Assembly: GCF_004011175.1 (NCBI RefSeq) | Contig: NZ_RQXX01000001.1 | Location: 186,001 to 250,000, forward strand | Direction: 5' to 3' | Length of the DNA: 64,000 nucleotides | Origin: Mesobaculum littorinae | Lineage (GTDB): Bacteria; Pseudomonadota; Alphaproteobacteria; Rhodobacterales; Rhodobacteraceae | Shown here: in pieces, positions 1 to 64,000 of the stretch | Layout: every line of letters starts with the position of its first letter | Position numbering within the stretch: the stretch's first letter is position 1 | Position numbers and translations under genes: made by a program | The notes under the pieces: model-generated | What the model was told of the DNA's origin: nothing | Seen by the model: the letters and a program-made list of their open reading frames with translations, nothing else | Database searches by the model: none

Positions 1-1278
1 GTGGGTATCAAGTCGCCCAACCCCTTCTGGCTGGCCTCGGCCCCGCCCACCGACAAGGAATACAACGTCCGCCGCGCGTTCGAGGCGGGGTGGGGCGGCG
101 TCGTGTGGAAGACGCTCGGCCTCGACCCGCATGTCGTCAACGTCAACGGCCCCCGCTACGGCGTCATCCACGGTGCCGACCGGCGGGTGCTGGGGATCAA
201 CAACATCGAGCTGATCACCGACCGCCCGCTTGAGGTGAACCTGCGCGAGATCAAGGCGGTCAAGCGCGACTATCCCGACCGCGCGATGGTCGTGTCTGTG
301 ATGGTGCCCTGCGAGGAATGGGCCTGGAAGGAGATCCTGCCCAAGGTCGAGGAGACCGGCGCCGACGGGATCGAGCTGAACTTCGGCTGCCCCCACGGGA
401 TGAGCGAACGCGGAATGGGGTCGGCCGTGGGGCAGGTGCCTGAATACATCGAGATGGTGGCGCGCTGGTGCAAGCAGACCACCCGCATGCCGGTGATCGT
501 GAAGCTGACGCCCAACATCACCGATATCCGCCATCCCGCCCGCGCCGCGCATGCGGGCGGTGCGGACGCGGTCAGCCTGATCAACACGATCAACTCGATC
601 ACCTCGGTCAATCTGGACGCGATGTGCCCCGAGCCGATGATCGACGGCAAGGGGTCGCATGGCGGCTATTGCGGCGCGGCGGTAAAGCCCATCGCGCTGA
701 ACATGGTGGCCGAGATCGCGCGCGACCCCGCGACCGCGGGCCTGCCGATCAGCGGCATTGGCGGTGTCACCACATGGCGCGACGCGGCCGAGTTCCTGGC
801 CCTCGGCGCGGGGTCGGTGCAGGTCTGCACGGCGGCGATGACCTATGGCTTCGGCATCATCAAGGAGCTGACGGCGGGGCTGTCGGAATGGATGGACCGC
901 GCGGGCTACGACAACATCGCGGCGGTCACGGGCCGGGCGGTGCCCAATGTTTCGGACTGGAAGAACCTCAACCTCAACTACGTGACCAAGGCGCGGATCG
1001 ATCAGGATCTCTGCATCAAGTGCGGTCGCTGCTATGCCGCGTGCGAAGATACCTCGCACCAGGCCATCGGCATGGGCCCCGACCGTACCTTCGAGGTGAT
1101 CGACGCCGAATGCGTGGCCTGCAACCTGTGCGTCAACGTCTGCCCCGTGCAGGACTGCATCACCATGGAGCGGCTGCCGGCCGGGGCCACCGACCCGCGG
1201 ACGGGCCGGGTGGTCCCGGCCGAGTTCGGAGACTGGACGACCCACCCCAACAACCCGGCGGCCCACGCGGCCGAGTGA
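1..1278 (+). CDS. preA: NAD-dependent dihydropyrimidine dehydrogenase subunit PreA (5' end outside window)
   Basis: Reduces uracil and thymine to the 5,6-dihydro forms together with the PreT subunit, the first step of reductive pyrimidine breakdown in the cytoplasm. The visible 425 residues have the dihydroorotate-dehydrogenase-like FMN barrel with the active-site loop NFGCPHGM (Cys130, His132, matching the catalytic Cys loop of mammalian DPD). Two ferredoxin-type clusters follow, CIKCGRCYAAC (338-348) and CVACNLCVNVCP (371-382). The reading frame is open at base 1. Family members begin roughly ten residues before GIKSPNPF, so the GTG at base 1 is probably an internal Val codon and the gene is 5' partial. 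PreT is expected just upstream. Downstream genes rutR, the hydrolase and hydA fit the same pathway. Confidence 0.95.
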   Translation: MGIKSPNPFWLASAPPTDKEYNVRRAFEAGWGGVVWKTLGLDPHVVNVNGPRYGVIHGADRRVLGINNIELITDRPLEVNLREIKAVKRDYPDRAMVVSVMVPCEEWAWKEILPKVEETGADGIELNFGCPHGMSERGMGSAVGQVPEYIEMVARWCKQTTRMPVIVKLTPNITDIRHPARAAHAGGADAVSLINTINSITSVNLDAMCPEPMIDGKGSHGGYCGAAVKPIALNMVAEIARDPATAGLPISGIGGVTTWRDAAEFLALGAGSVQVCTAAMTYGFGIIKELTAGLSEWMDRAGYDNIAAVTGRAVPNVSDWKNLNLNYVTKARIDQDLCIKCGRCYAACEDTSHQAIGMGPDRTFEVIDAECVACNLCVNVCPVQDCITMERLPAGATDPRTGRVVPAEFGDWTTHPNNPAAHAAE

Positions 1279-1448
1279 TCGCGGCGGCTCGGCGCCCGGG
1301 GTCTTGCGATACCGTCGCAAGGCCCCGCCGCCGCCTGCTTGCGGGCCACGGCGCGGCGCGAGGTCCGCAGCTGGCACGGGCCACGCGGGGGTGCCGACAG
1401 CGCGTGCCCACAGCGGCTGCGTGCACGCCCGCAGCGCGCAGGGGCGTG

Positions 1449-2036
1449 TCAGCTGCGCAGATCCACGGCCGGGGGCGCCTTGTCCGGGGCAAGGAAGCCC
1501 TGGATCCCCATGCGCCCCTCGGCATAGGGCACTTCGGCATAGGGGACGGGGGCGAAGCCGGTTTCCGGACCATCCTCCGCCGTCGGGTCTGCCAGGGAGG
1601 GCGCTGTTGCGGCACCGGGGGCGTCCCTTGCCCTGTCGGTGCGGTCTTCATCCTTGCCGAGATCCTCCTCTCGCGCGACGTCGAGCGGTTCGCGCATCCG
1701 GCGTTGGCTGTCGATGCGCAGCTGTTCCAGGATCGAACGGTCGAAGGTCGGTGGCGGCCCGGTCGGCGGATCGGGGTCCGGCGGCAGCAGCGACTGCGGC
1801 GCCGCGGGCGACGCCCGCAGGTCGCGGCCCGAGCCGGTGCGCCCGGCTTCGGCGCCGCGGTCGGCGGCGCGCACTCCGTTGATCCGGTAAAGGACATCCG
1901 CGTCGCGGGTCAGCACGCCAGAATGGCCCGCGAGCTTTTCCGACGCCGCGAGGGCGGCGCCAGGCCGATTGGAACGCAGTTGGTCGCCCTGAAACAAGTC
2001 CTGCATAGGCATGACAGGCGATATGGGTCCGGGCAT
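1449..2036 (-). CDS. hypothetical protein, Pro/Arg/Asp-rich
   Basis: A 195-residue soluble protein with no signal peptide, membrane segment or family I recognise. The start is supported by GGAGAG seven bases before the ATG on the minus strand. The middle is proline-rich (around residues 80-92) and is followed by a short predicted helical stretch beginning FDRSILEQLRID; the C-terminal half is acidic and likely disordered. It sits between preA and rutR on the strand opposite preA, with convergent 3' ends. Nothing in it links it to pyrimidine breakdown. Shadow frames are long here because of high GC, so the call rests on the ribosome-binding site and on being the least overlapped frame. Confidence 0.55.
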   Translation of the reverse strand: MPGPISPVMPMQDLFQGDQLRSNRPGAALAASEKLAGHSGVLTRDADVLYRINGVRAADRGAEAGRTGSGRDLRASPAAPQSLLPPDPDPPTGPPPTFDRSILEQLRIDSQRRMREPLDVAREEDLGKDEDRTDRARDAPGAATAPSLADPTAEDGPETGFAPVPYAEVPYAEGRMGIQGFLAPDKAPPAVDLRS

Positions 2037-2147
2037 CGCGACTCTCCGTAGCGAAGGCCCCCACAGGTGCCTTTTGCCAGACCGAATCTTAACAGCCGGT
2101 TAACGTCGCATCGCGCCCAACGTCCGAGATTACGCCCGGGATCGCGC

Positions 2148-2777
2148 CTAGGGCCGCAACGTCCGGCGGTAGATGGTATCCAGAAAGACCGCCGCGGCGT
2201 CGAATTGCGCAGCGCGTCCCTGCGCGAGGATCTCGTCGACCTGCACTTCGAAATCGGCGTAATGCTGCGTGGTGGCCCAGATCGAGAAGATCAGGTGGTG
2301 CGGGTCCAACGGCGCGATCCGCCCCTCGGCCTGCCACTGCGCGATCACCGCGCATTTCTCGTCGACCAGCGTCTTCAGCTCCCCGCCAATGCGATCGCCG
2401 AACCGCGGCGCGCCCTGCAGGATCTCGTTCGCGAACAATCGGCTTTCCCGGGGGTAGTCACGCGACATCTCCAGCTTGCGATGCACGTAGGCCAGGATCT
2501 GCTCGACCGGATCGCCCGCGGGGTCGATCGCGCGCAACGGATCGAGCCATGTCGTCAGAAGCGACGACAGAAGTTCGGCATGCATCGCGTCCTTCGACGG
2601 GAAGTAGTAGAGCAGGTTGGGCTTGGACAAACCTGCCGCGCGCGCGATCTGATCCAGTGTCGCCCCGCGAAAGCCGTGGGCGGAAAAGCAGTCGAGCGCG
2701 GCATCGAGGATGGCGCGCCGGTTGCGCTGCTGGATCCGGGTGCGGGGCGCGCCCCCCGTCCTGCCGTCACGCGTCAT
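2148..2777 (-). CDS. rutR: TetR-family regulator RutR
   Basis: Transcriptional regulator of pyrimidine catabolism; in E. coli RutR is released from DNA by uracil or thymine. The 209-residue protein has an N-terminal TetR helix-turn-helix (LDQIARAAGLSKPNLLYYF) and a C-terminal ligand domain with the RutR-characteristic stretches LEMSRDYP, LKTLVDEK and HLIFSIWATTQHYADF, which match E. coli RutR closely. The start at 2777 was chosen because AGGAG lies five bases upstream; an in-frame ATG at 2792 overlaps that Shine-Dalgarno and is less likely. It is divergent from the hydrolase-hydA genes, and a RutR-like palindrome lies between them, so it probably represses that operon and possibly itself. Confidence 0.92.
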   Translation of the reverse strand: MTRDGRTGGAPRTRIQQRNRRAILDAALDCFSAHGFRGATLDQIARAAGLSKPNLLYYFPSKDAMHAELLSSLLTTWLDPLRAIDPAGDPVEQILAYVHRKLEMSRDYPRESRLFANEILQGAPRFGDRIGGELKTLVDEKCAVIAQWQAEGRIAPLDPHHLIFSIWATTQHYADFEVQVDEILAQGRAAQFDAAAVFLDTIYRRTLRP

Positions 2778-2940
2778 GCCATCTCCTGCCATGACCGGGG
2801 CGGCGCAAGCGAAGGTGTCCGCGCGATCCGACCCTGCATAAAATTCAACCAACGGACCCCCGGGGGCGACCATGGTCGCGGCACCGCGCGACAGGGGCGG
2901 AAATTCGTCCCGCCGCGCGGCCTTCGTGCTAGCGTGATCC

Positions 2941-2954
2941 TGACCGCACGGTCA
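2941..2954. promoter_or_regulatory. putative RutR operator palindrome
   Basis: The sequence TGACCGCACGGTCA is a perfect 14-bp palindrome (6-bp arms, 2-bp centre). It lies in the divergent region between rutR and the carbamoyl-amide hydrolase, 65 bases before the hydrolase start. It matches the core of the E. coli RutR site (TTGACCAnnTGGTCAA) except at the innermost arm position. The assignment is by similarity and position only. Confidence 0.6.
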
Positions 2955-3018
2955 AACATTTTGAGGCTGGCAGGGCCCCCGCGCGCCCCACCGGCAGGAC
3001 GGCAAGAAGGAGCGGGCC

Positions 3019-4269
3019 ATGGCGGCACCGGGCGAAAACCTGAAGATCGACAAGGACCGCCTGTGGCAGTCGCTGGAGGAGATGGCGCAGGTCGGCCCGG
3101 GCGTCGCGGGCGGAAACAACCGCCAGACCCTGACCGATGCCGATGCCGAGGGCCGGGCCCTGTTTCAGAGCTGGTGCGAGGCGGCGGGCTGCAGCATGGG
3201 GCTCGACACGATGGGGAACATGTTCGCCCGGCGCGAGGGCACGGATCCCGAGGCGCTGCCGGTCTACGTGGGCTCGCACCTCGACACCCAGCCCACGGGC
3301 GGGCGCTACGACGGGGTGCTGGGCGTTCTGGCCGGGCTCGAGGTCGTGCGCAGCCTCAACGACCTGTGCATCGCCACGCGCCATCCCATCGTGGTGGTCA
3401 ACTGGACCAACGAAGAGGGGACGCGCTTCGCCCCCGCGATGCTGTCCTCGGGCGTCTTTGCCGGCGTGCACGCGCAGGACTGGGCCGAGGATCGCACCGA
3501 TGCCGCGGGCGCGCGCTTCGGCGACGAGCTCGATCGCATCGGCTGGCGTGGTGAGGAGCCCGTGGGTGCGCGCAAGATGCAGGCCTTCTACGAGCTGCAT
3601 ATCGAACAGGGCCCGATCCTCGAGGCCGAGGGGCGGGCTATCGGCGTCGTCACGCATGGGCAGGGCCTGAGCTGGACGCAGGTGACGGTGACGGGGCGCG
3701 ACGCGCACACCGGCTCGACCCCGATGCCGATGCGGCGCAACGCGGGTCTCGGCATGGCGCGCATCCTCGAGCTGGTCGACCGGATCGCCCTGTCGCATGC
3801 GCCCCATGCCGTGGGGGCGGCAGGGCATGTCGAGGTCTTCCCGAACTCGCGCAACGTCATCCCCGGGCGCGCGGTCTTCACCGTCGATTTCCGCTCGCCC
3901 GACGCGGAGGTCATCGCCGACATGGAAGCGCGGCTGGCCGAGGGCGCCGCGAAGATCTGCGCCGAAATGGGGCTGGAGCTGGCGCTGGAGCAAGTCGGCG
4001 GCTTCGACCCCGTGGCGTTCGACCCCGATTGCGTGGCCCGGGTGCGCGCCGCGGCCGAGCGTCTGGGACATACGCATATGGATATCATCTCCGGAGCGGG
4101 TCATGATGCCTGCTGGATCAACAGGGTTGCACCCACCGCCATGGTGATGTGTCCCTGTGTCGGGGGTCTCAGCCACAACGAGGCGGAAGAGATCAGCCCC
4201 GACTGGGCGGCGGCAGGTGCCGACGTCCTGTTCCATGCGGTGGTTGAAACCGCCGGCATCGTCGAGTGA
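3019..4269 (+). CDS. Zn-dependent N-carbamoyl-amide hydrolase (HyuC / beta-ureidopropionase-like, M20 family)
   Basis: Hydrolyses N-carbamoyl amino acids, most likely N-carbamoyl-beta-alanine, to the amino acid, ammonia and CO2: the third step after PreTA and HydA. The 416-residue protein has the M20 amidase metal ligands in order: GSHLDTQ (85-91), the Asp of GRYDG (Asp98), NEEG (131-134), HIEQGP (194-199) and the C-terminal GGLSHNEAEE. SGAGHDA near residue 358 is the substrate/lid motif typical of the hydantoinase/carbamoylase family. AAGGAG lies six bases before the ATG. A 13-base gap separates it from the next small gene, so the two are probably co-transcribed with hydA. Allantoate amidohydrolase belongs to the same family, so the substrate comes from context. 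Confidence 0.9.
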   Translation: MAAPGENLKIDKDRLWQSLEEMAQVGPGVAGGNNRQTLTDADAEGRALFQSWCEAAGCSMGLDTMGNMFARREGTDPEALPVYVGSHLDTQPTGGRYDGVLGVLAGLEVVRSLNDLCIATRHPIVVVNWTNEEGTRFAPAMLSSGVFAGVHAQDWAEDRTDAAGARFGDELDRIGWRGEEPVGARKMQAFYELHIEQGPILEAEGRAIGVVTHGQGLSWTQVTVTGRDAHTGSTPMPMRRNAGLGMARILELVDRIALSHAPHAVGAAGHVEVFPNSRNVIPGRAVFTVDFRSPDAEVIADMEARLAEGAAKICAEMGLELALEQVGGFDPVAFDPDCVARVRAAAERLGHTHMDIISGAGHDACWINRVAPTAMVMCPCVGGLSHNEAEEISPDWAAAGADVLFHAVVETAGIVE

Positions 4270-4282
4270 AGGAGAGAGAAAC

Positions 4283-4543
4283 GTGAAGATTTTGATGGCT
4301 CTGGCGCTGGCCACGGCGCCTGCCACATGCAACCTCGCCACCCCGCAGGAAGAAGAGCCCACGGGCCCCCAGCGGCTGACCGACATTTCGCCCGCCGCCA
4401 TGGCGGCGCTGCCCGAGGGCATGGATCCGACCTTTCTGATCCGCGACGGCAACGGCTGCTACGGCATCGCGGTCGAGGCCTCGGATCCGCCGCGCGGCAT
4501 CCAGCTGATCGACGACGCGGGCCAGCCCGTCTGCGACGCATGA
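4283..4543 (+). CDS. small exported protein in the pyrimidine operon
   Basis: An 86-residue protein starting at GTG 4283 after GGAGAGAG, 13 bases past the hydrolase stop and 38 bases before hydA. It has a short hydrophobic start (ILMALALATAPA) followed by Cys at residue 16, suggesting a signal peptide or weak lipobox. The mature part contains RDGNGCYGIAVEASDPP and ends in VCDA, giving two Cys that could pair in the periplasm. I do not recognise a family. Its position inside a catabolic operon suggests co-expression, but no function can be assigned. Confidence 0.7.
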   Translation: MKILMALALATAPATCNLATPQEEEPTGPQRLTDISPAAMAALPEGMDPTFLIRDGNGCYGIAVEASDPPRGIQLIDDAGQPVCDA

Positions 4544-4581
4544 CCCCCTTCGCCTGAGCCCGATCCCCGAAAGGACGCGAT

Positions 4582-6036
4582 ATGAGCACTGTCATCCGCA
4601 ACGGCACCATCGTCACCGCCGACCTGACCTACAAGGCGGACGTGCTGATCGAGGATGGACGTATCGCGCAGATCGGACAGGGGCTTGGCGGAGACGACGA
4701 GATCGATGCCACCGGCTGCTATGTCATGCCGGGCGGCATCGATCCCCACACCCATCTCGAGATGCCGTTCATGGGCACCTATTCGGCCGACAATTTCGAC
4801 AGCGGCACCCAGGCGGCGCTGGCGGGCGGCACCACGATGGTCGTCGACTTCGCGCTGCCCGACCCCGGGCAGGGTCTGCTGGACGCGATCAAACGCTGGG
4901 ACAACAAGTCGGCGCAGGCGCATTGCGACTATTCGTTCCACATGGCGATCACCTGGTGGGGCGAACAGGTCTTTGACGAGATGGCGCAGGTCGTGCGCGA
5001 ACGCGGCATCAACACCTTCAAGCACTTCATGGCCTACAAGGGCGCGCTGATGGTCAATGACGACGAGATGTTCGCGTCGTTCCGCCGGTGCGCCGAGCTT
5101 GGGGCGATCCCGCTGGTCCACGCCGAGAACGGCGATGTCGTGGCGGACCTGCAGCGCAAGCTGATGGACGAGGGCAATACCGGCCCCGAGGGCCACGCCT
5201 ATTCCCGGCCGCCGCAGGTCGAGGGCGAGGCTACGAACCGTGCCATCATGATCGCCGACATGGCGGGCGTGCCGCTTTATGTCGTGCATGTCAGCTGCGA
5301 GGAAAGCCACGAGGCCATCCGCCGGGCGAAGCAGGCGGGCAAACGGGTCTGGGGCGAGCCGCTGATCCAGCACCTGCTGCTCGACGAGGGCGAGTATTTC
5401 AACCACGACTGGGACCATTCGGCGCGCCGCGTGATGTCGCCGCCGTTCCGCAACAAGCAGCATCAGGACAGTCTCTGGGCGGGGCTCGCCTCGGGCACCC
5501 TGTCAGTGGTGGCGACCGATCACTGCGCCTTCACGACCGACCAGAAACGCTATGGCGTGGGAGATTTCACCAAGATCCCGAACGGCACCGGCGGGCTTGA
5601 GGACAGGCTGCCGCTGCTCTGGACCTACGGGGTGGCGACGGGACGGCTGACACCGAACGAATTCGTCGCCGCAACCTCGACCAACATCGCCAAGATCCTC
5701 AACATCTACCCGCGCAAGGGGGCCGTGCTGGTGGGGGCGGATGCCGATCTTGTCGTCTGGGACCCCGAGAAGGAAAAGACGATCACCGCCGGGGGGCAGG
5801 TCTCGGCCATCGACTACAACGTGTTCGAGGGCATCGCGGTCAAGGGCCTGCCACGCTTCACGCTGTCCCGGGGGCGGGTGGTCGTGAATGACGGAAAGTT
5901 GCAGAGCACGCCCGGCGCGGGCCGGTTCGTCAAGCGTCCTCCGAACCAGTCGGTCCACACGGCGCTGTCTACCTGGAAGGGCCTTACCGCCCCCCGGAAG
6001 GTTGAGCGCACCGGCATTCCCGCCAGCGGTGTTTGA
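4582..6036 (+). CDS. hydA: dihydropyrimidinase / D-hydantoinase
   Basis: Opens the ring of dihydrouracil/dihydrothymine to N-carbamoyl-beta-amino acids, the step between PreTA and the carbamoyl hydrolase. The 484-residue amidohydrolase-fold protein has the first metal motif GGIDPHTHLEMP (His56, His58), the presumed carboxylated Lys153 in FMAYKGALMV, later ligands in HAENGD and VHVSCEES, and the catalytic Asp in VVATDHCAF. Length is normal for the family. AAAGGA precedes the ATG by eight bases. The C-terminal tail (from about residue 460) is basic and variable, as in other family members. It is the last gene of the group; the next gene converges on it. Confidence 0.95.
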   Translation: MSTVIRNGTIVTADLTYKADVLIEDGRIAQIGQGLGGDDEIDATGCYVMPGGIDPHTHLEMPFMGTYSADNFDSGTQAALAGGTTMVVDFALPDPGQGLLDAIKRWDNKSAQAHCDYSFHMAITWWGEQVFDEMAQVVRERGINTFKHFMAYKGALMVNDDEMFASFRRCAELGAIPLVHAENGDVVADLQRKLMDEGNTGPEGHAYSRPPQVEGEATNRAIMIADMAGVPLYVVHVSCEESHEAIRRAKQAGKRVWGEPLIQHLLLDEGEYFNHDWDHSARRVMSPPFRNKQHQDSLWAGLASGTLSVVATDHCAFTTDQKRYGVGDFTKIPNGTGGLEDRLPLLWTYGVATGRLTPNEFVAATSTNIAKILNIYPRKGAVLVGADADLVVWDPEKEKTITAGGQVSAIDYNVFEGIAVKGLPRFTLSRGRVVVNDGKLQSTPGAGRFVKRPPNQSVHTALSTWKGLTAPRKVERTGIPASGV

Positions 6037-6078
6037 CCCTGCGCTGCGTTAGGGTTGCCGGGTAAGCCTCTGGGATTC

Positions 6079-6110
6079 TGCGTATTTTACGCATCTATCC
6101 CCGAAAGGGG
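6079..6110. repeat. two small inverted repeats downstream of hydA
   Basis: TGCGTA-TTT-TACGCA (6079-6093) is followed by CCCC-GAAA-GGGG (6099-6110), the second with a GNRA-type loop. They lie 43-74 bases past the hydA stop in a convergent region. Neither is followed by a T-run, so a role in termination or RNA stability is only possible. Confidence 0.35.
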
Positions 6111-6208
6111 CGGATTGCACGCCTCGTCTCAGGGACTTCTAACAAGTAACTGAAATATAAATATAATAGCTGCGTCGACCTCGACGTACGGCGCGACTGG
6201 CTGGTCCG

Positions 6209-6550
6209 TCAATCCAGGCCGCGCTTCTGCGCGTCTTCGGAAAGCTCCGACCACCATGCCGCGTAGCTTGAGGTCAAGGGCGCGCGGCGGGTTTCGTCGG
6301 GGGCGTCGTCGCTCCACCAGACCGGGCCGCGTTCGCCCAGGCGTCGTTTCGCGGCATCGACGGCGTCGCGCGCGTCGCGTGTCTCCCCGTCCGTGCCTGC
6401 CTCGCGAACGGCGCGCCGCGCCTGCATCAGCGCCTTTACCGCCGCCGCCCGGTCCTCTTCCGAAAGGCCAGGGTCGGTGCAGCGCCAGAGGCGCCCACGG
6501 GCGACAAAGTAGCGCCCGTCCGGGGTGCGGGGATAGTCCTTGCGGGACAT
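6209..6550 (-). CDS. conserved hypothetical protein, small, charged
   Basis: A 113-residue cytoplasmic protein beginning MSRKDYPRTPDGRYFVARGRLWRC. It has a likely small beta-rich N-terminal motif (RYFVARGRLWRCTDPGLSEEDR), a helical charged middle (AAVKALMQARRAV) and several Trp near the C-terminus (VWWSDDAPDE, AAWWSELSEDA). I believe proteins of this type are common in Rhodobacterales, without known function. The ATG at 6550 was preferred over an upstream in-frame ATG at 6634 because the longer form would read through the terminator hairpin of the neighbouring gene. GGAG lies about eight bases before 6550. Confidence 0.65.
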   Translation of the reverse strand: MSRKDYPRTPDGRYFVARGRLWRCTDPGLSEEDRAAAVKALMQARRAVREAGTDGETRDARDAVDAAKRRLGERGPVWWSDDAPDETRRAPLTSSYAAWWSELSEDAQKRGLD

Positions 6551-6574
6551 GATGGGGGCTCCATCGTCACGAAC

Positions 6575-6607
6575 AAAAAACGCCCGCTCCGTCGGGCGGA
6601 GCGGGCG
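6575..6607 (-). terminator. rho-independent terminator of the PRC-barrel gene
   Basis: On the minus strand a GC-rich hairpin with 11-bp arms (CGCCCGCTCCG / CGGAGCGGGCG, 5-base loop) is followed directly by six T (6575-6580 read as T). It begins 55 bases after the stop of the PRC-barrel gene and ends 24 bases before the start of the small gene at 6550. Confidence 0.9.
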
Positions 6608-6662
6608 AATGCAGGGATCGCAACCGACCGGCATGGCCGGCCGATTGCGGTGGTTCCCTGGA

Positions 6663-7859
6663 TCAGTATTCGTCCATCGCCTCGATCTCTTCCCGAGTCG
6701 ATTCGCTGTAAAGGCGGATGTCGCTTCCGTCTTCGCTGCGCTGGATCGACAGGGTTTCGAAGGGCAGCTCGACCGAGCGTTCGCCCAGGCCCAGGAACCC
6801 GCCGACGCCGACCACGGCGCTGCCGATCTGGTCGCCGTCGAGCACCAGCTCTTCGACGTCGCCGATGCGCTCGTCGTTGGTGCCGTAGACCACCGTGTCT
6901 TCCAGGTCCTCGGCGGTCAGCTCGTCGATCGCGACCTCAGTGTAACCTTCGCGCACGGGCAGGCCGCTCGCGGCCGGGGTGGCGTCGGTTTCCTCGGTCA
7001 TCTCGGCTTCGGTCTCTTCGACGGTCGCCTCGGCGTCGGCCGCGGCTTCTTCCGCCTCGGTCTCGGCTTCGTCAGCCATCGACTGGTCGTCTTCGGACGC
7101 CTCGGCGCCCTCTTCCTCGATGTTCACCTGAGCGTCCGACTGCTGCACATCGATCTGGGCGTCTTCGCCTTCCTCGACCTGCACCTCGGCCTCTTCCTGC
7201 GACACGTCGACCTGGGCGCCGTCGGCCTCTTCCACGGTCACGACCGGCTCTTCCTGCTCGATCTGGACCTCGGGCTCTTCCTGTTCGCCCATCGTGATCT
7301 GAGGCTGCGCCTGCTCGACGACGATCTCGGGCTCGGATTCCTCGACCACGACGCTGGGTTCGGGGCGCACGAAACGCACGACCGGCTCGGGCTGCTCGAC
7401 CGAAACCTCGGGCTGCGAGGCGTCGACGCTCACGTCAGGCTCGGGCATCTGGATGGTGACGACAGGTTCGGGGATGTTGACGGTGACGACCGGCTGGGCC
7501 TGTTCCACGGTCACGGTGGGGGCCTGCTGTTCGACCGTCACTTTCGGCTGCTGCTGCTGCACGCGCACTTCGGGCTGCGGCTGCTCGACGGTGACCGTCG
7601 GCGCTGCCTGGTCGACGGTGACGTTCGGATCGTCGACGTCGACGTTCACCTGCGGTTCGGGCTGTTCGACGATCACCTGGCCGCCTTCGACCTCGGTCTC
7701 TGCGTCTGCATCCATGTCGCTTTCGGCACCCGAGGCGTCGACCTCTTGGGTCGCCTGCGCGGCGTCGGTGTCCATATCTTCTTCGGTGTCCTGCGCCATT
7801 GCGCCGGATGCGACGAGGGCGGTCAGAGCTACCGAGGCCATCATGGTCTTGAGGGTCAT
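6663..7859 (-). CDS. secreted PRC-barrel protein with 9-residue PxVxV repeats
   Basis: A 398-residue exported, very acidic protein. The start at 7859 follows GGGAGAC and gives a classical signal peptide (MTLKTMMASVALTALVASGAMAQ, cleaved after AMA). Residues about 60-200 are a tandem array with a period near nine residues: a Pro, then alternating hydrophobics, as in PTVTVEQPQ, PEVRVQQQQ, PKVTVEQQA, PVVTVNIPE, PVVTIQMPE, PDVSVDASQ and PEVSVEQPE. A Glu/Ala-rich linker follows. The C-terminal 100 residues contain a PRC-barrel (VVYGTNDERIGDVEELVLDGDQIGSAVVGVGGFLGLG). PRC-barrel proteins with such signal peptides are frequent in Rhodobacterales, but the array is longer than I would expect. It is monocistronic, with its own terminator. 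The role is unknown; a periplasmic or envelope scaffold is a guess. Confidence 0.85.
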   Translation of the reverse strand: MTLKTMMASVALTALVASGAMAQDTEEDMDTDAAQATQEVDASGAESDMDADAETEVEGGQVIVEQPEPQVNVDVDDPNVTVDQAAPTVTVEQPQPEVRVQQQQPKVTVEQQAPTVTVEQAQPVVTVNIPEPVVTIQMPEPDVSVDASQPEVSVEQPEPVVRFVRPEPSVVVEESEPEIVVEQAQPQITMGEQEEPEVQIEQEEPVVTVEEADGAQVDVSQEEAEVQVEEGEDAQIDVQQSDAQVNIEEEGAEASEDDQSMADEAETEAEEAAADAEATVEETEAEMTEETDATPAASGLPVREGYTEVAIDELTAEDLEDTVVYGTNDERIGDVEELVLDGDQIGSAVVGVGGFLGLGERSVELPFETLSIQRSEDGSDIRLYSESTREEIEAMDEY

Positions 7860-8031
7860 ATCTGTCTCCCGTTTACGTGAATTACGGTGAGGGAACCGGG
7901 CGGGCGCGGTCATGTTCCGAAATCACCGCGTCGATTGAACCGATCTTAAACCAGCGCAACTTTAGGTAATTCACCCATATTTTTAGGGAACATCGTGCTC
8001 GCGGGGAGATGTGCACGATTTCATTAACGAA

Positions 8032-8061
8032 AAACCGCCCCACAGGGATGCAGGGCGGTTT
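8032..8061 (-). terminator. terminator downstream of acs
   Basis: Arms AACCGCCC and GGGCGGTT are separated by 12 bases. Read on the minus strand the right arm is followed by a T-run (GGTTTTTCGTT), placing it about 57 bases after the acs stop. On the plus strand the T-run is shorter, so any bidirectional activity would be weaker. Confidence 0.8.
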
Positions 8062-8117
8062 CGTATTAAGCGGATCGCCGCCCGTATTGTTGCGCCGGAT
8101 TTTGCCGGCGCTCGTGG

Positions 8118-10073
<1,956 letters not shown>

Positions 10074-10155
10074 CGGTTTCCTCCCGCTAATCTTGGCAAG
10101 GTCCGTGGCCTGCGGTGGCCCGGGCCCCCGGGGGACGCGCGCGCGGCGCGGCCCG

Positions 10156-10941
10156 TCAGATGGCCAGATATTCGGCCCTGAGCTTTTCGTTGTCGAGGAC
10201 CTCTTGCGCCGATCCGTCGTAGACCACCGACCCGGTGTCGAGGATCACGGCACGATCGGCCAGTTTCAACGCCGCGACGGCGTTCTGTTCGACGATGATC
10301 GTGGTGATCCCCTGGTCGCGGATCAGGTTCAGCGTCTTCGCGATCTCCTGCACGATGACGGGCGCGAGGCCTTCGTAGGGTTCGTCGAGCAGCAGAACCT
10401 TGATGTCGCGCGCCAGGGCCCGCGCGATCGCCAGCATCTGCTGTTCACCGCCCGACAGCGTCACGCCCTCCTGCTTGCGCCGTTCGCCCAGGCGCGGAAA
10501 CAGCTCGTATAGCCGGTCGAGGGACCAGCCCACGGGCGGCGCGATCTGCGCCAGTTGCAGGTTCTCCTCGACCGTCAGTCCGGCGATGATGCGCCGATCC
10601 TCGGGCACCAGGGCGATGCCCGCCGCCGCGGCCTCGTAAGATTTCATCTTGTGCAGGGGCTGGTGGTCCAGCCAGATCTCGCCGCGCTTCAGCTCGGGCG
10701 TGCCGACCCGCGCGATGGTGCGCAGGGTCGAGGTCTTGCCCGCCCCGTTGCGCCCCAGCAGAGCCAGGATCTCGCCCTCGTGGACGTTGAAGCTGACGTC
10801 CTGCACGATGAAGCTTTCGCCGTAATACCCTTCGATGTTCCACACCGACAGAAAGGCCGGGGCGGTCACTGCGTGGTTGGCGTTGGGGTTCCAGTCCTCG
10901 GAGGTCGTGGGGGCGTTCATGGGGGTATCCTTGTCGGCCAT
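10156..10941 (-). CDS. livF: Liv-type ABC transporter ATP-binding protein LivF
   Basis: One of the two ATPases of a branched-chain amino acid/HAAT-type importer. The 261 residues contain Walker A GRNGAGKT (63-70), a Q-loop region ALVPEDRRI typical of LivF, signature LSGGEQQ and Walker B VLLLDEP. The start at 10941 overlaps the livG stop by one base (TGATG), indicating translational coupling; a longer in-frame extension into livG is a shadow. The N-terminus carries about 30 extra residues before the ABC domain. Because the operon ends in acs, the transported substrate may be a short-chain carboxylate or something metabolised to acetate rather than an amino acid; this is inference. Confidence 0.92.
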
Positions 10942-11699
10942 CAGTGGGCGGCTTCGCCGAGGTAAGCTTCCTGCACCTTGGGGTGGCCCTTGATGCGGTC
11001 GGGCGTGTCCTCGACCAGCGGCGTGCCCTGGGCCAGAACGGTGATCCGGTCGGCCAGCGAAAACACGACGTGCATGTCGTGTTCGATGATCACCATGGTG
11101 ATGTCGCGCTTGGTCCGGATCTCGCGCAGAAGCTCGATGGTGTTGTTGGTGTCGGCCCGCGCCATGCCCGCGGTGGGCTCGTCCAGCAGCAGAAGGCGCG
11201 GGTTCTGCGACAGGCACATCGCCATTTCAAGCCGCCGCTTGTCGCCGCGCGACAGGCTGCCGGCCAGCAGGTCGCGCTTGTCGGCCATGTTGACGTCGTC
11301 GAGCATCTGCATCGCGCCGTCGACAACCTTGCGTTCGCGCGCGACGCTTTCGAAGGCGTGCATGCGGAATGACCCGTCGCGCTTGGCAAAGATCGGGATC
11401 ATCACGTTTTCCCAGACCGACAGGTCGGCAAAGATCTCGGGCGTCTGGAACACGCGGGAAATGCCCATCTGGTTGATCTCGTGCGGCTTGCGCCCCAGCA
11501 CTGACTGGCCGTCGAACATGACGCTGCCGGTGTCGGGAATAAGCTTGCCGATCAGGCAGTTGAGCAGCGTCGACTTGCCCGCGCCATTGGGGCCGATGAT
11601 CGCGTGGCACGAATTCTCGGCGATACTCAGGTTGACGTCGCCGAGCGCCTGCAGCCCGCCAAAGCGTTTGCCCACGTTCTTGACTTCGAGAATGCTCAT
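10941..11699 (-). CDS. livG: Liv-type ABC transporter ATP-binding protein LivG
   Basis: Second ATPase of the importer, 252 residues. Walker A GPNGAGKS and Walker B LLLLDEPTAGMA are standard. The signature is LSRGDKRRLEMAM in place of canonical LSGGQ, as seen in many LivG-like proteins of this subgroup. It begins at ATG 11699, with GGAG eight bases upstream inside the end of livM; an adjacent GTG at 11702 is an alternative. The livM stop lies only a few bases before the start, so the genes are one transcription unit. Confidence 0.93.
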   Translation of the reverse strand: MSILEVKNVGKRFGGLQALGDVNLSIAENSCHAIIGPNGAGKSTLLNCLIGKLIPDTGSVMFDGQSVLGRKPHEINQMGISRVFQTPEIFADLSVWENVMIPIFAKRDGSFRMHAFESVARERKVVDGAMQMLDDVNMADKRDLLAGSLSRGDKRRLEMAMCLSQNPRLLLLDEPTAGMARADTNNTIELLREIRTKRDITMVIIEHDMHVVFSLADRITVLAQGTPLVEDTPDRIKGHPKVQEAYLGEAAH

Positions 11700-11703
11700 C
11701 ACC

Positions 11704-12909
11704 TTACTCCGCCGGTTGCTTGGATGCGGCGCGGGCCTCTGGGTCCCCGGCCTTGCGGTTGCGCCGCCCCACGACGCCGCGGATGCGCCGCCCGCCCTCG
11801 ACCAGCCCGCCGGGCAGGAAGATGACGACCAGCATGAACAGAAGCCCCAGCGTCAGGTGCCAGCCCTTGCCCACGAAGGGATGCACGAGCGTGACCAGCG
11901 CCGTCTCCAACCCGTCGGGCAGGGCGCCGAACCAGGTGTGCAGCACGCTGTCGTTGATCTTCGAGAAGATGTTTTCGAAGTACTTGATGAAGCCCGCGCC
12001 CAGCACCGGCCCGATCAGGCTTCCCGCGCCGCCGAGGATGGTCATGAGCACGACCTCGCCCGAGGCCGTCCACTGCATCCGCTCGGCCCCGGCCAGCGGG
12101 TCCATCGCGGCCAGAAGCCCGCCGGCCAGACCCGCGTACATGCCCGAGATCACGAAGGCCGCCAGCGTGTAGGGCCGGGTCGACAGACCCGTGTAGCTCA
12201 TCCGCTGCTGGTTCGACTTGACGGCCCGCAGCATCATCCCGAAGGGCGAGCGGAAGATGCGGATCGACAGCCAGAAGGCCACCAGCATGATCAGCCCGGA
12301 CATGTAGTATCCCGCGTTCAGCTGAAATTCCCACGGGCCCGCAAAGATCGTCGTGGTCGCACGCATGTCGATGCCGAAAAGGTTGGTGGTCGGTAGCGAT
12401 CCGGTCGCGGCCGGGTCGAAGATGCGGGGATCGGACAGCGACAGTTGCAGCCCCGTTTCGCCGTTCGTCAGCGGCGTCAGGACCGAATAGGCCAGCGCAA
12501 AGGACATCTGCGCGAAGGCCAGCGTGAGGATCGAGAAGTAGATGCCCGAGCGGCGCAGCGACACGTAGCCGATCAGGGCGGCGAAGAGCCCGCCCACGAC
12601 CACTGCCAGCACGATGGCGGGAATCACGTTCATCGACAGAAGCTTGAACATCCACACCGCGGCATAGGACCCGGCACCGAGAAAGGCGGCATGTCCGAAG
12701 GACAGGTAGCCCGTCAGCCCGAAAAGGATGTTGAAGCCGATGGCGAAGATCCCGAAAATCACGAAGCGCTGCATCAGGTCGGGATAGCCCGCGTTGAACT
12801 GCGCCAGCGACGACGCCTGCGGGAAGGGGTTCAGGATCACCGGCGCCAGCAGGACGAGCAGGGCGACGACGATCAGCAGAATGGTGTCCTTGCGGCCAAA
12901 GCTCTGCAT
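11704..12909 (-). CDS. livM: Liv-type ABC transporter permease LivM
   Basis: Inner-membrane permease of the importer, 401 residues with about ten hydrophobic segments. Family stretches include [44 protein letters not shown] and [19 protein letters not shown] hydrophilic loop of about 50 residues (around 150-200) interrupts the usual order and contains [13 protein letters not shown] and a [11 protein letters not shown] segment; the protein is longer than E. coli LivM-type cores and ends in a charged tail. GGAGGAGTAATTCC precedes the ATG, and the livH stop lies four bases before it. Confidence 0.93.
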
Positions 12910-12913
12910 GGAA

Positions 12914-13945
12914 TTACTCCTCCATCACGCCGCGGCGGCCCATCAGGCCGCGCGGGCGGGCCAGAAGGACGATGATCGCGACGAGGTAGATGATGATCTG
13001 GTTGATGCCGGGGATCAGGTCGATCACCGCGGTCATCGAGGCGAAGCTTTCGAGGATGCCCAGAAGGAACCCGGCCAGCACCGCGCCGGCCAGCGACCCC
13101 ATGCCGCCCACCACCACGACGACGAAGCTGAGGACCAGGAAGTCCATCCCCATGTGGTAGTTGGGCGCATTGATTGGCGCGTACATCACCCCCGCCAGTC
13201 CCGCGACGGCGGCGGCGATGCCGAACATCGCGGTGAAGCGGCGGTCGATGTTGATGCCGAGAAGGCCCACGGTTTCGCGATCCGCCATGCCCGCGCGGAC
13301 CACCATGCCGAAGGTGGTGTAGCGCAGGAAGGCGAAGACCGCGGCGATGATGATCGCGGCGAAAGCGAAGTAGACCAGCCGCCAGTAGGGATAGATGATG
13401 GTGTTCGGGTCGAAGCCCACGAGGACGCCGAAATCGAACGACCCCCGGAACGCCTGCGGCGCGGGGGTGGGGATCGGATTGGCGCCGTAGAAGGCTTTGA
13501 TGATCTCCTGCAGCACGATGGCCAGCCCGAAGGTTACGAGGATCTGGTCGGCATGGGGGCGCTTGTAGAAATGCTGGATCAGCCCGCGCTCCATCACCAC
13601 GCCGACGATCAGCATGACCGGAATCGCGAAAAGGATCGCCAGCGGCACCGCCCAGTCGACGATCGCGGCGCCGGTGCTTTCGCCGAACCACAGCACGACA
13701 TAAGGCGTGTCGACCTGCATCGGGTTGCCCAGGAAATCGGTGCGCGTCTCGTCGATGGTGGTCTGGCTGAGCGTCAGGATGCGCTGCAGCGTCACGGCGC
13801 AGAAGGCGCCGATCATGAACAACGCGCCATGGGCGAAGTTCACCACCCCCAGCGTGCCGAAGATCAGCGTCAGGCCGAGAGCGATCAGCGCATAGGCCGA
13901 CCCCTTGTCTAGGCCGTTGAGGATCTGAAGAAGTATCGCGTCCAT
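12914..13945 (-). CDS. livH: Liv-type ABC transporter permease LivH
   Basis: Partner permease of LivM, 343 residues, about eight to nine membrane segments. It opens with the family start [25 protein letters not shown] and contains the conserved [15 protein letters not shown] and [23 protein letters not shown] hydrophilic insertion (about residues 55-85, [20 protein letters not shown]) lies between the first segments and probably forms a periplasmic loop. It is separated from livK by 279 bases that contain a strong hairpin, so livHMGF may be expressed below livK. Confidence 0.93.
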
Positions 13946-14188
13946 CTGGGGTCCGTCTGTCTGTGCGATTGGTCAGGGCGGCAGGTCACTGCGGCAGGTC
14001 GCTGCGGCGGGGCAATGCGGTCGGGCAGGTGGGGTATCAGGTCAGCGGGTCAGGCCAGTGAGGTCAGGGGCGGCGAGGTCCGGCCAGCTTGGTCCGGCGA
14101 GCATGATCAGGCTGGCGAGGTGTGGGCGTTGGCGGCCCACGCCCCCGGGTCACGGGGCCCGCGACGATCATTCGGCCCAGGCCGGATC

Positions 14189-14215
14189 GGGGGCGCGCCA
14201 GGCCGGCGCGCCCCC
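14189..14215 (-). promoter_or_regulatory. intercistronic stem-loop between livK and livH
   Basis: A perfect 11-bp stem (GGGGGCGCGCC / GGCGCGCCCCC) with a five-base loop begins ten bases after the livK stop on the minus strand and has no following T-run. Stem-loops at this position are known to stabilise binding-protein mRNA and reduce downstream permease expression in other ABC operons. The rest of 13946-14224 is GC-rich sequence with loose GGTCAG-like repetition and no gene. Confidence 0.6.
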
Positions 14216-14224
14216 TGCGGGACC

Positions 14225-15598
14225 TCAGGCGCCGGGGTTGCATTCCCCCAGCGCGCCGCCGGCGAACATCGGGTGATCGGGCTCGTAGGTGACCTGTTCG
14301 GTCGGCGTCGCCTCGATGATCTCGACCAGATCGAACTCGTTCTCCGGGTTCTCCTTGCCGCGGGTGACGACGACATCCTTGAAGCACTGGTGATCGGCGC
14401 CGCGGTACAGCGTGGGGCCGTTGCCCATGCCATCGAACTCGAAATCCTCGAGCGCCTCGGCCACGGCGCAGGGGTTGAACGACCCCGCGCGCTGCACCGC
14501 GTCGGCGTAAAGCAGCGTCTGCACGTAGCAGGTATGCGCGGCCTGGCTGGGCGGGAAGCCGTATTTCGTGCCGAAGCTCTGGGTGAAGGCGTTGGTGCCG
14601 ACATAGCGGCTGCCAAGCTCGTTCTCGAGCTTCCAGTCCCAGTTCTGGCTGCCGGGGATCCCGGCGATGTTGCGCCCCGCGCCGCGTGCCATCAGCTCGG
14701 AATAAAGCGGCACGACGATCTCGAACTGCTTGCCGTTGGCCTGCGCCTCCTTCAGCCCGAACTGCACGGCGTTGGTCAGCGAATTGACCATGTTGCCGCC
14801 GTAGTGGTTGAGGAACAGCACGTCGGCGCCCGAATTCAGGACGGGCGCGATGTAGGACGAGAAATCCGTCGCGGCGAGCGGGGTGAGCACATTGTTCACC
14901 GTCTCCCAGCCCAGGTCTTCGGTCACGGCCTGCATCGATTCCTGCGTGGTCCAGCCCCAGGTATAATCGGCGGTCAGGTGATAGGCGCGGCGGTCGGTGC
15001 CATAGAGGCTTTCCAGCACCGGCCCCATCGCGGCGCCCGACTGGTAGGCGTTGAAGAAGTGGCGGAAGCCGTTCGCCTTCTTGTCCTTGCCGGTGGTGTC
15101 GTTGGAATGGGTCAGCCCCGACATGAAGATCACGCCGGCCTCCTGGCAGAGGCCCTGCACCGCCACGGCCACGCCCGAGGACGAGCCGCCCGAGATCATG
15201 ATCGCGCCGTCCTTCTCGATCATCGACCGGGCGCTGGCACGGGCGGCGTCGGACTTGGTCTGGGTGTCGCCGGTCACGAAGGCCACGCGCTTGCCCATGA
15301 TGCCCGTGCCGTCGAGGTTCTTTTCAGAGAAGGTCTGCAGCATGCCGCCGTCGCCTTCGCCGTTCAGGTGTTCGACGGCCAGTTCGAAGGCGCGCAGCTC
15401 GTCCGCGCCCTCGTCGGCATAGGGCCCGGTCTGCGGCACGTTGAAGCCAAGGGTCACCGTGTCGCCCGTCGGCGCATTGGTGAACCCTTGGCCCTGCGCC
15501 CAGGACGCACCGGTAAAGATCGTGGGCATGGCAAGGCCCGCCCCGGTGGCCGCACCGGTGCGCAACAGCCCGCGGCGGGTGAAGGTCGCTTTGGTCAT
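14225..15598 (-). CDS. ABC transporter substrate-binding protein, Liv/HAAT type, Tat-exported
   Basis: Periplasmic receptor for the LivHMGF importer, 457 residues. The N-terminus has a twin-arginine signal (TRRGLLRTGAATGAGLAMP) ending near SWAQG. The mature protein is a type I periplasmic binding fold: VTLGFNVPQTGPYADEGADE, a ligand-site region around MISGGSSSGVAVAVQ, and HLTADYTWGWTTQESM. Export through Tat suggests it folds, perhaps with a cofactor or ligand, in the cytoplasm. GGGAGGACATTC precedes the ATG. It is first in the leftward operon and divergent from the XRE regulator. The ligand is unknown; linkage to acs hints at a compound yielding acetate. Confidence 0.88.
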   Translation of the reverse strand: MTKATFTRRGLLRTGAATGAGLAMPTIFTGASWAQGQGFTNAPTGDTVTLGFNVPQTGPYADEGADELRAFELAVEHLNGEGDGGMLQTFSEKNLDGTGIMGKRVAFVTGDTQTKSDAARASARSMIEKDGAIMISGGSSSGVAVAVQGLCQEAGVIFMSGLTHSNDTTGKDKKANGFRHFFNAYQSGAAMGPVLESLYGTDRRAYHLTADYTWGWTTQESMQAVTEDLGWETVNNVLTPLAATDFSSYIAPVLNSGADVLFLNHYGGNMVNSLTNAVQFGLKEAQANGKQFEIVVPLYSELMARGAGRNIAGIPGSQNWDWKLENELGSRYVGTNAFTQSFGTKYGFPPSQAAHTCYVQTLLYADAVQRAGSFNPCAVAEALEDFEFDGMGNGPTLYRGADHQCFKDVVVTRGKENPENEFDLVEIIEATPTEQVTYEPDHPMFAGGALGECNPGA

Positions 15599-15740
15599 GA
15601 ATGTCCTCCCGTTTGATTGGGCGCGCGGGCTCTCCTCCTCAAAAGACCCGACCGCACCATGCTCCTTTTACGGAACTGACCTCAGGATGGGGCGCCGGTG
15701 AAAACATCGCAACAAGTATGCGGAACCGTTGAATTATTTT

Positions 15741-15778
15741 GTAAATAACTGAACAATCATGGCGGGTGCTGTGTAAAT
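15741..15778. promoter_or_regulatory. paired GTAAAT boxes in the livK/XRE divergent promoter
   Basis: Two identical GTAAAT hexamers (15741-15746 and 15773-15778) lie 32 bases apart, close to three helical turns, in an AT-rich island within the 228-base divergent region. Each sits in a T-rich context. This spacing suits cooperative binding of a dimer such as the adjacent XRE regulator; no binding motif is established for this protein. Confidence 0.35.
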
Positions 15779-15826
15779 TTCTTTTCCCGCGGGTGCAGAA
15801 AGCCGCTGAGGCGAGAGGGTTTTTCG

Positions 15827-17491
15827 ATGTCGGCAGGAGAGCGGGACAACCGGGGAACCGGGGGGCGGATCCGGGCGCGGCGGTTGGACCTGGGGATCCG
15901 GCAGGCCGGACTGGCGGCGCGGTTGGGGATCTCGGCCTCCTACCTCAACCTGATCGAACATGATCGGCGCAGAATCGGCGGCAGGTTGCTGAACGCCATC
16001 GCGCGCGAATTGGACACCGAGCCGGGCGTGCTGGCCGAGGGGGCCGAAGTCGGGTTGCTCGACGCACTGCGCACCGCCGCGGCCATGGTCCGGCACGACG
16101 CGGCGCCGCATGGGGGTGCGGCCGCGGGGGGCGAGGCTGCCGTCGCTGCCACCGCCGCTGTCACCGACGCTGCCGGCCGCGCGGGGGCAGCCGGTCCGGG
16201 GCCCGCCGCGCGGCCGGCCAGCCTTGCGGAGCCGGGATCCCCGCCCGAGCTGGATCGGCTTGAGGCCTTTGCCGCCGCCTATCCCGGCTGGGCGGGGCTG
16301 CTGGCTGCGCAGGCGCGCCACATCGCGCAGCGTGACCAGGCCCTGGCGACGCTCAGCGACCGGCTGACGCATGATCCCTTCCTGTCGGAATCCATGCACG
16401 CGCTTCTGTCGGCCGCGACCTCGATCCGCGCGACGGCGACGATCCTGCGCGATGAGCCCGAGCTCGAGCCCGACTGGCGCGCCCGGTTCCACCGCAACCT
16501 CGACAGCGACGGGCAGCGTCTTGCCGACACGGCTCGCGCGCTTGCGGCCTATCTCGACGGCGCCGCCGACCCCGCGCAGGCAGCGGCCGCCAGCCCGCAG
16601 GAAGAGGTCGAGGCCTGGCTCGCCGCCCGCAACTATCGCCTGCCCGAGCTGGAGACCGAACTGGAGCCCGGGCTGAACCCCGACGCGGACCCGCACGACG
16701 TCTTCGACCCTTCGGGCCCAGGCCGTGCCCATGTGCGCGACACCGGCGCCGATAGCCCCGCGGCCGCGTCCGGTGACGCAGGCGCGCAGCCACAGCAGCG
16801 GTCGCCCGGCGCCGTGCCGACGTCTCCGCCCGGCTTCGCTGCGCTTCTGTCGGCACCCGACGCGCCGCAAAGCGCGGCGGGGCGCGCGCTGGCCCGGGCG
16901 CACCTGTCCCGGGCGCGGGACGAGGCCCGGGCGATGCCGCGCGCCGCCCTTCTGGCCGAGCTTGCGCACGGGATCGATCCGGCGCGGATCGCGGCGCGCT
17001 TCGGCGTCGGCCCGGGCGCGGCACTACGGCGGCTGGGCGGGCTGGAGGCTGCGGCCGCCGGGCGTCCGTTCGGCCTGATCCTTTGCGACGGGACGGGCAC
17101 GACGACCTTCCGCCGTCCGCTGGACGGGTTCGCGTTGCCGCGGTTCGGGGCGGGCTGTCCGCTCTGGCCGCTCTATCAGACGCTGGGCCGTCCCGGCTGG
17201 CCCTTGCGTGCCGTGCTGGAGCTGCCCGGTCAGCCCGCCCGCCGCTTCACCGCATGGGCGGTGGCCGAAACGCGGCGCGCGGGCGGCTTCGACGGGCCCG
17301 AGATCGTCGAGGCGGCGATGCTTCTGACCCCCGGGGCCGACGCGTTGCGAACCTTGGGCGGCGCAGACTCCGGCCCGCCGCCGCCGGACCCGGTCGGTAC
17401 GAGCTGCCGCATCTGTCCCCGCGGGGGGTGCCTAGCCCGCCGCGAACCATCTGTCCTGGCAGCGTCGGAGGAGGGCGGCGGCCTGTCCTAA
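15827..17491 (+). CDS. RamB/ScfR-like XRE transcriptional regulator with histidine-kinase-like segment
   Basis: A 554-residue regulator. Residues about 13-65 are an XRE helix-turn-helix (RIRARRLDLGIRQAGLAARLGISASYLNLIEHDRRRIGG), as in RamB and the short-chain fatty acyl-CoA regulators. The C-terminus has the DUF2083-type Cys cluster CRICPRGGCLARREPS (around 525-540). Between them there is no IrrE-like HExxH domain. Instead residues 185-239 resemble a HisKA dimerisation/phospho-acceptor domain, with His191 at the acceptor position but without the usual acidic residue after it or the RTP motif. Low-complexity Ala/Gly/Pro linkers around 90-140 and 290-345 make it longer than usual members. It is divergent from livK-acs and upstream of the response regulator and kinase, so it likely controls acetate or short-chain acid use. 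Confidence 0.85.
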   Translation: MSAGERDNRGTGGRIRARRLDLGIRQAGLAARLGISASYLNLIEHDRRRIGGRLLNAIARELDTEPGVLAEGAEVGLLDALRTAAAMVRHDAAPHGGAAAGGEAAVAATAAVTDAAGRAGAAGPGPAARPASLAEPGSPPELDRLEAFAAAYPGWAGLLAAQARHIAQRDQALATLSDRLTHDPFLSESMHALLSAATSIRATATILRDEPELEPDWRARFHRNLDSDGQRLADTARALAAYLDGAADPAQAAAASPQEEVEAWLAARNYRLPELETELEPGLNPDADPHDVFDPSGPGRAHVRDTGADSPAAASGDAGAQPQQRSPGAVPTSPPGFAALLSAPDAPQSAAGRALARAHLSRARDEARAMPRAALLAELAHGIDPARIAARFGVGPGAALRRLGGLEAAAAGRPFGLILCDGTGTTTFRRPLDGFALPRFGAGCPLWPLYQTLGRPGWPLRAVLELPGQPARRFTAWAVAETRRAGGFDGPEIVEAAMLLTPGADALRTLGGADSGPPPPDPVGTSCRICPRGGCLARREPSVLAASEEGGGLS

Positions 17492-17660
17492 TACGACCGG
17501 GCGCACCGTCACCGTCACCGCGACCGGTCCGGCCCGACGCAGGCCTGCGCCTCCGCGTGCTGGGCCTTCGTGTGCCGACCCGTCGCGGGCGGGCTTTCGG
17601 ATGCCTGACCTCGGAGATCTGCCTTGCATTAAAAAACGTCGGCGGCAGGCTCGCGGCGTT

Positions 17661-17689
17661 TTGACAGGGGCCCGACTGCTTGCCATAGT
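17661..17689 (+). promoter_or_regulatory. sigma-70-like promoter of the response regulator-kinase operon
   Basis: TTGACA (17661-17666), a 17-base spacer, then CATAGT (17684-17689). Predicted transcription starts near 17696, giving a leader of about 90 bases before the response regulator ATG. The -35 is a perfect consensus, which is uncommon in such GC-rich sequence. Confidence 0.65.
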
Positions 17690-17785
17690 CGCATCGCGCG
17701 GTAGGAATGCAACCTGGCCGCGTGGCGGGGCCGGAGGAGGGCCGCGCCCCGGAGAACCGTGCATCCGTCGGGAGGAGGAGCCCGC

Positions 17786-18154
17786 ATGGGCCGACGTGTC
17801 CTTCTGGTCGAGGACGAGCCGAACATCATCGAGGCGATCCGCTTCATCCTGTCGCGCGATGGCTGGACGGTCGAGGCCCGCTCGGACGGGCAGGGAACGC
17901 TCGACGCGGTGCGGCGCAGGCGGCCGGATCTGGTGATCCTCGATGTCATGCTGCCCAATCGCTCGGGCTATGACGTGTTGCGCGACCTGCGCGACGACCC
18001 GCAGCTTTCGGGGCTGCCGGTGCTGATGCTGACTGCCCGCGGCCAGAAGAAGGACCGCGACCTGGCCATGAGGCTGGGGGTCAGCCGCTTCATGACCAAG
18101 CCGTTTGCCAATGCCGAGATGCTGACCGCCGTCCGTGACCTCGCCGGGGGCTGA
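17786..18154 (+). CDS. single-domain response regulator (receiver only)
   Basis: A 122-residue CheY-like receiver with no output domain. Acidic pocket ED at 9-11, phosphorylation site Asp53 in LVILDVMLPNRSG, Thr in MLTARG and Lys105 in FMTKPF are all present, so phosphorylation competence is expected. GGAGGAGGAGCC precedes the ATG at 17786. It is followed one base after its stop by the next gene. The obvious phosphodonor is the symporter-kinase two genes downstream. Without a DNA-binding domain it must act through a protein partner; the upstream XRE regulator with its kinase-like segment is the attractive candidate. Confidence 0.92.
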   Translation: MGRRVLLVEDEPNIIEAIRFILSRDGWTVEARSDGQGTLDAVRRRRPDLVILDVMLPNRSGYDVLRDLRDDPQLSGLPVLMLTARGQKKDRDLAMRLGVSRFMTKPFANAEMLTAVRDLAGG

Positions 18155-18155
18155 G

Positions 18156-18887
18156 ATGGCGGCCCCGCGCGAGCCCGTGTTCCTGGAGCGGCAAAACTAT
18201 CGCCGCCGCCGCCTGATGGACGCCGCGCGCCTGCTGCCGTGGCTGGGGGCGGCGGTGTTCGCCGCGCCGCCGATCTGGGGCGCCGCGGGGTCGACAGCCC
18301 TGCGCGGTCTTTACGTCTTTGCCGTCTGGGCCGCGCTGATCGCGGCTGCCTTTATTCTGTCGCGCCGTCTCGTCGCGCCCGCATCCGAGGGGCCGGAGGG
18401 CGGGGCGGCTGCGCCGGACCCCGACCCGACGCCCCGCCGCCCCGGGGACGCGCCGGCGATCGGCCCCGAGGATCAGGGCCCGGGGACGGTCGGGCCGGCA
18501 TCGCGGGGTCCCGCCGGCCAGTTCCGCGACGACCACACCTTCGCCGGCCATTCGCCCGAAGGCCAGCTCTGCGCGGACCGACTGCCTGCGGACCAAGCCC
18601 CGGGTGGTCCGCGACTGGCCCCGTCGGGCGGTCCTGCGGTGCGCCTGGCGGGCGCGGGTCGGACGGCCCCGTCTGCCATCTGTCTCGACATGCACCACAA
18701 GGGCGACCCGGCGCGCCGGGACGCGGATGCAGGCCCCGTTGCACGGGCCGGCGACGGGACGGTCAGGGATCGTCCGGCCATCTCCGAGCCTGCACGCCCG
18801 GCTGCGCCCCGTGGGGGTCGCGCCAAAGAGAGCCCCGGCGCGGGCGACGTTGCCGCGGCCAGGTCCGCCCGCGGAGGCCGGGCGTGA
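18156..18887 (+). CDS. membrane protein with long disordered tail, between response regulator and kinase
   Basis: A 243-residue protein. The first 30 residues are basic (LERQNYRRRRLMDAARLL), then come two membrane segments (about 28-45 and 55-75, the second AVWAALIAAAFILSRRLV). After residue 80 the sequence is a 160-residue Pro/Gly/Ala/Asp-rich, probably disordered, cytoplasmic tail. It starts at ATG 18156, one base after the regulator stop, and its TGA overlaps the GTG start of the kinase (GTGA), so the three genes are translationally coupled. I recall only a short two-helix protein at this place in related clusters; the tail looks like a lineage-specific extension. Function unknown; it may assist the kinase in the membrane. 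Confidence 0.75.
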   Translation: MAAPREPVFLERQNYRRRRLMDAARLLPWLGAAVFAAPPIWGAAGSTALRGLYVFAVWAALIAAAFILSRRLVAPASEGPEGGAAAPDPDPTPRRPGDAPAIGPEDQGPGTVGPASRGPAGQFRDDHTFAGHSPEGQLCADRLPADQAPGGPRLAPSGGPAVRLAGAGRTAPSAICLDMHHKGDPARRDADAGPVARAGDGTVRDRPAISEPARPAAPRGGRAKESPGAGDVAAARSARGGRA

Positions 18888-21571
18888 CGCTGGGCTTCAA
18901 CCTGCTGGTCGCGGTCTGCCTGAGCTATGTCGCAATGCTCTTCGCAGTCGCCTTCTGGGCCGAACAGAGGGCGCTGCGCGGGCGGCTGGGATGGTTGCGC
19001 TCGCCTTGGATCTACACACTGTCGCTGTCGATCTACTGCACCGCCTGGACGTTCTACGGCGCGGTGGGCTATGCGGCGCGGTCGGGGCTGGAATATGTCA
19101 CCATCTATCTCGGGCCGACGCTGGTGATGATCGGCTGGTGGGGGCTTCTGCGCAAGCTCGTGGCCATCGGGCGCAGCCAGCGCATCACCTCGGTCGCCGA
19201 CCTCCTCTCGTCGCGCTACGGCAAGTCCAACGCGCTGGGGGTGATCGTCACGCTGTTCGCTGTGGTGGGCACCACGCCCTACATCGCCTTGCAGCTGCAA
19301 TCGGTCACGCTGTCCTTTGCCGTTTTCGCGGCGCAGGGGGGCGGTCCCGGTGCCACTGATCCGGGGCTGGCCGACCCCGAGGGAACGGCGCTTTGGGTCG
19401 CGGCGGGGCTCGCGCTTTTCACCGTCATCTTCGGAACCCGCAACCTGGACGTCAACGAACGCCACCACGGCGTGGTCACGGCCATCGCTCTCGAAGCCGT
19501 GGTCAAGCTGCTGGCCCTGCTCTTCGTGGGCGTCTTCGTCGTCTGGGGCCTAGCGGGCGGCCCGGCCGAGATGTTCCGCGCCATCGAGGCGTCGCCGCTC
19601 GCGACATGGCAGATCCCGGGCGCGCGCTGGGCGGGCCTGAGCTTTCTTTCCGCGGCGGCGTTCATCTGTCTGCCGCGGATGTTCCACGTCCTCGTCGTCG
19701 AGAACGCGGACGAGCGTCATCTTGCGACCGCCGCCTGGGCCTTTCCGGCCTACCTGTGCCTGATGTCGCTCTTTGTCGTGCCGATTGCCGTGGTGGGGCT
19801 GGCGATGATGCCCGAGGGGGCGAACCCGGACCTTTTCGTGCTGACCGTCCCGCTGGCGGCCGAACGTCCCGGGCTGGCGATGTTCGCCTTTCTCGGCGGA
19901 TTTTCGTCGGCCACCTCGATGGTGATCGTCGCGGCGATCGCGCTGTCGACGATGGTGTCGAACCATGTCGTCGTCCCGATCTGGCTGTCGGTGGTGCGCG
20001 GCGGGGCGCAGGTGTCGGGCGACGTGCGCAAGGTGGTGCTGCGGGCGCGACGCATCTCGATCGCGGGGCTGCTGTTTCTTGGGTACGTGTATTTCCGCCT
20101 TTCGGGTGGGGGGACGGCGCTGGCGACGATCGGGCTGATTTCTTTCGTGGGGGTGGCGCAGGTGCTGCCTGCGCTTCTGGGCGGCGTGTTCTGGCGCGGG
20201 GCGACGCGGGCGGGCGCGATCTGCGGGCTGTGCGCGGGCTTCGCGATCTGGCTTTACGCGCTGTTGCTGCCCAGTCTCGGCACGGGGGCCGCGTTTTCGG
20301 CCGGGATGCTGGCGCAGGGGCCCGGGGGGGTGGGCTGGCTGCGTCCGCAGGCGCTCTTCGGGATCGCCACGATGGATCCGGTGATCCACGCGCTCTTCTG
20401 GTCGATGCTAGTCAATACGGCGATCTTTCTCGCCGTGTCGCTTGCCACCTTTCCCGGCCCGGTCGAACGCCTGCAGGGCGCCGATTTCGTCAACGTCTTC
20501 CGCTATTCCTCGGGCGCGCGGGGCTGGTCGCGACACATGGCCGAGCCGGAGGACCTGCTGATCATGACCCAGCGCATCCTGGGGCCCGGCGAGGCGCAGG
20601 CGCTGTTCCAGTCCGCCGCCGCCGCGCAGGGCAAGCAGGGCTACCTGCCCGATGCGACGCCCGAGTTCCTGGAAAGCCTGGAGCGCGTGCTGGCGGGGTC
20701 GGTCGGCGCGGCCACGGCGCACGCGATGATGGGCCAGATCACCGGCGGCAGCGCCATTTCGGTCGAGGACCTGATGCGCGTCGCGGACGAGACCGCGCAG
20801 ATCATGGAGTACTCCAGCCGTCTGGAAGAGAAGTCTGCCGAGCTGGGCCGCACTGCCCGGGCGCTGCGCGAGGCCAATGACAAGCTGACCCGGCTGTCGG
20901 TCCAGAAGGACGCGTTCCTGGGGCAGATCAGCCACGAGCTGCGCACGCCCATGACCTCGATCCGCGCATTCTCGGAGATCCTGCGCGACGGGGACGGGAT
21001 CGGCGCGCCCGAGCGGACGCGCTATTCCGGCATCATCCATGACGAGACCCTGCGGCTGACGCGGCTGCTCGACGATCTGCTGGATCTCAGCGTGCTGGAG
21101 AACGGGCAGGTCACGCTTCACCGCGAGCGGGTCGCACTGGGCGAGGTGATCGATCGCGCGCTGGCGGCGTGGCAACCCGCGGGCGGGCTGCGGATCGAGC
21201 GTCTGGGCGGCGATGAAAAGGTGCGGATCGACACCGATCCCGACCGCCTGGCGCAGGTGTTCCTGAACCTCGTGGCCAATGCGGCGAAGTATTGCGACGC
21301 CCCGGACCCCGTCCTGCGCATCGCGGTGCTGGCCGGTCCCGAGGCGGTGACCGTCGATTTCATAGACAACGGCCGCGGCATCCCGCGCGAGGATCAGGGC
21401 GTGATCTTCGAGAAATTCTCGCGCGTCGGCGACACCTCGGCCGCGGGCGGGGCAGGGCTGGGGCTGGCGATCTGCCGCGAGGTGATGGCCCGGCTGGGCG
21501 GCACGATTGCCTATCTTCCCGGACAGGGCGGCGGCGCCTTCCGGGTGACGCTGCCGCGCAAGGCGGGCTAG
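18884..21571 (+). CDS. CrbS-like sodium/solute symporter-sensor histidine kinase fusion
   Basis: An 895-residue inner-membrane sensor. Residues 1-510 form an SSS-family symporter module of about 13 helices (starting LGFNLLVAVCLSYVAMLFAV, with ITSVADLLSSRYGKS and GTTPYIALQLQSV). A STAC-like linker (FLESLERVLAGSVGAATAHAMM) and a coiled coil follow, then the HisKA box QISHELRTP with His684, N box NLVANAAKYC, G1 box DNGRGIP and G2 box GGAGLGLAI. All kinase motifs are intact. The GTG at 18884 was chosen because of the GTGA overlap with the previous gene; an open frame extends upstream but only as a shadow. CrbS in Vibrio and Pseudomonas governs acs, so a role in the acetate switch is likely here; the ligand may be acetate or another organic acid. 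Confidence 0.92.
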   Translation: MTLGFNLLVAVCLSYVAMLFAVAFWAEQRALRGRLGWLRSPWIYTLSLSIYCTAWTFYGAVGYAARSGLEYVTIYLGPTLVMIGWWGLLRKLVAIGRSQRITSVADLLSSRYGKSNALGVIVTLFAVVGTTPYIALQLQSVTLSFAVFAAQGGGPGATDPGLADPEGTALWVAAGLALFTVIFGTRNLDVNERHHGVVTAIALEAVVKLLALLFVGVFVVWGLAGGPAEMFRAIEASPLATWQIPGARWAGLSFLSAAAFICLPRMFHVLVVENADERHLATAAWAFPAYLCLMSLFVVPIAVVGLAMMPEGANPDLFVLTVPLAAERPGLAMFAFLGGFSSATSMVIVAAIALSTMVSNHVVVPIWLSVVRGGAQVSGDVRKVVLRARRISIAGLLFLGYVYFRLSGGGTALATIGLISFVGVAQVLPALLGGVFWRGATRAGAICGLCAGFAIWLYALLLPSLGTGAAFSAGMLAQGPGGVGWLRPQALFGIATMDPVIHALFWSMLVNTAIFLAVSLATFPGPVERLQGADFVNVFRYSSGARGWSRHMAEPEDLLIMTQRILGPGEAQALFQSAAAAQGKQGYLPDATPEFLESLERVLAGSVGAATAHAMMGQITGGSAISVEDLMRVADETAQIMEYSSRLEEKSAELGRTARALREANDKLTRLSVQKDAFLGQISHELRTPMTSIRAFSEILRDGDGIGAPERTRYSGIIHDETLRLTRLLDDLLDLSVLENGQVTLHRERVALGEVIDRALAAWQPAGGLRIERLGGDEKVRIDTDPDRLAQVFLNLVANAAKYCDAPDPVLRIAVLAGPEAVTVDFIDNGRGIPREDQGVIFEKFSRVGDTSAAGGAGLGLAICREVMARLGGTIAYLPGQGGGAFRVTLPRKAG

Positions 21572-21674
21572 CGGTTTCAAACGCGGCGACGTGTGGACCT
21601 GCGCGGGAAAGCATTTGGTAACCCCGATCTGTCAGACCTTTCCATGGTCCCCGGCAGCAATTGGACAGGATGAG

Positions 21675-22607
21675 ATGAGCCGACAGGCAGGCGAGGCTCT
21701 GCGCCGCAAGATCGCGGCCACCCGGCGGGACGATCCGCTGCAGGACGATGTCGTCCTCAGGGCGTGGCGCATGGCGCTGGCGCGGGGCCTGTCGGATTCG
21801 GCCGGCCTGCATGCGACGGTGACCGACAACGTCACGGCCGAGATGATGCCGCACGACATCGCCGCCCTCCCCGAAGAGGGGGACCTGATCGCATTGCTGG
21901 AAAACGATTCGGGCCGGTTCGGGTTTGCGATCCTCGACCCGCAGGTTCTGACCGGGATCATCGAATCGCTGACCATGGGCCGGGTGACCGCCCGCGCGCC
22001 GAAGACCCGGGCGCCCACGCCGACGGATGCGACCATGGTGGCCGATGCGCTGGATCGCGTGCTGGCGCTGTTTCAGAAGTCGCTGCGGGATCATGACATG
22101 TCCGACCCGGCGCTGGGCTTCCGCTTTGCCACCCGGATCGAGCAGGGCGCGGCGCTTGCGCTGAAGCTCGAGGATGCGCCGCACGAGATGCTGACGCTGT
22201 CGCTGTCGCTGGCAGGCGGGGTGCGCCGCGGCAGCATGCGGCTGGGGTTCCCGCCCGAATGGGCCGCGGGGCAGGGCGCCGACCCCAAGGCCGAGGCCGA
22301 AGAGCAGTGGCGCGACCGGATGGAAACCGCCGTTATGGCCAGCACCGTCACGCTGGACGCCCGGATCGGCCGCATCCGCATGCCCATCGACGAGGTGATG
22401 GGCCTGACCCCGGGTGCGACCCTGCCGCTTCTGCGCTCAGACCTGGGGCGGGTGCGGCTGCAATCGAACGACGGGCGGCGCGTGGGCGAAGGGCAGCTGG
22501 GCCAGGCGGGCGGGTTCCGCGCGGTGCGGCTTCACGGTCCGGATGCGCCGGCGGACGAACCCGCAGACTGGGCTCCTCCGCCGCTTCCCGGGATCGCGGA
22601 ATACTAG
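21675..22607 (+). CDS. FliM/FliN-family flagellar motor C-terminal domain protein
   Basis: A 310-residue protein resembling FliM: an N-terminal part with MALARGLSDSAGLHATV, a central CheC-like region, and a C-terminal SpoA (FliN/FliM C) domain with VTLDARIGRIRMPIDEVMGLTPGATLPL and GEGQLGQAGGFRAVRL. The N-terminal CheY-P-binding motif of true FliM (LSQxEID) is absent. No other flagellar gene is in the window, so it is an orphan motor-related gene, a known pattern in Rhodobacterales. The start at 21675 follows AGGATGAG closely. It is 103 bases after the kinase stop and could be transcribed from its own promoter. Confidence 0.8.
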   Translation: MSRQAGEALRRKIAATRRDDPLQDDVVLRAWRMALARGLSDSAGLHATVTDNVTAEMMPHDIAALPEEGDLIALLENDSGRFGFAILDPQVLTGIIESLTMGRVTARAPKTRAPTPTDATMVADALDRVLALFQKSLRDHDMSDPALGFRFATRIEQGAALALKLEDAPHEMLTLSLSLAGGVRRGSMRLGFPPEWAAGQGADPKAEAEEQWRDRMETAVMASTVTLDARIGRIRMPIDEVMGLTPGATLPLLRSDLGRVRLQSNDGRRVGEGQLGQAGGFRAVRLHGPDAPADEPADWAPPPLPGIAEY

Positions 22608-22787
22608 GGACGACGCCGATCCGGTGGCCGCCCGGCGGCTGGTAGTGCGGGTGGCCGGTCCGGGCGTGACCCTGTGTCGACAATTGCGGTCTTGGCCCGT
22701 CCAACCTGACCTGTCGGAGCTAGGTCACCAGCCTTCGCCTGCCCATTTGCGCGCACAGGGTCAGGATGGTCGATCTCTTTCGTCGCC

Positions 22788-23201
22788 TCAGGCGTCGAGT
22801 TCGCCGCGCAGGCCCGACAGGTCGTAACCGGCGCCCGCCGCGGCGGACAGGATCTCGTCCGTGGGCATCCGGCCCTTCTGACCCAGCGCCCAGATGATCG
22901 ACGACCGTGTGCCCGACCGGCAGTAGGCGAAGACCGGGCCGGACGCCGCGTCGAGCAAGACGCGATGCGCCTCGACCTGCTCGGGGCCTAGCGCGCCGTT
23001 CATCACCGGGACATAGTGGAAGTCGACCCCCGCCGAAGCAGCGGCCTCGGCCATCGCGTCCGACCCCAGCTCTTCGGGATTTTCGGTATCGGGGCGATTG
23101 CAGATTACCGTGGTGTAACCGGCCTCGGCCAGAGCAGAGAAATCCTGCGGCGCGATCTGCGGCGCAACGGCGTAGGCGGGGGTGAGCGGTCTGATATCCA
23201 T
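22788..23201 (-). CDS. TIGR01244/DUF442 sulfurtransferase- or phosphatase-like protein
   Basis: A 137-residue cytoplasmic protein of the family related to the N-terminal domain of Blh (beta-lactamase-hydrolase-like protein). It starts MDIRPLTPAYAVAPQIAPQDF, contains ICNRPDTENPEELGS, and has the active-site loop YCRSGTRSS near residue 93-101, intermediate between a rhodanese loop (CRxGxR) and the dual-specificity phosphatase P-loop. In related bacteria the family is linked to sulfide/persulfide control, but no partner genes are here. The length is typical for stand-alone members. A much longer open frame continues upstream on this strand, antisense to the next gene, and is not real. Confidence 0.88.
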   Translation of the reverse strand: MDIRPLTPAYAVAPQIAPQDFSALAEAGYTTVICNRPDTENPEELGSDAMAEAAASAGVDFHYVPVMNGALGPEQVEAHRVLLDAASGPVFAYCRSGTRSSIIWALGQKGRMPTDEILSAAAGAGYDLSGLRGELDA

Positions 23202-23495
23202 GGCGCCATGATTACAGCCTCGCCCCGGCCCTCGTCCAGTGCCGCTTCGCGCACGGCGCCCGCAATCCCGGGCGGAGAGGGGCCGCCGCGCAGGGGGCCG
23301 ACGTGGTGCGACACGGCCCGGCCGGATGCGCGCGGGGGCAACACCATCGCAACCGGAGGCCGGGAAAGGTCGGGGGAGATTGCGTTTTTCCGATGTACGG
23401 ATAACGGTTGACCTCATGACACACAGACATGACGCACCGGATCGCCACCAGTCCTCCGCGTTTCGCGTCGCGGTCCCCGGCCGGGCGCGACGAGG

Positions 23496-25664
23496 ATGAG
23501 CCGACTTCTCCAGGCCCGCCGCCGGGGCATCCTTCTCCTGGCCCTCGCTGATTTGCCGGCCGCCGGGCTGGGCCCCGACGATCGGGCCGGGCTGGCCCGG
23601 GCGTTGCAGGACGCCGCGACGGACACCGGGCTGGTCGGCGTGGTCCTGGGCCCTGCGGGCCCCGCGGGCTTTGCCGATGCCGGGCTGGCCGATCCGGATG
23701 CGCTCCGCCCTCCCGCGACCAGGCGCAGACGGGCGGACGCGGAAGATACGCCGCCGACGCTGGCCGAACTTGCCGAGATGATCGAGGCCATGCCCTGTCC
23801 GGTCGTACTGCGCCTTGCCGGCCGCGTGACCGGCGGCCTGGCCGAGCTTGCGCTCGCCGCGGATGGCTGCATCGCGGTCGAGGGGCTGTCGCTGGCCTTT
23901 ACCGACACGGCACTGGGCCTGCCGCCCGCTGCGGGGGCCACGCAGCGCCTGCCGCGGCGCTGTGGCGCGCGGCAGGCGCTGGACTGCCTGCTGGGAGGCG
24001 CGACGCTGGACGCCGCCGGGGCCGTCGCGGCCGGTATCGCCGATCTGTCGGTGCGCCGGGGCCCGGCGGCCACGGCGGCGCACCCGTTCCACGACACTGT
24101 CGCGGGGCTGCCCGAGGCGATGGCGCTCGCCGCCGAGCTGGCCGTGACGCCCGAGCTTCGGCCGCTCGACCGGAACGCGGGGCTGGCCGATCCCTCGGCC
24201 TATCTGGCCGAGATCGCGCAGGCGCGGTCGGCCCTCTCTTCCGGGGAGCAGGGTAAGGACACCGTGGCGCTGCGGGTCATCGACTGCGTCGAGGCCGCGC
24301 TGATCCTGTCGCTCGAGGCCGGGCTCGGGATGGAGCGCGCCGCGCGCGCCGATGCCCTGGCGACACCGGCCACGCGTGCGCTGATCCACGTCGCCCGGGC
24401 CGAGGTCGATCCCGCCCGCCTGCGTCCCTCGGGCGGCACGGCGTCTGCCCGCGGCGAAGTCGCGGTGATCGGTGTCGCGGGCGTCCCGCTCGTGGCCGAG
24501 GCTCTGGCGGCCGGACTGGCCGTGACGTTGGTCGAGGTCGACCAGGGCGGGCTCGATACCGCGCTCGGGGCGTTGGTAGACGGGCTCGATGCCGAGGTGC
24601 TGGCCGGCCGGCTGGCGGCGGAGGAGCGCGACCGCAGGCTGGCGCGGCTGGCCCCGACCACCCGGCTGGAGCGGCTGGGCGCGGTGCCCCTGGCCGTGGA
24701 GGGAGGCGAGACGGACCCCGACCTGGTCCGCGAATTGCTGCGCGCAATGGCGGTGGCGGCGGGCACCGACACCCGCTGCGTGCGGATCGACGCCACCGGC
24801 GACGTGGACCGGCTGGCGCGCGAGGGGGCGCAGCCCGCTCTGGTCACGCTGGACCTGCCGCGGGATATCGAGGCGCGCGGCCTTGCGGGGTTGGCCGCCG
24901 CCCCCGGCGCGACGCCAGATGCGGTCGCGGCGGCGGCCGGATTCGCCCGGCGGCTGGGGCGCCACGTGGTGCAGGGCGCGGGCGTGGCCGGACGGCTGCG
25001 GCTGACGCTGTCGGCAACCCTCGCCCGGACGGTCGAACGGCTGCTGCTGTCGGGCGCCACCCCTGAGGCTATCGATGCAAGCTTGCGCGCCGCGGGGTGG
25101 CGCACCGGGCCCTGCCTGCGGTTCGACCGCGACGGGCTGGACCGGGTGACGGCGCAGGCCGCCGCCGCGTCGGCCGCGGGCTGGGCGCACCCCGGGCTGG
25201 GGTTCCTGGAAACCCTGGCCGAGGTCGGGCAGACCGGGCGGGCCGCGGGTGCGGGGCTTTACGACTGGGCGGGCGGGCAGCCCGGGGGGGTGACGCCCTT
25301 GGTCCTGCGCGCGATCTCCGGCGGGACCGAGGCCGCGGCCCCGACACCCGACGCTGGCGAGGCGCCGCCCGACGCCGCGGGCATCCGCGACCGGATCGAG
25401 GCCGCGCTGGCCGTCGCGGGCCTGCGCGCTGTGGCGTCAGGCGCGGCGGGACAGGCGGCGGATATCGACCTTGTGGCGATCCACGGACTGGGCCTGCCGC
25501 GGATCTCGGGCGGGCCGATGCACGCGGCGGGGCAGGGCGGTCTTGTCCGCCTGCAATCCCGCCTGCGCGCCCTCGCCGCCGAAGATCCCGAGCTCTGGAC
25601 CCCGCCGCCGCTGCTGGCCGACCTGATCAAGACGGGTCGAACGCTGGAGGGGGGGGCTGCCTGA
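23496..25664 (+). CDS. degenerate peroxisomal-type enoyl-CoA hydratase/3-hydroxyacyl-CoA dehydrogenase homologue
   Basis: A 722-residue protein with the order of EHHADH/FadJ: a crotonase-like N-terminus (GRVTGGLAELALAADG, then TQRLPRRCGARQALDCLLGG), a Rossmann-like segment near residue 325 (GEVAVIGVAGVPLVAEAL), and a C-terminal dehydrogenase-like region ending AIHGLGLPRISGGPMHAA. Key residues are missing. The oxyanion FSAGAD loop is absent, the second catalytic Glu of the hydratase aligns with Asp, GxGxMG of the NAD site has become GVAGVP, and the HFFSP motif carrying the dehydrogenase His is replaced (VTLDLPRD). It is extremely Ala-rich. The frame is intact with a ribosome-binding site (GACGAGG), so it is a maintained gene but probably not an active fatty-acid oxidation enzyme. 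Confidence 0.8.
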   Translation: MSRLLQARRRGILLLALADLPAAGLGPDDRAGLARALQDAATDTGLVGVVLGPAGPAGFADAGLADPDALRPPATRRRRADAEDTPPTLAELAEMIEAMPCPVVLRLAGRVTGGLAELALAADGCIAVEGLSLAFTDTALGLPPAAGATQRLPRRCGARQALDCLLGGATLDAAGAVAAGIADLSVRRGPAATAAHPFHDTVAGLPEAMALAAELAVTPELRPLDRNAGLADPSAYLAEIAQARSALSSGEQGKDTVALRVIDCVEAALILSLEAGLGMERAARADALATPATRALIHVARAEVDPARLRPSGGTASARGEVAVIGVAGVPLVAEALAAGLAVTLVEVDQGGLDTALGALVDGLDAEVLAGRLAAEERDRRLARLAPTTRLERLGAVPLAVEGGETDPDLVRELLRAMAVAAGTDTRCVRIDATGDVDRLAREGAQPALVTLDLPRDIEARGLAGLAAAPGATPDAVAAAAGFARRLGRHVVQGAGVAGRLRLTLSATLARTVERLLLSGATPEAIDASLRAAGWRTGPCLRFDRDGLDRVTAQAAAASAAGWAHPGLGFLETLAEVGQTGRAAGAGLYDWAGGQPGGVTPLVLRAISGGTEAAAPTPDAGEAPPDAAGIRDRIEAALAVAGLRAVASGAAGQAADIDLVAIHGLGLPRISGGPMHAAGQGGLVRLQSRLRALAAEDPELWTPPPLLADLIKTGRTLEGGAA

Positions 25665-26037
25665 CGATGCCCCCCGCGACACGCCCCGACCCGAAAGCCT
25701 TCCTGCCTGACGTATCCCGCCTGATGCAACTTGCCTGCCGGGCGTCACGATGGACGATGAAGCCGGGCGGGCCGCAAGGGGGATCGGGTCGCGTGACGAC
25801 GGGCATGGTGCGCCGGGCAGGGCTGGGGAGGTGCGGGACCACGCCGCTTACATTTGGTCGTCGGAATAGGATCGCTTTGCGAGGTCGAGCCGCCGACGAC
25901 GCCTGTCCGGGCTGTTTAACTGTACCAAGGACGCTGCGTTCGACCGCCAACCGCCGATACGGCGGTGCCGCTGCGCGGGTCCGGTCGTTCGACTGAGTCG
26001 GCCGTCGCGCCCGCGCCTGGCCGACGCCGAAAGCGGC
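25665..26037. other. intergenic region, no gene seen
   Basis: 373 bases between the convergent ends of the FadJ-like gene and the small membrane gene. It has slightly lower GC near 25850-25930 (TTACATTTGG, GTTTAACTGTACC). I see no supported reading frame, no strong terminator and no RNA gene; a small RNA cannot be excluded. Confidence 0.4.
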
Positions 26038-26253
26038 TCAGCCCAGCAGGATGCCGGTGATGACCGCGATCAGTCCCAGGGCCGACACGGCCAGCGCCCC
26101 GAGGTTCAGCGCCACCAGTCTTTGCAGACGGGCCCGCAGGTCGGCGTCCGACAGTCCCGCGCGACGCAGCGATACGCCCTTGACCACGCAAAGCCCCAGC
26201 CCGGCAATGCCCAGAAGCGTCAGTACGACGCCGATCCAGATCAAGATGTCCAT
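26038..26253 (-). CDS. small two-helix membrane protein
   Basis: A 71-residue protein with two membrane helices (about 3-25, LIWIGVVLTLLGIAGLGLCVV, and 47-70, LVALNLGALAVSALGLIAVITGILL) joined by a charged cytoplasmic loop (RRAGLSDADLRARLQRL). This arrangement is familiar from conserved Rhodobacterales proteins of unknown function. It is transcribed leftward, divergent from GapR, with 232 bases between the two starts. No enzyme motif is present; a role in the membrane or as a small regulator is unproven. Confidence 0.75.
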   Translation of the reverse strand: MDILIWIGVVLTLLGIAGLGLCVVKGVSLRRAGLSDADLRARLQRLVALNLGALAVSALGLIAVITGILLG

Positions 26254-26485
26254 GTGCCTGCCCCTGCGCTGCCGGTTCCGCGCGCCTGCCTAGAGCATCC
26301 GCGCCGGCTCGGCAATCTCGGGCATGGTCCCGGTGGAAACGGTCAGGGGCGCGGTCAGGGCATGCGACGGCCTCTGGCGCGGGCGACACGCCGCTGCGCC
26401 CGCGGTCCGCTGGGACCTTGCGGGCGGCCGGGTGGACGGGCTAGAGGCATGGACCATACAGGAAACAAGGCTGAGGCAGGCCGGC

Positions 26486-26752
26486 ATGAGCGACATCACC
26501 GATCCGACATCCGACAGCTACCGCGTCACCGCGGACGAGCTGCGGTCGTTTATAGAGCGCTTCGAGCGGCTCGAGCAGGAAAAGAAGGACATCGCGGAAC
26601 AGCAGAAAGAGGTCATGGCCGAGGCGAAGGGCCGCGGCTACGACACCAAGGTGATGCGCAAGGTCATCGCCCTGCGCAAGCGCGACAAGGACGACATCGC
26701 CGAGGAAGAGGCGGTGCTTGAAATGTACAAGTCCGCCCTCGGGATGGAGTAA
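26486..26752 (+). CDS. GapR-family nucleoid-associated protein (DUF2312)
   Basis: An 88-residue DNA-binding protein homologous to Caulobacter GapR, which clamps overtwisted DNA ahead of forks and RNA polymerase. It has the family features: a long basic coiled-coil helix (LRSFIERFERLEQEKKDIAEQ), the loop KGRGYDTKVMRKVIALRKRD, and the acidic end AEEEAVLEMYKSALG. The start at 26486 gives the usual family length; the open frame upstream lacks such homology. It stands alone with its own promoter region and is expected to be abundant. Confidence 0.93.
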   Translation: MSDITDPTSDSYRVTADELRSFIERFERLEQEKKDIAEQQKEVMAEAKGRGYDTKVMRKVIALRKRDKDDIAEEEAVLEMYKSALGME

Positions 26753-27225
26753 CTTCAGCCCCGCCCCGGCGGGGCGACTTCCGCCTATGCGCGAGGGCTC
26801 CTCGGGGCGCTGTGGACGGCGCCCGGATCGACCGGGCCGTCGCTCCCGTGGGGCCGCCCGCCCTAAAGGCCAACCCAACGACTGGCGAGGCCCGGCCCGT
26901 CTGCGCCGCCGGCGGCTCGGGACAGGCAGGCCACCGGACAGTCGCGGCCGTGACGGCCCCGACTTCCTGTGACTGGCGTCCCGACTGCCACGGCGTTCCC
27001 GGCCGTCGGCCCACCTATCACGCAATCTGAAAGCGCCCGTTGACGCCCGATCGCGGCAAGACCAGTCGCCCGGGGCCGGCTGGCGCGCACTCTTGTGGCG
27101 GCTGTCCCGGACGGGGGGCGGTAAGGGCGCGGGCGGCGATGCGTGTCGGCCTGAACCGGCCTCCCCCTCCGGCATGCCCCTGCTGGCCCGCCCGGTCGCA
27201 CCCACCTCGCGCTAGCGGGTCAGGG
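26753..27225. other. intergenic region with a hairpin after gapR
   Basis: 473 bases. Just after the GapR stop, GCCCCGCC-CC-GGCGGGGC (26758-26775) can form an 8-bp stem and may end the transcript, though no T-run follows. The remainder is very GC-rich, with overlapping open frames on both strands lacking ribosome-binding sites; I find no supported gene. It lies between convergent genes. Confidence 0.4.
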
Positions 27226-28104
27226 CTAGCGGGTCAGGAAGGTGACGCCGGGGATCTCGGCCACCCGGGCCATGTCGGCCTCGTAGGCTTCGGACAGCGC
27301 ATCGGTCAGCTCTTCGGTCCAGCCGGGCAGGTCGAACTCGGCCTCGACTTCTTCGTCGAGCGCGAACTTGTCTAGGAAGGCGACGACGACCCGGCGGCGC
27401 ATCGCCTCGGTCGCCGGGGGGTGGGCGCGGGTATAGGCACGCAGCTTCTTCATCCCCTCCTGCGACATGATCGGGCGGATGCCGTCGAACCCGCCCTGCA
27501 GCGGCGCATCCGTCCCGAGCCCCGCCATGTCCCGCAGGATGTCGGTCCAGATCAGCGGCGACTCCTCGTTCTGCCAGACGGTGATCGGGCAATCGGGCAC
27601 CGCCTCGCGCAGCTGCGCGACCATGTCGGACCAGCGCAGATGCATCGGGTCGGTGCCCTCGATATAGGCGCGAAATTCCTCGGGCCGGCCACCCTGCCGG
27701 GCAAAGACCGCCGGGACGAAGCCCGCCGGATCGCGCATGGCGAGGTGAAAGGACACGTCGCAGGACGGCACCGCGTTGCGCAGCCACGCCGCCTTGTGCG
27801 CGCGGGGGTACAAGCGGCCCTCGCCCACGGCCCGGGCCGGGGCGCTGAGAAAGCTGTCGTTGCTCAGCACCAGTCGCCCCAGGTCCGCGCCGCCGAGGAT
27901 CGCCTCCAAAAGCGCCTCCTCGGCCTCGTGGGTGGCGGCGTCGCCGCGCAGCCCCGTCGCGAGGTCGCGCAGAAGGATGCGGTACTGTGCGGGGGCGGGC
28001 ACGCTGACGCCCTGCGCGGCCAATGCTTCGGCATTGCGGTGCAGCGTCTTCAGAAGCCGGTCGTCGTCGGTGCAATGCGCACCGATGTGAAAGGCGATCT
28101 CCAT
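27226..28104 (-). CDS. conserved hypothetical protein, possibly degenerate sulfotransferase fold
   Basis: A 292-residue cytoplasmic protein beginning MEIAFHIGAHCTDDDRLLKTLHRNAEALAAQG. The layout resembles the opening of bacterial sulfotransferases (HIGTHKTGTTSLQ...L..N...L...G), but the Lys-Thr-Gly-Thr-Thr phosphate-binding loop is replaced by CTDDD, so PAPS binding is doubtful. Later stretches include LVLSNDSFLSAP, DVSFHLAMRDPAGFVPAVFARQ and CPITVWQNEESP. AGGAG lies five bases before the ATG. It is divergent from the ABC permease with 196 bases between starts. I recall similar proteins in other roseobacters, without function; the fold suggestion is inference. Confidence 0.7.
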   Translation of the reverse strand: MEIAFHIGAHCTDDDRLLKTLHRNAEALAAQGVSVPAPAQYRILLRDLATGLRGDAATHEAEEALLEAILGGADLGRLVLSNDSFLSAPARAVGEGRLYPRAHKAAWLRNAVPSCDVSFHLAMRDPAGFVPAVFARQGGRPEEFRAYIEGTDPMHLRWSDMVAQLREAVPDCPITVWQNEESPLIWTDILRDMAGLGTDAPLQGGFDGIRPIMSQEGMKKLRAYTRAHPPATEAMRRRVVVAFLDKFALDEEVEAEFDLPGWTEELTDALSEAYEADMARVAEIPGVTFLTR

Positions 28105-28300
28105 CCCGTCTCCTGCCTTGCCGCCGTGCCCGTGCCTGGGTCTCGGGGCCCGGGCGCCCCCGCTGGACGGCGCCGATGATCCGTCGCCGCCTCTGCGGCG
28201 GTCCCTATTTCTCTGCCATCCCGCGATGGCGTTCAATCCCCCGAAGCGGTGGGGGAGGGATTCTGGACAGGGACGCCGGTATCGGAGAAAAGCTTGGGTC

Positions 28301-29965
28301 ATGAGCGCAGAGACAGCCCAGAGCACGCAGCCCGCCGTGCGGCGCACCACGACACCGATCTCGCCCTGGTCGGCGGGGGCGCTGGCGATCGCCGCGCTGG
28401 TCTGCATGCCGATCGCGGCGGTGCTTGTGCTGGCCTTCGCACCGACCGAGAATATCTGGCCGCACCTGATGGCCACCACCCTGCCGCGCTATCTGGGGCA
28501 TTCGCTGCGGCTGACGCTGGCGGTCGGGGCGCTGTCGGCGATGGTGGGGGCCGGGGCCGCGTGGCTTGTCGTGATGTACCGCTTTCCCGGGCGGCGCTGG
28601 CTGGAATGGGCGCTGCTGCTGCCGCTGGCGATCCCGGCCTATGTCGGGGCCTATGCCCTGGTCGATTTCCTCGAATACGCGGGGCCGGTCCAGCGCGGAC
28701 TGCGGGCCGCGATGGGTTGGCAGAGCCCGGCTGATTACTGGTTCCCGGCGATCCGGTCCGAACCTGCCGCCGCGATGGTGCTGAGCGCGGCTCTCTACCC
28801 CTACGTCTACCTGCTGACCCGGGCGGCGTTCCGCGAACAGTCGGCGGGCGTCTACGAGGTCGCCCGCGCGCTCGGCGCCCGCGGGCTGGGACGGTTCCGG
28901 CGCGTCGGGTTGCCGCTGGCGCGCCCGGCCATCGCGGCGGGCGCGGCCATCGCGATGATGGAGACGGTCAGCGATTTCGGCGTCGTCGACTATTTCGGCG
29001 TGCAGACGCTGACCACGGGCATCTTCACCACCTGGCTCGAGATGGGCAATGCGGGAGGCGCGGCGCAGATTGCCTGCGTGATCCTCGCCGTGGTGGGAGC
29101 GCTTGTCGCGCTTGAAAAGATCGGGCGCCGGCGGGTGCGGTTTCACCGGCCTTCGCGCAGCGACCGTCCGGCGGTGCCGCAGCCTTTGCCGCGGCTTGCC
29201 GGCTGGGCGGCCTGCGCGGTCTGCGTGGCCCCGGTTGCGCTGGGGTTCGTGCTGCCGGTTGGCGTGATCGGGGCGCATGCCCTGCGCCACCCCGACGCCT
29301 GGGTCGACCCGGCGCTGGCGCGCGCGCTGTGGCATACCCTGACGGCTGCGGGCGGCGCGGCGGTGATCACCGTGACCGCGGCGCTTTTCATGGTCTATGG
29401 CATGCGCCTGTCGGGGCGGGCTCTGCCGCGACTGGTGCTGCCCTTCACCACGTTGGGCTATGCCGCGCCCGGCGCCGTGCTGGGGCTGGGTCTGCTGATC
29501 CCGCTCGCGGCGCTGGACAACCGTCTGGCCGATGCGGTTCAGGCCCTCACAGGGCACGATCCGGGCCTTCTGCTGACCGGTTCGGCCGCGGCGGTGGTGC
29601 TGGCCTACGTCGTGCGGTTCTTCGCCATCGCACAAGGCGCGGCGGATGCCGGGATGGGCCGGATCGCCCCCAGCCTGCCGATGGCCGCGCGCACGCTGGG
29701 GCGCAGCGCCGGCGGCACGCTGCGCGCCGTGCATCTGCCGCTGATGCGGTCGAGCGTGGGGACCGCGCTGCTTCTGGTCTTCGTCGACGCGGTGAAGGAA
29801 CTGCCGGCGACGCTGCTTTTGCGTCCGTTCAATTACAACACCCTGTCGACCCGGGTCTACGAGCAGGCCTCGCTCGAGAAACTGGGCGAGGCCGCTCCGG
29901 CGGCGCTTCTGGTCATGGCGGTGGGATTGGTCGCCACGGGTGTCCTGGCCCGCGCGAATCGCTGA
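28301..29965 (+). CDS. ferric-iron-type ABC transporter permease (FbpB/AfuB-like)
   Basis: Inner-membrane permease of 554 residues with two fused permease halves of about six helices each. The two cytoplasmic coupling (EAA) loops are visible: VARALGARGLGRFRRVGLPLARPAI (around 190-215) and AARTLGRSAGGTLRAVHLPLMRSS (around 465-488). This double-length layout is typical of Fe3+ (SfuB/FbpB) transporters. The partner binding protein is probably the one at 33422, separated by tRNA genes, an M20 peptidase and mazG; no ATPase is in the window. The ATG at 28301 is the first Met before the N-terminal SAETAQ sequence; its ribosome-binding site (GGAG, about 20 bases upstream) is poor. Confidence 0.9.
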   Translation: MSAETAQSTQPAVRRTTTPISPWSAGALAIAALVCMPIAAVLVLAFAPTENIWPHLMATTLPRYLGHSLRLTLAVGALSAMVGAGAAWLVVMYRFPGRRWLEWALLLPLAIPAYVGAYALVDFLEYAGPVQRGLRAAMGWQSPADYWFPAIRSEPAAAMVLSAALYPYVYLLTRAAFREQSAGVYEVARALGARGLGRFRRVGLPLARPAIAAGAAIAMMETVSDFGVVDYFGVQTLTTGIFTTWLEMGNAGGAAQIACVILAVVGALVALEKIGRRRVRFHRPSRSDRPAVPQPLPRLAGWAACAVCVAPVALGFVLPVGVIGAHALRHPDAWVDPALARALWHTLTAAGGAAVITVTAALFMVYGMRLSGRALPRLVLPFTTLGYAAPGAVLGLGLLIPLAALDNRLADAVQALTGHDPGLLLTGSAAAVVLAYVVRFFAIAQGAADAGMGRIAPSLPMAARTLGRSAGGTLRAVHLPLMRSSVGTALLLVFVDAVKELPATLLLRPFNYNTLSTRVYEQASLEKLGEAAPAALLVMAVGLVATGVLARANR

Positions 29966-30433
29966 GTCCACCCGGGGGCCACGCGCGGGCTGCCCGAGGG
30001 CTGCGGCGCGCCGGGCGGACGAAGGGCGGGCGACCATTCCACTCGCCCGTCACGCGGTGGAAAGCGGCGGCGACCCTGCGACGCGCTCGCCTGGATGGCG
30101 TGAGGCCTGCCGCGACCCGGTCATAGCCTTGCCGACCGGATGCGGCCCGGCCGAGATTGCAACCCGACGATCCCGGGCGCGGATGACCGCCGCCGCAGGG
30201 GAAGGGCGGGGGGGGGCCGCGCGCCGGCCCTTGCCGGGCGACCCGGACGGTGCCTGCGTGAAGCACGGGCGGCACTGCCGCGACGTCAACCGGCGATGCG
30301 CACCGGCAATGCCCGCACTTGCCGCATGGTCGCGCAGAAAAAGCGTCATGCGGCGGGGCTTGGTGCTTGACGGGGGCGGGAGGCGGCCATAGAACGCGCC
30401 TCACGTTCGGGGTCGGCCCCGGATGGACAGTGG
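29966..30433. other. intergenic region upstream of tRNA-Asp genes
   Basis: 468 bases after the permease. A promoter for the tRNAs lies at its right end (listed separately). The rest is very GC-rich, including a G9 homopolymer near 30210. Open frames on both strands have no ribosome-binding site or recognisable protein features. Confidence 0.4.
30367..30395 (+). promoter_or_regulatory. promoter of the tRNA-Asp pair
   Basis: TTGACG (30367-30372), a 17-base spacer and TAGAAC (30390-30395). Transcription would start near 30402, about 32 bases before the first tRNA. A good -35 with optimal spacing directly upstream of stable RNA genes makes this likely. Confidence 0.65.
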
Positions 30434-30510
30434 GCGGTTGTAGCTCAGTTGGTTAGAGTACCGGCCTGTCACGCCGGGGGTCGCGGGTTCGAGTCCCGTC
30501 AACCGCGCCA
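30434..30510 (+). tRNA. tRNA-Asp (GTC), copy 1
   Basis: 77 bases including encoded CCA. The acceptor stem GCGGTTG pairs with CAACCGC, with discriminator G. The anticodon stem CCGGC/GCCGG encloses CTGTCAC, giving anticodon GTC at 30468-30470, and the T arm carries GTTCGAGTC. All cloverleaf arms are intact. It is the first of two identical genes. Confidence 0.97.
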
Positions 30511-30545
30511 TCACTGTCCCATTTCGCCGACACCGCACGAGATGC

Positions 30546-30622
30546 GCGGTTGTAGCTCAGTTGGTTAGAGTACCGGCCTGTCACGCCGGGGGTCGCGGGT
30601 TCGAGTCCCGTCAACCGCGCCA
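30546..30622 (+). tRNA. tRNA-Asp (GTC), copy 2
   Basis: Identical over all 77 bases to the copy that ends 35 bases upstream, including the encoded CCA. The spacer between the copies differs from the sequence flanking the pair. The two are probably transcribed together from the promoter at 30367. Confidence 0.97.
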
Positions 30623-31085
30623 TTTTCTCTTCAGACTTCCCCCCCCCGCAGATTCGTGCCGAAAGCTCGGTTCCCTACCTCTTGTTGCCCTATGTCTCGG
30701 TGTCCGACATCTCGGCCCCTGACAGATCCGTGCACGGCATGACGGTGATCGGGCAGGCCGAGGGTTCGATCCCGGACTTCGCCCGAAGATGTCGCCGACC
30801 GCCATGTGCGTTGGACCTCGGATCGTCTGGGCTGGCCTGTGACCGACAGGCGGATGCACGCCTTGCCATGATCTGACGGTACCGAAGCCGCCCGGCCCGG
30901 TCCGCAGCGTCCGTCCCCCGTCGCAGCATCCGTCCCCCGTGTCATGCCCGGTCCATCCGGGGCGCGGGGCCCGTCCGGTGGGGCAGGGCGCCGCCCGCGG
31001 ACAAAGGGGGCGACCGCTTGCCGCCCTGTCCCCCGGGGCCTGACGCCCGGTCTGAGGGGGCAGGTGCAGGCGCGGCCCGATGGGA
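30623..31085. other. intergenic region, no gene seen
   Basis: 463 bases between the second tRNA-Asp and the end of the M20 peptidase gene. It contains C- and G-runs (for example C8 near 30640) and several short open frames without ribosome-binding sites. No clear terminator for the tRNAs was found; TTTTCTCTTC right after copy 2 is only pyrimidine-rich. Confidence 0.4.
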
Positions 31086-32246
31086 TCAGAGCGGCTGTGC
31101 GCGCTCCACGAGGCGGGCGAAGAACGAGGCGCCGACAGGCGCGATCTCGTCGTTGAAATCGTATTCCGGATGGTGGCAGAAGGCGCCCGGGCCCTGTCCC
31201 AGGAAAAGGTAGGCGCCCGGTCGGGCTTGTAGCATGTAGGCAAAATCCTCGGCCCCCATCTCGGGGCGCCGATCCTCGCGGACACCGGCGTCGCCGGCCA
31301 CCTCGCGCGCGACCTCGGCGGCAAAGGCCGCCTGATCCGCGTCGTTCACCGTGGGCGGGTATTCGCGCGAATACGTCACCCTGACCGTCACGCCATAAGC
31401 CTGCGCCTGCGCCTCGGCCAGCGCGCGGATGCGCCGTTCGGCCATGTCCCGCACGGCAGGGGCAAAGCTGCGCACCGTGCCGCCGACCCAGGCGTCGCCC
31501 GGCACCACGTTCGAGGCCGATCCTGCGTGCACCTGCGTCACCGACACCACAAGCGCCTCGGTCGGGGGGGCGTTGCGCGCCACCACCGACTGGCAGCCCT
31601 GCGCAAAGGCCAGCGCGGGCGGGATCGGATCGGTGCAGAGATCGGGAAAGGCCGCGTGCCCGCCCTTGCCCTCGAAGGTGACCTCGAACTCGTCGACCGC
31701 GGCCATGATCGGACCGGCGCAGGTTTCGAAACTGCCCATCTTCTGGCCCGGTGCATTGTGCAGGGCAAAGATGCGGGCGATGCCGAAGCGGTCCATCACG
31801 CCCTCGTCGACCATCACGCCGCCGCCTCCGCCCGCCTCTTCCGCGGGCTGGAACAGCAGCGCAACGCAGCCCGCGAAATTCCGCGTCTCGGTCAGGTAGC
31901 GCGCGGCGCCCAGCAGCATCACCGTATGCCCGTCATGGCCGCAGGCATGCATCTTGCCCACGGTTTCGCTGGCATGATCGGCGCCTGTCGCCTCGTCCAT
32001 CGGCAGGGCGTCCATGTCGGCGCGCAGGCCGATCACGGGCCCGTCGCCACGCCCGTGGATCAGCGCCACGACCCCGCTTTGCGCGATGCCCTCGTGTACC
32101 TCGTCGACGCCGAAGTCGCGCAGCCGCGCGGCGACGAAGGCCGCGGTTTCGTGGCAGTCGAAGCCCAGTTCGGGGCGGCGGTGCAGATGCCTGCGCCACT
32201 CGGTCATCTCGGCGCCGAATTCGGCGATGCGGTTCAGCACGGGCAT
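31086..32246 (-). CDS. M20 amidohydrolase (hippurate hydrolase / N-acyl-amino acid deacylase type)
   Basis: A 386-residue cytoplasmic metal-dependent amidase. Metal and catalytic motifs: HLHRRPELGF near the start, LRADMDALPM, MHACGHDGHTVMLLGAA (bridging Cys and His ligands), the catalytic Glu pair of FQPAEEAGGGG, the dimerisation-domain GKGGHAA, and the distal MGAEDFAYML. This is the classic hippuricase/carboxypeptidase-G-like subgroup. GGAGAG lies several bases before ATG 32246; an upstream in-frame extension lacks homology. It is divergent from mazG with 59 bases between the starts. The exact acyl-amino acid substrate cannot be told. Confidence 0.92.
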   Translation of the reverse strand: MPVLNRIAEFGAEMTEWRRHLHRRPELGFDCHETAAFVAARLRDFGVDEVHEGIAQSGVVALIHGRGDGPVIGLRADMDALPMDEATGADHASETVGKMHACGHDGHTVMLLGAARYLTETRNFAGCVALLFQPAEEAGGGGGVMVDEGVMDRFGIARIFALHNAPGQKMGSFETCAGPIMAAVDEFEVTFEGKGGHAAFPDLCTDPIPPALAFAQGCQSVVARNAPPTEALVVSVTQVHAGSASNVVPGDAWVGGTVRSFAPAVRDMAERRIRALAEAQAQAYGVTVRVTYSREYPPTVNDADQAAFAAEVAREVAGDAGVREDRRPEMGAEDFAYMLQARPGAYLFLGQGPGAFCHHPEYDFNDEIAPVGASFFARLVERAQPL

Positions 32247-32305
32247 ATGGACTCTCCTTCGCGGTCCTGATGGAACAGACTTGCGGCGGAACAGGAGCCT
32301 TGTCC

Positions 32306-33163
32306 ATGACCCCAACCCCCGACGTCACGCGCGGACCCGCGCCCGACTACGACCCCATCTACGACGTGCCCGACGGGATGCCGCGTCTGCTGGCCCTGAT
32401 GGCGCGGCTGCGCGACCCTGAAAAGGGGTGTCCGTGGGACATCGAGCAGGATTTCGATTCGATCGTGCCCTACACCATCGAAGAGGCCTATGAGGTCGCC
32501 GATGCCATCGCCCGCCGCGCATGGGACGAAGTGCCGGGCGAGCTGGGGGACCTGCTGTTGCAGGTGGTCTATTTCGCGCAGATGGGGGACGAGGCCGGGC
32601 GGTTCGATTTCGATGCCGTCGCGCGCAGCGTCACGGCCAAGATGATCTCGCGCCACCCGCATGTCTTCGGGTCCGACAGCCGCGACAAGACCGCCGCCGC
32701 GCAGGTCGGCGACTGGGAGAGGGTGAAGGCCGGCGAACGCGCGGACCGGGGCGAGGGCGGGGCGCTCGACGGTGTGGCGCTCGGGCTGCCCGCGCTGACC
32801 CGGGCGCTGAAGCTGCAAAAGCGTGCCGCGCGCGTGGGCTTTGACTGGCCCGATCCGGGGGGCGCGGCGGAGAAGCTGGCCGAAGAGGCCGCCGAGTTCG
32901 CCGAGGCGGCCCGAACCGGCGATCCCGACGCGATCGAGGACGAGCTGGGCGATGTGCTGTTCTCGACTGTGAACCTCGCCCGCCACATGGGGCAGGACCC
33001 CGAGGCCGCCCTGCGCCGCGCGAACGAGAAGTTCGCGCACCGCTTCGCCCAGGTCGAGGCCCGGCTCGCCGCAGAGGGCCGCTCCCCCCGCGACGCGACG
33101 CTTGAGGAGATGGAGGCGCATTGGCAGGCCGCCAAGGCCGCGGCGCGCGACGAGCGCGCGTAA
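32306..33163 (+). CDS. mazG: nucleoside triphosphate pyrophosphohydrolase MazG
   Basis: Hydrolyses non-canonical and canonical NTPs to NMP and pyrophosphate, a house-cleaning enzyme. The 285-residue protein has the two tandem MazG domains. The first has RDPEKGCPWDIEQDF, EEAYEVADAI and GELGDLLLQVV (Mg ligands EExxE and ExxD). The second has GFDWPDPGGAAEKLAEEAAEFAEA and DELGDVLFSTVNLARH. It ends with the usual FxxRFxxVE helix (FAHRFAQVEARL). AGGAG lies nine bases before the ATG. Length and architecture are normal. It has no obvious functional link with its neighbours. Confidence 0.96.
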   Translation: MTPTPDVTRGPAPDYDPIYDVPDGMPRLLALMARLRDPEKGCPWDIEQDFDSIVPYTIEEAYEVADAIARRAWDEVPGELGDLLLQVVYFAQMGDEAGRFDFDAVARSVTAKMISRHPHVFGSDSRDKTAAAQVGDWERVKAGERADRGEGGALDGVALGLPALTRALKLQKRAARVGFDWPDPGGAAEKLAEEAAEFAEAARTGDPDAIEDELGDVLFSTVNLARHMGQDPEAALRRANEKFAHRFAQVEARLAAEGRSPRDATLEEMEAHWQAAKAAARDERA

Positions 33164-33421
33164 CCCGCGCCGGGGCGGGCGGGCCGCGCCGGGTGTCGCA
33201 CGGCTCGGATCCGGGGCCGGCCGCCTGGGCCATAGGGTCACGGGCGGCCGCATGAGGAAACGCGGCCCCGTGTGGCAGGGTATCAGCCCCGGACGCCAGC
33301 GCACGTTTCGTAGGTCCGCCCCGTCGGACAGGGGCTGCCCGCGCCCTGCGGCCCCGCCGCGCATTGACCCGGGGGCGGGCATCGCCTTTACCTTGGCCAC
33401 GAAATTCCCGGAGGTATGTCC

Positions 33422-34432
33422 ATGATGATCCGTCCCACTCCGCTCGCCCTGGCCGCGGCGCTTCTGAGCAGCCCGGCCGTGGCGCAGGAGGTCAACATCT
33501 ACTCCTACCGCCAACCCGAGCTGATCCAGCCGATCCTCGACGGGTTCACGAAGGCCACGGGGATCGAGACCAACGCCGCCTACATCAACCAGGGCTTGAC
33601 CGAGCGACTGGTGGCCGAGGGCGACCGGTCGCCCGCCGACATCATCCTGACGGTCGATATTTCGCGCCTGACGCAGGCCAAGGAGGCCGGGGTGACCCAG
33701 CCCGTCAGCTCCGACGCTCTCTCGGCGCATATTCCCGCGGCGATGCGCGACGCCGAGGGGCACTGGTTCGGCGTCACCTATCGCGGTCGCATCGTCTACG
33801 CCGCGAAGGACCGCGTGGCCCCGGGCGAGATCACCACCTACGAGGCGCTCGCGGACCCCGAGTGGAAGGGCCGTATCTGCACCCGTTCAGGCACGCATTC
33901 CTACACGCTGGGGCTTGTCGCGGCGATGATCGCCCACCACGGCTATGACGCGACGAAGGAATGGGCGCAGGGGATCAAGGATAACCTCGCCCGTCCGCCC
34001 GCCGGCGACGACCGTGCGCAGGTCCGCGCGATCTGGGCCGGGGAATGCGACATCTCGCTGGGCAACACCTATTACATGGGGGCGATGCTGGACGACCCCG
34101 AGCAGGCCGAATGGGCCAACGCGGTGCGGATCGAGTTCCCGGTCTTCGAGGATACCGACACCACGCATGTCAACATATCGGGCGTGGCGATGACCCGCGC
34201 CGCGCCGCATCCCGAGGCCGCGCGCGCCTTCATGGACTACCTCGCCTCGCCCGAGGCACAGAAGATCTACGCCGAGGTCGTGCACGAGTATCCCGCCGAC
34301 CCCGACACGCCGGCCTCGGACCTCGTGGCGAGCTGGGGCGAGATCCGGCCGGACGAAACGGACCTGCCCGAGATCGCCGCCAATCGCGACGACGCGCTGC
34401 GCCTGATGCAGGAGATCGACTTCGACGGCTGA
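33422..34432 (+). CDS. Fe(3+) ABC transporter substrate-binding protein (FbpA/AfuA-like)
   Basis: Periplasmic iron-binding protein, 336 residues. A Sec signal peptide (RPTPLALAAALLSSPAVAQ) precedes EVNIYSYRQPELIQPILDGFTKATG, the standard opening of the family. The adjacent tyrosines in SLGNTYYMGAML are the ferric-iron ligands of FbpA, so metal binding is expected. The start at 33422 is preferred because GGAGG is seven bases upstream; the ATG at 33416 is only one base from that site. The matching permease is at 28301, and no ATP-binding gene is present between them or nearby. Confidence 0.93.
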   Translation: MMIRPTPLALAAALLSSPAVAQEVNIYSYRQPELIQPILDGFTKATGIETNAAYINQGLTERLVAEGDRSPADIILTVDISRLTQAKEAGVTQPVSSDALSAHIPAAMRDAEGHWFGVTYRGRIVYAAKDRVAPGEITTYEALADPEWKGRICTRSGTHSYTLGLVAAMIAHHGYDATKEWAQGIKDNLARPPAGDDRAQVRAIWAGECDISLGNTYYMGAMLDDPEQAEWANAVRIEFPVFEDTDTTHVNISGVAMTRAAPHPEAARAFMDYLASPEAQKIYAEVVHEYPADPDTPASDLVASWGEIRPDETDLPEIAANRDDALRLMQEIDFDG

Positions 34433-34824
34433 CCCCCCGGCGCAACGCACCAGTGGGGCGGGGCGCAGAGTCCGCCGTCCGTTTTAACGGTGCGGCGAGC
34501 GTCCCGCGGGTGACAAGCTGCGGGCCAGCGGCCGCCCTGACACTCGCCACGACCCTTGCGCGCTCCGACAGCCGCCGAACGTGCTTATCATTGCCGGTGA
34601 CGGCCCGGACGGGCATCGCCTGTCTCGAAACGCCGGCTGTCGATCATCGCGCCTTGGCCACGGGGGCTGCGATGCGCGCGCGTTGCCCGTTGCGCGCGCA
34701 GACCCGCCTCGGTGCCGTAGGTCTCAGCGCCTTGGCCAGAGACAAATACGTGGCGCATGGCGCTTGACCCCACCGGCTCCTGGGCTTCTTTGATGGCGTG
34801 ACGCTGCGAAGGAAAGGTCGGGCC
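34433..34824. other. intergenic region upstream of the agmatinase-like gene
   Basis: 392 bases. Contains GCGCGCGTTGCCCGTTGCGCGCG (around 34674), an imperfect inverted repeat, and near the right end TTGACCCCACCGG. No supported gene or RNA; a promoter for the downstream gene must lie here but I cannot place it with confidence. Confidence 0.4.
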
Positions 34825-35796
34825 ATGGCGCTGGAAGACGCGAAGAACGAAGTTGATTCCGCATTCACGCGGCAGGGGCTCAAGGGCCGGTCCTTCGAGA
34901 ATGCCTTCGGTGGCGCGGCCTCCTTCCTGCGGCGCAGCTATACCAAGGACCTGGTGGGCGTCGATCTGGCAGTGATGGGCGTGCCCTTCGACCAGGCGGT
35001 GACCAACCGTCCCGGGACGCGGCTGGGCCCGCGGGCGATCCGCGAGGCATCGCTGCTTCAGCCCTATGATCCGCCCTGGGGCTGGGATTTCGATCCGCTT
35101 GAGGAATTCGCCATCGCCGATACCGGCGATCTGGCCTTCGACTATGCCGATGTTGCGGCCTTCCCGCAGGTGCTGCAGTCCCGTGCGGCGCAGGTGGTTG
35201 AGGCGGGGGCCGGACTTCTGACCCTGGGTGGCGATCACTCGATCTCCTTGCCACTGTTGCGCGCGGTGGCCGCGCGGCACGGGCCGGTGGGGCTTGTCCA
35301 GTTCGACGCCCATTCCGACACCTGGGCCGACGACAACATGACCCGGATCGACCACGGGACGATGTTCTACAAGGCGGTGCGCGAAGGCATCGTCGATCCC
35401 GCGCGGTCGGTTCAAATCGGTATCCGGACCGTGAACCCCGACCCGCTGGGCATCCGCACGATCCCGGCGCGCGATGTGCACGAGCGCGGGGTCGCCTGGG
35501 TGGCCGACGCGATTCGCGAAACCGCCGGTACCGCGCCGTCCTACCTGAGTTTCGATATCGACGCGCTCGATCCCGCCTTCGCGCCCGGCACCGGAACGCC
35601 GGTCTGGGGCGGATTGGCCAGTTGGCAGGCCGCGGCGATCCTGCGCGATATCGCGGGGATCAACCTCGTCGCGGGCGACGTGGTCGAGGTCTCACCCCCC
35701 TTCGACACCACCGGCGCCACCGCGATTGCGGCCGCCCACGTGGCCACGGAAATCATGTGCCTGTGGTGCTGGACCCGCCAAGAGAAGGCGACCTGA
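34825..35796 (+). CDS. speB: agmatinase/ureohydrolase family enzyme
   Basis: A 323-residue Mn-dependent ureohydrolase that releases urea from agmatine or a related guanidino compound. The metal-binding motifs are intact: GGDHS (after LLTLG), QFDAHSDTW, and SFDIDALDPAFAPGTGTP. The N-terminal region (RPGTRLGPRAIREAS) and C-terminal VEVSPPFDTTGATAIAAAHVATEIM are those of the SpeB branch; guanidinobutyrase and guanidinopropionase share this branch, so the substrate is not certain. AAGGAAAGG precedes the ATG at 34825. It is a single gene, ending 126 bases before repeat copy A, which is oriented like its terminator. Confidence 0.88.
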   Translation: MALEDAKNEVDSAFTRQGLKGRSFENAFGGAASFLRRSYTKDLVGVDLAVMGVPFDQAVTNRPGTRLGPRAIREASLLQPYDPPWGWDFDPLEEFAIADTGDLAFDYADVAAFPQVLQSRAAQVVEAGAGLLTLGGDHSISLPLLRAVAARHGPVGLVQFDAHSDTWADDNMTRIDHGTMFYKAVREGIVDPARSVQIGIRTVNPDPLGIRTIPARDVHERGVAWVADAIRETAGTAPSYLSFDIDALDPAFAPGTGTPVWGGLASWQAAAILRDIAGINLVAGDVVEVSPPFDTTGATAIAAAHVATEIMCLWCWTRQEKAT

Positions 35797-35922
35797 GCGC
35801 CAAATGACGCGGGAGGTCGCCGCCGCCCAATGCCGGCCCGTGCGACGGGGAGCCTGGATCGGGCCTGCTTGGCAGGCGGGCGCGCGCTTTTAGGGAGCGA
35901 TGCGATTTCGGCAGGCCGCGGA

Positions 35923-35955
35923 CGCCTCCGGCGGAAGTATTTGGAAAGAGAAGAA
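35923..35955 (+). repeat. dispersed terminator-like repeat, copy A
   Basis: Begins CGCCTCCGGCGGAAGTATTT and continues to GAGAAGAA. It can fold CGCC/GGCG or CTCC/GGAA just before TATTT. It is oriented downstream of the agmatinase-like gene and is the inverted counterpart of copy B, 83 bases away. The remaining sequence of 35797-36117 holds no gene. Confidence 0.75.
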
Positions 35956-36038
35956 ACAGCTTACGGCCCGCGGTTCCCCGCGCTACCGCCTTACGTACTG
36001 TCAGATGGCGGCAGGCTTCGGACGACGCGGAACATCCT

Positions 36039-36073
36039 GCTTCTTCTCTTTAAAAATACTCCCGCCGGAGGCG
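36039..36073 (-). repeat. dispersed terminator-like repeat, copy B
   Basis: Read on the minus strand: GCCTCCGGCGGGAGTATTTT followed by TAAAGAGAAGAAGC. The short CTCC-GGCG-GGAG hairpin followed by TATTTTT resembles an intrinsic terminator and lies 45 bases after the glpX stop, in the glpX direction. Confidence 0.8.
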
Positions 36074-36117
36074 GCGACCGGCCGGCAAGGCGCGCGCCGG
36101 TCCGGGCCTGTCGTACC

Positions 36118-37098
36118 TTACTGTGGGGTGGGGCTGTGCTTGACCGGGTTGCGGTAGATCATCCGCCGGACCGATCCGGTCTTCGACCGCATCAGGATCG
36201 TCTCGGTCGTCAGATGCGTGACCTCGCGCTTGATCCCCGGCAGGATCGAGCCATCGGTCACCCCGGTCGCGGCGAAGATCACGTCGCGCGTCACCATGTC
36301 GTCGCGGGTGTAGACGCGGTTGAGATTGGTGATCCCGGCCTTCTCGGCGCGGCTTTTTTCGTCATCGTTGCGGAACAGCAGCTTGCCGTAAAGCTGCCCG
36401 CCCATGCATTTGAGAGCCGCCGCGGCCAGGACGCCCTCGGGCGCGCCGCCGGAGCCCATGTACATGTCGATGCCCGTGCGCTCGGGCTCGGCACAGTGGA
36501 TGATGCCGGCGACGTCGCCATCGGTGATCAGGCGGACCGCCGCGCCGGTAGTGCGGATCTCGGCAATCATCTCTTCGTGGCGGGGGCGTTCCAGCACGCA
36601 GACGGTGATGTCCTCGGTCGAGACGCCCCGCGCCGCGGCCAGTGCCGAGACGCGTTCCGACGGCGACATGTCCAGCGTCACCACACCCTGCCGGTAGCCC
36701 GGTCCGACGGCCAGCTTGTCCATGTAGACGTCGGGCGCGTGCAGCAGCGAGCCACGCGGACCCATCGCGATCACGGTCAGCGCGTTGGGCATGTCCTTGG
36801 CGGTCAGCGTCGTGCCCTCCAGCGGGTCGAGCGCGATATCCACGGCGGGCCCGTTGCCGGTGCCGACCTCCTCGCCGATGTAAAGCATCGGCGCCTCGTC
36901 GCGTTCGCCTTCGCCGATCACCACCGTTCCGGCGATGTCGAGCATGTTGAGCTGGTCGCGCATCGCGTTGACGGCTGCCTGGTCGGCGGCCTTTTCGTCC
37001 CCCCGCCCGATCAGCCGGGCCGAGGCGAGCGCCGCGGCCTCGGACACGCGGGCAAGGCCCAGCGACAGCAGTCGGTCGTTGAAATCGGGCTTGGACAT
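36118..37098 (-). CDS. glpX: class II fructose-1,6-bisphosphatase GlpX
   Basis: Hydrolyses fructose-1,6-bisphosphate in gluconeogenesis (and possibly sedoheptulose bisphosphate). The 326-residue protein has the GlpX lithium-sensitive phosphatase-fold motifs: GRGDEKAADQAAV, VVIGEGERDEAPML (metal ligands), ALDPLEGT, and SGGAPEGVLAAAALKCMGG. Length is normal. It belongs to a leftward group hom-membrane protein-glpX, with 179 bases between the membrane gene and glpX. Gluconeogenic need fits growth on acetate, but no direct link is visible. Confidence 0.96.
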   Translation of the reverse strand: MSKPDFNDRLLSLGLARVSEAAALASARLIGRGDEKAADQAAVNAMRDQLNMLDIAGTVVIGEGERDEAPMLYIGEEVGTGNGPAVDIALDPLEGTTLTAKDMPNALTVIAMGPRGSLLHAPDVYMDKLAVGPGYRQGVVTLDMSPSERVSALAAARGVSTEDITVCVLERPRHEEMIAEIRTTGAAVRLITDGDVAGIIHCAEPERTGIDMYMGSGGAPEGVLAAAALKCMGGQLYGKLLFRNDDEKSRAEKAGITNLNRVYTRDDMVTRDVIFAATGVTDGSILPGIKREVTHLTTETILMRSKTGSVRRMIYRNPVKHSPTPQ

Positions 37099-37277
37099 GG
37101 ACGGTGCTCCTCCGGGGTCTGGTTGCCCCGGGTCTAGCCCAGCCGCCGCAGGGCGCCAAGGCTGTTACCGCCGAAGGTGCGGCGGAATGCCCCGTGCATC
37201 GAACAGGGCCACGGGATCGCGGCTGGCGCGCCATCCTGCGGCGCGGGGTGTCCGTGTTGCGGGCCGGGGGGCGGCGG

Positions 37278-38237
37278 TCAGTCCGGGCCCGGCAGCAGCG
37301 GCAGGTCGCCCAGATAGTCGGGTTGCGGGCGGCAGGCCGTCAGGGGACGCAGGAGAAAGCGCTCGGGGTTCTCGATCCTGTCGAAGCGTGCCGCGCGCGG
37401 CGACCAGTTCCAGGCCTCGAGCCCGCCGGGCCGGTCGAGCAGCAGCAGGCCGTGGAATTGCCACCCCGCGTCCATCGCCGCAGAATCGAGCCCCGCGCGA
37501 AAGCTCGCCGCCCGCAATCCCGCGAGGCTGCGCACAGGCGCTTCGCGGCTGTGGCGGGCCAGGCAGTAGGGATCGGCGCCGGCGATGGTGCGGGCGGAGA
37601 CCGAGATCTCGGCGACCGAGGCTAGCGACCAGAAGGCCGGGATGGCGCAAAGCGCCAGCGTAAGGCCGGCAAGCCCGCCGCCGATGCTGGCCAGTCCGCG
37701 GCGGTTCAGAAGCGCGAAGGAGGCCGCCGCCGCGAGGGAAACGATCCCCCCCAGAAGCAGCAGCACCTCGCCGATGCCGGGCTCCAGACGGTAGGCCGAC
37801 ATCGTCAGCACCGCGCCCGCGGTGCCCACCATCAGCGCCGAGACATAGGCCGCGCGCATCCCCGTCCGCAGCCCGAGGGCCCGCAACAGGCCCAGCACCA
37901 ACGGCAGAAGAGGCGCCAGCTGCGCCGCGAGGATGAGGGCCAGGCGCGTTGCCTCGGCGCCCTGCGGGTGCGCCAGGTCGGAGGGAAGCGGGGCCAGTCC
38001 CAGAGCGATCACCGTGCCGCAGGCGATGAGGACCGCGGTGGCCCAGCGACGCGGCCGTGGCGTGGGCCGGCGCGGCGCCTCGACCCGGGCGGCGGCGCCG
38101 CGGCGCACCGTTTGGGCCGCGTCCTCCGGAAGCTCGCCGCCGCTGGCAGGGCGCCGCGGCGGGCGGCGGCGGGCGAACCTGTGCGGCTGGGTGAGCGGCG
38201 GCGCCAGCCCGGCGCCGGCGTGTCCGGCCCCGCTCAA
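37278..38237 (-). CDS. uncharacterised membrane protein between hom and glpX
   Basis: Up to 319 residues. The first 60 are basic and Pro/Arg-rich. Then come about five membrane segments (around 67-85, 97-118, 128-146, 155-175 and 185-205), followed by a roughly 110-residue soluble C-terminal region with FHGLLLLDRPGGLEAWNWSPRAARFDRIENPERFLLRPL and two Cys. The proposed start is a TTG overlapping the hom stop (TTGA); an internal GTG near residue 42 is an alternative, so the N-terminus is uncertain. I recognise no family. Co-transcription with hom is likely from the overlap. Confidence 0.6.
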   Translation of the reverse strand: MSGAGHAGAGLAPPLTQPHRFARRRPPRRPASGGELPEDAAQTVRRGAAARVEAPRRPTPRPRRWATAVLIACGTVIALGLAPLPSDLAHPQGAEATRLALILAAQLAPLLPLVLGLLRALGLRTGMRAAYVSALMVGTAGAVLTMSAYRLEPGIGEVLLLLGGIVSLAAAASFALLNRRGLASIGGGLAGLTLALCAIPAFWSLASVAEISVSARTIAGADPYCLARHSREAPVRSLAGLRAASFRAGLDSAAMDAGWQFHGLLLLDRPGGLEAWNWSPRAARFDRIENPERFLLRPLTACRPQPDYLGDLPLLPGPD

Positions 38238-39541
38238 ACGTCTTCGATGCGGATCGCGACAGGTGTGCCGGACAGAACGCCGGTGCCCGCCATCTGCGAT
38301 ATCGCATGGTCGAGCGCCCCGCGCCCGGTCTTGTGCGTGACGATCAGCACCGGTGCCGTCGACGTGTCGGCATGGCCGTATTGCCGCATCCGGTCGATCG
38401 AGATCCCGGCATCGCCCAGAACGGTGGCGATCTTGGCCAGCGCCCCGGGTTTGTCCTGCAACGTCAGGCGCAGGTAATAGGGGGCGGGCGTCGGCTGGCT
38501 GGCCGCGGGCGCGGGCGCCAGGCCCGAAGCCGGTTGGCCGAAGGTCGACAGGCGGGTGCCGCGCGCCAGGTCGAGGATGTCCGACATCACCGCGCTGGCG
38601 GTCGGTCCTTCGCCCGCGCCGGCGCCGCCCAGCGTGACACGGCCCACGGCGTCGCCTTCCAGCACGACCATGTTCATCGCGTTCTCGAGCTGGCCCAGCG
38701 GGCTGGCCGCGGGCACGAGGCAGGGCGACATGCGCTGTTCCAACCCCCGCCCTGACATCCTCGCGACGCCCAGAAGCTTGATCCGGAACCCCATGTCGGC
38801 GGCCTGCTCGATGTCGTCGATGGTGATCCGCTCGATCCCCTCCATCATCATGGCGTCGAAATCGACCCGGGTGCCGAAGGCGATCGCGGCCAGCAGAGCC
38901 AGCTTGTGACCCGCGTCGATGCCACCCACGTCAAGCGTCGGGTCGGCTTCGAGATATCCCAGCGCCTGCGCCTCGGCGAAGACCTCGTCATAGGTGAGGC
39001 CGGCACGCTCCATCCGGGTCAGGATGTAATTGCAGGTGCCGTTCATCACGCCCATGACACGGGTAATCTCGTTGCCGGCAAGCCCCTCGGTCAGCGCCTT
39101 GACCACCGGGATGCCGCCGGCGACGGCGGCTTCGAACCGGATTGCGGCGCCCGCGGCCTCGGCCGCTTCGGCCAGCCGCTGGCCATGATGGGCCAGAAGC
39201 GCCTTGTTCGCCGTCACCACGTCCTTGCCCGCGGCGATCGCGGCTTCGACCAGCGCCAGCGCGGGGCCGTCATGGCCGCCGATCAGCTCGACCACCACGT
39301 CGACATCGTCGCGCGCGGCCAGCGCGGTGGCGTCGTCTTCCCAGCCGTAGTCGCCCAGCCGGACGCCGCGGTCGCGGCTGCGGTCGCGGGCCGAGACGGC
39401 CGTCACCACCACGTCGCGCCCCGCGCGCCGGCCTAGCAAGGCGCCGTGGCGCTGGATCGCGCGCAAAACGCCGACCCCGACCGTGCCGAGCCCCGCGATG
39501 CCGAGACGGAGGGGGCCTTGGGTATCGGGGCTCGGGGTCAT
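38234..39541 (-). CDS. hom: homoserine dehydrogenase
   Basis: Reduces aspartate semialdehyde to homoserine in threonine/methionine synthesis. The 435-residue protein has an N-terminal NAD(P) Rossmann motif LGIAGLGTVGVGVLRA, the substrate-domain signature with GGIPVVKALTEGLAGNEITRVMGVMNGTCNYIL, the catalytic region EADPTLDVGGIDAGHKLALLAAIAFG, and a C-terminal ACT domain (LRLTLQDKPGALAKIATVLGDAGISIDRM), the usual site for threonine feedback. Start at ATG 39541; an open frame upstream is not part of it. It ends overlapping the next gene. Confidence 0.96.
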   Translation of the reverse strand: MTPSPDTQGPLRLGIAGLGTVGVGVLRAIQRHGALLGRRAGRDVVVTAVSARDRSRDRGVRLGDYGWEDDATALAARDDVDVVVELIGGHDGPALALVEAAIAAGKDVVTANKALLAHHGQRLAEAAEAAGAAIRFEAAVAGGIPVVKALTEGLAGNEITRVMGVMNGTCNYILTRMERAGLTYDEVFAEAQALGYLEADPTLDVGGIDAGHKLALLAAIAFGTRVDFDAMMMEGIERITIDDIEQAADMGFRIKLLGVARMSGRGLEQRMSPCLVPAASPLGQLENAMNMVVLEGDAVGRVTLGGAGAGEGPTASAVMSDILDLARGTRLSTFGQPASGLAPAPAASQPTPAPYYLRLTLQDKPGALAKIATVLGDAGISIDRMRQYGHADTSTAPVLIVTHKTGRGALDHAISQMAGTGVLSGTPVAIRIEDV

Positions 39542-39708
39542 GAGGAAAGGCTCCGGGAAAATCTGAATTCGCGGCGAAGGCTTAGCGTGTTTGCCCGGGA
39601 CGGGCAATGTGGACCGTGCCGCAGGCCGCAGGCGAACGACCAACGGCGTGCAGTGTCCGGGGGCCGGGCGCGGGATCAGCAGTGCCCTTCGAGCGAACTC
39701 GTCGGAGC

Positions 39709-40032
39709 TTAGCTGCCGGACGGAAAGGTCTGATCCGCGATCTGCCGGTCGCGCAGGGCCGCGGCGCGTTCCCGCAGGAGCCGCGCCCGTTCGGCCAGAT
39801 CGCCGGTGCCCGACGCGGGTGGCGTGCCGATGGCGCCGGCGCGCCGGGCCAGCTGGGCGGCCTCTTCGGGCGGGAACCGGGGGGCGGCGTTGGCGGCGGC
39901 CGTCGCCTCGCCCAGCGGCAGAAGCCGGGGGTAGGGCGCCCGGGACGCGGCCGCGGTGTCGGTCGCGGACAGATCTGGCGGAGCGGCACAGGCCGACAGG
40001 GCAAGCAGGCCGAGGGCGAGGGGGCGAAGCAT
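39709..40032 (-). CDS. small outer-membrane/periplasmic lipoprotein
   Basis: A 107-residue protein with a clear lipoprotein signal: MLRPLALGLLALSACAAPP (lipobox LSAC, lipidated Cys15). The mature part is Ala/Arg-rich and ends with a helix RARLLRERAAALRDRQIADQ preceded by FPPEEAAQLARRAGAI. Such small lipoproteins are frequent in Rhodobacterales. The start at 40032 was chosen because it alone gives the lipobox. It lies 167 bases before hom in the same direction and is divergent from the histidine kinase. No function is known. Confidence 0.75.
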   Translation of the reverse strand: MLRPLALGLLALSACAAPPDLSATDTAAASRAPYPRLLPLGEATAAANAAPRFPPEEAAQLARRAGAIGTPPASGTGDLAERARLLRERAAALRDRQIADQTFPSGS

Positions 40033-40307
40033 AGGCGCGGGATCCCGGAATTGATCGCGGCGAAGATAGACGCGGCCCGGGGGCTGCGGCAAGGGCTGCG
40101 GCAAGGGCGACTGGACGCCCACCCTCGGTGTCCGCTCGGGGCGTCGATGGTGGCCGGTCCCGCGGCGCAGGGCCCGGAAAACGTCATGCGCCCGCGCCCT
40201 GCGCGCCGCAATTCCGCCGCAACGATTGCCGAGAGACGGGCGCGGGCGCACCGCTCATCCGGCTCGTGTCCGTCGCGCCCACTTTACCGTCGTTCAAGGT
40301 ATTTCCG

Positions 40308-41486
40308 ATGAAGATTTACGAGTTTCTCGCCCGCCGCAACTGGCCCCGCAGCTATTCGGGGAAGATCATGCTGGTCAGCTTTCTGGGCGTCCATATCCCG
40401 ATGCTGGGGGCTGTGACCTACGTCCTGATGAACGACGGCACGCCGTTCAAGGAGCAGATCGGCGTCCTTGCGGCCATGCTCGTCGCCACGCTTCTGGGCA
40501 CCGCGGGGACGATGTTCGTCATGCACGCGCTGCTGGCGCCGATGCAGGCCGCGACCCGCGCCGCAGACGGCTACCTGCGCGACAGGCGGACCCCGCGCCT
40601 GCCGGTGCGCTATACCGACGAGGCCGGCGTGCTCATGGCGTCGGTGCAAGAGGCGATCACCCGGCTGGACACCGCGCTTGCGACGACCGAGATGCAGCGC
40701 GCGCAACTGGAGACCGACCACCGGGCAAAGTTCAAGATGCTGGCCGGCATGCGCCACGACTTCCGCACGCCGCTGACGCATATCCTGGGGTTTGCCGAGC
40801 TGATGAAGGCCGAGACCCTGGGCCCGCTGGGCGGCGAGGCCTATCGCAAGTATGCCGCGACGATCGGCCGGTCGGGTCAGGAGCTTTTGCAGACGCTGCA
40901 ATCGGTGCTGGACCTGTCGGACGCGGAAACCCGGCACCAGATCAGCGAGGACAGCGAAACCATCGACCTGGTCGACTATGCGCAGCGGGCGATTTCGCTG
41001 GAGCACCTGAATGCCGAACGCCGCGGCGTGCAGGTCGAACTGGCCGGGCCGAAGGTGCTTACGGCCCATACCGTGCCGGGGGTGGCGCGTAACCTTCTTT
41101 CGGCGCTGGTCGAGGCCGGCGTCGCCCGCACGCCCCAGGGCGGCAGTGTCATCCTCGGCCTGGCGCAGGGCGGGGCAGGGCCCGAGTTCTGGGCGACCAG
41201 CCTTGGCGGCACCCTTGCACTTGAGGATGTGCCGCCCGAAATGGAGGGATTTTTCGACGACCTGCAAAGCGGCACCGGCGCAACGTCGGGCACTGCCGAA
41301 ACCTCGACGCCGATGACGCTACGGCTGTCGCTGATCGACACGCTGGCCCGGGCCATCGGCGCGCGGCTGACGATGGATCAGGCGCCGGGGCAGGGGTTCC
41401 GCCTGCGCGTGGAGCTGGCTCCGGCGTCGGCGACCCCGGCCTCCGACACCTGCGGCCGTGCCACGGCGGGAATCGCGGCAGAGTAA
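40308..41486 (+). CDS. membrane histidine kinase with degenerate ATPase domain
   Basis: A 392-residue membrane protein: two N-terminal helices (about 19-41 and 51-73), a HAMP-like linker, a coiled coil, and a HisKA domain with an intact phospho-acceptor motif (GMRHDFRTPLTHILGFAEL, His150). The expected HATPase region (about 255-375) starts with RNLLSALVEAG at the N-box position, but I find no DxGxG G1 box and no GxGLG G2 box; the end (ARAIGARLTMDQAPGQGFRLRVELA) still resembles the last strand of the fold. It may be a pseudokinase, or use an unusual nucleotide site. AAGG lies upstream of the ATG. No cognate response regulator is adjacent. Confidence 0.8.
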   Translation: MKIYEFLARRNWPRSYSGKIMLVSFLGVHIPMLGAVTYVLMNDGTPFKEQIGVLAAMLVATLLGTAGTMFVMHALLAPMQAATRAADGYLRDRRTPRLPVRYTDEAGVLMASVQEAITRLDTALATTEMQRAQLETDHRAKFKMLAGMRHDFRTPLTHILGFAELMKAETLGPLGGEAYRKYAATIGRSGQELLQTLQSVLDLSDAETRHQISEDSETIDLVDYAQRAISLEHLNAERRGVQVELAGPKVLTAHTVPGVARNLLSALVEAGVARTPQGGSVILGLAQGGAGPEFWATSLGGTLALEDVPPEMEGFFDDLQSGTGATSGTAETSTPMTLRLSLIDTLARAIGARLTMDQAPGQGFRLRVELAPASATPASDTCGRATAGIAAE

Positions 41487-41688
41487 ACGCACCGCGCCTC
41501 GGCTGAGGGGGCGGAGGAGCCAAGGCGCCCGTCCCGCATTCGGCCTGCGACCGCTGGCGAAGGTGCCATGGGGGCGGCAGCCCGGCCCATGGCGCCGCCG
41601 TGTGGTCAGACGCCGTGGAGCGACCAGGCATTACGACGGCGGACTTCACCCGACCTGTCCGTAGTGCCGGGCGCGTCACCGCGAGACG

Positions 41689-43749
41689 CTAGGCCCGCGT
41701 CGGCGGGGCGGCCGCGCGTCTGGCCTGCACCCAGTTCCACCCCAGGATCGCGGCCAGGGCCAGTGCGCCCAGGGTCTCGACCGCGAAGCTGGGGTGGAAG
41801 ACGGCAATCGTCGCGGGCACCACGGCCACGCGTGACACGATGTCCATGGGGGCGAACAGCCACCCCTCCAGCGCGGCGGCGAAGGCGGCCAGCGCCAGCA
41901 CCGCGATCACGCCGGAATAGAACACGTAGGGGACCGGCCCGCCCAGGATGATCTCGGGGTTGTAGACCATGAAGACCGGGATCAGGTAGAGACCTTTTGC
42001 GAATTTCCACGCCTGGACCGAGGTCTCCAACGGTTTCGACCCGGCGATGGCCGCCCCTGCGAAGCCGGCGAGCGCGATGGGCGGGGTCACGTTGCTGTCC
42101 TGCGAATACCAGAACACCACCAGGTGGGCGATTAGCAGCGGCACGCCGAACTGCTCGGACAGGGCCGGGCCCACCAGCACGATCAGCACGATGTAGGAGG
42201 CCGTCACCGGCAGCCCCATCCCGAGGATCAGGCTGGCTACCAGGATCAGGATCAGCGCCACCACCAGGTGCCCGCCCGACAGCGCGATCATCATCGAGGA
42301 GAATTTCAACCCAAGCCCGGTCAGGCCGACCACACCGACGATGATGCCCGCGATTGCGCAGGCCATCGACACGGCGACCGCATTGCGCGCGCCGAGGATC
42401 AGCGCCCGGCCGATCACATCGACCCCGCCGCGCAGCGCCGCGGCGATGGCGGCGCCCGTGGGCCTTGTACCGCGGCGCGGCCCGATGACGAAAAGCTCGG
42501 CCGCCCCGCGCAGTGCCGCCACCGCGACGACCGACAGGATCGCCCAGAAGCCCACGCGCATCGGCGACAGGTTCATCACCAGAAGCCAGATCAGCACCAC
42601 CAGCGGCAGGATGAACTGCCACCCCGCCGCCAGCACCGCGCGCACCCGGGGAAGTTCGTCGGTCGGCATCCCCTCCATGCCGCGCTTCATCGCGACGATG
42701 TGGACGAAAAGGTAGACCGTCCCGAGGTAGAGGATCGCCGGAAAGATCGAGACGAGGACGATCTGCAGATAGGGAATGCGTGTGTATTCCGAGATCAGGA
42801 AAGCGCCTGCGCCCATCAGCGGCGGGGTGATCTGCCCCCCGGTCGAGGCCGCGGCCTCGATCCCGCCGGCCTGCGCGGGGCGGTAGCCCAGCCGCTTCAT
42901 CAGAGGGATGGTGAAGGCGCCGGTGGTCACCACGTTGGCGATGGCCGATCCGCTGATCGACCCCATCCCGGCGCTGGCCAGCACCGCGGCCTTGGCGGGC
43001 CCGCCGGGCCTGCGGCCGGTGGCGGCATAGGCGAGATCGATGAAGAACTTGCCCGCGCCCGTCACCTCGAGAAACGCGCCGAAAAGGACGAAGACGAAGA
43101 TATAGGTTGCCGCCACGCCCAGCGGCAGACCGTAGATCCCCTCTTGCCCGAGATAGAGCTGCCCCACCAGCCGGTCGAGCGAATTGCCCCGGTGCGACAG
43201 GATCCCCGGCAGCCAGTCGCCCAGCCAGGGCAGGGCGCCGCGCGGACCGGCAAAGCCGTAGAGGATCGCCACCACGCCGATCAGCGTCATCGGTAGCCCG
43301 ATGGCCCGGCGCGAGGCTTCGAGCACGGCGAGCGTCGTCAGGATGCCCATCCAGATGTCGGTCTGCGTCCAGAACCCCGCGCGTCCGAAGATCGCGTCGA
43401 GGTTCCACGAGATATAGGCGCCACTGGCGACCGCGGCGGCAAGGAACAGCGCGTCGAGCGTCCAGCCCAGCGGCCCGCGCGGGCGGTCACCCAGGGCCGG
43501 AAACATCAGCGCGCAGAGCACCATGATGAACGCGAGGTGGATCGAGCGCTGGTAGAACAGGCCCAAGGGTTCGATCCCGGCGCCGTAAAGCTGGAACAGC
43601 GACAGCGCGATGCCGACGGCACCGATGGCAAGCGCCACCGGGGGCGGCTGGTCCGGCGCGCCCGTCGGGTCCGAGGATCCGGGCAGGGGCGCCTGGGTCG
43701 CGGGCGCCGGGTCGGCCAGCCTTGCGGCGCGGGTCTCGGGCTCGGTCAC
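41689..43749 (-). CDS. TRAP transporter fused permease (DctQM fusion, TAXI type)
   Basis: A 686-residue inner-membrane protein with about 18 hydrophobic segments: a DctQ-like part (to about 190) fused to the large DctM part. Diagnostic stretches are GVAATYIFVFVLFGAFLEVTGAGKFFIDLA, SAGMGSISGSAIANVVTTGAFTIPLMKRLGY and EAAASTGGQITPPLMGAGAFLISEY, all standard for TAXI permeases. It starts at GTG 43749 with GAGGAG before it. Preceded by DUF1850 (10-base gap) and the TAXI receptor, it completes a sodium-driven uptake system, probably for a dicarboxylate or amino acid such as glutamate. Confidence 0.95.
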   Translation of the reverse strand: MTEPETRAARLADPAPATQAPLPGSSDPTGAPDQPPPVALAIGAVGIALSLFQLYGAGIEPLGLFYQRSIHLAFIMVLCALMFPALGDRPRGPLGWTLDALFLAAAVASGAYISWNLDAIFGRAGFWTQTDIWMGILTTLAVLEASRRAIGLPMTLIGVVAILYGFAGPRGALPWLGDWLPGILSHRGNSLDRLVGQLYLGQEGIYGLPLGVAATYIFVFVLFGAFLEVTGAGKFFIDLAYAATGRRPGGPAKAAVLASAGMGSISGSAIANVVTTGAFTIPLMKRLGYRPAQAGGIEAAASTGGQITPPLMGAGAFLISEYTRIPYLQIVLVSIFPAILYLGTVYLFVHIVAMKRGMEGMPTDELPRVRAVLAAGWQFILPLVVLIWLLVMNLSPMRVGFWAILSVVAVAALRGAAELFVIGPRRGTRPTGAAIAAALRGGVDVIGRALILGARNAVAVSMACAIAGIIVGVVGLTGLGLKFSSMMIALSGGHLVVALILILVASLILGMGLPVTASYIVLIVLVGPALSEQFGVPLLIAHLVVFWYSQDSNVTPPIALAGFAGAAIAGSKPLETSVQAWKFAKGLYLIPVFMVYNPEIILGGPVPYVFYSGVIAVLALAAFAAALEGWLFAPMDIVSRVAVVPATIAVFHPSFAVETLGALALAAILGWNWVQARRAAAPPTRA

Positions 43750-43759
43750 CGCGGTCTCC

Positions 43760-44275
43760 TCATGGTATCAGGTGCAACGTGACGCGGCGCCCGGCGGCGC
43801 GGGCCGACAGGTCGTGGTCGGTGCCGTCCACCTGCAGGCGGTGGTCGGTCGAGGCGCGCCCGACCCGCAGGGGCAGGCGGTTGCCGGGGATCGGTTCGTC
43901 GATCCCCTCGATCCAGTAGCCGCCCCCTGCGGCGGGGCGAACCTGGCCGCGGCCCGGCACTTCGCCAAGGCCCGCGGCGTAGTCGTGCAGGTAGGAGCGG
44001 TCGAGCACCATCTGCCCCGCGCGGGTGACGAAGCAATCCGCGACGCGACCCCCGGTGACGGAGTGGTTCCAGACCAGGCACCACGCGTCGCCCGCGGGGA
44101 TCTGCAGGCTCATCACGACCACGCCATCCTCGTCCTCGACGGCGAGCGTCGCCGCGCCGGCGGGCGGGGCCAGCAGGCAGGCGGCGAGACCGGCGAATCC
44201 CAGGCGGGCAAATCCCCGGCGGGCATGACGAGCGGCCCGTCGGGGCCGCCCGCCTTGCGTTCCCGCGTGGCTCAA
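43760..44275 (-). CDS. DUF1850 protein of TRAP-TAXI operon
   Basis: A 171-residue exported protein located between the TAXI receptor and the fused permease, where DUF1850 proteins are regularly found. It begins at a TTG that overlaps the receptor stop (TTGA); there is no ATG or GTG before the signal-like segment (RRGFARLGFAGLAACLLAPPAGA, possibly twin-arginine). The mature domain has WCLVWNHSVTGGRVADCFVTRAGQMVLDRSYLHDYAAGLGE and DHRLQVDGTDHDLS, the conserved parts of the family. Its role in transport is not established; it may assist assembly or modulate the permease. Confidence 0.85.
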   Translation of the reverse strand: MSHAGTQGGRPRRAARHARRGFARLGFAGLAACLLAPPAGAATLAVEDEDGVVVMSLQIPAGDAWCLVWNHSVTGGRVADCFVTRAGQMVLDRSYLHDYAAGLGEVPGRGQVRPAAGGGYWIEGIDEPIPGNRLPLRVGRASTDHRLQVDGTDHDLSARAAGRRVTLHLIP

Positions 44276-45246
44276 GGACGCAGGTCGTCTGGTACGGTTT
44301 CGCCGATTTCCTCGTAGTAGCGGATCGCGCCCGGGTGGAACGGGATCGGCGTCGAGGACAGCGAAAACTCGACCGTGGTGTCGTTGGCCGCCGGATGCAC
44401 GGCAATCAGCTCGTCCGTGTGTTCGAACATCGCCTTGGTGATCTGGTAGGCCAGCTCTTCGTCCATCGCGGCATTGGCGACCAGCACGTTGGGGATCGAG
44501 ATGGTGGGCACGTCCTCGTCCACGCCCTCGTAGAGGCCCGCGCCGAGGGTATAGGGGGCAAAGACGGGCTGCACCTCGCTGGCCGCTGCGATTTCGTCCT
44601 CGCTCAGCGGGATCATCCTGATGTCGCGCGACGCGGCGAGGTTCAGGATCGAGCTGGTCGGAGGGCCGACCGACCAGAAGCCCGCGTCGATGTCGCCGTC
44701 GCGCAGCGCATCGGCCGTCTCGTTGAAGTTCAGCCGCTGCTCGTCGATATCGTCGTAGGTGATCCCGTTCGACGTCAGTACCTGTTCGGCGTTGACCTCG
44801 GTGCCCGACCCCGGGGCGCCCACCGACACGCGCTTGCCGACCAGATCCTGCAGGCTTTCGATGCCGCTGTCGGCCAGCGTCACGATCTGCACGGCATTGG
44901 GGTAGATCGAGGCGATGGCGCGCGCGGCCTCGACGGGGCGGTCGGTGAAGGGGTCGATTTCGCCCATCGCGGCGCCGTAGACGGTGTCGGCCAGCGCGAT
45001 GGCAAGGTCGGTTTCCTCGCGTGCGATCAGCGCCATGTTCTCGACCGAGGCGCCGGTGACTTCGGCGGTGGCCTGGGCGCCGTCGACATAGCTGCCGATC
45101 AGCTCGGCCAGTCCGCCGCCGTAGGGATAATAGGTGCCGCCGGTTCCGCCGGTGGCGATAGAGAGATCCTGCGCGACCGCGCCCGTCCCGAATGTGCCGG
45201 TGCCGAGCGTCATCAGCGCCGCGCAGGCAATGCCTAGCCGTGTCAT
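44272..45246 (-). CDS. TRAP transporter TAXI-family substrate-binding protein
   Basis: Periplasmic receptor, 324 residues, with a Sec signal peptide (RLGIACAALMTLGTGTFGTGAVAQ) and the family signature SIATGGTGGTYYPYGGGLAELI at the start of the mature protein. TGASVENMALIAREETDLAIALADT and VSVGAPGSGTEVNAEQVL are further TAXI landmarks. The start at 45246 follows GGGAGGAC; ATG 45261 is less likely because it overlaps this site. It is first in the TAXI receptor-DUF1850-permease operon. The ligand cannot be read from the sequence. Confidence 0.94.
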   Translation of the reverse strand: MTRLGIACAALMTLGTGTFGTGAVAQDLSIATGGTGGTYYPYGGGLAELIGSYVDGAQATAEVTGASVENMALIAREETDLAIALADTVYGAAMGEIDPFTDRPVEAARAIASIYPNAVQIVTLADSGIESLQDLVGKRVSVGAPGSGTEVNAEQVLTSNGITYDDIDEQRLNFNETADALRDGDIDAGFWSVGPPTSSILNLAASRDIRMIPLSEDEIAAASEVQPVFAPYTLGAGLYEGVDEDVPTISIPNVLVANAAMDEELAYQITKAMFEHTDELIAVHPAANDTTVEFSLSSTPIPFHPGAIRYYEEIGETVPDDLRP

Positions 45247-45466
45247 GTGTCGTCCTCCCATGGTGCCCGCGGTTCTGTCGCCGTGGGCCTGTGCCATGGG
45301 GGCAAATTCAGGCCCCGGTTGTCAATGGCGCAGAAATGGGGAGGGCCCTGCGGCGCAGGTCGCCGGCAAGCTGCACGGGGTGGGGCGCTGCGGGGAGATA
45401 CCCGGGCGCGGTTCGCAAGGCCGGGTGCCAGGACGGGGGCTGCGGAACCGGGGGAAGTGCGGAAAC

Positions 45467-45490
45467 GGGCGGGGGCGCGGGCCCCCGCCC
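45467..45490 (-). terminator. hairpin at the end of the paoABC-type operon
   Basis: A perfect 10-bp stem (GGGCGGGGGC / GCCCCCGCCC) with a four-base loop ends nine bases after the stop of the molybdenum subunit on the minus strand. It is followed only by CGTTTCC, so it may be a weak terminator or a 3' stability element. Confidence 0.55.
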
Positions 45491-45498
45491 GAGGCCCT

Positions 45499-47688
45499 TC
45501 AGGGCAGGTAGGGCAGGATCTTGTCCAGCGTCGCGGGATAGTCCCGGATCCGCACGCCGGTGGCGTTGTGGATTGCGTTGGTGACCGCCGCGGCGGCGCC
45601 GCAAATCCCCAGCTCGCCGATGCCCTTGGCCTGCATCGGGTTGGCGTAGGGATCGCGCTCCTGAAGGAAATGCACCTCGAGCTTGGGCACGTCCAGGTTC
45701 ACCGGCAGGTGGTATTCCGCGAAGTCGTTGTTCACGACGTGCCCGTCACGGGTGTCGAACAGCATCTCTTCGGTCAGCGCCATGCCGATGCCGAAGGTCA
45801 TGCCGCCAAGGCACTGCGACCGCGCGGTCTTTTCGTTCAGCACCCGCCCGCAGGCAAAGGTGCCTAGCATTCGCCGCACACGAGTCTCGCCGGTGTGCCG
45901 GTTCACCGCCACCTCGGCGAAGTGCGACCCAAAGGTCGCCTGAAACGCCTTGGACGCGATGTCGCCGGGTTCGATATGCCCCTCGGCCTCGAACGGGGTC
46001 TCGCCGACAAGGTCGGCCAGCGCGTGCGTCTTGTTGGCGGCAATCGCTTGCCCGTCCTTCAGCGTCAGGTCGGCCTCGTCGCAATCAAGCTTGTCGGCGA
46101 TCTGCCGGCGCAGTTCCATCGCGGCAAGGTAGACCGACGTGCCGGAAGAGGCCGCCCCGAAGGACCCGCCCGAGCCGGAGCCCGGGGGCAGGTCGGTATC
46201 GCCAAGCTTGGTGGTCACCTTCTCCATCGGCAGGCCCAGAAGCTCGCCCGCGATCTGGGTCAGGATGGCGTAGGTGCCGGTGCCGATATCGGTCATGTCG
46301 GTCTCGACCGTCGCGCCCTCGGCCGTCAGCGTGATGCGCGCTTTCGACTCCATCAGCATGTTCACCCGCACGGCCGAGGCCATGCCCATGCCGATCAGCC
46401 ACTCGCCCTCTTGCACCGCGCCGGGGGTCGGGTTGCGCTTGTCCCAGCCGAACTTTTCGGCGCCGTCGCGCAGTGCTTCGGCCAGCATGTTCGACGAAAA
46501 CGGGATGTCCTGCCCCGGCGGCGTTTCGGGGATATTCTTCAGCCGGAACTCCAACGGGTCCATGCCCAGCTTCTCGGCCATCTCGTCCATGGCATTCTCG
46601 AAGATCGGAACGCCGATCGCCTCGCCAGGCGCGCGGACCGACCCGGCGATCACGCGGTTGATCGTCGCGACCTCCTGCCCGATGGCGCGATTCTCGGCGG
46701 CATAGGTGAAGGGCGTCGCCTGGGTGACCGGTTCGGCAAAGCCTTCGTCGGGAAGGTTGTAGACCCGGTTGTCGTGGCCGATGCCCAGAAGCTTGCCGGT
46801 CTCGTCGGCGGCAAGGCGGATGCGCTGGCGGCACTGGGCGCGGTGGGTGATCGTCTCGAACACCTGCTGGCGCGGCATCACCACGCGCACCGGGCGGCCC
46901 AGGTCGCGCGCGGCCAGAGCGGCTGCAACTGCCTCGGGCGAGATCCCGAGTTTCGAGCCGAAGCCGCCGCCGACATAGGGCGACAGGATGCGCACGTTCT
47001 TCGGGTCGATGCCCAGAGAATCCGCCAGTTCGTTCCGGTTGTACTTCAGCATCTGGTAGGAGCCGTGCAGCGTCAGCCGGTCGCCGTCCCACTCGGCCAT
47101 CGAAGCATGCGGCTCCATCGCCGAGGAATTGTGCCCCGGCGTGGTCCAGACCTCGTCAAGCGTGACAGGCGCGGTCTTCATCACGCCGTCAAGGTCGCCC
47201 TGGCTCGATTGCTTGCCCTCGGGCCGTTCGGTCTGCACGGCGTCGGGGTCGAGCCGTGCCTCCTGCGGCAGGTAGCTGACCGACAGGTGGTTGGCGCCGT
47301 GGCGCGCCGCCTCGAAGCTGTCGCCCACGACCAGCGCGATGGGCTGGCCGAAATAGAGAACCTCGTCATTGCCCTGTGCGGGCGCGGCGTCGGCCATGCC
47401 CTGCGCCGGGACGCGCAGGAGCTTGGGGTCGGTGATCACCTTGACGATGCCCGGCATCGCCTCGACGGCCGAGGCGTCGATCTTCTCGACCTTGCCAGCG
47501 GGGACCGTGGCGCGCACCAGCACGCCGTAGGCCATGTCGGGGCGCTGCCATTCGGCGGCATAGGTTGCCTGGCCCGACACCTTCAGCGCGCCGTCGGGGC
47601 GATTGGCTCCGGTGCCGATGACGCCCTGCGCCATGTGGTCGAGACGATTTTCCTCGTCGGGATTGTCGAGCTTGAGATGCAGGGTCAT
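45499..47688 (-). CDS. molybdopterin-binding subunit of PaoABC-type aldehyde oxidoreductase (xanthine dehydrogenase family)
   Basis: Catalytic Mo subunit, 729 residues, of a periplasmic-type aldehyde oxidoreductase like E. coli PaoC/YagR. It has [23 protein letters not shown] at the start, [12 protein letters not shown] (Moco contact), [28 protein letters not shown], and the C-terminal [33 protein letters not shown] with the active-site Glu (GIGE). Its start overlaps the FAD subunit stop by four bases (ATGA). Substrate is probably an aromatic or other aldehyde. The XdhC/PaoD-type maturation chaperone expected for such enzymes is not in the window. Confidence 0.94.
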
Positions 47689-48677
47689 TGCGGCTCTCCC
47701 ATCTGGGTGGCCTCGGACAACGCGGCCTTGAGCGTGCGCCGGAGGAGGGGGATCTTGAAGTCGTTGCCACCCTGGCCCCTGGCGTCCGCCAGGATCAGGT
47801 CCGCGGCTTCGTCAAACAGCGCGTCGGAGGGGGCCTTGCCCTTCATCAGCGCCTCGGCCCTGTCGTCGCGCCACGGCTTGTGCGCGACTCCGCCGAAGGC
47901 AAGCCGGACGTCGCCGATGCTGTCGCCGTCCATCCGCGCGACGGCTGCCACGGACACCAGCGCGAAGGCATAGGAAGCCCGGTCGCGCACCTTGCGGTAC
48001 ACGTGACGCCCGCCGGGCGGCGGCGGCAGGATCACGGCGGTGATCAGCTCGCCCGCCTTCAGCACGGTTTCGACCGCGGGGGTGTCCCCGGGCAGGCGGT
48101 GGAACTCGGCCATCTGGATGGTGCGTCGGGCGCCATCGGTGCCCTCGACCTCGACCTCGGCATCGAGCGCGCGCATCGCGACGGCCATGTCGCTGGGATG
48201 TGTTGCGATGCAGTGTTCCGATGCGCCGAGGATCGCGTGCAGCCGTGTCTGCCCCCCGATGGCGGCGCACCCCGATCCGGGCTGACGTTTGTTGCAGGGC
48301 ATCGCGGTGTCGTAGAAATAGTAGCAGCGCGTCCGTTGCAGCAGGTTGCCGCCCGTCGTCGCCTTGTTGCGCAACTGACCGCTGGCACCTGACAGCAGGG
48401 CGCGGGACAGCACCGCGTAATCGCGGCGCACCCGCCGGTCGGCGGCAAGATCGCTGTTCGACACCAGCGCGCCGACACGCAGGCCGCCGGTGTCGGTCTC
48501 TTCGATGTCGTGCAGGTCCAGCCGGTTGATGTCGACCAGCTTCTCAGGCGCCATCACCTCGAGCTTCATCAGGTCGAGAAGATTGGTCCCCCCGGCGATG
48601 AAGCTCGCGCCCTCGTCGCTGGCGCTTGCCACCGCGTCCGAGGTGGCGGCGGCGCGATCATAGGTGAAATCTCTCAC
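47685..48677 (-). CDS. FAD-binding subunit of PaoABC-type aldehyde oxidoreductase
   Basis: 330-residue electron-transfer subunit. FAD-binding motifs [16 protein letters not shown] and [13 protein letters not shown] are present. The Cys-rich loop [27 protein letters not shown] is the extra [4Fe-4S] site known from E. coli PaoB, which separates this group from classic xanthine dehydrogenases. The start is GTG 48677, overlapping the iron-sulfur subunit stop (GTGA). It passes electrons from the Mo site to the outside acceptor via FAD. Confidence 0.94.
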
Positions 48678-49183
48678 GATGCCGTCTCCTTCACGCTTTC
48701 GCGGATTGCGGCGACGATGTTGGGATAGGCCGAGCAACGGCAGAGGTTGCCGCTCATCCGTTCGGCGATTTCCTCGTCGCTCAGGGTGTCGATGTCGTCG
48801 AGATCGTCGCTGACGAAGCTGGGCCACCCGGCTTTAGCCTCTTCCAGCATCGCCGTGGCCGAACAGATCTGCCCGGGCGTGCAAAAGCCGCACTGGAATC
48901 CGTCATGTTCGACGAATGCCTTCTGGAGCGGGGCGAGGTTGTCGGGCGTGCCGATGCCCTCGATCGTGGTGATCTCGTCGCCGTCGTGCATGCAGGCAAG
49001 CGTCAGGCAGGAATTGATGCGCCGTCCGTTCACGATGACGGTGCAGGCACCGCACTGGCCGTGATCGCAGCCTTTCTTCGAGCCGGTCAGGCCCAGGTGC
49101 TGGCGCAACGCGTCGAGAAGGGTGGTGCGGACATCGGCGTCGAGCTGGCGCTCTTCCCCGTTGATCCGGAGGGAGGTCTTCAT
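48674..49183 (-). CDS. [2Fe-2S] subunit of PaoABC-type aldehyde oxidoreductase
   Basis: A 169-residue iron-sulfur subunit. The plant-ferredoxin-type cluster is [11 protein letters not shown] with C39, C44, C47 and C59; the second cluster has CGFCTPGQ and CRCSAYPN. E. coli PaoA carries a Tat signal before this domain, but this protein starts directly [15 protein letters not shown]. Either the complex is cytoplasmic here, or export uses another route. It is the first gene of the leftward three-gene operon, with both downstream junctions overlapping by four bases. Confidence 0.94.
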
Positions 49184-49684
49184 CGGGACATCCTTAATCT
49201 GGCTGGCTAAATCTGGCTGGTGAACTGGTGGTGTCCGGTCGACAAACGGAGGAACCGTTTCGCGTAGAACCCCGTCGGGGAGGTGATGTTCCGACCCGCC
49301 TTCGCAACGTCAGCGCGAACCCGTGCCGCCTCGATGGCTGCCGAAGCTGTCCCGAGACGGGCGCAGAGAGGCGGGGCCGCGGCGAAATCGGCGGCAACTT
49401 GCCAAATAACGACGTCTTTTGCGGGTTTCCGCGCGCCCGGTGAGACAGCGGGGAGGGCGCGATCTGCCGCGCCGACGGACGTTCGGCCACCCGGGGCAGC
49501 AGGCATCGGCGCCTTGCCATGTTGGCCCAGTCGCCTTCGCCGCCACCATACGCCCGATCACGGAATCGCGATTTTCGTTAAGTTATGCTTAATGAGAATA
49601 CCAGCCATGCGTCACGACGGTGGCACAATGCAGTTTGTAATCTGATAGGGGTCGAAGCTTGGACCCGAAATTCTGCTGAGTAAG
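49184..49684. other. divergent regulatory region between paoABC-type operon and opg operon
   Basis: 501 bases. Near the left end AATCTGGCTGG occurs twice (49197 and 49212). The right part is unusually AT-rich for the window and contains the inverted repeat TTAAG-TTATG-CTTAA (49578-49592), about 100 bases before opgG, in a plausible promoter position. No supported gene in either direction. Confidence 0.5.
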
Positions 49685-51283
49685 ATGTCCCGAAAACAGG
49701 AAGTTGGCCGAAGCGTCATGACGCGTCGAACGGTACTGCGCAGCGGTGCCGGCGCGCTGCTGTGCTCTACCTCTGGTCTTGCGACGATGTCGCGGGCCCA
49801 AGAGGCGAATATCGCGCAACAGCCGTTCGATTTCGATTATCTCACCGAAATGATGCGCAACCGCGCAACCAAACCCGACAGGATACCGCCCGAACCCGGC
49901 GGGTTTTTCCAGGAGCTGGACTACGACGGATACCAGCATATCCGGTTCCTGCCGACGAACGCGCACTGGGCGGGGTCGAAGTCGATCGATTACCGCCTGC
50001 ACCCGTTCCATCTGGGCTGGCTCTTCAAGGCGCCCGTGCAGCTTTACGAGCTGCAGGACGGCATGGCGCAACCGCTCACCTTTTCGACCGACGACTTCGA
50101 ATACCACGGCGACGTCAAGGACTCGGTACCCGAGCACTACGACATGCCCGGCGTCGCGGGGTTCAAGCTGAACTATCCGCTGAACCGCCCCGACCTGCAT
50201 GACGAGGTGATCTCGTTCGTGGGGTCGAGCTATTTCCGCGCGCTGGGGCAGGGCAACGCCTACGGCATTTCGGCCCGCGGGCTGGCGGTGGACACGGGGC
50301 TGTCCAAGGCCGAGGAGTTTCCCCGGTTCTCGGCCTTCTGGGTGTCGCGTCCCGCCGACCAGTCGCGCAGCATCACGGTTTACGCCGCGCTCGACAGTGC
50401 CAGCCTGACCGGTGCCTACCGCATGGTCATCACGCCGGGCGTCGAGACGGTGATCGACGTCACCGCGCGGCTGTTCTTCCGCAACGAGGTGCAGCAGCTG
50501 GGCATCGCGCCCCTGACGTCGATGTTCCTTTATTCCGACATCAATCGCGCGGGCTACGACGATTTCCGCCCGCAGGTGCATGACAGCGACGGCCTGCGGA
50601 TCGTGCGCGACGACGGTGATGTCCTGTGGCGGCCGCTGAACAACCCCCAGCGGCTGGCAAGCTCGTACTTCACGCTGACCCAACCGCAAAGCTTCGGGCT
50701 GGTCCAGCGCGACCGCGACTTCGACTCCTATCAGGATGCCGAGGCGGATTACGAACGCCGCCCCTCGGTCGAGGTCGAGCCGCAGGGCGACTGGGGTCGC
50801 GGGACCGTGCGGCTGGTCGAAATCCCGTCTGAGCGCGAGATCAACGACAACATCGTCGCCTACTGGGTGCCCGAAACGCCGGTTGCCGCGGGCGAGGCGC
50901 GCGAGTTTTCCTATCGACTGCGCTGGGGCGACCTGCCGGTGGCCCGAACCGAGGAACGTGCGGTCGTCGTCGCCACGCGCGGCGGCGTCGGCGGGGCCTC
51001 GGGCCTGATCGAGGCGCCGGATTCGCGCAAGTTCGTCATCGACTTTCAGGGCGGCATGCTGGACCGCGTCGGCGCCGACGACGAAGAGATCGAACCGGTG
51101 GTGACTATATCAGGTGGTCAGCTTGACGTCGTTACGCTGTCAAAAGTGGCAGAGGCGGGGGTGTGGCGACTTGTCCTAGACGTCGCATCGGAACCCGGCT
51201 CGGTGGTTGAGCTTTCGGCACATATTGCCGGCTACGGCCGGAAACTTTCAGAAGTCTGGCTTTTCCAATGGGTGAAACCGTGA
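49685..51283 (+). CDS. opgG: osmoregulated periplasmic glucan biosynthesis protein OpgG
   Basis: Periplasmic protein needed for glucan backbone synthesis and beta-1,6 branching in the OPG pathway, 532 residues. A twin-arginine signal (MTRRTVLRSGAGALLCSTSGLA) precedes the mature part, so the real start may be the ATG at 49718 rather than 49685. Family features are FDYLTEMMRNRATKP, YRLHPFHLGWLFKAPVQLYEL, FKLNYPLNRPDLHDEVISFVGSSYFRALGQGNAYGISARGLAVDT and PLTSMFLYSDINR. Its TGA overlaps the GTG of opgI (GTGA). It is the first gene of opgGIHC, an operon described in Rhodobacter sphaeroides. Confidence 0.94.
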   Translation: MSRKQEVGRSVMTRRTVLRSGAGALLCSTSGLATMSRAQEANIAQQPFDFDYLTEMMRNRATKPDRIPPEPGGFFQELDYDGYQHIRFLPTNAHWAGSKSIDYRLHPFHLGWLFKAPVQLYELQDGMAQPLTFSTDDFEYHGDVKDSVPEHYDMPGVAGFKLNYPLNRPDLHDEVISFVGSSYFRALGQGNAYGISARGLAVDTGLSKAEEFPRFSAFWVSRPADQSRSITVYAALDSASLTGAYRMVITPGVETVIDVTARLFFRNEVQQLGIAPLTSMFLYSDINRAGYDDFRPQVHDSDGLRIVRDDGDVLWRPLNNPQRLASSYFTLTQPQSFGLVQRDRDFDSYQDAEADYERRPSVEVEPQGDWGRGTVRLVEIPSEREINDNIVAYWVPETPVAAGEAREFSYRLRWGDLPVARTEERAVVVATRGGVGGASGLIEAPDSRKFVIDFQGGMLDRVGADDEEIEPVVTISGGQLDVVTLSKVAEAGVWRLVLDVASEPGSVVELSAHIAGYGRKLSEVWLFQWVKP

Positions 51284-51456
51284 CCGATACGAACCTGACC
51301 TCGGCCGCCGCGCAATCCACGGCCTCGTCGTCCGAGACCGAAAGCTGGGGCGCGCTGCCCCAGGCGCCGCTGCCGATGCCCGAGCAACCGCTTGAACGGC
51401 AGCGCGCGCCCCTTCGTCTTCCCTTCGGCCTGACGCTGCGCCGGGCCGGGCAGTGA
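51280..51456 (+). CDS. opgI: small OpgI protein of the glucan operon
   Basis: A 58-residue protein between opgG and opgH. It starts at GTG 51280 overlapping the opgG stop and ends with TGA overlapping the opgH GTG, so all three are coupled. It is Ser/Ala/Pro-rich with a basic end (PMPEQPLERQRAPLRLPFGLTLRRAG) and no membrane segment. In R. sphaeroides opgI lies at this place and, as I recall, was shown to be needed for glucan synthesis. E. coli OpgH has a long cytoplasmic N-terminus that OpgH here lacks, and OpgI may supply part of it. Confidence 0.75.
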   Translation: MTDTNLTSAAAQSTASSSETESWGALPQAPLPMPEQPLERQRAPLRLPFGLTLRRAGQ

Positions 51457-53288
51457 GCTTCGTTCCCGACCCGGTCGGCGCGCCGCGCCGCACCCCGGCC
51501 GGGGTGACGGTTCTGCGCTGGGCTGCGATCCTCTTCGCGCTTCTGGCGGGCGGCGGGGCGACGGCGATCTTTCTGCAATACAGCGCCGCCAAGGGGCTGA
51601 CCCCCTTCGCCGTCATCAGCGCGGTCTTCCTGCTGCTGTCGACGACCTGGCTGGCCTGGGGCGCGACGCTGGGTCTGGCGGGGCTGGTGCCCACCCGCCC
51701 GCGTCCCGTGCCGCGCGGCGATCTGGCCGGGCGGCTGGCGATCCTCGTGCCCGTCTACAACGAAGAGCCCGCGGGCACCTTTGCCCGGATCGCGGCGATG
51801 GACGCCTCGTTGCGCCGCGCCGCCCCGGGGTTCGAGGCCCATTTCGCCATCCTGTCCGACACCCGGGCCGAGGATCTGGCCGCGGAGGAGCGGCGCTGGT
51901 TCGCTCGCCTGCTCAAGGATACCGGCGGCGAGGGGCGAATGTTCTACCGCCGCCGCAAGGAGAATACCGGACGCAAGGCCGGGAATATCGAGGATTTCTT
52001 TCGCCAGTCCGGCGCCGCCTACGACTATGCGCTGATCCTTGACGCCGACAGCCTGATGGAGGGCGATCTGGTGGTCGAGATGGTCCGCCGGATGGAGGGT
52101 GACCCGACGCTGGGCCTGCTGCAATCGCTGCCCAAGATCATCCGTGCGCAGTCGCGCTTCGGCCGCGCGATGCAGTTCGCGGCCTCGTTCTATTCGCCGG
52201 TCTTCGCCCGCGGCCTTGCCCGTCTTCAGGGGCGGACGGGGCCCTTCTGGGGGCACAACGCGATGGTCCGCACCCGGGCCTTCGCCGGCTGCTGTGGCCT
52301 GCCGGTGCTGTCCGGCCCACCCCCCTTCGGCGGCCATATCCTCAGCCACGATTACGTCGAGGCGGCGCTGCTGGCGCGGGGCGGCTGGACCGTGCGGCTG
52401 GACGTCGATCTTGAGGGGTCCTTCGAGGAAGGTCCCGACAACCTGGTCGAGCATGCCAAGCGCGACCGCCGCTGGTGCCAGGGCAACCTGCAGCACGCAC
52501 GGCTGCTGCCCGCGCCGGGGCTGCCCGGGTGGAACCGGTTCGTGTTCCTGCAGGGCATACTGGCCTATGTCGCACCGCTTTTCTGGGCGGGTTTCGTGAT
52601 CTCGACGCTGGGCGACGCGGTGACGGCGCCGCCGCCGGACTATTTTCCCGACCCGCACCAGTTCTTCCCGGTCTTCCCGTCGGATGAAACGGCCAAGGCG
52701 ATCGGGCTGGCCATCGGGATCTTCGGCCTGCTGATCATGCCGAAGCTGCTGATCCTTCTCGGGGCGCTGATCTCGGGCCGGGCACGCGGTTTCGGTGGCG
52801 CGACCTCGGCGATCTCGACGCTGGCCGATCTGGCGTTGTCGAGCGTGATGGCGCCGATTCTGATGGCCTACCAGACCCGCTCGGTCTGCCAGGTACTCCT
52901 GGGGCTGGATGGTGGCTGGCCCGCCAACCGCCGCGGCGGGGCCGAGCTGACGCTGGGCGAAGCCTGGGCCGCCTGCCGTTTCGTCGTGCTCTGGGGACTT
53001 GCGGGGCTGGTCGCGGCGCGAATCTGGACGCCCGACCTGATGATCTGGCTCCTGCCGGTGCTGCTGCCGATGATCCTGTCGCCCGCGATCATCTCGCTGA
53101 CATCGCGCGGTCGGGTGGGCGCGGTCTTCGCCACGCCGACTGAAACCTCGCGTCCAGATGTGGCCGCGTTGCACGATGCCGTTCTGGCACGCTGGCATCC
53201 GGTGGACGCAAATGCTACGGGCGACCCCACGGACGGGGATCAGGCCGCCCCCGCGTCAGAGCCGGCCGGAGAGCCCATGCGTGTCTGA
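51453..53288 (+). CDS. opgH: glucan glucosyltransferase OpgH
   Basis: Inner-membrane family-2 glycosyltransferase that polymerises the glucan backbone from UDP-glucose. The 611 residues are shorter than the E. coli enzyme (about 850): the long N-terminal cytoplasmic region and the C-terminal tail are missing. Catalytic elements are present: LAILVPVYNEEPAGTF, YALILDADSLM (Asp pair), GPFWGHNAMVR, ILSHDYVEAALL and the product-binding KRDRRWCQGNLQH. About six to eight membrane helices surround the catalytic domain. GTG start overlaps the opgI stop. The gene overlaps opgC by eight bases. Confidence 0.94.
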   Translation: MSFVPDPVGAPRRTPAGVTVLRWAAILFALLAGGGATAIFLQYSAAKGLTPFAVISAVFLLLSTTWLAWGATLGLAGLVPTRPRPVPRGDLAGRLAILVPVYNEEPAGTFARIAAMDASLRRAAPGFEAHFAILSDTRAEDLAAEERRWFARLLKDTGGEGRMFYRRRKENTGRKAGNIEDFFRQSGAAYDYALILDADSLMEGDLVVEMVRRMEGDPTLGLLQSLPKIIRAQSRFGRAMQFAASFYSPVFARGLARLQGRTGPFWGHNAMVRTRAFAGCCGLPVLSGPPPFGGHILSHDYVEAALLARGGWTVRLDVDLEGSFEEGPDNLVEHAKRDRRWCQGNLQHARLLPAPGLPGWNRFVFLQGILAYVAPLFWAGFVISTLGDAVTAPPPDYFPDPHQFFPVFPSDETAKAIGLAIGIFGLLIMPKLLILLGALISGRARGFGGATSAISTLADLALSSVMAPILMAYQTRSVCQVLLGLDGGWPANRRGGAELTLGEAWAACRFVVLWGLAGLVAARIWTPDLMIWLLPVLLPMILSPAIISLTSRGRVGAVFATPTETSRPDVAALHDAVLARWHPVDANATGDPTDGDQAAPASEPAGEPMRV

Positions 53289-54672
53289 CACTTCCATCGC
53301 CCGCGCGCCCGGAGAGGGCGCAGCCAGCCAGACGGATCCACAGACGACAAGTTCCCAGCGCCCCGCCTTCGAAAGCGGGGCGTCGTCGCCTGCGGGCACG
53401 CGATCCCCGGCCGACCGCGACGATGGCAGCCCTGACGGCTGCTCAGAAGACCGATCGCGCGACAGATTGGGCGACGGCGCGCGCGCCGCGTCAGCTGACG
53501 ACGGCGGGTCCGGCGCCGGCGGGGCGGAGCGTTTCGAAAATTCGCTGGTCGTGCGGGCTGTCACGGGCGGGCGCGACGCGCGGATCGATGTCTTCCGCGG
53601 GCTCGCCCTGGCGATGATATACATCAACCACGTCCCGCAGACGATCTACGACGAGATCACCAGCCGCAATTTCGGCTTCTCCGACGCGGCCGAGCTGTTC
53701 GTCTTCCTCTCCGGCACCTCGGCGGGGCTGGCCTATTCGCGCTATTTCCGGTCGGGGCCGCTCTGGCCCGGGTTGTCGCGGATCTGGGGCCGGGCCTGGA
53801 CGCTGTACCTCGTGCATCTGTTCATCCTGGTGTGGGTGCTGGCGCTTGCGGCGGCGGTGGCACGCTGGGGTGGTGACCCCGACATGCTGTGGCGCGACAA
53901 CATGCAGTATTTCGGGATCGACCCCACGGCGTTCCTGATGGGGCTCCCGTCGCTGACACACCAGCTGGGCTACGTGAATATCCTGCCGCTCTACATCGTG
54001 CTGCTGCTGATCGCGCCCCTGCCGATTATCGCGGGGCTGCGCGCGCCGTGGCTGACGATACTGGGGTCGGGCATCGTCTGGGCGGTCTGCGACCAGTTCC
54101 GGATCAACCTACCGAACTTTCCAACCCCGGGCGGCTGGTTCTTCAACCCGCTGGCCTGGCAGTTCCTCTTCACCATCGGCCTGATGACGGGCATCGCGCT
54201 GAAGGACGGGCGGCGCCTGGTTCCGCGGCACCCCGCGCTGATCGGGCTGAGCGGGGCGATCGTGCTGGGCGCGCTGCTCTGGATGAAGTGGAAAACGCTG
54301 GGATACGCCGCCAACAGCGGCCTGCGCTGGCTGGCCCAGCACGGCGCACCCTACTGGGTGCGCAACTTCGACAAGACGTTCCTGGCGGTGCCGCGGCTGG
54401 TGCATATCCTTGCTGCCGCCTATTTCTTCTCGGCCCTGCCCATCGTCCGCCGGATCTGCGGCAGCCCCTGGCTGCGGTTCTTCGACGTGCTGGGCCGCCA
54501 TGCGCTGCCGGTCTTCGCGGCGGGCACTTTGCTATCTTTTGCCGCGCGTGCGGTGCGCGAACTGACGCCGCCGTCTCTGTTGCTCGATACCGCGCTGATC
54601 GCGGCGGGGCTGCTCGCGCTGTGGCTGCTGGCGGAAATCTACGATCGCGTACGGATGGCCCGGGCGAAGTGA
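53281..54672 (+). CDS. opgC: OpgC, glucan succinyltransferase-type membrane protein
   Basis: A 463-residue membrane protein that adds succinyl groups to periplasmic glucans, as known for R. sphaeroides OpgC. It begins at GTG 53281 inside the end of opgH. About 95 N-terminal residues are disordered (Ser/Gly/Asp-rich), then the acyltransferase-like core starts GGRDARIDVFRGLALAMIYINHVPQTIYDEITSRNFGFSDAAELFVFLSG and runs through about ten membrane helices. The DxFRGLA and INHV motifs are typical of this protein type. Last gene of the operon; no terminator was clearly seen after it. Confidence 0.92.
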   Translation: MSDTSIARAPGEGAASQTDPQTTSSQRPAFESGASSPAGTRSPADRDDGSPDGCSEDRSRDRLGDGARAASADDGGSGAGGAERFENSLVVRAVTGGRDARIDVFRGLALAMIYINHVPQTIYDEITSRNFGFSDAAELFVFLSGTSAGLAYSRYFRSGPLWPGLSRIWGRAWTLYLVHLFILVWVLALAAAVARWGGDPDMLWRDNMQYFGIDPTAFLMGLPSLTHQLGYVNILPLYIVLLLIAPLPIIAGLRAPWLTILGSGIVWAVCDQFRINLPNFPTPGGWFFNPLAWQFLFTIGLMTGIALKDGRRLVPRHPALIGLSGAIVLGALLWMKWKTLGYAANSGLRWLAQHGAPYWVRNFDKTFLAVPRLVHILAAAYFFSALPIVRRICGSPWLRFFDVLGRHALPVFAAGTLLSFAARAVRELTPPSLLLDTALIAAGLLALWLLAEIYDRVRMARAK

Positions 54673-54723
54673 GCCGCGTGCGCCCGGACGGCCGGCGGGC
54701 CGCCGCGTTTTAGGCGCCGCGTT

Positions 54724-55092
54724 TTAGACGGCGGCGAGGCGGTCGTTGATATGCGCCAGAAGGCTGGGGATCTGGATCGGCTTTTGCAGCAGTGGCGCCT
54801 CGGGCAGGTTGTCGCGGATGTAGCGTTCGTCGTAGCCCGAGGCATACAGGAACGGGACCCCGCGGTCGCGCAGGTCTTCGGCCACGGCGACGGGGGAGAT
54901 CCCGCCGAGGTTGGCATCGAGAACCGCGAAATCCGGCGTTTCGGTCGCGACCAGCTTCATCGCGCTGGCGACGGTCGGGGCCGGCCCGATGCAGGTGAAT
55001 CCCGCATCTTCAAGCTGCATCATGAGGTCGAGACCGACGAGGACCTCGTCTTCGACGACGAGAACGCGATAAGGCATTTTAGGGTCACGCAT
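54724..55092 (-). CDS. single-domain response regulator, FATGUY-like
   Basis: A 122-residue receiver without output domain. Acidic residues in VVEDE, phospho-acceptor Asp59 in FAVLDANLGG and Lys in LLQKPIQI are intact. VPFLYASGYD resembles the PFxFATGY motif of the FATGUY regulators that work with HWE/HisKA_2 kinases in the alphaproteobacterial general stress network. The start at 55092 or 55077 is uncertain; neither has a strong ribosome-binding site. It is divergent from the HWE kinase (233 bases between), which is the probable partner. Confidence 0.85.
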   Translation of the reverse strand: MRDPKMPYRVLVVEDEVLVGLDLMMQLEDAGFTCIGPAPTVASAMKLVATETPDFAVLDANLGGISPVAVAEDLRDRGVPFLYASGYDERYIRDNLPEAPLLQKPIQIPSLLAHINDRLAAV

Positions 55093-55182
55093 TATGGTGC
55101 GCCCCGGGTCCGGCTGCGGCCCCATGTGGCAAGGGCACGGTTTCGGATACTGGCGGCACGGAGATAACTGACATGGGGTGTG

Positions 55183-55207
55183 AACCAAACGCGACGGCGC
55201 CGGTTCC
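55183..55207 (-). promoter_or_regulatory. EcfG-type (GGAAC-N17-GTT) promoter candidate
   Basis: On the minus strand GGAAC (55203-55207) is followed after 17 bases by GTT (55183-55185), matching the alphaproteobacterial general-stress sigma factor promoter GGAAC-N16/17-cGTT. It points toward the single-domain regulator, about 90 bases before its start. A short motif, so a chance match is possible. Confidence 0.5.
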
Positions 55208-55325
55208 ATCACGTTCGCCGAAGGCTGCGTGAGAGCGACGATAATACCTCATCGCGTCCCGCTGGTTATTCTGGAAGGGTCGGGGCAAGCGCCCTAAATT
55301 ATCGATGGATGTCAGGGGGTGTGAC

Positions 55326-56948
55326 ATGCGCGACGACGACGAATCGGACAGCAAGGACCCGGATGGGGATACGGCCGCCGACCTGCCCGGCGCCTTCGAT
55401 CTCCTCGTTGATGTCCTGATGATCGAGGCGGAGCCCCTGGACGATGCCGCTCTGCGCGCCCGTCTTGCCCGGCGTAACGATACCGCGTCCCGGGCCTGCG
55501 TCCTCCTTGGTGTGGCGCCCGAGCGGGCGGCGCGCCTTGCCCCCTCCGAGGCCGACGGCGCGACGCTGCCGCTGACCAGGGCCGAGGAGGGCGCGCGGCT
55601 GGCCGCCGGTCAGCTTCTTTGGGCGCCGCCCGGTGTCGCGGTGCGAGCAACGGGCGGGCGGCTGCGGCTGGTCGCCGATCCCGCCCCCGGCGCTGCGACC
55701 GGGCCTGCCGAGCGCCGCGCCGCGACAGATGCGGACGGGACGGGCGAGCCGACGCCCGCGCCCGTTGCGCGCCCCGCCCCCGAGGACCACGCCGGAACCG
55801 CGATTTCGGAGGCGGAGATCGCGCGCATCCGGGCCGAGCTGCGCCATATCCGCGTGGTGCTGTCGAACCGGGTCGCGCAGCACGGTTTCGTCGCCCGGCT
55901 GGGCACGCTGAGCCTTGAGGGGATGGAGGCCGCGGCGCTGACCGCGGAGATCCCCGGCGGACTGGCCCATGTATTGGGCGTGGACTTTGCCAAGGTGCTG
56001 CGCTGCCGGCCCGGCACAGATGCGGTCGAGCTTGTGGCCAGCCACGGGCTGGACGTGCCGCTTGGCACGCTGATCGATGGCGGGCCGAAATCGCAGGCGG
56101 GTTACACGTTGATGAGCGGGATGCCCGTGCTGGTGCGCGACCTGCCGACCGACGACCGCTTCGACGGGCCGCCGCTGTTGCGGCAGGCAGGGGTGATCTC
56201 TGGCTTGAGCGTCATCATAGGCGATCCCCGCAACCCCATGGGCGTGATCGGGGTGCATTCGCGCACGCCACGCGATTTCACCCGCGACGACCAGGTGTTC
56301 CTGCAATCCGTGGCCAACATCCTTGCCGCCGCGCTGCGGCGCGAGGCGGACGACCGGCAGAAACGGCTGCTGCTGGACGAGTTGCGCCACAGGGTGAAGA
56401 ACATGCTGGCGACGGTGCAGTCGGTCACCGCGCTGTCGCTGCGCCACTCGGGTGTCGCGGGGGCCGTCGCCGCCACGCTGGGGGACAGGCTGCGCGCGCT
56501 GGCCCGGGCGCACGACCTGAATTTCCGCCGCAGCGACGATTACGTCGACATGCGCGAACTCGTCCGCCTGCAGGTCGATCCCTATGATCCCGATGGCGCC
56601 CGCGTCAGCTTCGAAGGCCCCGAAACCGCGTCGATGCCGCCAAACATCGCCATTGAGATGTCGATGCTGGTGCATGAGCTGGTGACCAACGCGGTGAAAT
56701 ACGGGGCGCTCTCGACCGAGTCGGGCCACGTCATCATCCGCAGCGGCGCCAGTCACGGGGCGCATGGCTGGCGGCTGAGCCTGGACTGGCACGAGGTGGG
56801 CGGCCCGGGCTTTGCCGAACCGCCTCATGTGGGGGCGGGGACGCGCCTGCTGCAGGCGATCGCCGCGCAGCCTGCCTTCGACATGGATTATGCACCGCAC
56901 GCCGGCGGCCTTGATTGCCGCATCACGGTCGATCTGTCGGGGGCCTGA
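55326..56948 (+). CDS. HWE-family sensor histidine kinase with GAF domain
   Basis: A 540-residue soluble kinase. The N-terminal 130 residues ([39 protein letters not shown]) and a Pro/Ala-rich linker precede a coiled coil and a GAF-type domain (about 190-330, with [27 protein letters not shown]). The kinase core has [18 protein letters not shown] with acceptor His355, N box [12 protein letters not shown], and the diagnostic W-x-E (Trp488-Glu490, DWHEVGGP). No membrane helix, so it senses a cytoplasmic signal. AGGGGG lies upstream of the ATG. Its 3' end overlaps the convergent NUDIX gene by 26 bases. Confidence 0.9.
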
Positions 56949-57405
56949 CGGTCCCCTCGCCGGGGGCGTAGATCTCGGACCGGGCAGAGAGGGCCAGGTC
57001 GGCCACATCCGCGCTCAGCTCCAGCGTCGGGAGGTCGGCATAGGCGATCCAAGCCGCCTCCGTCGCATCGTCGCCCGCCCTGGGGTGACCCTGCGGCGCC
57101 TGCATCAGCATGGCCACAAGGACGAAATGGTGTCTCAGTGTCCCCGCGGGGTCACTATCCAGCACGTCCAGTGCCGTCAGAACCCGCACCGGGGTGGCGA
57201 TGAGGCCGGTCTCCTCTCGCAGCTCGCGCCGCGCCGCCTCGGCCATGGTTTCCCCGCGCTCGATCCGGCCGCCGGGAAATCCCCAGAGGCCCGCGTCAGG
57301 CGGGTTGGCCCGGCGCACGAGAAGCACCGCGTCGGGTCCGGGAAGGACCGCCAGCACGGCGACCTCGGGACGGGACAGGGGACGCGGCTGGGACTGTGCG
57401 GGCAT
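56923..57405 (-). CDS. NUDIX hydrolase
   Basis: A 160-residue pyrophosphohydrolase. The Nudix box is complete ([24 protein letters not shown] at about residues 45-68, GX5EX7REUXEEXGU). [23 protein letters not shown] before it is typical of ADP-ribose or nucleotide-type members, but substrate cannot be set. It starts at ATG 57405 and is convergent with, and slightly overlapping, the HWE kinase. It ends in a proline-rich tail (VRPPTDRP). Confidence 0.92.
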
Positions 57406-57549
57406 CGGCCGGTTTCCTTTGGCAGGGTCGGGCGGGGCCAGCCTAGGCCCGGGTGCCGACGGCGGCCAGAGGGCGACGATGCGAAAGCCAGGGCCAAGCC
57501 CCGCGGGGGCGGGCCCGAAAGGCATCGTGTCACTTCAAGGAGGGGGGGA

Positions 57550-57633
57550 TGGTGGGCGACCCTGGAATCGAACCAGGCGTGGGTCTCCCCGGCGGAGTTA
57601 CAGTCCGCTGCCGCACCTTGCAGCACGTCGCCC
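57550..57633 (-). tRNA. tRNA-Tyr (GTA)
   Basis: 84 bases on the minus strand including encoded CCA. Acceptor GGGCGAC pairs with GTCGCCC, with discriminator A. Anticodon GTA lies in the loop CTGTAAC (57599-57601 on the plus strand), and the T arm carries GGTTCGATTCC. The long variable arm is that expected of a class II tRNA. It is divergent from rlmB, a neighbour pairing I recall from Rhodobacterales. Confidence 0.96.
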
Positions 57634-57760
57634 GCGCGGCGGGGGCGTGCCCCCTAGCGCGAGGCGTGGGATACCGTTCGTCCCCCGGGGCGTCAACCTG
57701 AAAATCCCTTGCCTCTGGCTGCGTCATCCCGCATCTGTCGGCCCCGATCCAGAACAGGGG

Positions 57761-58564
57761 ATGCAGGTGGCCGAGAAACCGAAATGGGTGATCGAAAAAG
57801 AGCGTGCGCGCCGGGAGGAGGCGCAGGCGACGCTGTGGCTGTTCGGTCTGCACGCCGTGCGCGATGCGCTTCTGAACCCCGCCCGGCAGAAGCTGCGGCT
57901 GGTGCTGACGAAGAACGCCGCCGACCGTCTGGGTGACGCGCCCGAGCGGGCGGGCATCGCGCCCGAGATCGCCGATCCGCGCAGGTTCCCCGTGCCGCTC
58001 GATCCCGGCTCGGTCCATCAGGGCGCCGCTGTCGAGGTGCGGCCGTTGGACTGGGGCGAGCTTGAGGCATTGTGCACGACGGGCGAGGGGCCGGGACTGG
58101 TCGTCCTGCTCGACCGGGTGACCGACCCGCACAATGTCGGCGCCATCCTGCGGTCGGCCGAGGTGTTCGGCGCCCGCGCCGTGATCGCCCCGGCGCGCCA
58201 CTCGGCGCCCGAAACCGGCGCGCTGGCCAAGACCGCCTCGGGCGCGCTGGAGCGTCAGCCCTATTGCCGGGTGACGAACCTGTCCCGCACGATGGAGCGG
58301 TTGAAGGACATGGGATTCGTCCTCTTCGGCCTGGCCGGCGAGTCCGAGGTCGACCTGGCCGATGCCGTGGCCGGTGCCGCCGACCGGCCCGTGGGGTTGG
58401 TGCTGGGGGCCGAGGGGCCGGGGTTGCGCGACAAGACGCGCGACACCTGCGATGCGCTGGTGCGGATCCCCGCGGCGGGCGGGTTCGGGTCGCTCAACGT
58501 GTCGAACGCCGCTGCCGTGGCCCTGTATGCCGCGCGTATGGCGCAGGAGGGTGGCCGCGGCTAG
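57761..58564 (+). CDS. rlmB: 23S rRNA (guanosine-2'-O-)methyltransferase RlmB/TrmH family
   Basis: Adds a 2'-O-methyl group to a guanosine of 23S rRNA (G2251 in E. coli) using SAM. The 267-residue SPOUT enzyme has an N-terminal L30e-like substrate domain (LWLFGLHAVRDALLNPARQKLRLVLT) and a knotted SAM domain with motif 1 VTDPHNVGAILRSAEVFGA, motif 2 VGLVLGAEGPGLR and motif 3 IPAAGGFGSLNVSNAAAVALYAAR. The ribosome-binding site is weak (CAGGGG). A TrmH tRNA enzyme is a less likely alternative. Confidence 0.94.
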   Translation: MQVAEKPKWVIEKERARREEAQATLWLFGLHAVRDALLNPARQKLRLVLTKNAADRLGDAPERAGIAPEIADPRRFPVPLDPGSVHQGAAVEVRPLDWGELEALCTTGEGPGLVVLLDRVTDPHNVGAILRSAEVFGARAVIAPARHSAPETGALAKTASGALERQPYCRVTNLSRTMERLKDMGFVLFGLAGESEVDLADAVAGAADRPVGLVLGAEGPGLRDKTRDTCDALVRIPAAGGFGSLNVSNAAAVALYAARMAQEGGRG

Positions 58565-58735
58565 GGCCGCGTCGCGGAATGCAGCCGGAGCGATGATCGG
58601 CGCCAAATTGCGCAGCTCTGTTCACAGATGCATTACACGGGGTTTCCCCGGGGCCGCGGGTGCCTAAATCATGTGTCATGATCGCGGGGACGGAACACCC
58701 TGCGTTTCACTTCACTGTCCCTCGTTCCAAGACTG

Positions 58736-58765
58736 GCGCCCGGAGGTCCCTCCGGGCGCTTTTTT
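58736..58765 (+). terminator. strong rho-independent terminator
   Basis: GCGCCCGGAG-GTCC-CTCCGGGCGC, a perfect 10-bp stem, is followed by six T. It lies 172 bases beyond the rlmB stop on the plus strand. The unannotated stretch 58565-58735 ahead of it has no supported protein frame, so it is either a long rlmB 3' UTR or a small RNA. Confidence 0.92.
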
Positions 58766-58837
58766 CGTGCCCTGTGGACCTCGCGGGAAACTCTGGTCTC
58801 TGGGCCACGGGGGCCATCTTCACGCGTGCAGCGCTCT

Positions 58838-59233
58838 TCAGGTGCGCGTGATCTGGGCCTTGATCGCTTCGGTATCGATGATCGACCGGACGTCGCGGAT
58901 CAGTCCGGCGTCGCAGGTATAGAAGACGTGTTCCTCGAACCGGACGCGCCGGCCGTTGACGGGCAGACCGAAGACGGTGCCCGAAGGCGTGCAGTCGAAC
59001 CGCAGCCTGCAGGCGATCTGCGGCGCTTTGGTGACCAGTTGCACGATGTTGAAGTGCAGATCGGGAACCGCCCGGTAATCCGCCTGCAGCATCTTGCGGT
59101 AGCCCGACAGTCCGAGAGGTTTGCCGTCATGGGCCACGTCGGGATGCACGAAGCGATCTAATCCCGGCCAGTCTTGCGCATTCAGGCAGTCGATATAGCC
59201 ATGATACGCCCGGACAAGTTCGGGGTCGGTCAT
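58838..59233 (-). CDS. SnoaL-like / ester cyclase family protein
   Basis: A 131-residue protein of the NTF2-like SnoaL fold: LVRAYHGYIDCLNAQDWPGLDRFVHPDVAHDGKPLGLSGYRKML, then DYRAVPDLHFNIVQLV, ARLxF-like strand CRLRFDCTPSG, and RRVRFEEHVFYTCDAGLIRDVRSIID. The pattern is that of the so-called ester cyclases, many of unknown substrate. The start ATG 59233 lies in the order expected for the fold; an upstream in-frame Met at 59260 adds nine residues. It stands alone between rlmB and hisE. Confidence 0.88.
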   Translation of the reverse strand: MTDPELVRAYHGYIDCLNAQDWPGLDRFVHPDVAHDGKPLGLSGYRKMLQADYRAVPDLHFNIVQLVTKAPQIACRLRFDCTPSGTVFGLPVNGRRVRFEEHVFYTCDAGLIRDVRSIIDTEAIKAQITRT

Positions 59234-59364
59234 CTGCCCGCTTCTTACAGTTTCACGCACCCGCCAGCCCTATCATGCCGGGCGCCGGTCGCAGGAAGTG
59301 CGGCGCCAAACCGCGCGCTACAATCGAGTCGCGGAGACCGGGCCGGGAAAGCAGGGCGGACCGC

Positions 59365-59679
59365 CTACCGGCTGGCCTTTTCGTCGATGCCCGACCGGCC
59401 CTCGCGGCGGGCAAGCTCGGCTTCGACATCGTCGAGCGTCAGGTCGTGGGCGGCCAGCATCACCAGCAGGTGGTAAAGGACGTCGGCGGCTTCCGAGGCA
59501 AGGCGGGCGCGGTCGCCGCGCACCGCCTCGATGATCGCCTCGACCGATTCCTCGCCGAACTTCTCGGCACATTTCTCGGGGCCGCGCGCCAGAAGCTTCG
59601 CCGTCCACGAGGTGTCGGGATCGGCGTCCTTGCGTGCCGCGATGGTCGCTGCAAGGCGGGTGAGGGCGGTATCGGTCAT
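59365..59679 (-). CDS. hisE: phosphoribosyl-ATP pyrophosphatase
   Basis: Second step of histidine synthesis: hydrolyses phosphoribosyl-ATP to phosphoribosyl-AMP. The 104-residue all-alpha protein has the MazG-like metal motif [14 protein letters not shown] and [14 protein letters not shown] (EExxE and ExxD ligands). It starts at ATG 59679, overlapping the hisF stop by four bases (ATGA). Length is normal for stand-alone HisE; HisI is a separate gene elsewhere. Confidence 0.96.
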
Positions 59680-60437
59680 GCCGGCCTCATCGGGATGCCG
59701 GCGGCTGCCATGTGGGCCTTGGCCTCGGCAATGGTGTATTCGCCGAAGTGAAAGATCGAGGCGGCGAGCACCGCGCTGGCGCCGCCCTCGGTCACCCCTT
59801 CGACCAGGTGGTCGAGGGTGCCGACCCCGCCCGAGGCGATAACCGGCACCGGCACCGCGTCCGAGATCGCGCGCGTCAGGGGAAGGTTGAAGCCGGCCTT
59901 TGTCCCGTCGCGGTCCATGGAGGTCAGCAGGATTTCGCCCGCTCCCTTGGCCGCGACCATGCGGGCAAAGTCGACCGCGTCGATGCCCGTGGGCTTGCGT
60001 CCGCCGTGGGTGAAGATCTCCCACTTTCCCGGCGCCACGGTCTTGGCGTCGATGGCCACCACGATGCACTGCGCGCCGAAGCGGTTCGCCGCCTCGGCCA
60101 CCACGTCGGGGTTGGCAACGGCGGCCGAGTTGAAGCTGACCTTGTCGGCCCCCGCCAAGAGCAGGGCCCGCACGTCGTCGACCGTGCGCACGCCCCCGCC
60201 CACCGTCAGCGGCATGAAGCAGTGCTCGGCCGTGCGGCGGGCCAGATCGTACATCGTGCCACGGTTTTCATGCGTGGCGTGGATGTCGAGAAAGCAGAGC
60301 TCGTCCGCGCCCGCGGCATCATAGACACGGGCCTGTTCCACCGGGTCGCCCGCGTCGCGCAGGTCGAGAAAGTTGACGCCCTTCACCACGCGGCCATCGG
60401 CCACGTCGAGACAGGGGATGATACGGGTCTTCAGCAT
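59676..60437 (-). CDS. hisF: imidazole glycerol phosphate synthase cyclase subunit
   Basis: Forms imidazole glycerol phosphate and AICAR with ammonia delivered by HisH. The 253-residue beta-alpha barrel begins [23 protein letters not shown] (catalytic Asp11) and has the second catalytic Asp in [14 protein letters not shown], with phosphate-binding GGGVRTVDD and ASGGVGTLD. The start at 60437 gives the canonical N-terminus; an ATG 12 bases upstream is possible. It follows hisA with a 192-base gap and is coupled to hisE. Confidence 0.97.
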
Positions 60438-60629
60438 GCCCCGAGGCATAGAAGCTTCGGACGCCGGGCGCCAGAGGCTCTGTGCCCGTAGGTGTCGTGC
60501 AGGGTGTGAACCTGTCGTCTTGCAGGGGCGCGGGGCAGGGGATGCAGCCGGCCGAAGGTGCCGGGGCCTTCCCCTGAACCCCATTCCGCGCCGCGCGTCC
60601 TGCCATGACACGGAGCATCGGCGCCGGGC

Positions 60630-61349
60630 TCAGCCCGCCAGCGCGTCCAGCGCGGCCCGCAGGTCCAGTGCGCCGTCGTAAAGTGCCCGGCCCGAGATCG
60701 CGCCGGCGATCACGCCGGTGTCGCGCAACGCGGTCAGGTCGTCCATCGACGACACCCCGCCCGAGGCGATGACCGGGATCGACACGGCGCGGGCCAGCGC
60801 CTCGGTCGCCAAGACATTGGGGCCCGCCATCGCGCCATCGCGGTCGATGTCGGTGTAGATGATCGCGGCGACGCCCGCGTCCTCGAAGCTTTGCGCCAGG
60901 TCCGTGGCATCGACGTCGGTCTCTTCCGCCCAGCCGCGCGTCGCGACCTTGCCCGACCGTGCATCAAGCCCTACGGCCACGCGGCCCGGGAACGCCCGCG
61001 CAGCGGCACGGACCAGGTCCGGATCCTCGACAGCCACGGTGCCCAGGATCACGCGGGCCACCCCCCGGTCGAGCCAGGCCTCGATGGTGGCCATGTCGCG
61101 AAGGCCGCCCCCCAGCTGGACGGGAACCTCGACGGCGGCAAGGATCGCCTCGACCGCCGCGGCGTTGACCGGGCGGCCCTCGAAGGCACCGTTCAGATCG
61201 ACGAGGTGCAGCCAGTCGCAGCCGGCCTCGGCAAAGCTGCGGGCCTGCGCGGCGGGGTCCTCGCCGAAGACGGTCGCCGATCCCATGTCGCCGCGCAGCA
61301 GGCGCACGCAGTGGCCGTCCTTCAGATCGATTGCGGGGTAGAGGATCAT
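60630..61349 (-). CDS. hisA: phosphoribosylformimino-AICAR ribotide isomerase
   Basis: Converts ProFAR to PRFAR in histidine synthesis. The 239-residue barrel begins [20 protein letters not shown] (catalytic Asp8), with [30 protein letters not shown], the second Asp in [12 protein letters not shown] and [19 protein letters not shown] precedes the ATG. hisH, often just upstream, is not here: the sequence up to 61564 is noncoding and then comes a gene on the other strand, so the his cluster begins with hisA in this genome segment. Confidence 0.97.
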
Positions 61350-61564
61350 CGCCGGGGTCCTTTGTGCTGCACGCCGCGGGTGCGGTTGGGCCTTCGTGTA
61401 GCCGGGCGGCGGGGCCAAGGACAAGAGCATGGGCCGACAACGGATCGGCCCGGGGCAGGCGCGCCGCCATCTGTCCGGGCCTCCCACCGCCGCGACGTGA
61501 CGTTTCGCTTGGCGTTGGGGCATCCCGGCGCGACCATGGCGATATCGACTTTGGGAGGAGTGCG

Positions 61565-61960
61565 ATGAAGACGACCCTGATGGCCGCCGCGGCGGCCCTG
61601 TTCACCTTGACGGCCGGAGTTGCGGCGGCGGATCCTGCCGAGGGGCTGTGGCAGACCCAGCCCGGCGACGACGGCGCCTTTGCCCACGTCCGGATCGCGC
61701 CCTGCGGGGATGCGCTCTGCGGCGGTCTGGAACGCGCGTTCGGCGCGGATGGCCAGCCGATCCAAAGCGCCAATATCGGCCGCGCGATGGTTTGGGACAT
61801 GCAGCCCAAGGGCGGTGGCGCCTACGGCGACGGCAAGGTCTGGGCGCCGGACCGTGACAAGACCTACAACTCGCGCATGCAGCTGACCGGCGACCGTCTG
61901 CGCGTCGAGGGCTGCGTCTTCGGCATCTGCCGCGGCCAGACCTGGGTGCGGGTCAAGTAG
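61565..61960 (+). CDS. DUF2147 periplasmic protein
   Basis: A 131-residue exported protein with a Sec signal peptide ([21 protein letters not shown]). The mature part is a DUF2147 calycin-like domain: [66 protein letters not shown] and the end [17 protein letters not shown]. The four Cys (two pairs, CGDALC and CVFGIC) suggest disulfides. GGGAGGAG precedes the ATG. The family's role is unknown; it is common in alphaproteobacteria. Confidence 0.9.
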
Positions 61961-62013
61961 CGGAACAGCCGCCCCGGCCCCGGTGTTGCAGTGACAAAGC
62001 AAGGGAGATTTCC

Positions 62014-62835
62014 ATGCCGATCGTCAAAAGCACCGATGGAACGGAGCTCTATGTCAAGGACTGGGGCAGCGGACGCCCTGTCGTCCTGATCCACGGCTGG
62101 CCGCTCAACGCCGACAGCTGGGAGGCGCAGAGCCTCGCCCTTGCGCGCGGCGGCTACCGCGTCGTCAGCTACGACCGGCGCGGCTTCGGCCGCTCCGGTC
62201 AACCGTGGGAGGGGTACGACTACGACCGCATGGCCGATGACCTGTCCAGCGTGATCAACGCGCTAGGGCTGCGCGATGCCTCCCTCGTGGGCTTCTCGAT
62301 GGGGGGCGGCGAGGTCGCGCGCTACATGTCACGCCACGGCGGCGAAAGGGTGGCGCAGTCCGCGCTGATCTCCTCGGTCGCGCCCTACATGCTTAAGTCC
62401 GACGACAACGCCGACGGCGTGCCGGGCGAGGTTCTAGACAGCATGAAGGCGGGCATCGAAAACGACCGCGCCGCCTTCTTCACCGAGTTCTTCAAGGATT
62501 TTTACGGCGCGGGGACGCCCGGCGGCGGCGTCTCGGAGGCGCTGCGCCATTGGGCGTGGAGCATGGCGATGATGGCCTCCCCCAAAGCCACGCTCGACTG
62601 CGTCGATGCTTTCGGTCGTACCGACATGCGCGGGGATATGGCCGCTTTCACGGTGCCCACGCTGGTCGTTCACGGCACCGGCGACGCGACCGTCCCCATC
62701 GATCCGTCGGGCCGGCAGGCGGCAAAGCTCGCCCCGCAGGCCGAGCTCAGGGAATACGACGGCGCCCCACACGGCCTGACCGCGACGCATGCGGATCAGC
62801 TGAACAAGGACCTCCTGGCATTCCTCAAGGGCTGA
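62014..62835 (+). CDS. alpha/beta hydrolase (non-haem chloroperoxidase/esterase type)
   Basis: A 273-residue serine hydrolase with the triad of cofactor-free haloperoxidases and related esterases: nucleophile Ser in LVGFSMGGGE, Asp in HGTGDATVPID and His in YDGAPHGLTATHAD. The opening VVLIHGWPLNADSWE holds the oxyanion HGxP motif, and VVSYDRRGFGRSGQP is typical. GGGAGATTTCC precedes the ATG. No signal peptide, so it is cytoplasmic. The physiological substrate is unknown; peroxidase activity in vitro is a common side reaction of the fold. Confidence 0.92.
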   Translation: MPIVKSTDGTELYVKDWGSGRPVVLIHGWPLNADSWEAQSLALARGGYRVVSYDRRGFGRSGQPWEGYDYDRMADDLSSVINALGLRDASLVGFSMGGGEVARYMSRHGGERVAQSALISSVAPYMLKSDDNADGVPGEVLDSMKAGIENDRAAFFTEFFKDFYGAGTPGGGVSEALRHWAWSMAMMASPKATLDCVDAFGRTDMRGDMAAFTVPTLVVHGTGDATVPIDPSGRQAAKLAPQAELREYDGAPHGLTATHADQLNKDLLAFLKG

Positions 62836-62861
62836 TCGCCAAGAGCCCCGGCCGGACCTTA

Positions 62862-62889
62862 CTAGGGGAAGGAGCAAACACTCCCCTAG
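62862..62889. repeat. inverted repeat after the alpha/beta hydrolase
   Basis: CTAGGGGA ... TCCCCTAG, a perfect 8-bp inverted repeat with a 12-base spacer, 27 bases after the hydrolase stop. No T-run follows; it might act as a 3' end stem for that transcript. Confidence 0.4.
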
Positions 62890-62941
62890 CGCTCCCCCGT
62901 TAGGGCCCGACACCGCCCGGGGCGCCGAGCGCAATCCCGGG

Positions 62942-62975
62942 GCTTCTTCTCTTCAGAAATACTCCCGCCGGAGGC
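62942..62975 (-). repeat. dispersed terminator-like repeat, copy C
   Basis: Read on the minus strand: GCCTCCGGCGGGAGTATTTC followed by TGAAGAGAAGAAGC, almost the same as copy B. It lies about 95 bases after the guanine deaminase stop and points in the direction of that gene, as copies A and B do for theirs. Confidence 0.8.
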
Positions 62976-62977
62976 AC

Positions 62978-63004
62978 GAGGGCCACCCCGACGGGGTGGC
63001 CCTC
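62978..63004. repeat. perfect 12-bp hairpin GAGGGCCACCCC
   Basis: GAGGGCCACCCC-GAC-GGGGTGGCCCTC, 12-bp perfect stem with a three-base loop, 65 bases past the guanine deaminase stop and next to repeat copy C. There is no T-run on either side, so it could add to termination or protect the mRNA end. Confidence 0.6.
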
Positions 63005-63069
63005 AAACCGGACGGCGTGCGCCGCAGGCGCTCAGCATGACTGCGGTGCGATCCCGCGCAACCGTGCGA

Positions 63070-64000
63070 TCATATCTTGCGCCCGGCCACGCGGACCTCG
63101 GCTATGGCGCGGTCGTCGCCCATCATGATCGTCGGGAAGACCGCCTCCCAGATGTCCTCTGCCCGGGCCGCCCGCTGCGCGATCGCGGGTGTCGAGGCGA
63201 GGTCGAGCACGACCAGATCGGCCTCGCCCCCCTTGGAGAGCCTGCCGATCCTGTCTTCCAACCGCAGGGCCCGTGCCGACCCTTCCGTTGCCAGCCACAA
63301 AAGCTGCGCGGGATGCAGCGCCGTGCCCGACAATTGTCCGATCTCATAGGCCGCGGCCATCGTCCGCAGCATCGAAAAGGAGGATCCGCCGCCGGTGTCC
63401 GTGGCCAGCCCGATCCGCTGGCCATCGGCGCGCAGGCTGGCCAGCGGCATCAGGCCCGAGCCGATGAAGGTGTTCGAGGTCGGGCAATGCACCAGCGCCG
63501 CGCCGCTGTCGCGCAGCCGCGCGCGCTCGCGCGGGTCCAGGTGGATCGCGTGGCCGAACAGGGCCCCGGGGCCCAGAAGCCCCGCCGCCTCGTAAGTGTC
63601 GAGGTAGTCGCGCGCCTCGGGGAAGAGCTCGCGCACCCATGCGACCTCGTCCGTCTGCTCCGACAGGTGGGTCTGCATCGCGCAGTCGGGGTGTTCGGCC
63701 CAGAGCGCCCCCAGCGCCGACAGCTGGTCGCGCGACGAGGTGGGCGAGAACCGCGGCGTGATGGCGTAGCCCAGCCGGCCGCGACCATGCCATGCCTCGA
63801 TCAGGGCCTTGCTGTCGTCGTAGGCGGATTGCGGGGTGTCGCGCAGCCCCTCGGGCGCGTTGCGATCCATGCAGGTCTTGCCCGCGATCAGCCTCTGTCC
63901 GCGTGCTTCGGCGGCGGCAAAGAGCGCGTCGGTGCTGCAGGGGTGTATGGTGCAGAAGCTGGCGACCGTGGTCGTCCCGTGCGCCAGCGTCAGGTCGAGG
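63070..64000 (-). CDS. guaD: guanine deaminase (5' end outside window)
   Basis: Deaminates guanine to xanthine, an amidohydrolase-superfamily step of purine breakdown. The frame continues to the right window edge; the first visible residues LDLTLAHGTTTVASFCTIHPCSTDALF match the region just after the N-terminal HxH motif, so about 110 residues are missing. Visible features: GKTCMDRNAPEGL, TPRFSPTSSRDQL, MQTHLSEQ (zinc His), GHAIHLDPRERARL, HCPTSNTFIGSGLMPL and ATDTGGGSSFSML (zinc Asp). The C-terminus returns to the small barrel sandwich (GGEADLVVLDLAS). It is followed by a hairpin and repeat copy C. Confidence 0.93.
   Translation of the reverse strand, partial: LDLTLAHGTTTVASFCTIHPCSTDALFAAAEARGQRLIAGKTCMDRNAPEGLRDTPQSAYDDSKALIEAWHGRGRLGYAITPRFSPTSSRDQLSALGALWAEHPDCAMQTHLSEQTDEVAWVRELFPEARDYLDTYEAAGLLGPGALFGHAIHLDPRERARLRDSGAALVHCPTSNTFIGSGLMPLASLRADGQRIGLATDTGGGSSFSMLRTMAAAYEIGQLSGTALHPAQLLWLATEGSARALRLEDRIGRLSKGGEADLVVLDLASTPAIAQRAARAEDIWEAVFPTIMMGDDRAIAEVRVAGRKI

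Follow-up and report, generated by a model that had tools for sequence, protein, structure and literature searches.

Can part of a sensor kinase become a working part of a transcription factor? The question is raised by a locus of Mesobaculum littorinae, lying in a 64,000-nucleotide stretch of DNA (hereafter the window), in which a regulator of the ScfR family carries a segment that resembles the phospho-acceptor domain of the histidine kinase encoded downstream (Table 1). The initial annotation had placed both reading frames correctly, and had counted about 17 identities in an ungapped alignment of regulator residues 185-239 with kinase residues 678-732, His191 facing the acceptor His684; we count 18 of 55, the kinase being numbered from the GTG at 18884. 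Within the kinase, this placement of 185-239 is the best one (score 57, next 19), and none of 2000 shuffled regulator segments equalled the score of the real alignment. A BLASTP comparison of regulator and kinase recovered an overlapping stretch (regulator residues 159-209, E = 1e-4 for a single comparison). A chance match of the segment to the kinase was rejected on these grounds, together with the low scores of the decoy windows described below.

Table 1. Features of the regulator-kinase locus, with positions in the window.
Feature	Position	Strand	Basis or remark
Acetyl-CoA synthetase-like gene (acs), far end of divergent gene run	8118..10073	-	ORF; homologues in close loci
Divergent ABC transporter genes	10941..15598	-	ORFs; solute-binding protein 14225-15598, permeases, ATPase
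Paired box TGTAAA-N26-TGTAAA, divergent promoter	15740..15777	+	Sole exact copy in window and genome
XRE regulator of the ScfR family (554 aa), carrying a captured DHp domain	15827..17491	+	Pfam HTH_3 and ScfRs
HTH_3 DNA-binding domain, residues 15-67	15869..16027	+	Pfam 36.8 bits
HisKA/DHp-like domain, residues 165-247	16319..16567	+	Profile comparison with neighbour-type kinases 95.7-99.3%; AlphaFold2 model
His191, acceptor-equivalent histidine	16397..16399	+	81/81 close, 31/34 distant members
ScfRs C-terminal domain (residues 409-543) with C444, C527, C530, C535	17051..17455	+	Pfam 54.2 bits
Receiver-only response regulator	17786..18154	+	Pfam Response_reg only; start is a chosen internal ATG
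Small ORF, two hydrophobic stretches, located between the receiver and kinase genes	18156..18887	+	Sequence; start chosen
CbrA/CrbS-like transporter-histidine kinase	18884..21571	+	Pfam HisKA 60.9, HATPase_c 83.3 bits; HisKA at 20906-21106

The regulator is common, with full or partial matches (E up to 1e-5) in 185 of the 198 genomes of the window's family, its own included. For the analysis of close members we used the best 80 of 572 confirmed loci, from Rhodobacterales genera, Rhodobacteraceae or Alphaproteobacteria. When a segment profile of 81 sequences was compared by hhalign with the DHp domains of neighbouring kinases, they matched at 95.7% with a score of 49, histidine on histidine. 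A set of 120 windows, in forward and reversed orientation, was taken from the regulator, the kinase, the receiver and three other genes. Scores were 36-49 for the three windows of the kinase that contain the DHp domain, 16 for the best one outside DHp and regulator, and up to 25 for reversed windows of the regulator. A plain HMMER search of PDB sequences with the segment profile returned no kinase and two chance-level matches (E 0.18 and 0.79), indicating that this kind of search is too weak here.

More distant members were then informative. A profile of residues 138-277 matched in 59 of 385 genomes of the class, usually twice per genome, once in a frame near 500 aa and once in a frame near 900 aa; the latter is a CbrA/CrbS-like kinase in nearly all stretches examined, L238 being the exception. 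Outside the family, 36 distant regulators were retained (E below 1e-13), and 34 of them examined at the sequence level (G263 and G395 were left out). Pfam HisKA (PF00512) gave no match at E up to 1 in the window regulator, matched at that level in 10 of the 81 close members (best E 0.004), and exceeded its cut-off of 26.9 bits in four of the eight distant members scanned (38.7, 33.7, 33.0 and 31.9 bits); several distant segments look more HisKA-like than the one of the window. The profile of distant members matched at 99.6% the 36 of 45 distant CbrA/CrbS-like kinases that the motif captured (nine were not), and at 97% the 19 further kinases encoded in the same genome as the window, with which the close-member profile hardly matched (5.8%). 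On these comparisons we regard as settled the identity of the segment as a homologue of the HisKA/DHp domain, as first proposed, although the window copy itself has no Pfam HisKA match.

Structure prediction discriminates less. The AlphaFold2 model of residues 138-277 (pLDDT 85) is a helix hairpin, with helices at 153-182, 184-209 and 215-246. The top eight Foldseek hits were histidine kinase or DivL chains (DivL at rank 5), but with E values of 0.12-0.66. VIA aligned model positions 46-112 with HK853 252-319 (4jau) at Z 8.9, His191 falling on residue 260; Z values of 8-9.7 were equalled by unrelated hairpins, which is the chance range for helical hairpins, and the top VIA row was not a kinase. 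The structural match is therefore compatible with a DHp domain, and not proof of one. That such matches are common among unrelated hairpins is also what would be expected if the captured domain were a mere dimerisation bundle of helices, making no contact with two-component proteins, a reading to which we return with the gene neighbourhood.

Is the segment simply an ordinary part of ScfR regulators? This was rejected. Among 26 ScfR proteins of relatives, found through their C-terminal domain, the DHp segment is present in 13 (58-142 bits), while the other 13 gave no positive match; two of the latter, scanned with Pfam, have HTH, PF06114 and ScfRs domains and no HisKA. The window regulator itself belongs to the ScfR family (RamB, PccR, MccR/PrpR), HTH_3 and the PF09856 C-terminal domain (ScfRs) being present in all 81 members, and differs by the segment from the 13 proteins that gave no match. 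The initial annotation had supposed that the segment replaces the IrrE-like domain, PF06114, which in the window regulator reaches only 12.5 bits, under the cut-off of 22. This supposition had to be abandoned: PF06114 is found in all eight distant DHp-type members scanned, alongside HTH and ScfRs, and in the four with HisKA above cut-off, HisKA lies between the HTH_3, Peptidase_M78 and ScfRs domains. The DHp domain was therefore an insertion, with erosion of the IrrE-like part in the lineage leading to the window. It entered, probably in a single event, behind the HTH and ahead of the acyl-CoA/iron-sulfur sensing part. In PrpR, the IrrE-like part (domain DIII) is described as forming half of the CoA cavity (PMC6765138). 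Cysteines C444, C527, C530 and C535, invariant in the 81 members, align with the iron-sulfur ligands of PrpR (alignment to 6cyj; ligands as given in PMC6765138). Since all four cluster cysteines are present, the C-terminal domain likely provides a second, metabolic input, though the IrrE-like half of the cavity is reduced in the window regulator.

From which kinase was the domain captured? Against the kinases of its own genome, the segment scores 27.3 bits with the neighbour and 14.3 with the next (20 scored of 27 HisKA kinases, the other seven not being captured by the motif). Profile comparisons thus point to CbrA/CrbS-like kinases, to which the neighbour belongs, in keeping with the resemblance noted initially. 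In a tree, the segments form one clade (support 100/100) drawn inside the CbrA/CrbS-like kinase group, but this nesting is not significant in the AU test (p 0.54 and 0.36). The tree has few columns (72) for its 112 rows, and uses 12 of the 80 close regulators; L118 was entered as the window kinase, and L118, L124 and L126 were left out of the rows of other kinases. Derivation from this kinase consequently rests on profile similarity and not on the tree. Nor do regulator and kinase clearly co-vary, identity in real pairs being matched or exceeded in 42 of 500 shuffled pairings.

Judged from the aligned members, the regulator keeps residues that receivers meet on a DHp domain, while catalytic residues of the H-box decay. 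His191, invariant in the close set, is kept in 112 of the 118 members compared: 112 of 115 (two Gln and one Phe otherwise), the remaining three (L260, L261 and L263) having Phe, Phe and Tyr. These losses are confined to three genera, which retain the domain itself. Position +4 from the histidine (residue 195), which we take to face the receiver on a DHp domain, is Ser or Thr in 80 of 81 close sequences and in 112 of the 115 members. A stripe at +4, +8, +11 and +15 fits S/T, A/S, S/A and I in 107 of 115 members, with letters chosen from the regulators' own columns; +8, +11 and +15 were taken as receiver-facing because PDB entries for rewired HK853 name the matching residues in their titles (A268, A271, T275, with H260). 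Across 20 kinases of the genome, the neighbour alone fits all four stripe positions, and three others fit three.

By comparison, the kinase signature of Glu at +1, Arg at +3 and Pro at +5 decays in the regulators. The window regulator has Ala at both +1 and +5 and so lacks the catalytic acidic/Pro signature; across the members compared, Pro is not among the six commonest residues at +5. The absence of a catalytic Glu after the histidine, claimed initially, is true of the window copy but not of its family, position 192 being Glu in 73, Asp in six, Asn in one and Ala in one (the window) of the 81 close sequences. It is a peculiarity of this copy, two congeners (L157 and L158) having Asp. Glu or Asp occupies +1 in 82 of the 115 members, and Glu in only three of 34 distant ones. 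Pfam found no HATPase_c catalytic domain in the window regulator, which is thus not itself a kinase.

Could His191 nevertheless be a live phospho-acceptor, phosphorylated by the receiver or by the ATPase domain of the kinase, with the regulator as the end of a phosphorelay? ChpT and Spo0B, which are DHp-based phosphotransferases, offer models for such a relay, and it would account for the conserved histidine, for the Ser/Thr at +4 and for the acidic +1 residue of 79 of the 81 close members. We consider it unlikely, as Phe, Tyr or Gln stand in for the histidine in three genera that keep the domain, and the acidic residue is missing from the window copy and seldom Glu in distant members.

The gene neighbourhood also bears on possible partners. 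Pfam found no transporter family in the window kinase, so that its type rests on another match: 10ed, an entry described as the CbrXA SLC5-STAC structure (PMC13022988), is matched at E 6e-112 by a profile built from 18 kinases of this type, including that of the window. The small ORF preceding the kinase possibly recalls CbrX, by position and make-up, CbrX being described as a two-helix peptide bound to CbrA (PMC13022988). In 126 receivers (80 close, 46 distant), both Asp positions are present in all, the Lys in 125, and the T or S is kept; from Lys to stop there is a median of 19 residues and at most 51, a stretch so short that these proteins are receiver-only. Domains and loci alike thus confirm the early description: the DHp segment follows a DNA-binding domain, and the gene shares an operon with a receiver-only response regulator.

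An arrangement in which the regulator is followed by the receiver-only response regulator and then by the kinase is widely conserved, with exceptions. Of the 80 close loci, where the segment and its histidine are conserved as well, 79 have the receiver downstream in the same orientation and 78 the kinase; the examined stretch of L059 ends in the receiver. L062 (11290-15200) holds the regulator alone, with neither receiver nor kinase, and downstream of it unrelated genes that by eye are of housekeeping type. Of the 34 distant loci, 25 have a same-strand receiver no more than 1 kb away, and 28 have the kinase in the stretch examined. The receiver is absent from the stretch in L208, L215, L219, L220 and L227, lies 2.9 kb off in L198 and 4.1 kb off in L218, and is on the opposite strand, by the kinase, in L222 and L226. 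One genome (L221 and L241) has a receiver gene by the DHp-type regulator and a second receiver by the kinase on another contig. At the genome level, regulator and kinase co-occur in 35 of the 36 distant genomes, the kinase being the second match in 34 and found by direct search in G463; direct search found no full-length kinase in G263, which is 68% complete.

These exceptions bear on a second alternative, in which the segment pairs with the DHp domain of the kinase itself and tethers the regulator to the membrane until a signal arrives. DHp domains dimerise, and the segment is most like the neighbouring type of kinase. Against pairing, L221 has a nearby same-strand receiver (less than 1 kb away) but no kinase beside the regulator, the stretch of L198 has its distant receiver and no kinase either, and the receiver-facing stripe is well conserved; we consider it improbable. 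The dimerisation bundle introduced above seems to us equally improbable: it is helped by the occurrence of receivers where the regulator is absent, but fits poorly with a near-invariant histidine, small stripe residues, operon linkage and the co-occurrence of the kinase in almost all distant genomes.

Such regulator-less cases were found at nine distant kinase loci (HK score over 800; L228, L229, L230, L232, L233, L234, L236, L239 and L240), in genomes that showed no DHp-type regulator. There the receiver match ends 2-18 residues before the end of its frame, and in L228, the one of the nine scanned with Pfam, the ORF has a receiver domain and no DNA-binding domain. Output-less receivers thus work without the DHp-type regulator in these genomes, and the idea that a LuxR-type partner replaces the regulator there was not borne out. 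L229 has a LuxR-type response regulator (6615-7286, minus strand; Pfam) in addition to the receiver-length one beside its kinase, and is a possible intermediate.

On the other side of the regulator, the divergent genes presumably encode an ABC transporter, and the gene at the far end of the run is what we take, from its motifs, to be acs. Homologues of the solute-binding protein and permease adjoin the regulator in many of the 80 close loci. The sequence TGTAAA occurs twice, 32 +/- 1 bases apart, in 54 of 80 upstream stretches (of 81, one being too short), 51 of these pairs at exactly 32, and no such pair appeared in 200 rounds of shuffling of the upstream stretches. Across 26 genomes of the family we found 19 sites in 15 genomes: eight in the divergent region between regulator and transporter, seven at an acetyl-CoA synthetase gene and four elsewhere, that is 15 of 19 at the regulator's divergent region or acetyl-CoA synthetase genes. 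All seven acs sites have a single orientation, and six precede the first Met codon of the frame by 123-200 bases; the seventh, in L282, lies inside an open frame that continues beyond it, leaving the start position ambiguous. In these genomes, a letter-reversed control pattern occurred three times, never inside the 1.5 kb examined around acs or regulator genes. In L276 and L286 (site at 1501), TGTAAA pairs were seen beside genes that by eye encode a LacI-type regulator and a sugar-isomerase-like protein, and there probably represent another operator.

Sites of ScfR proteins are described as two near-identical boxes (PMC10370305), a habit that the paired box shares. We infer that the regulator, rather than another protein, binds the candidate site TGTAAA-N26-TGTAAA. 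The same source mentions Paracoccus Pden_1785, only as clustered with a two-component system (PMC10370305); it may be the Paracoccus orthologue of the window regulator.

How would the kinase then reach the DNA? We hold, with slightly more confidence than doubt, that the captured domain is best explained as a pseudo-DHp on which a receiver docks, as on DivL, here carried by an ScfR-family regulator of acs. The membrane kinase would phosphorylate the receiver-only response regulator, whose phosphorylated form would dock on the pseudo-DHp of the regulator, in the manner of DivK~P on DivL, and change its DNA binding or its oligomeric state. The divergent transporter-acs genes would be controlled in this way through the paired box, the iron-sulfur/acyl-CoA input of the C-terminal domain acting alongside. 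The scheme takes up what computation has shown, namely the DHp homology, its insertion, the missing ATPase domain, the stripe, the operon linkage and the acs-linked site; the docking step and its effect on DNA binding are proposed by analogy. DivK, like the window's receiver, is a single-domain response regulator. The precedent is the binding of DivK~P by Caulobacter DivL at its DHp face, DivL being reported as devoid of kinase and phosphatase activity, and this binding as unaffected by the change Tyr550His (PMC4211667). DivL differs in being a full kinase-like protein that regulates the activation of CtrA, whereas the DHp domain of the window lies directly inside a DNA-binding regulator.

Several observations count against docking. 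The histidine is conserved more than pure docking needs, nine kinase loci have a receiver but no regulator, nine of 34 distant loci lack a same-strand receiver inside 1 kb, L062 has neither receiver nor kinase, and real regulator-kinase pairs are not clearly more similar than shuffled ones.

The system is comparable to CrbS/CrbR and CbrA/CbrB in its SLC5/STAC-type kinase, nearby acs gene and acs-linked DNA sites. Published CrbR is described as a LuxR-type DNA-binding response regulator (PMC9100948), whereas the response regulator of the window is receiver-only, with no LuxR-type part, and DNA binding is entrusted to a separate protein. In the literature searched, judged by titles and the beginnings of abstracts, no description of a HisKA domain in an ScfR regulator was found. 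We give a chance just short of even to the wider proposal of a split two-component output, in which the phosphorylated receiver docks on the captured DHp domain, and kinase and acyl-CoA/iron-sulfur signals meet in the acs regulator, in many Alphaproteobacteria.

To our knowledge, the means by which single-domain response regulators that lack an output domain alter transcription are largely an open matter. If the docking reading is true, a kinase DHp domain turned into the docking part of a transcription factor would be one concrete route for receiver-only regulators, and this reading predicts the partner, the residues and the DNA site involved. Two-component control and ScfR (acyl-CoA) control of acetate use would then have been merged, and the CrbS-type output for acs would have been rebuilt in many Alphaproteobacteria.
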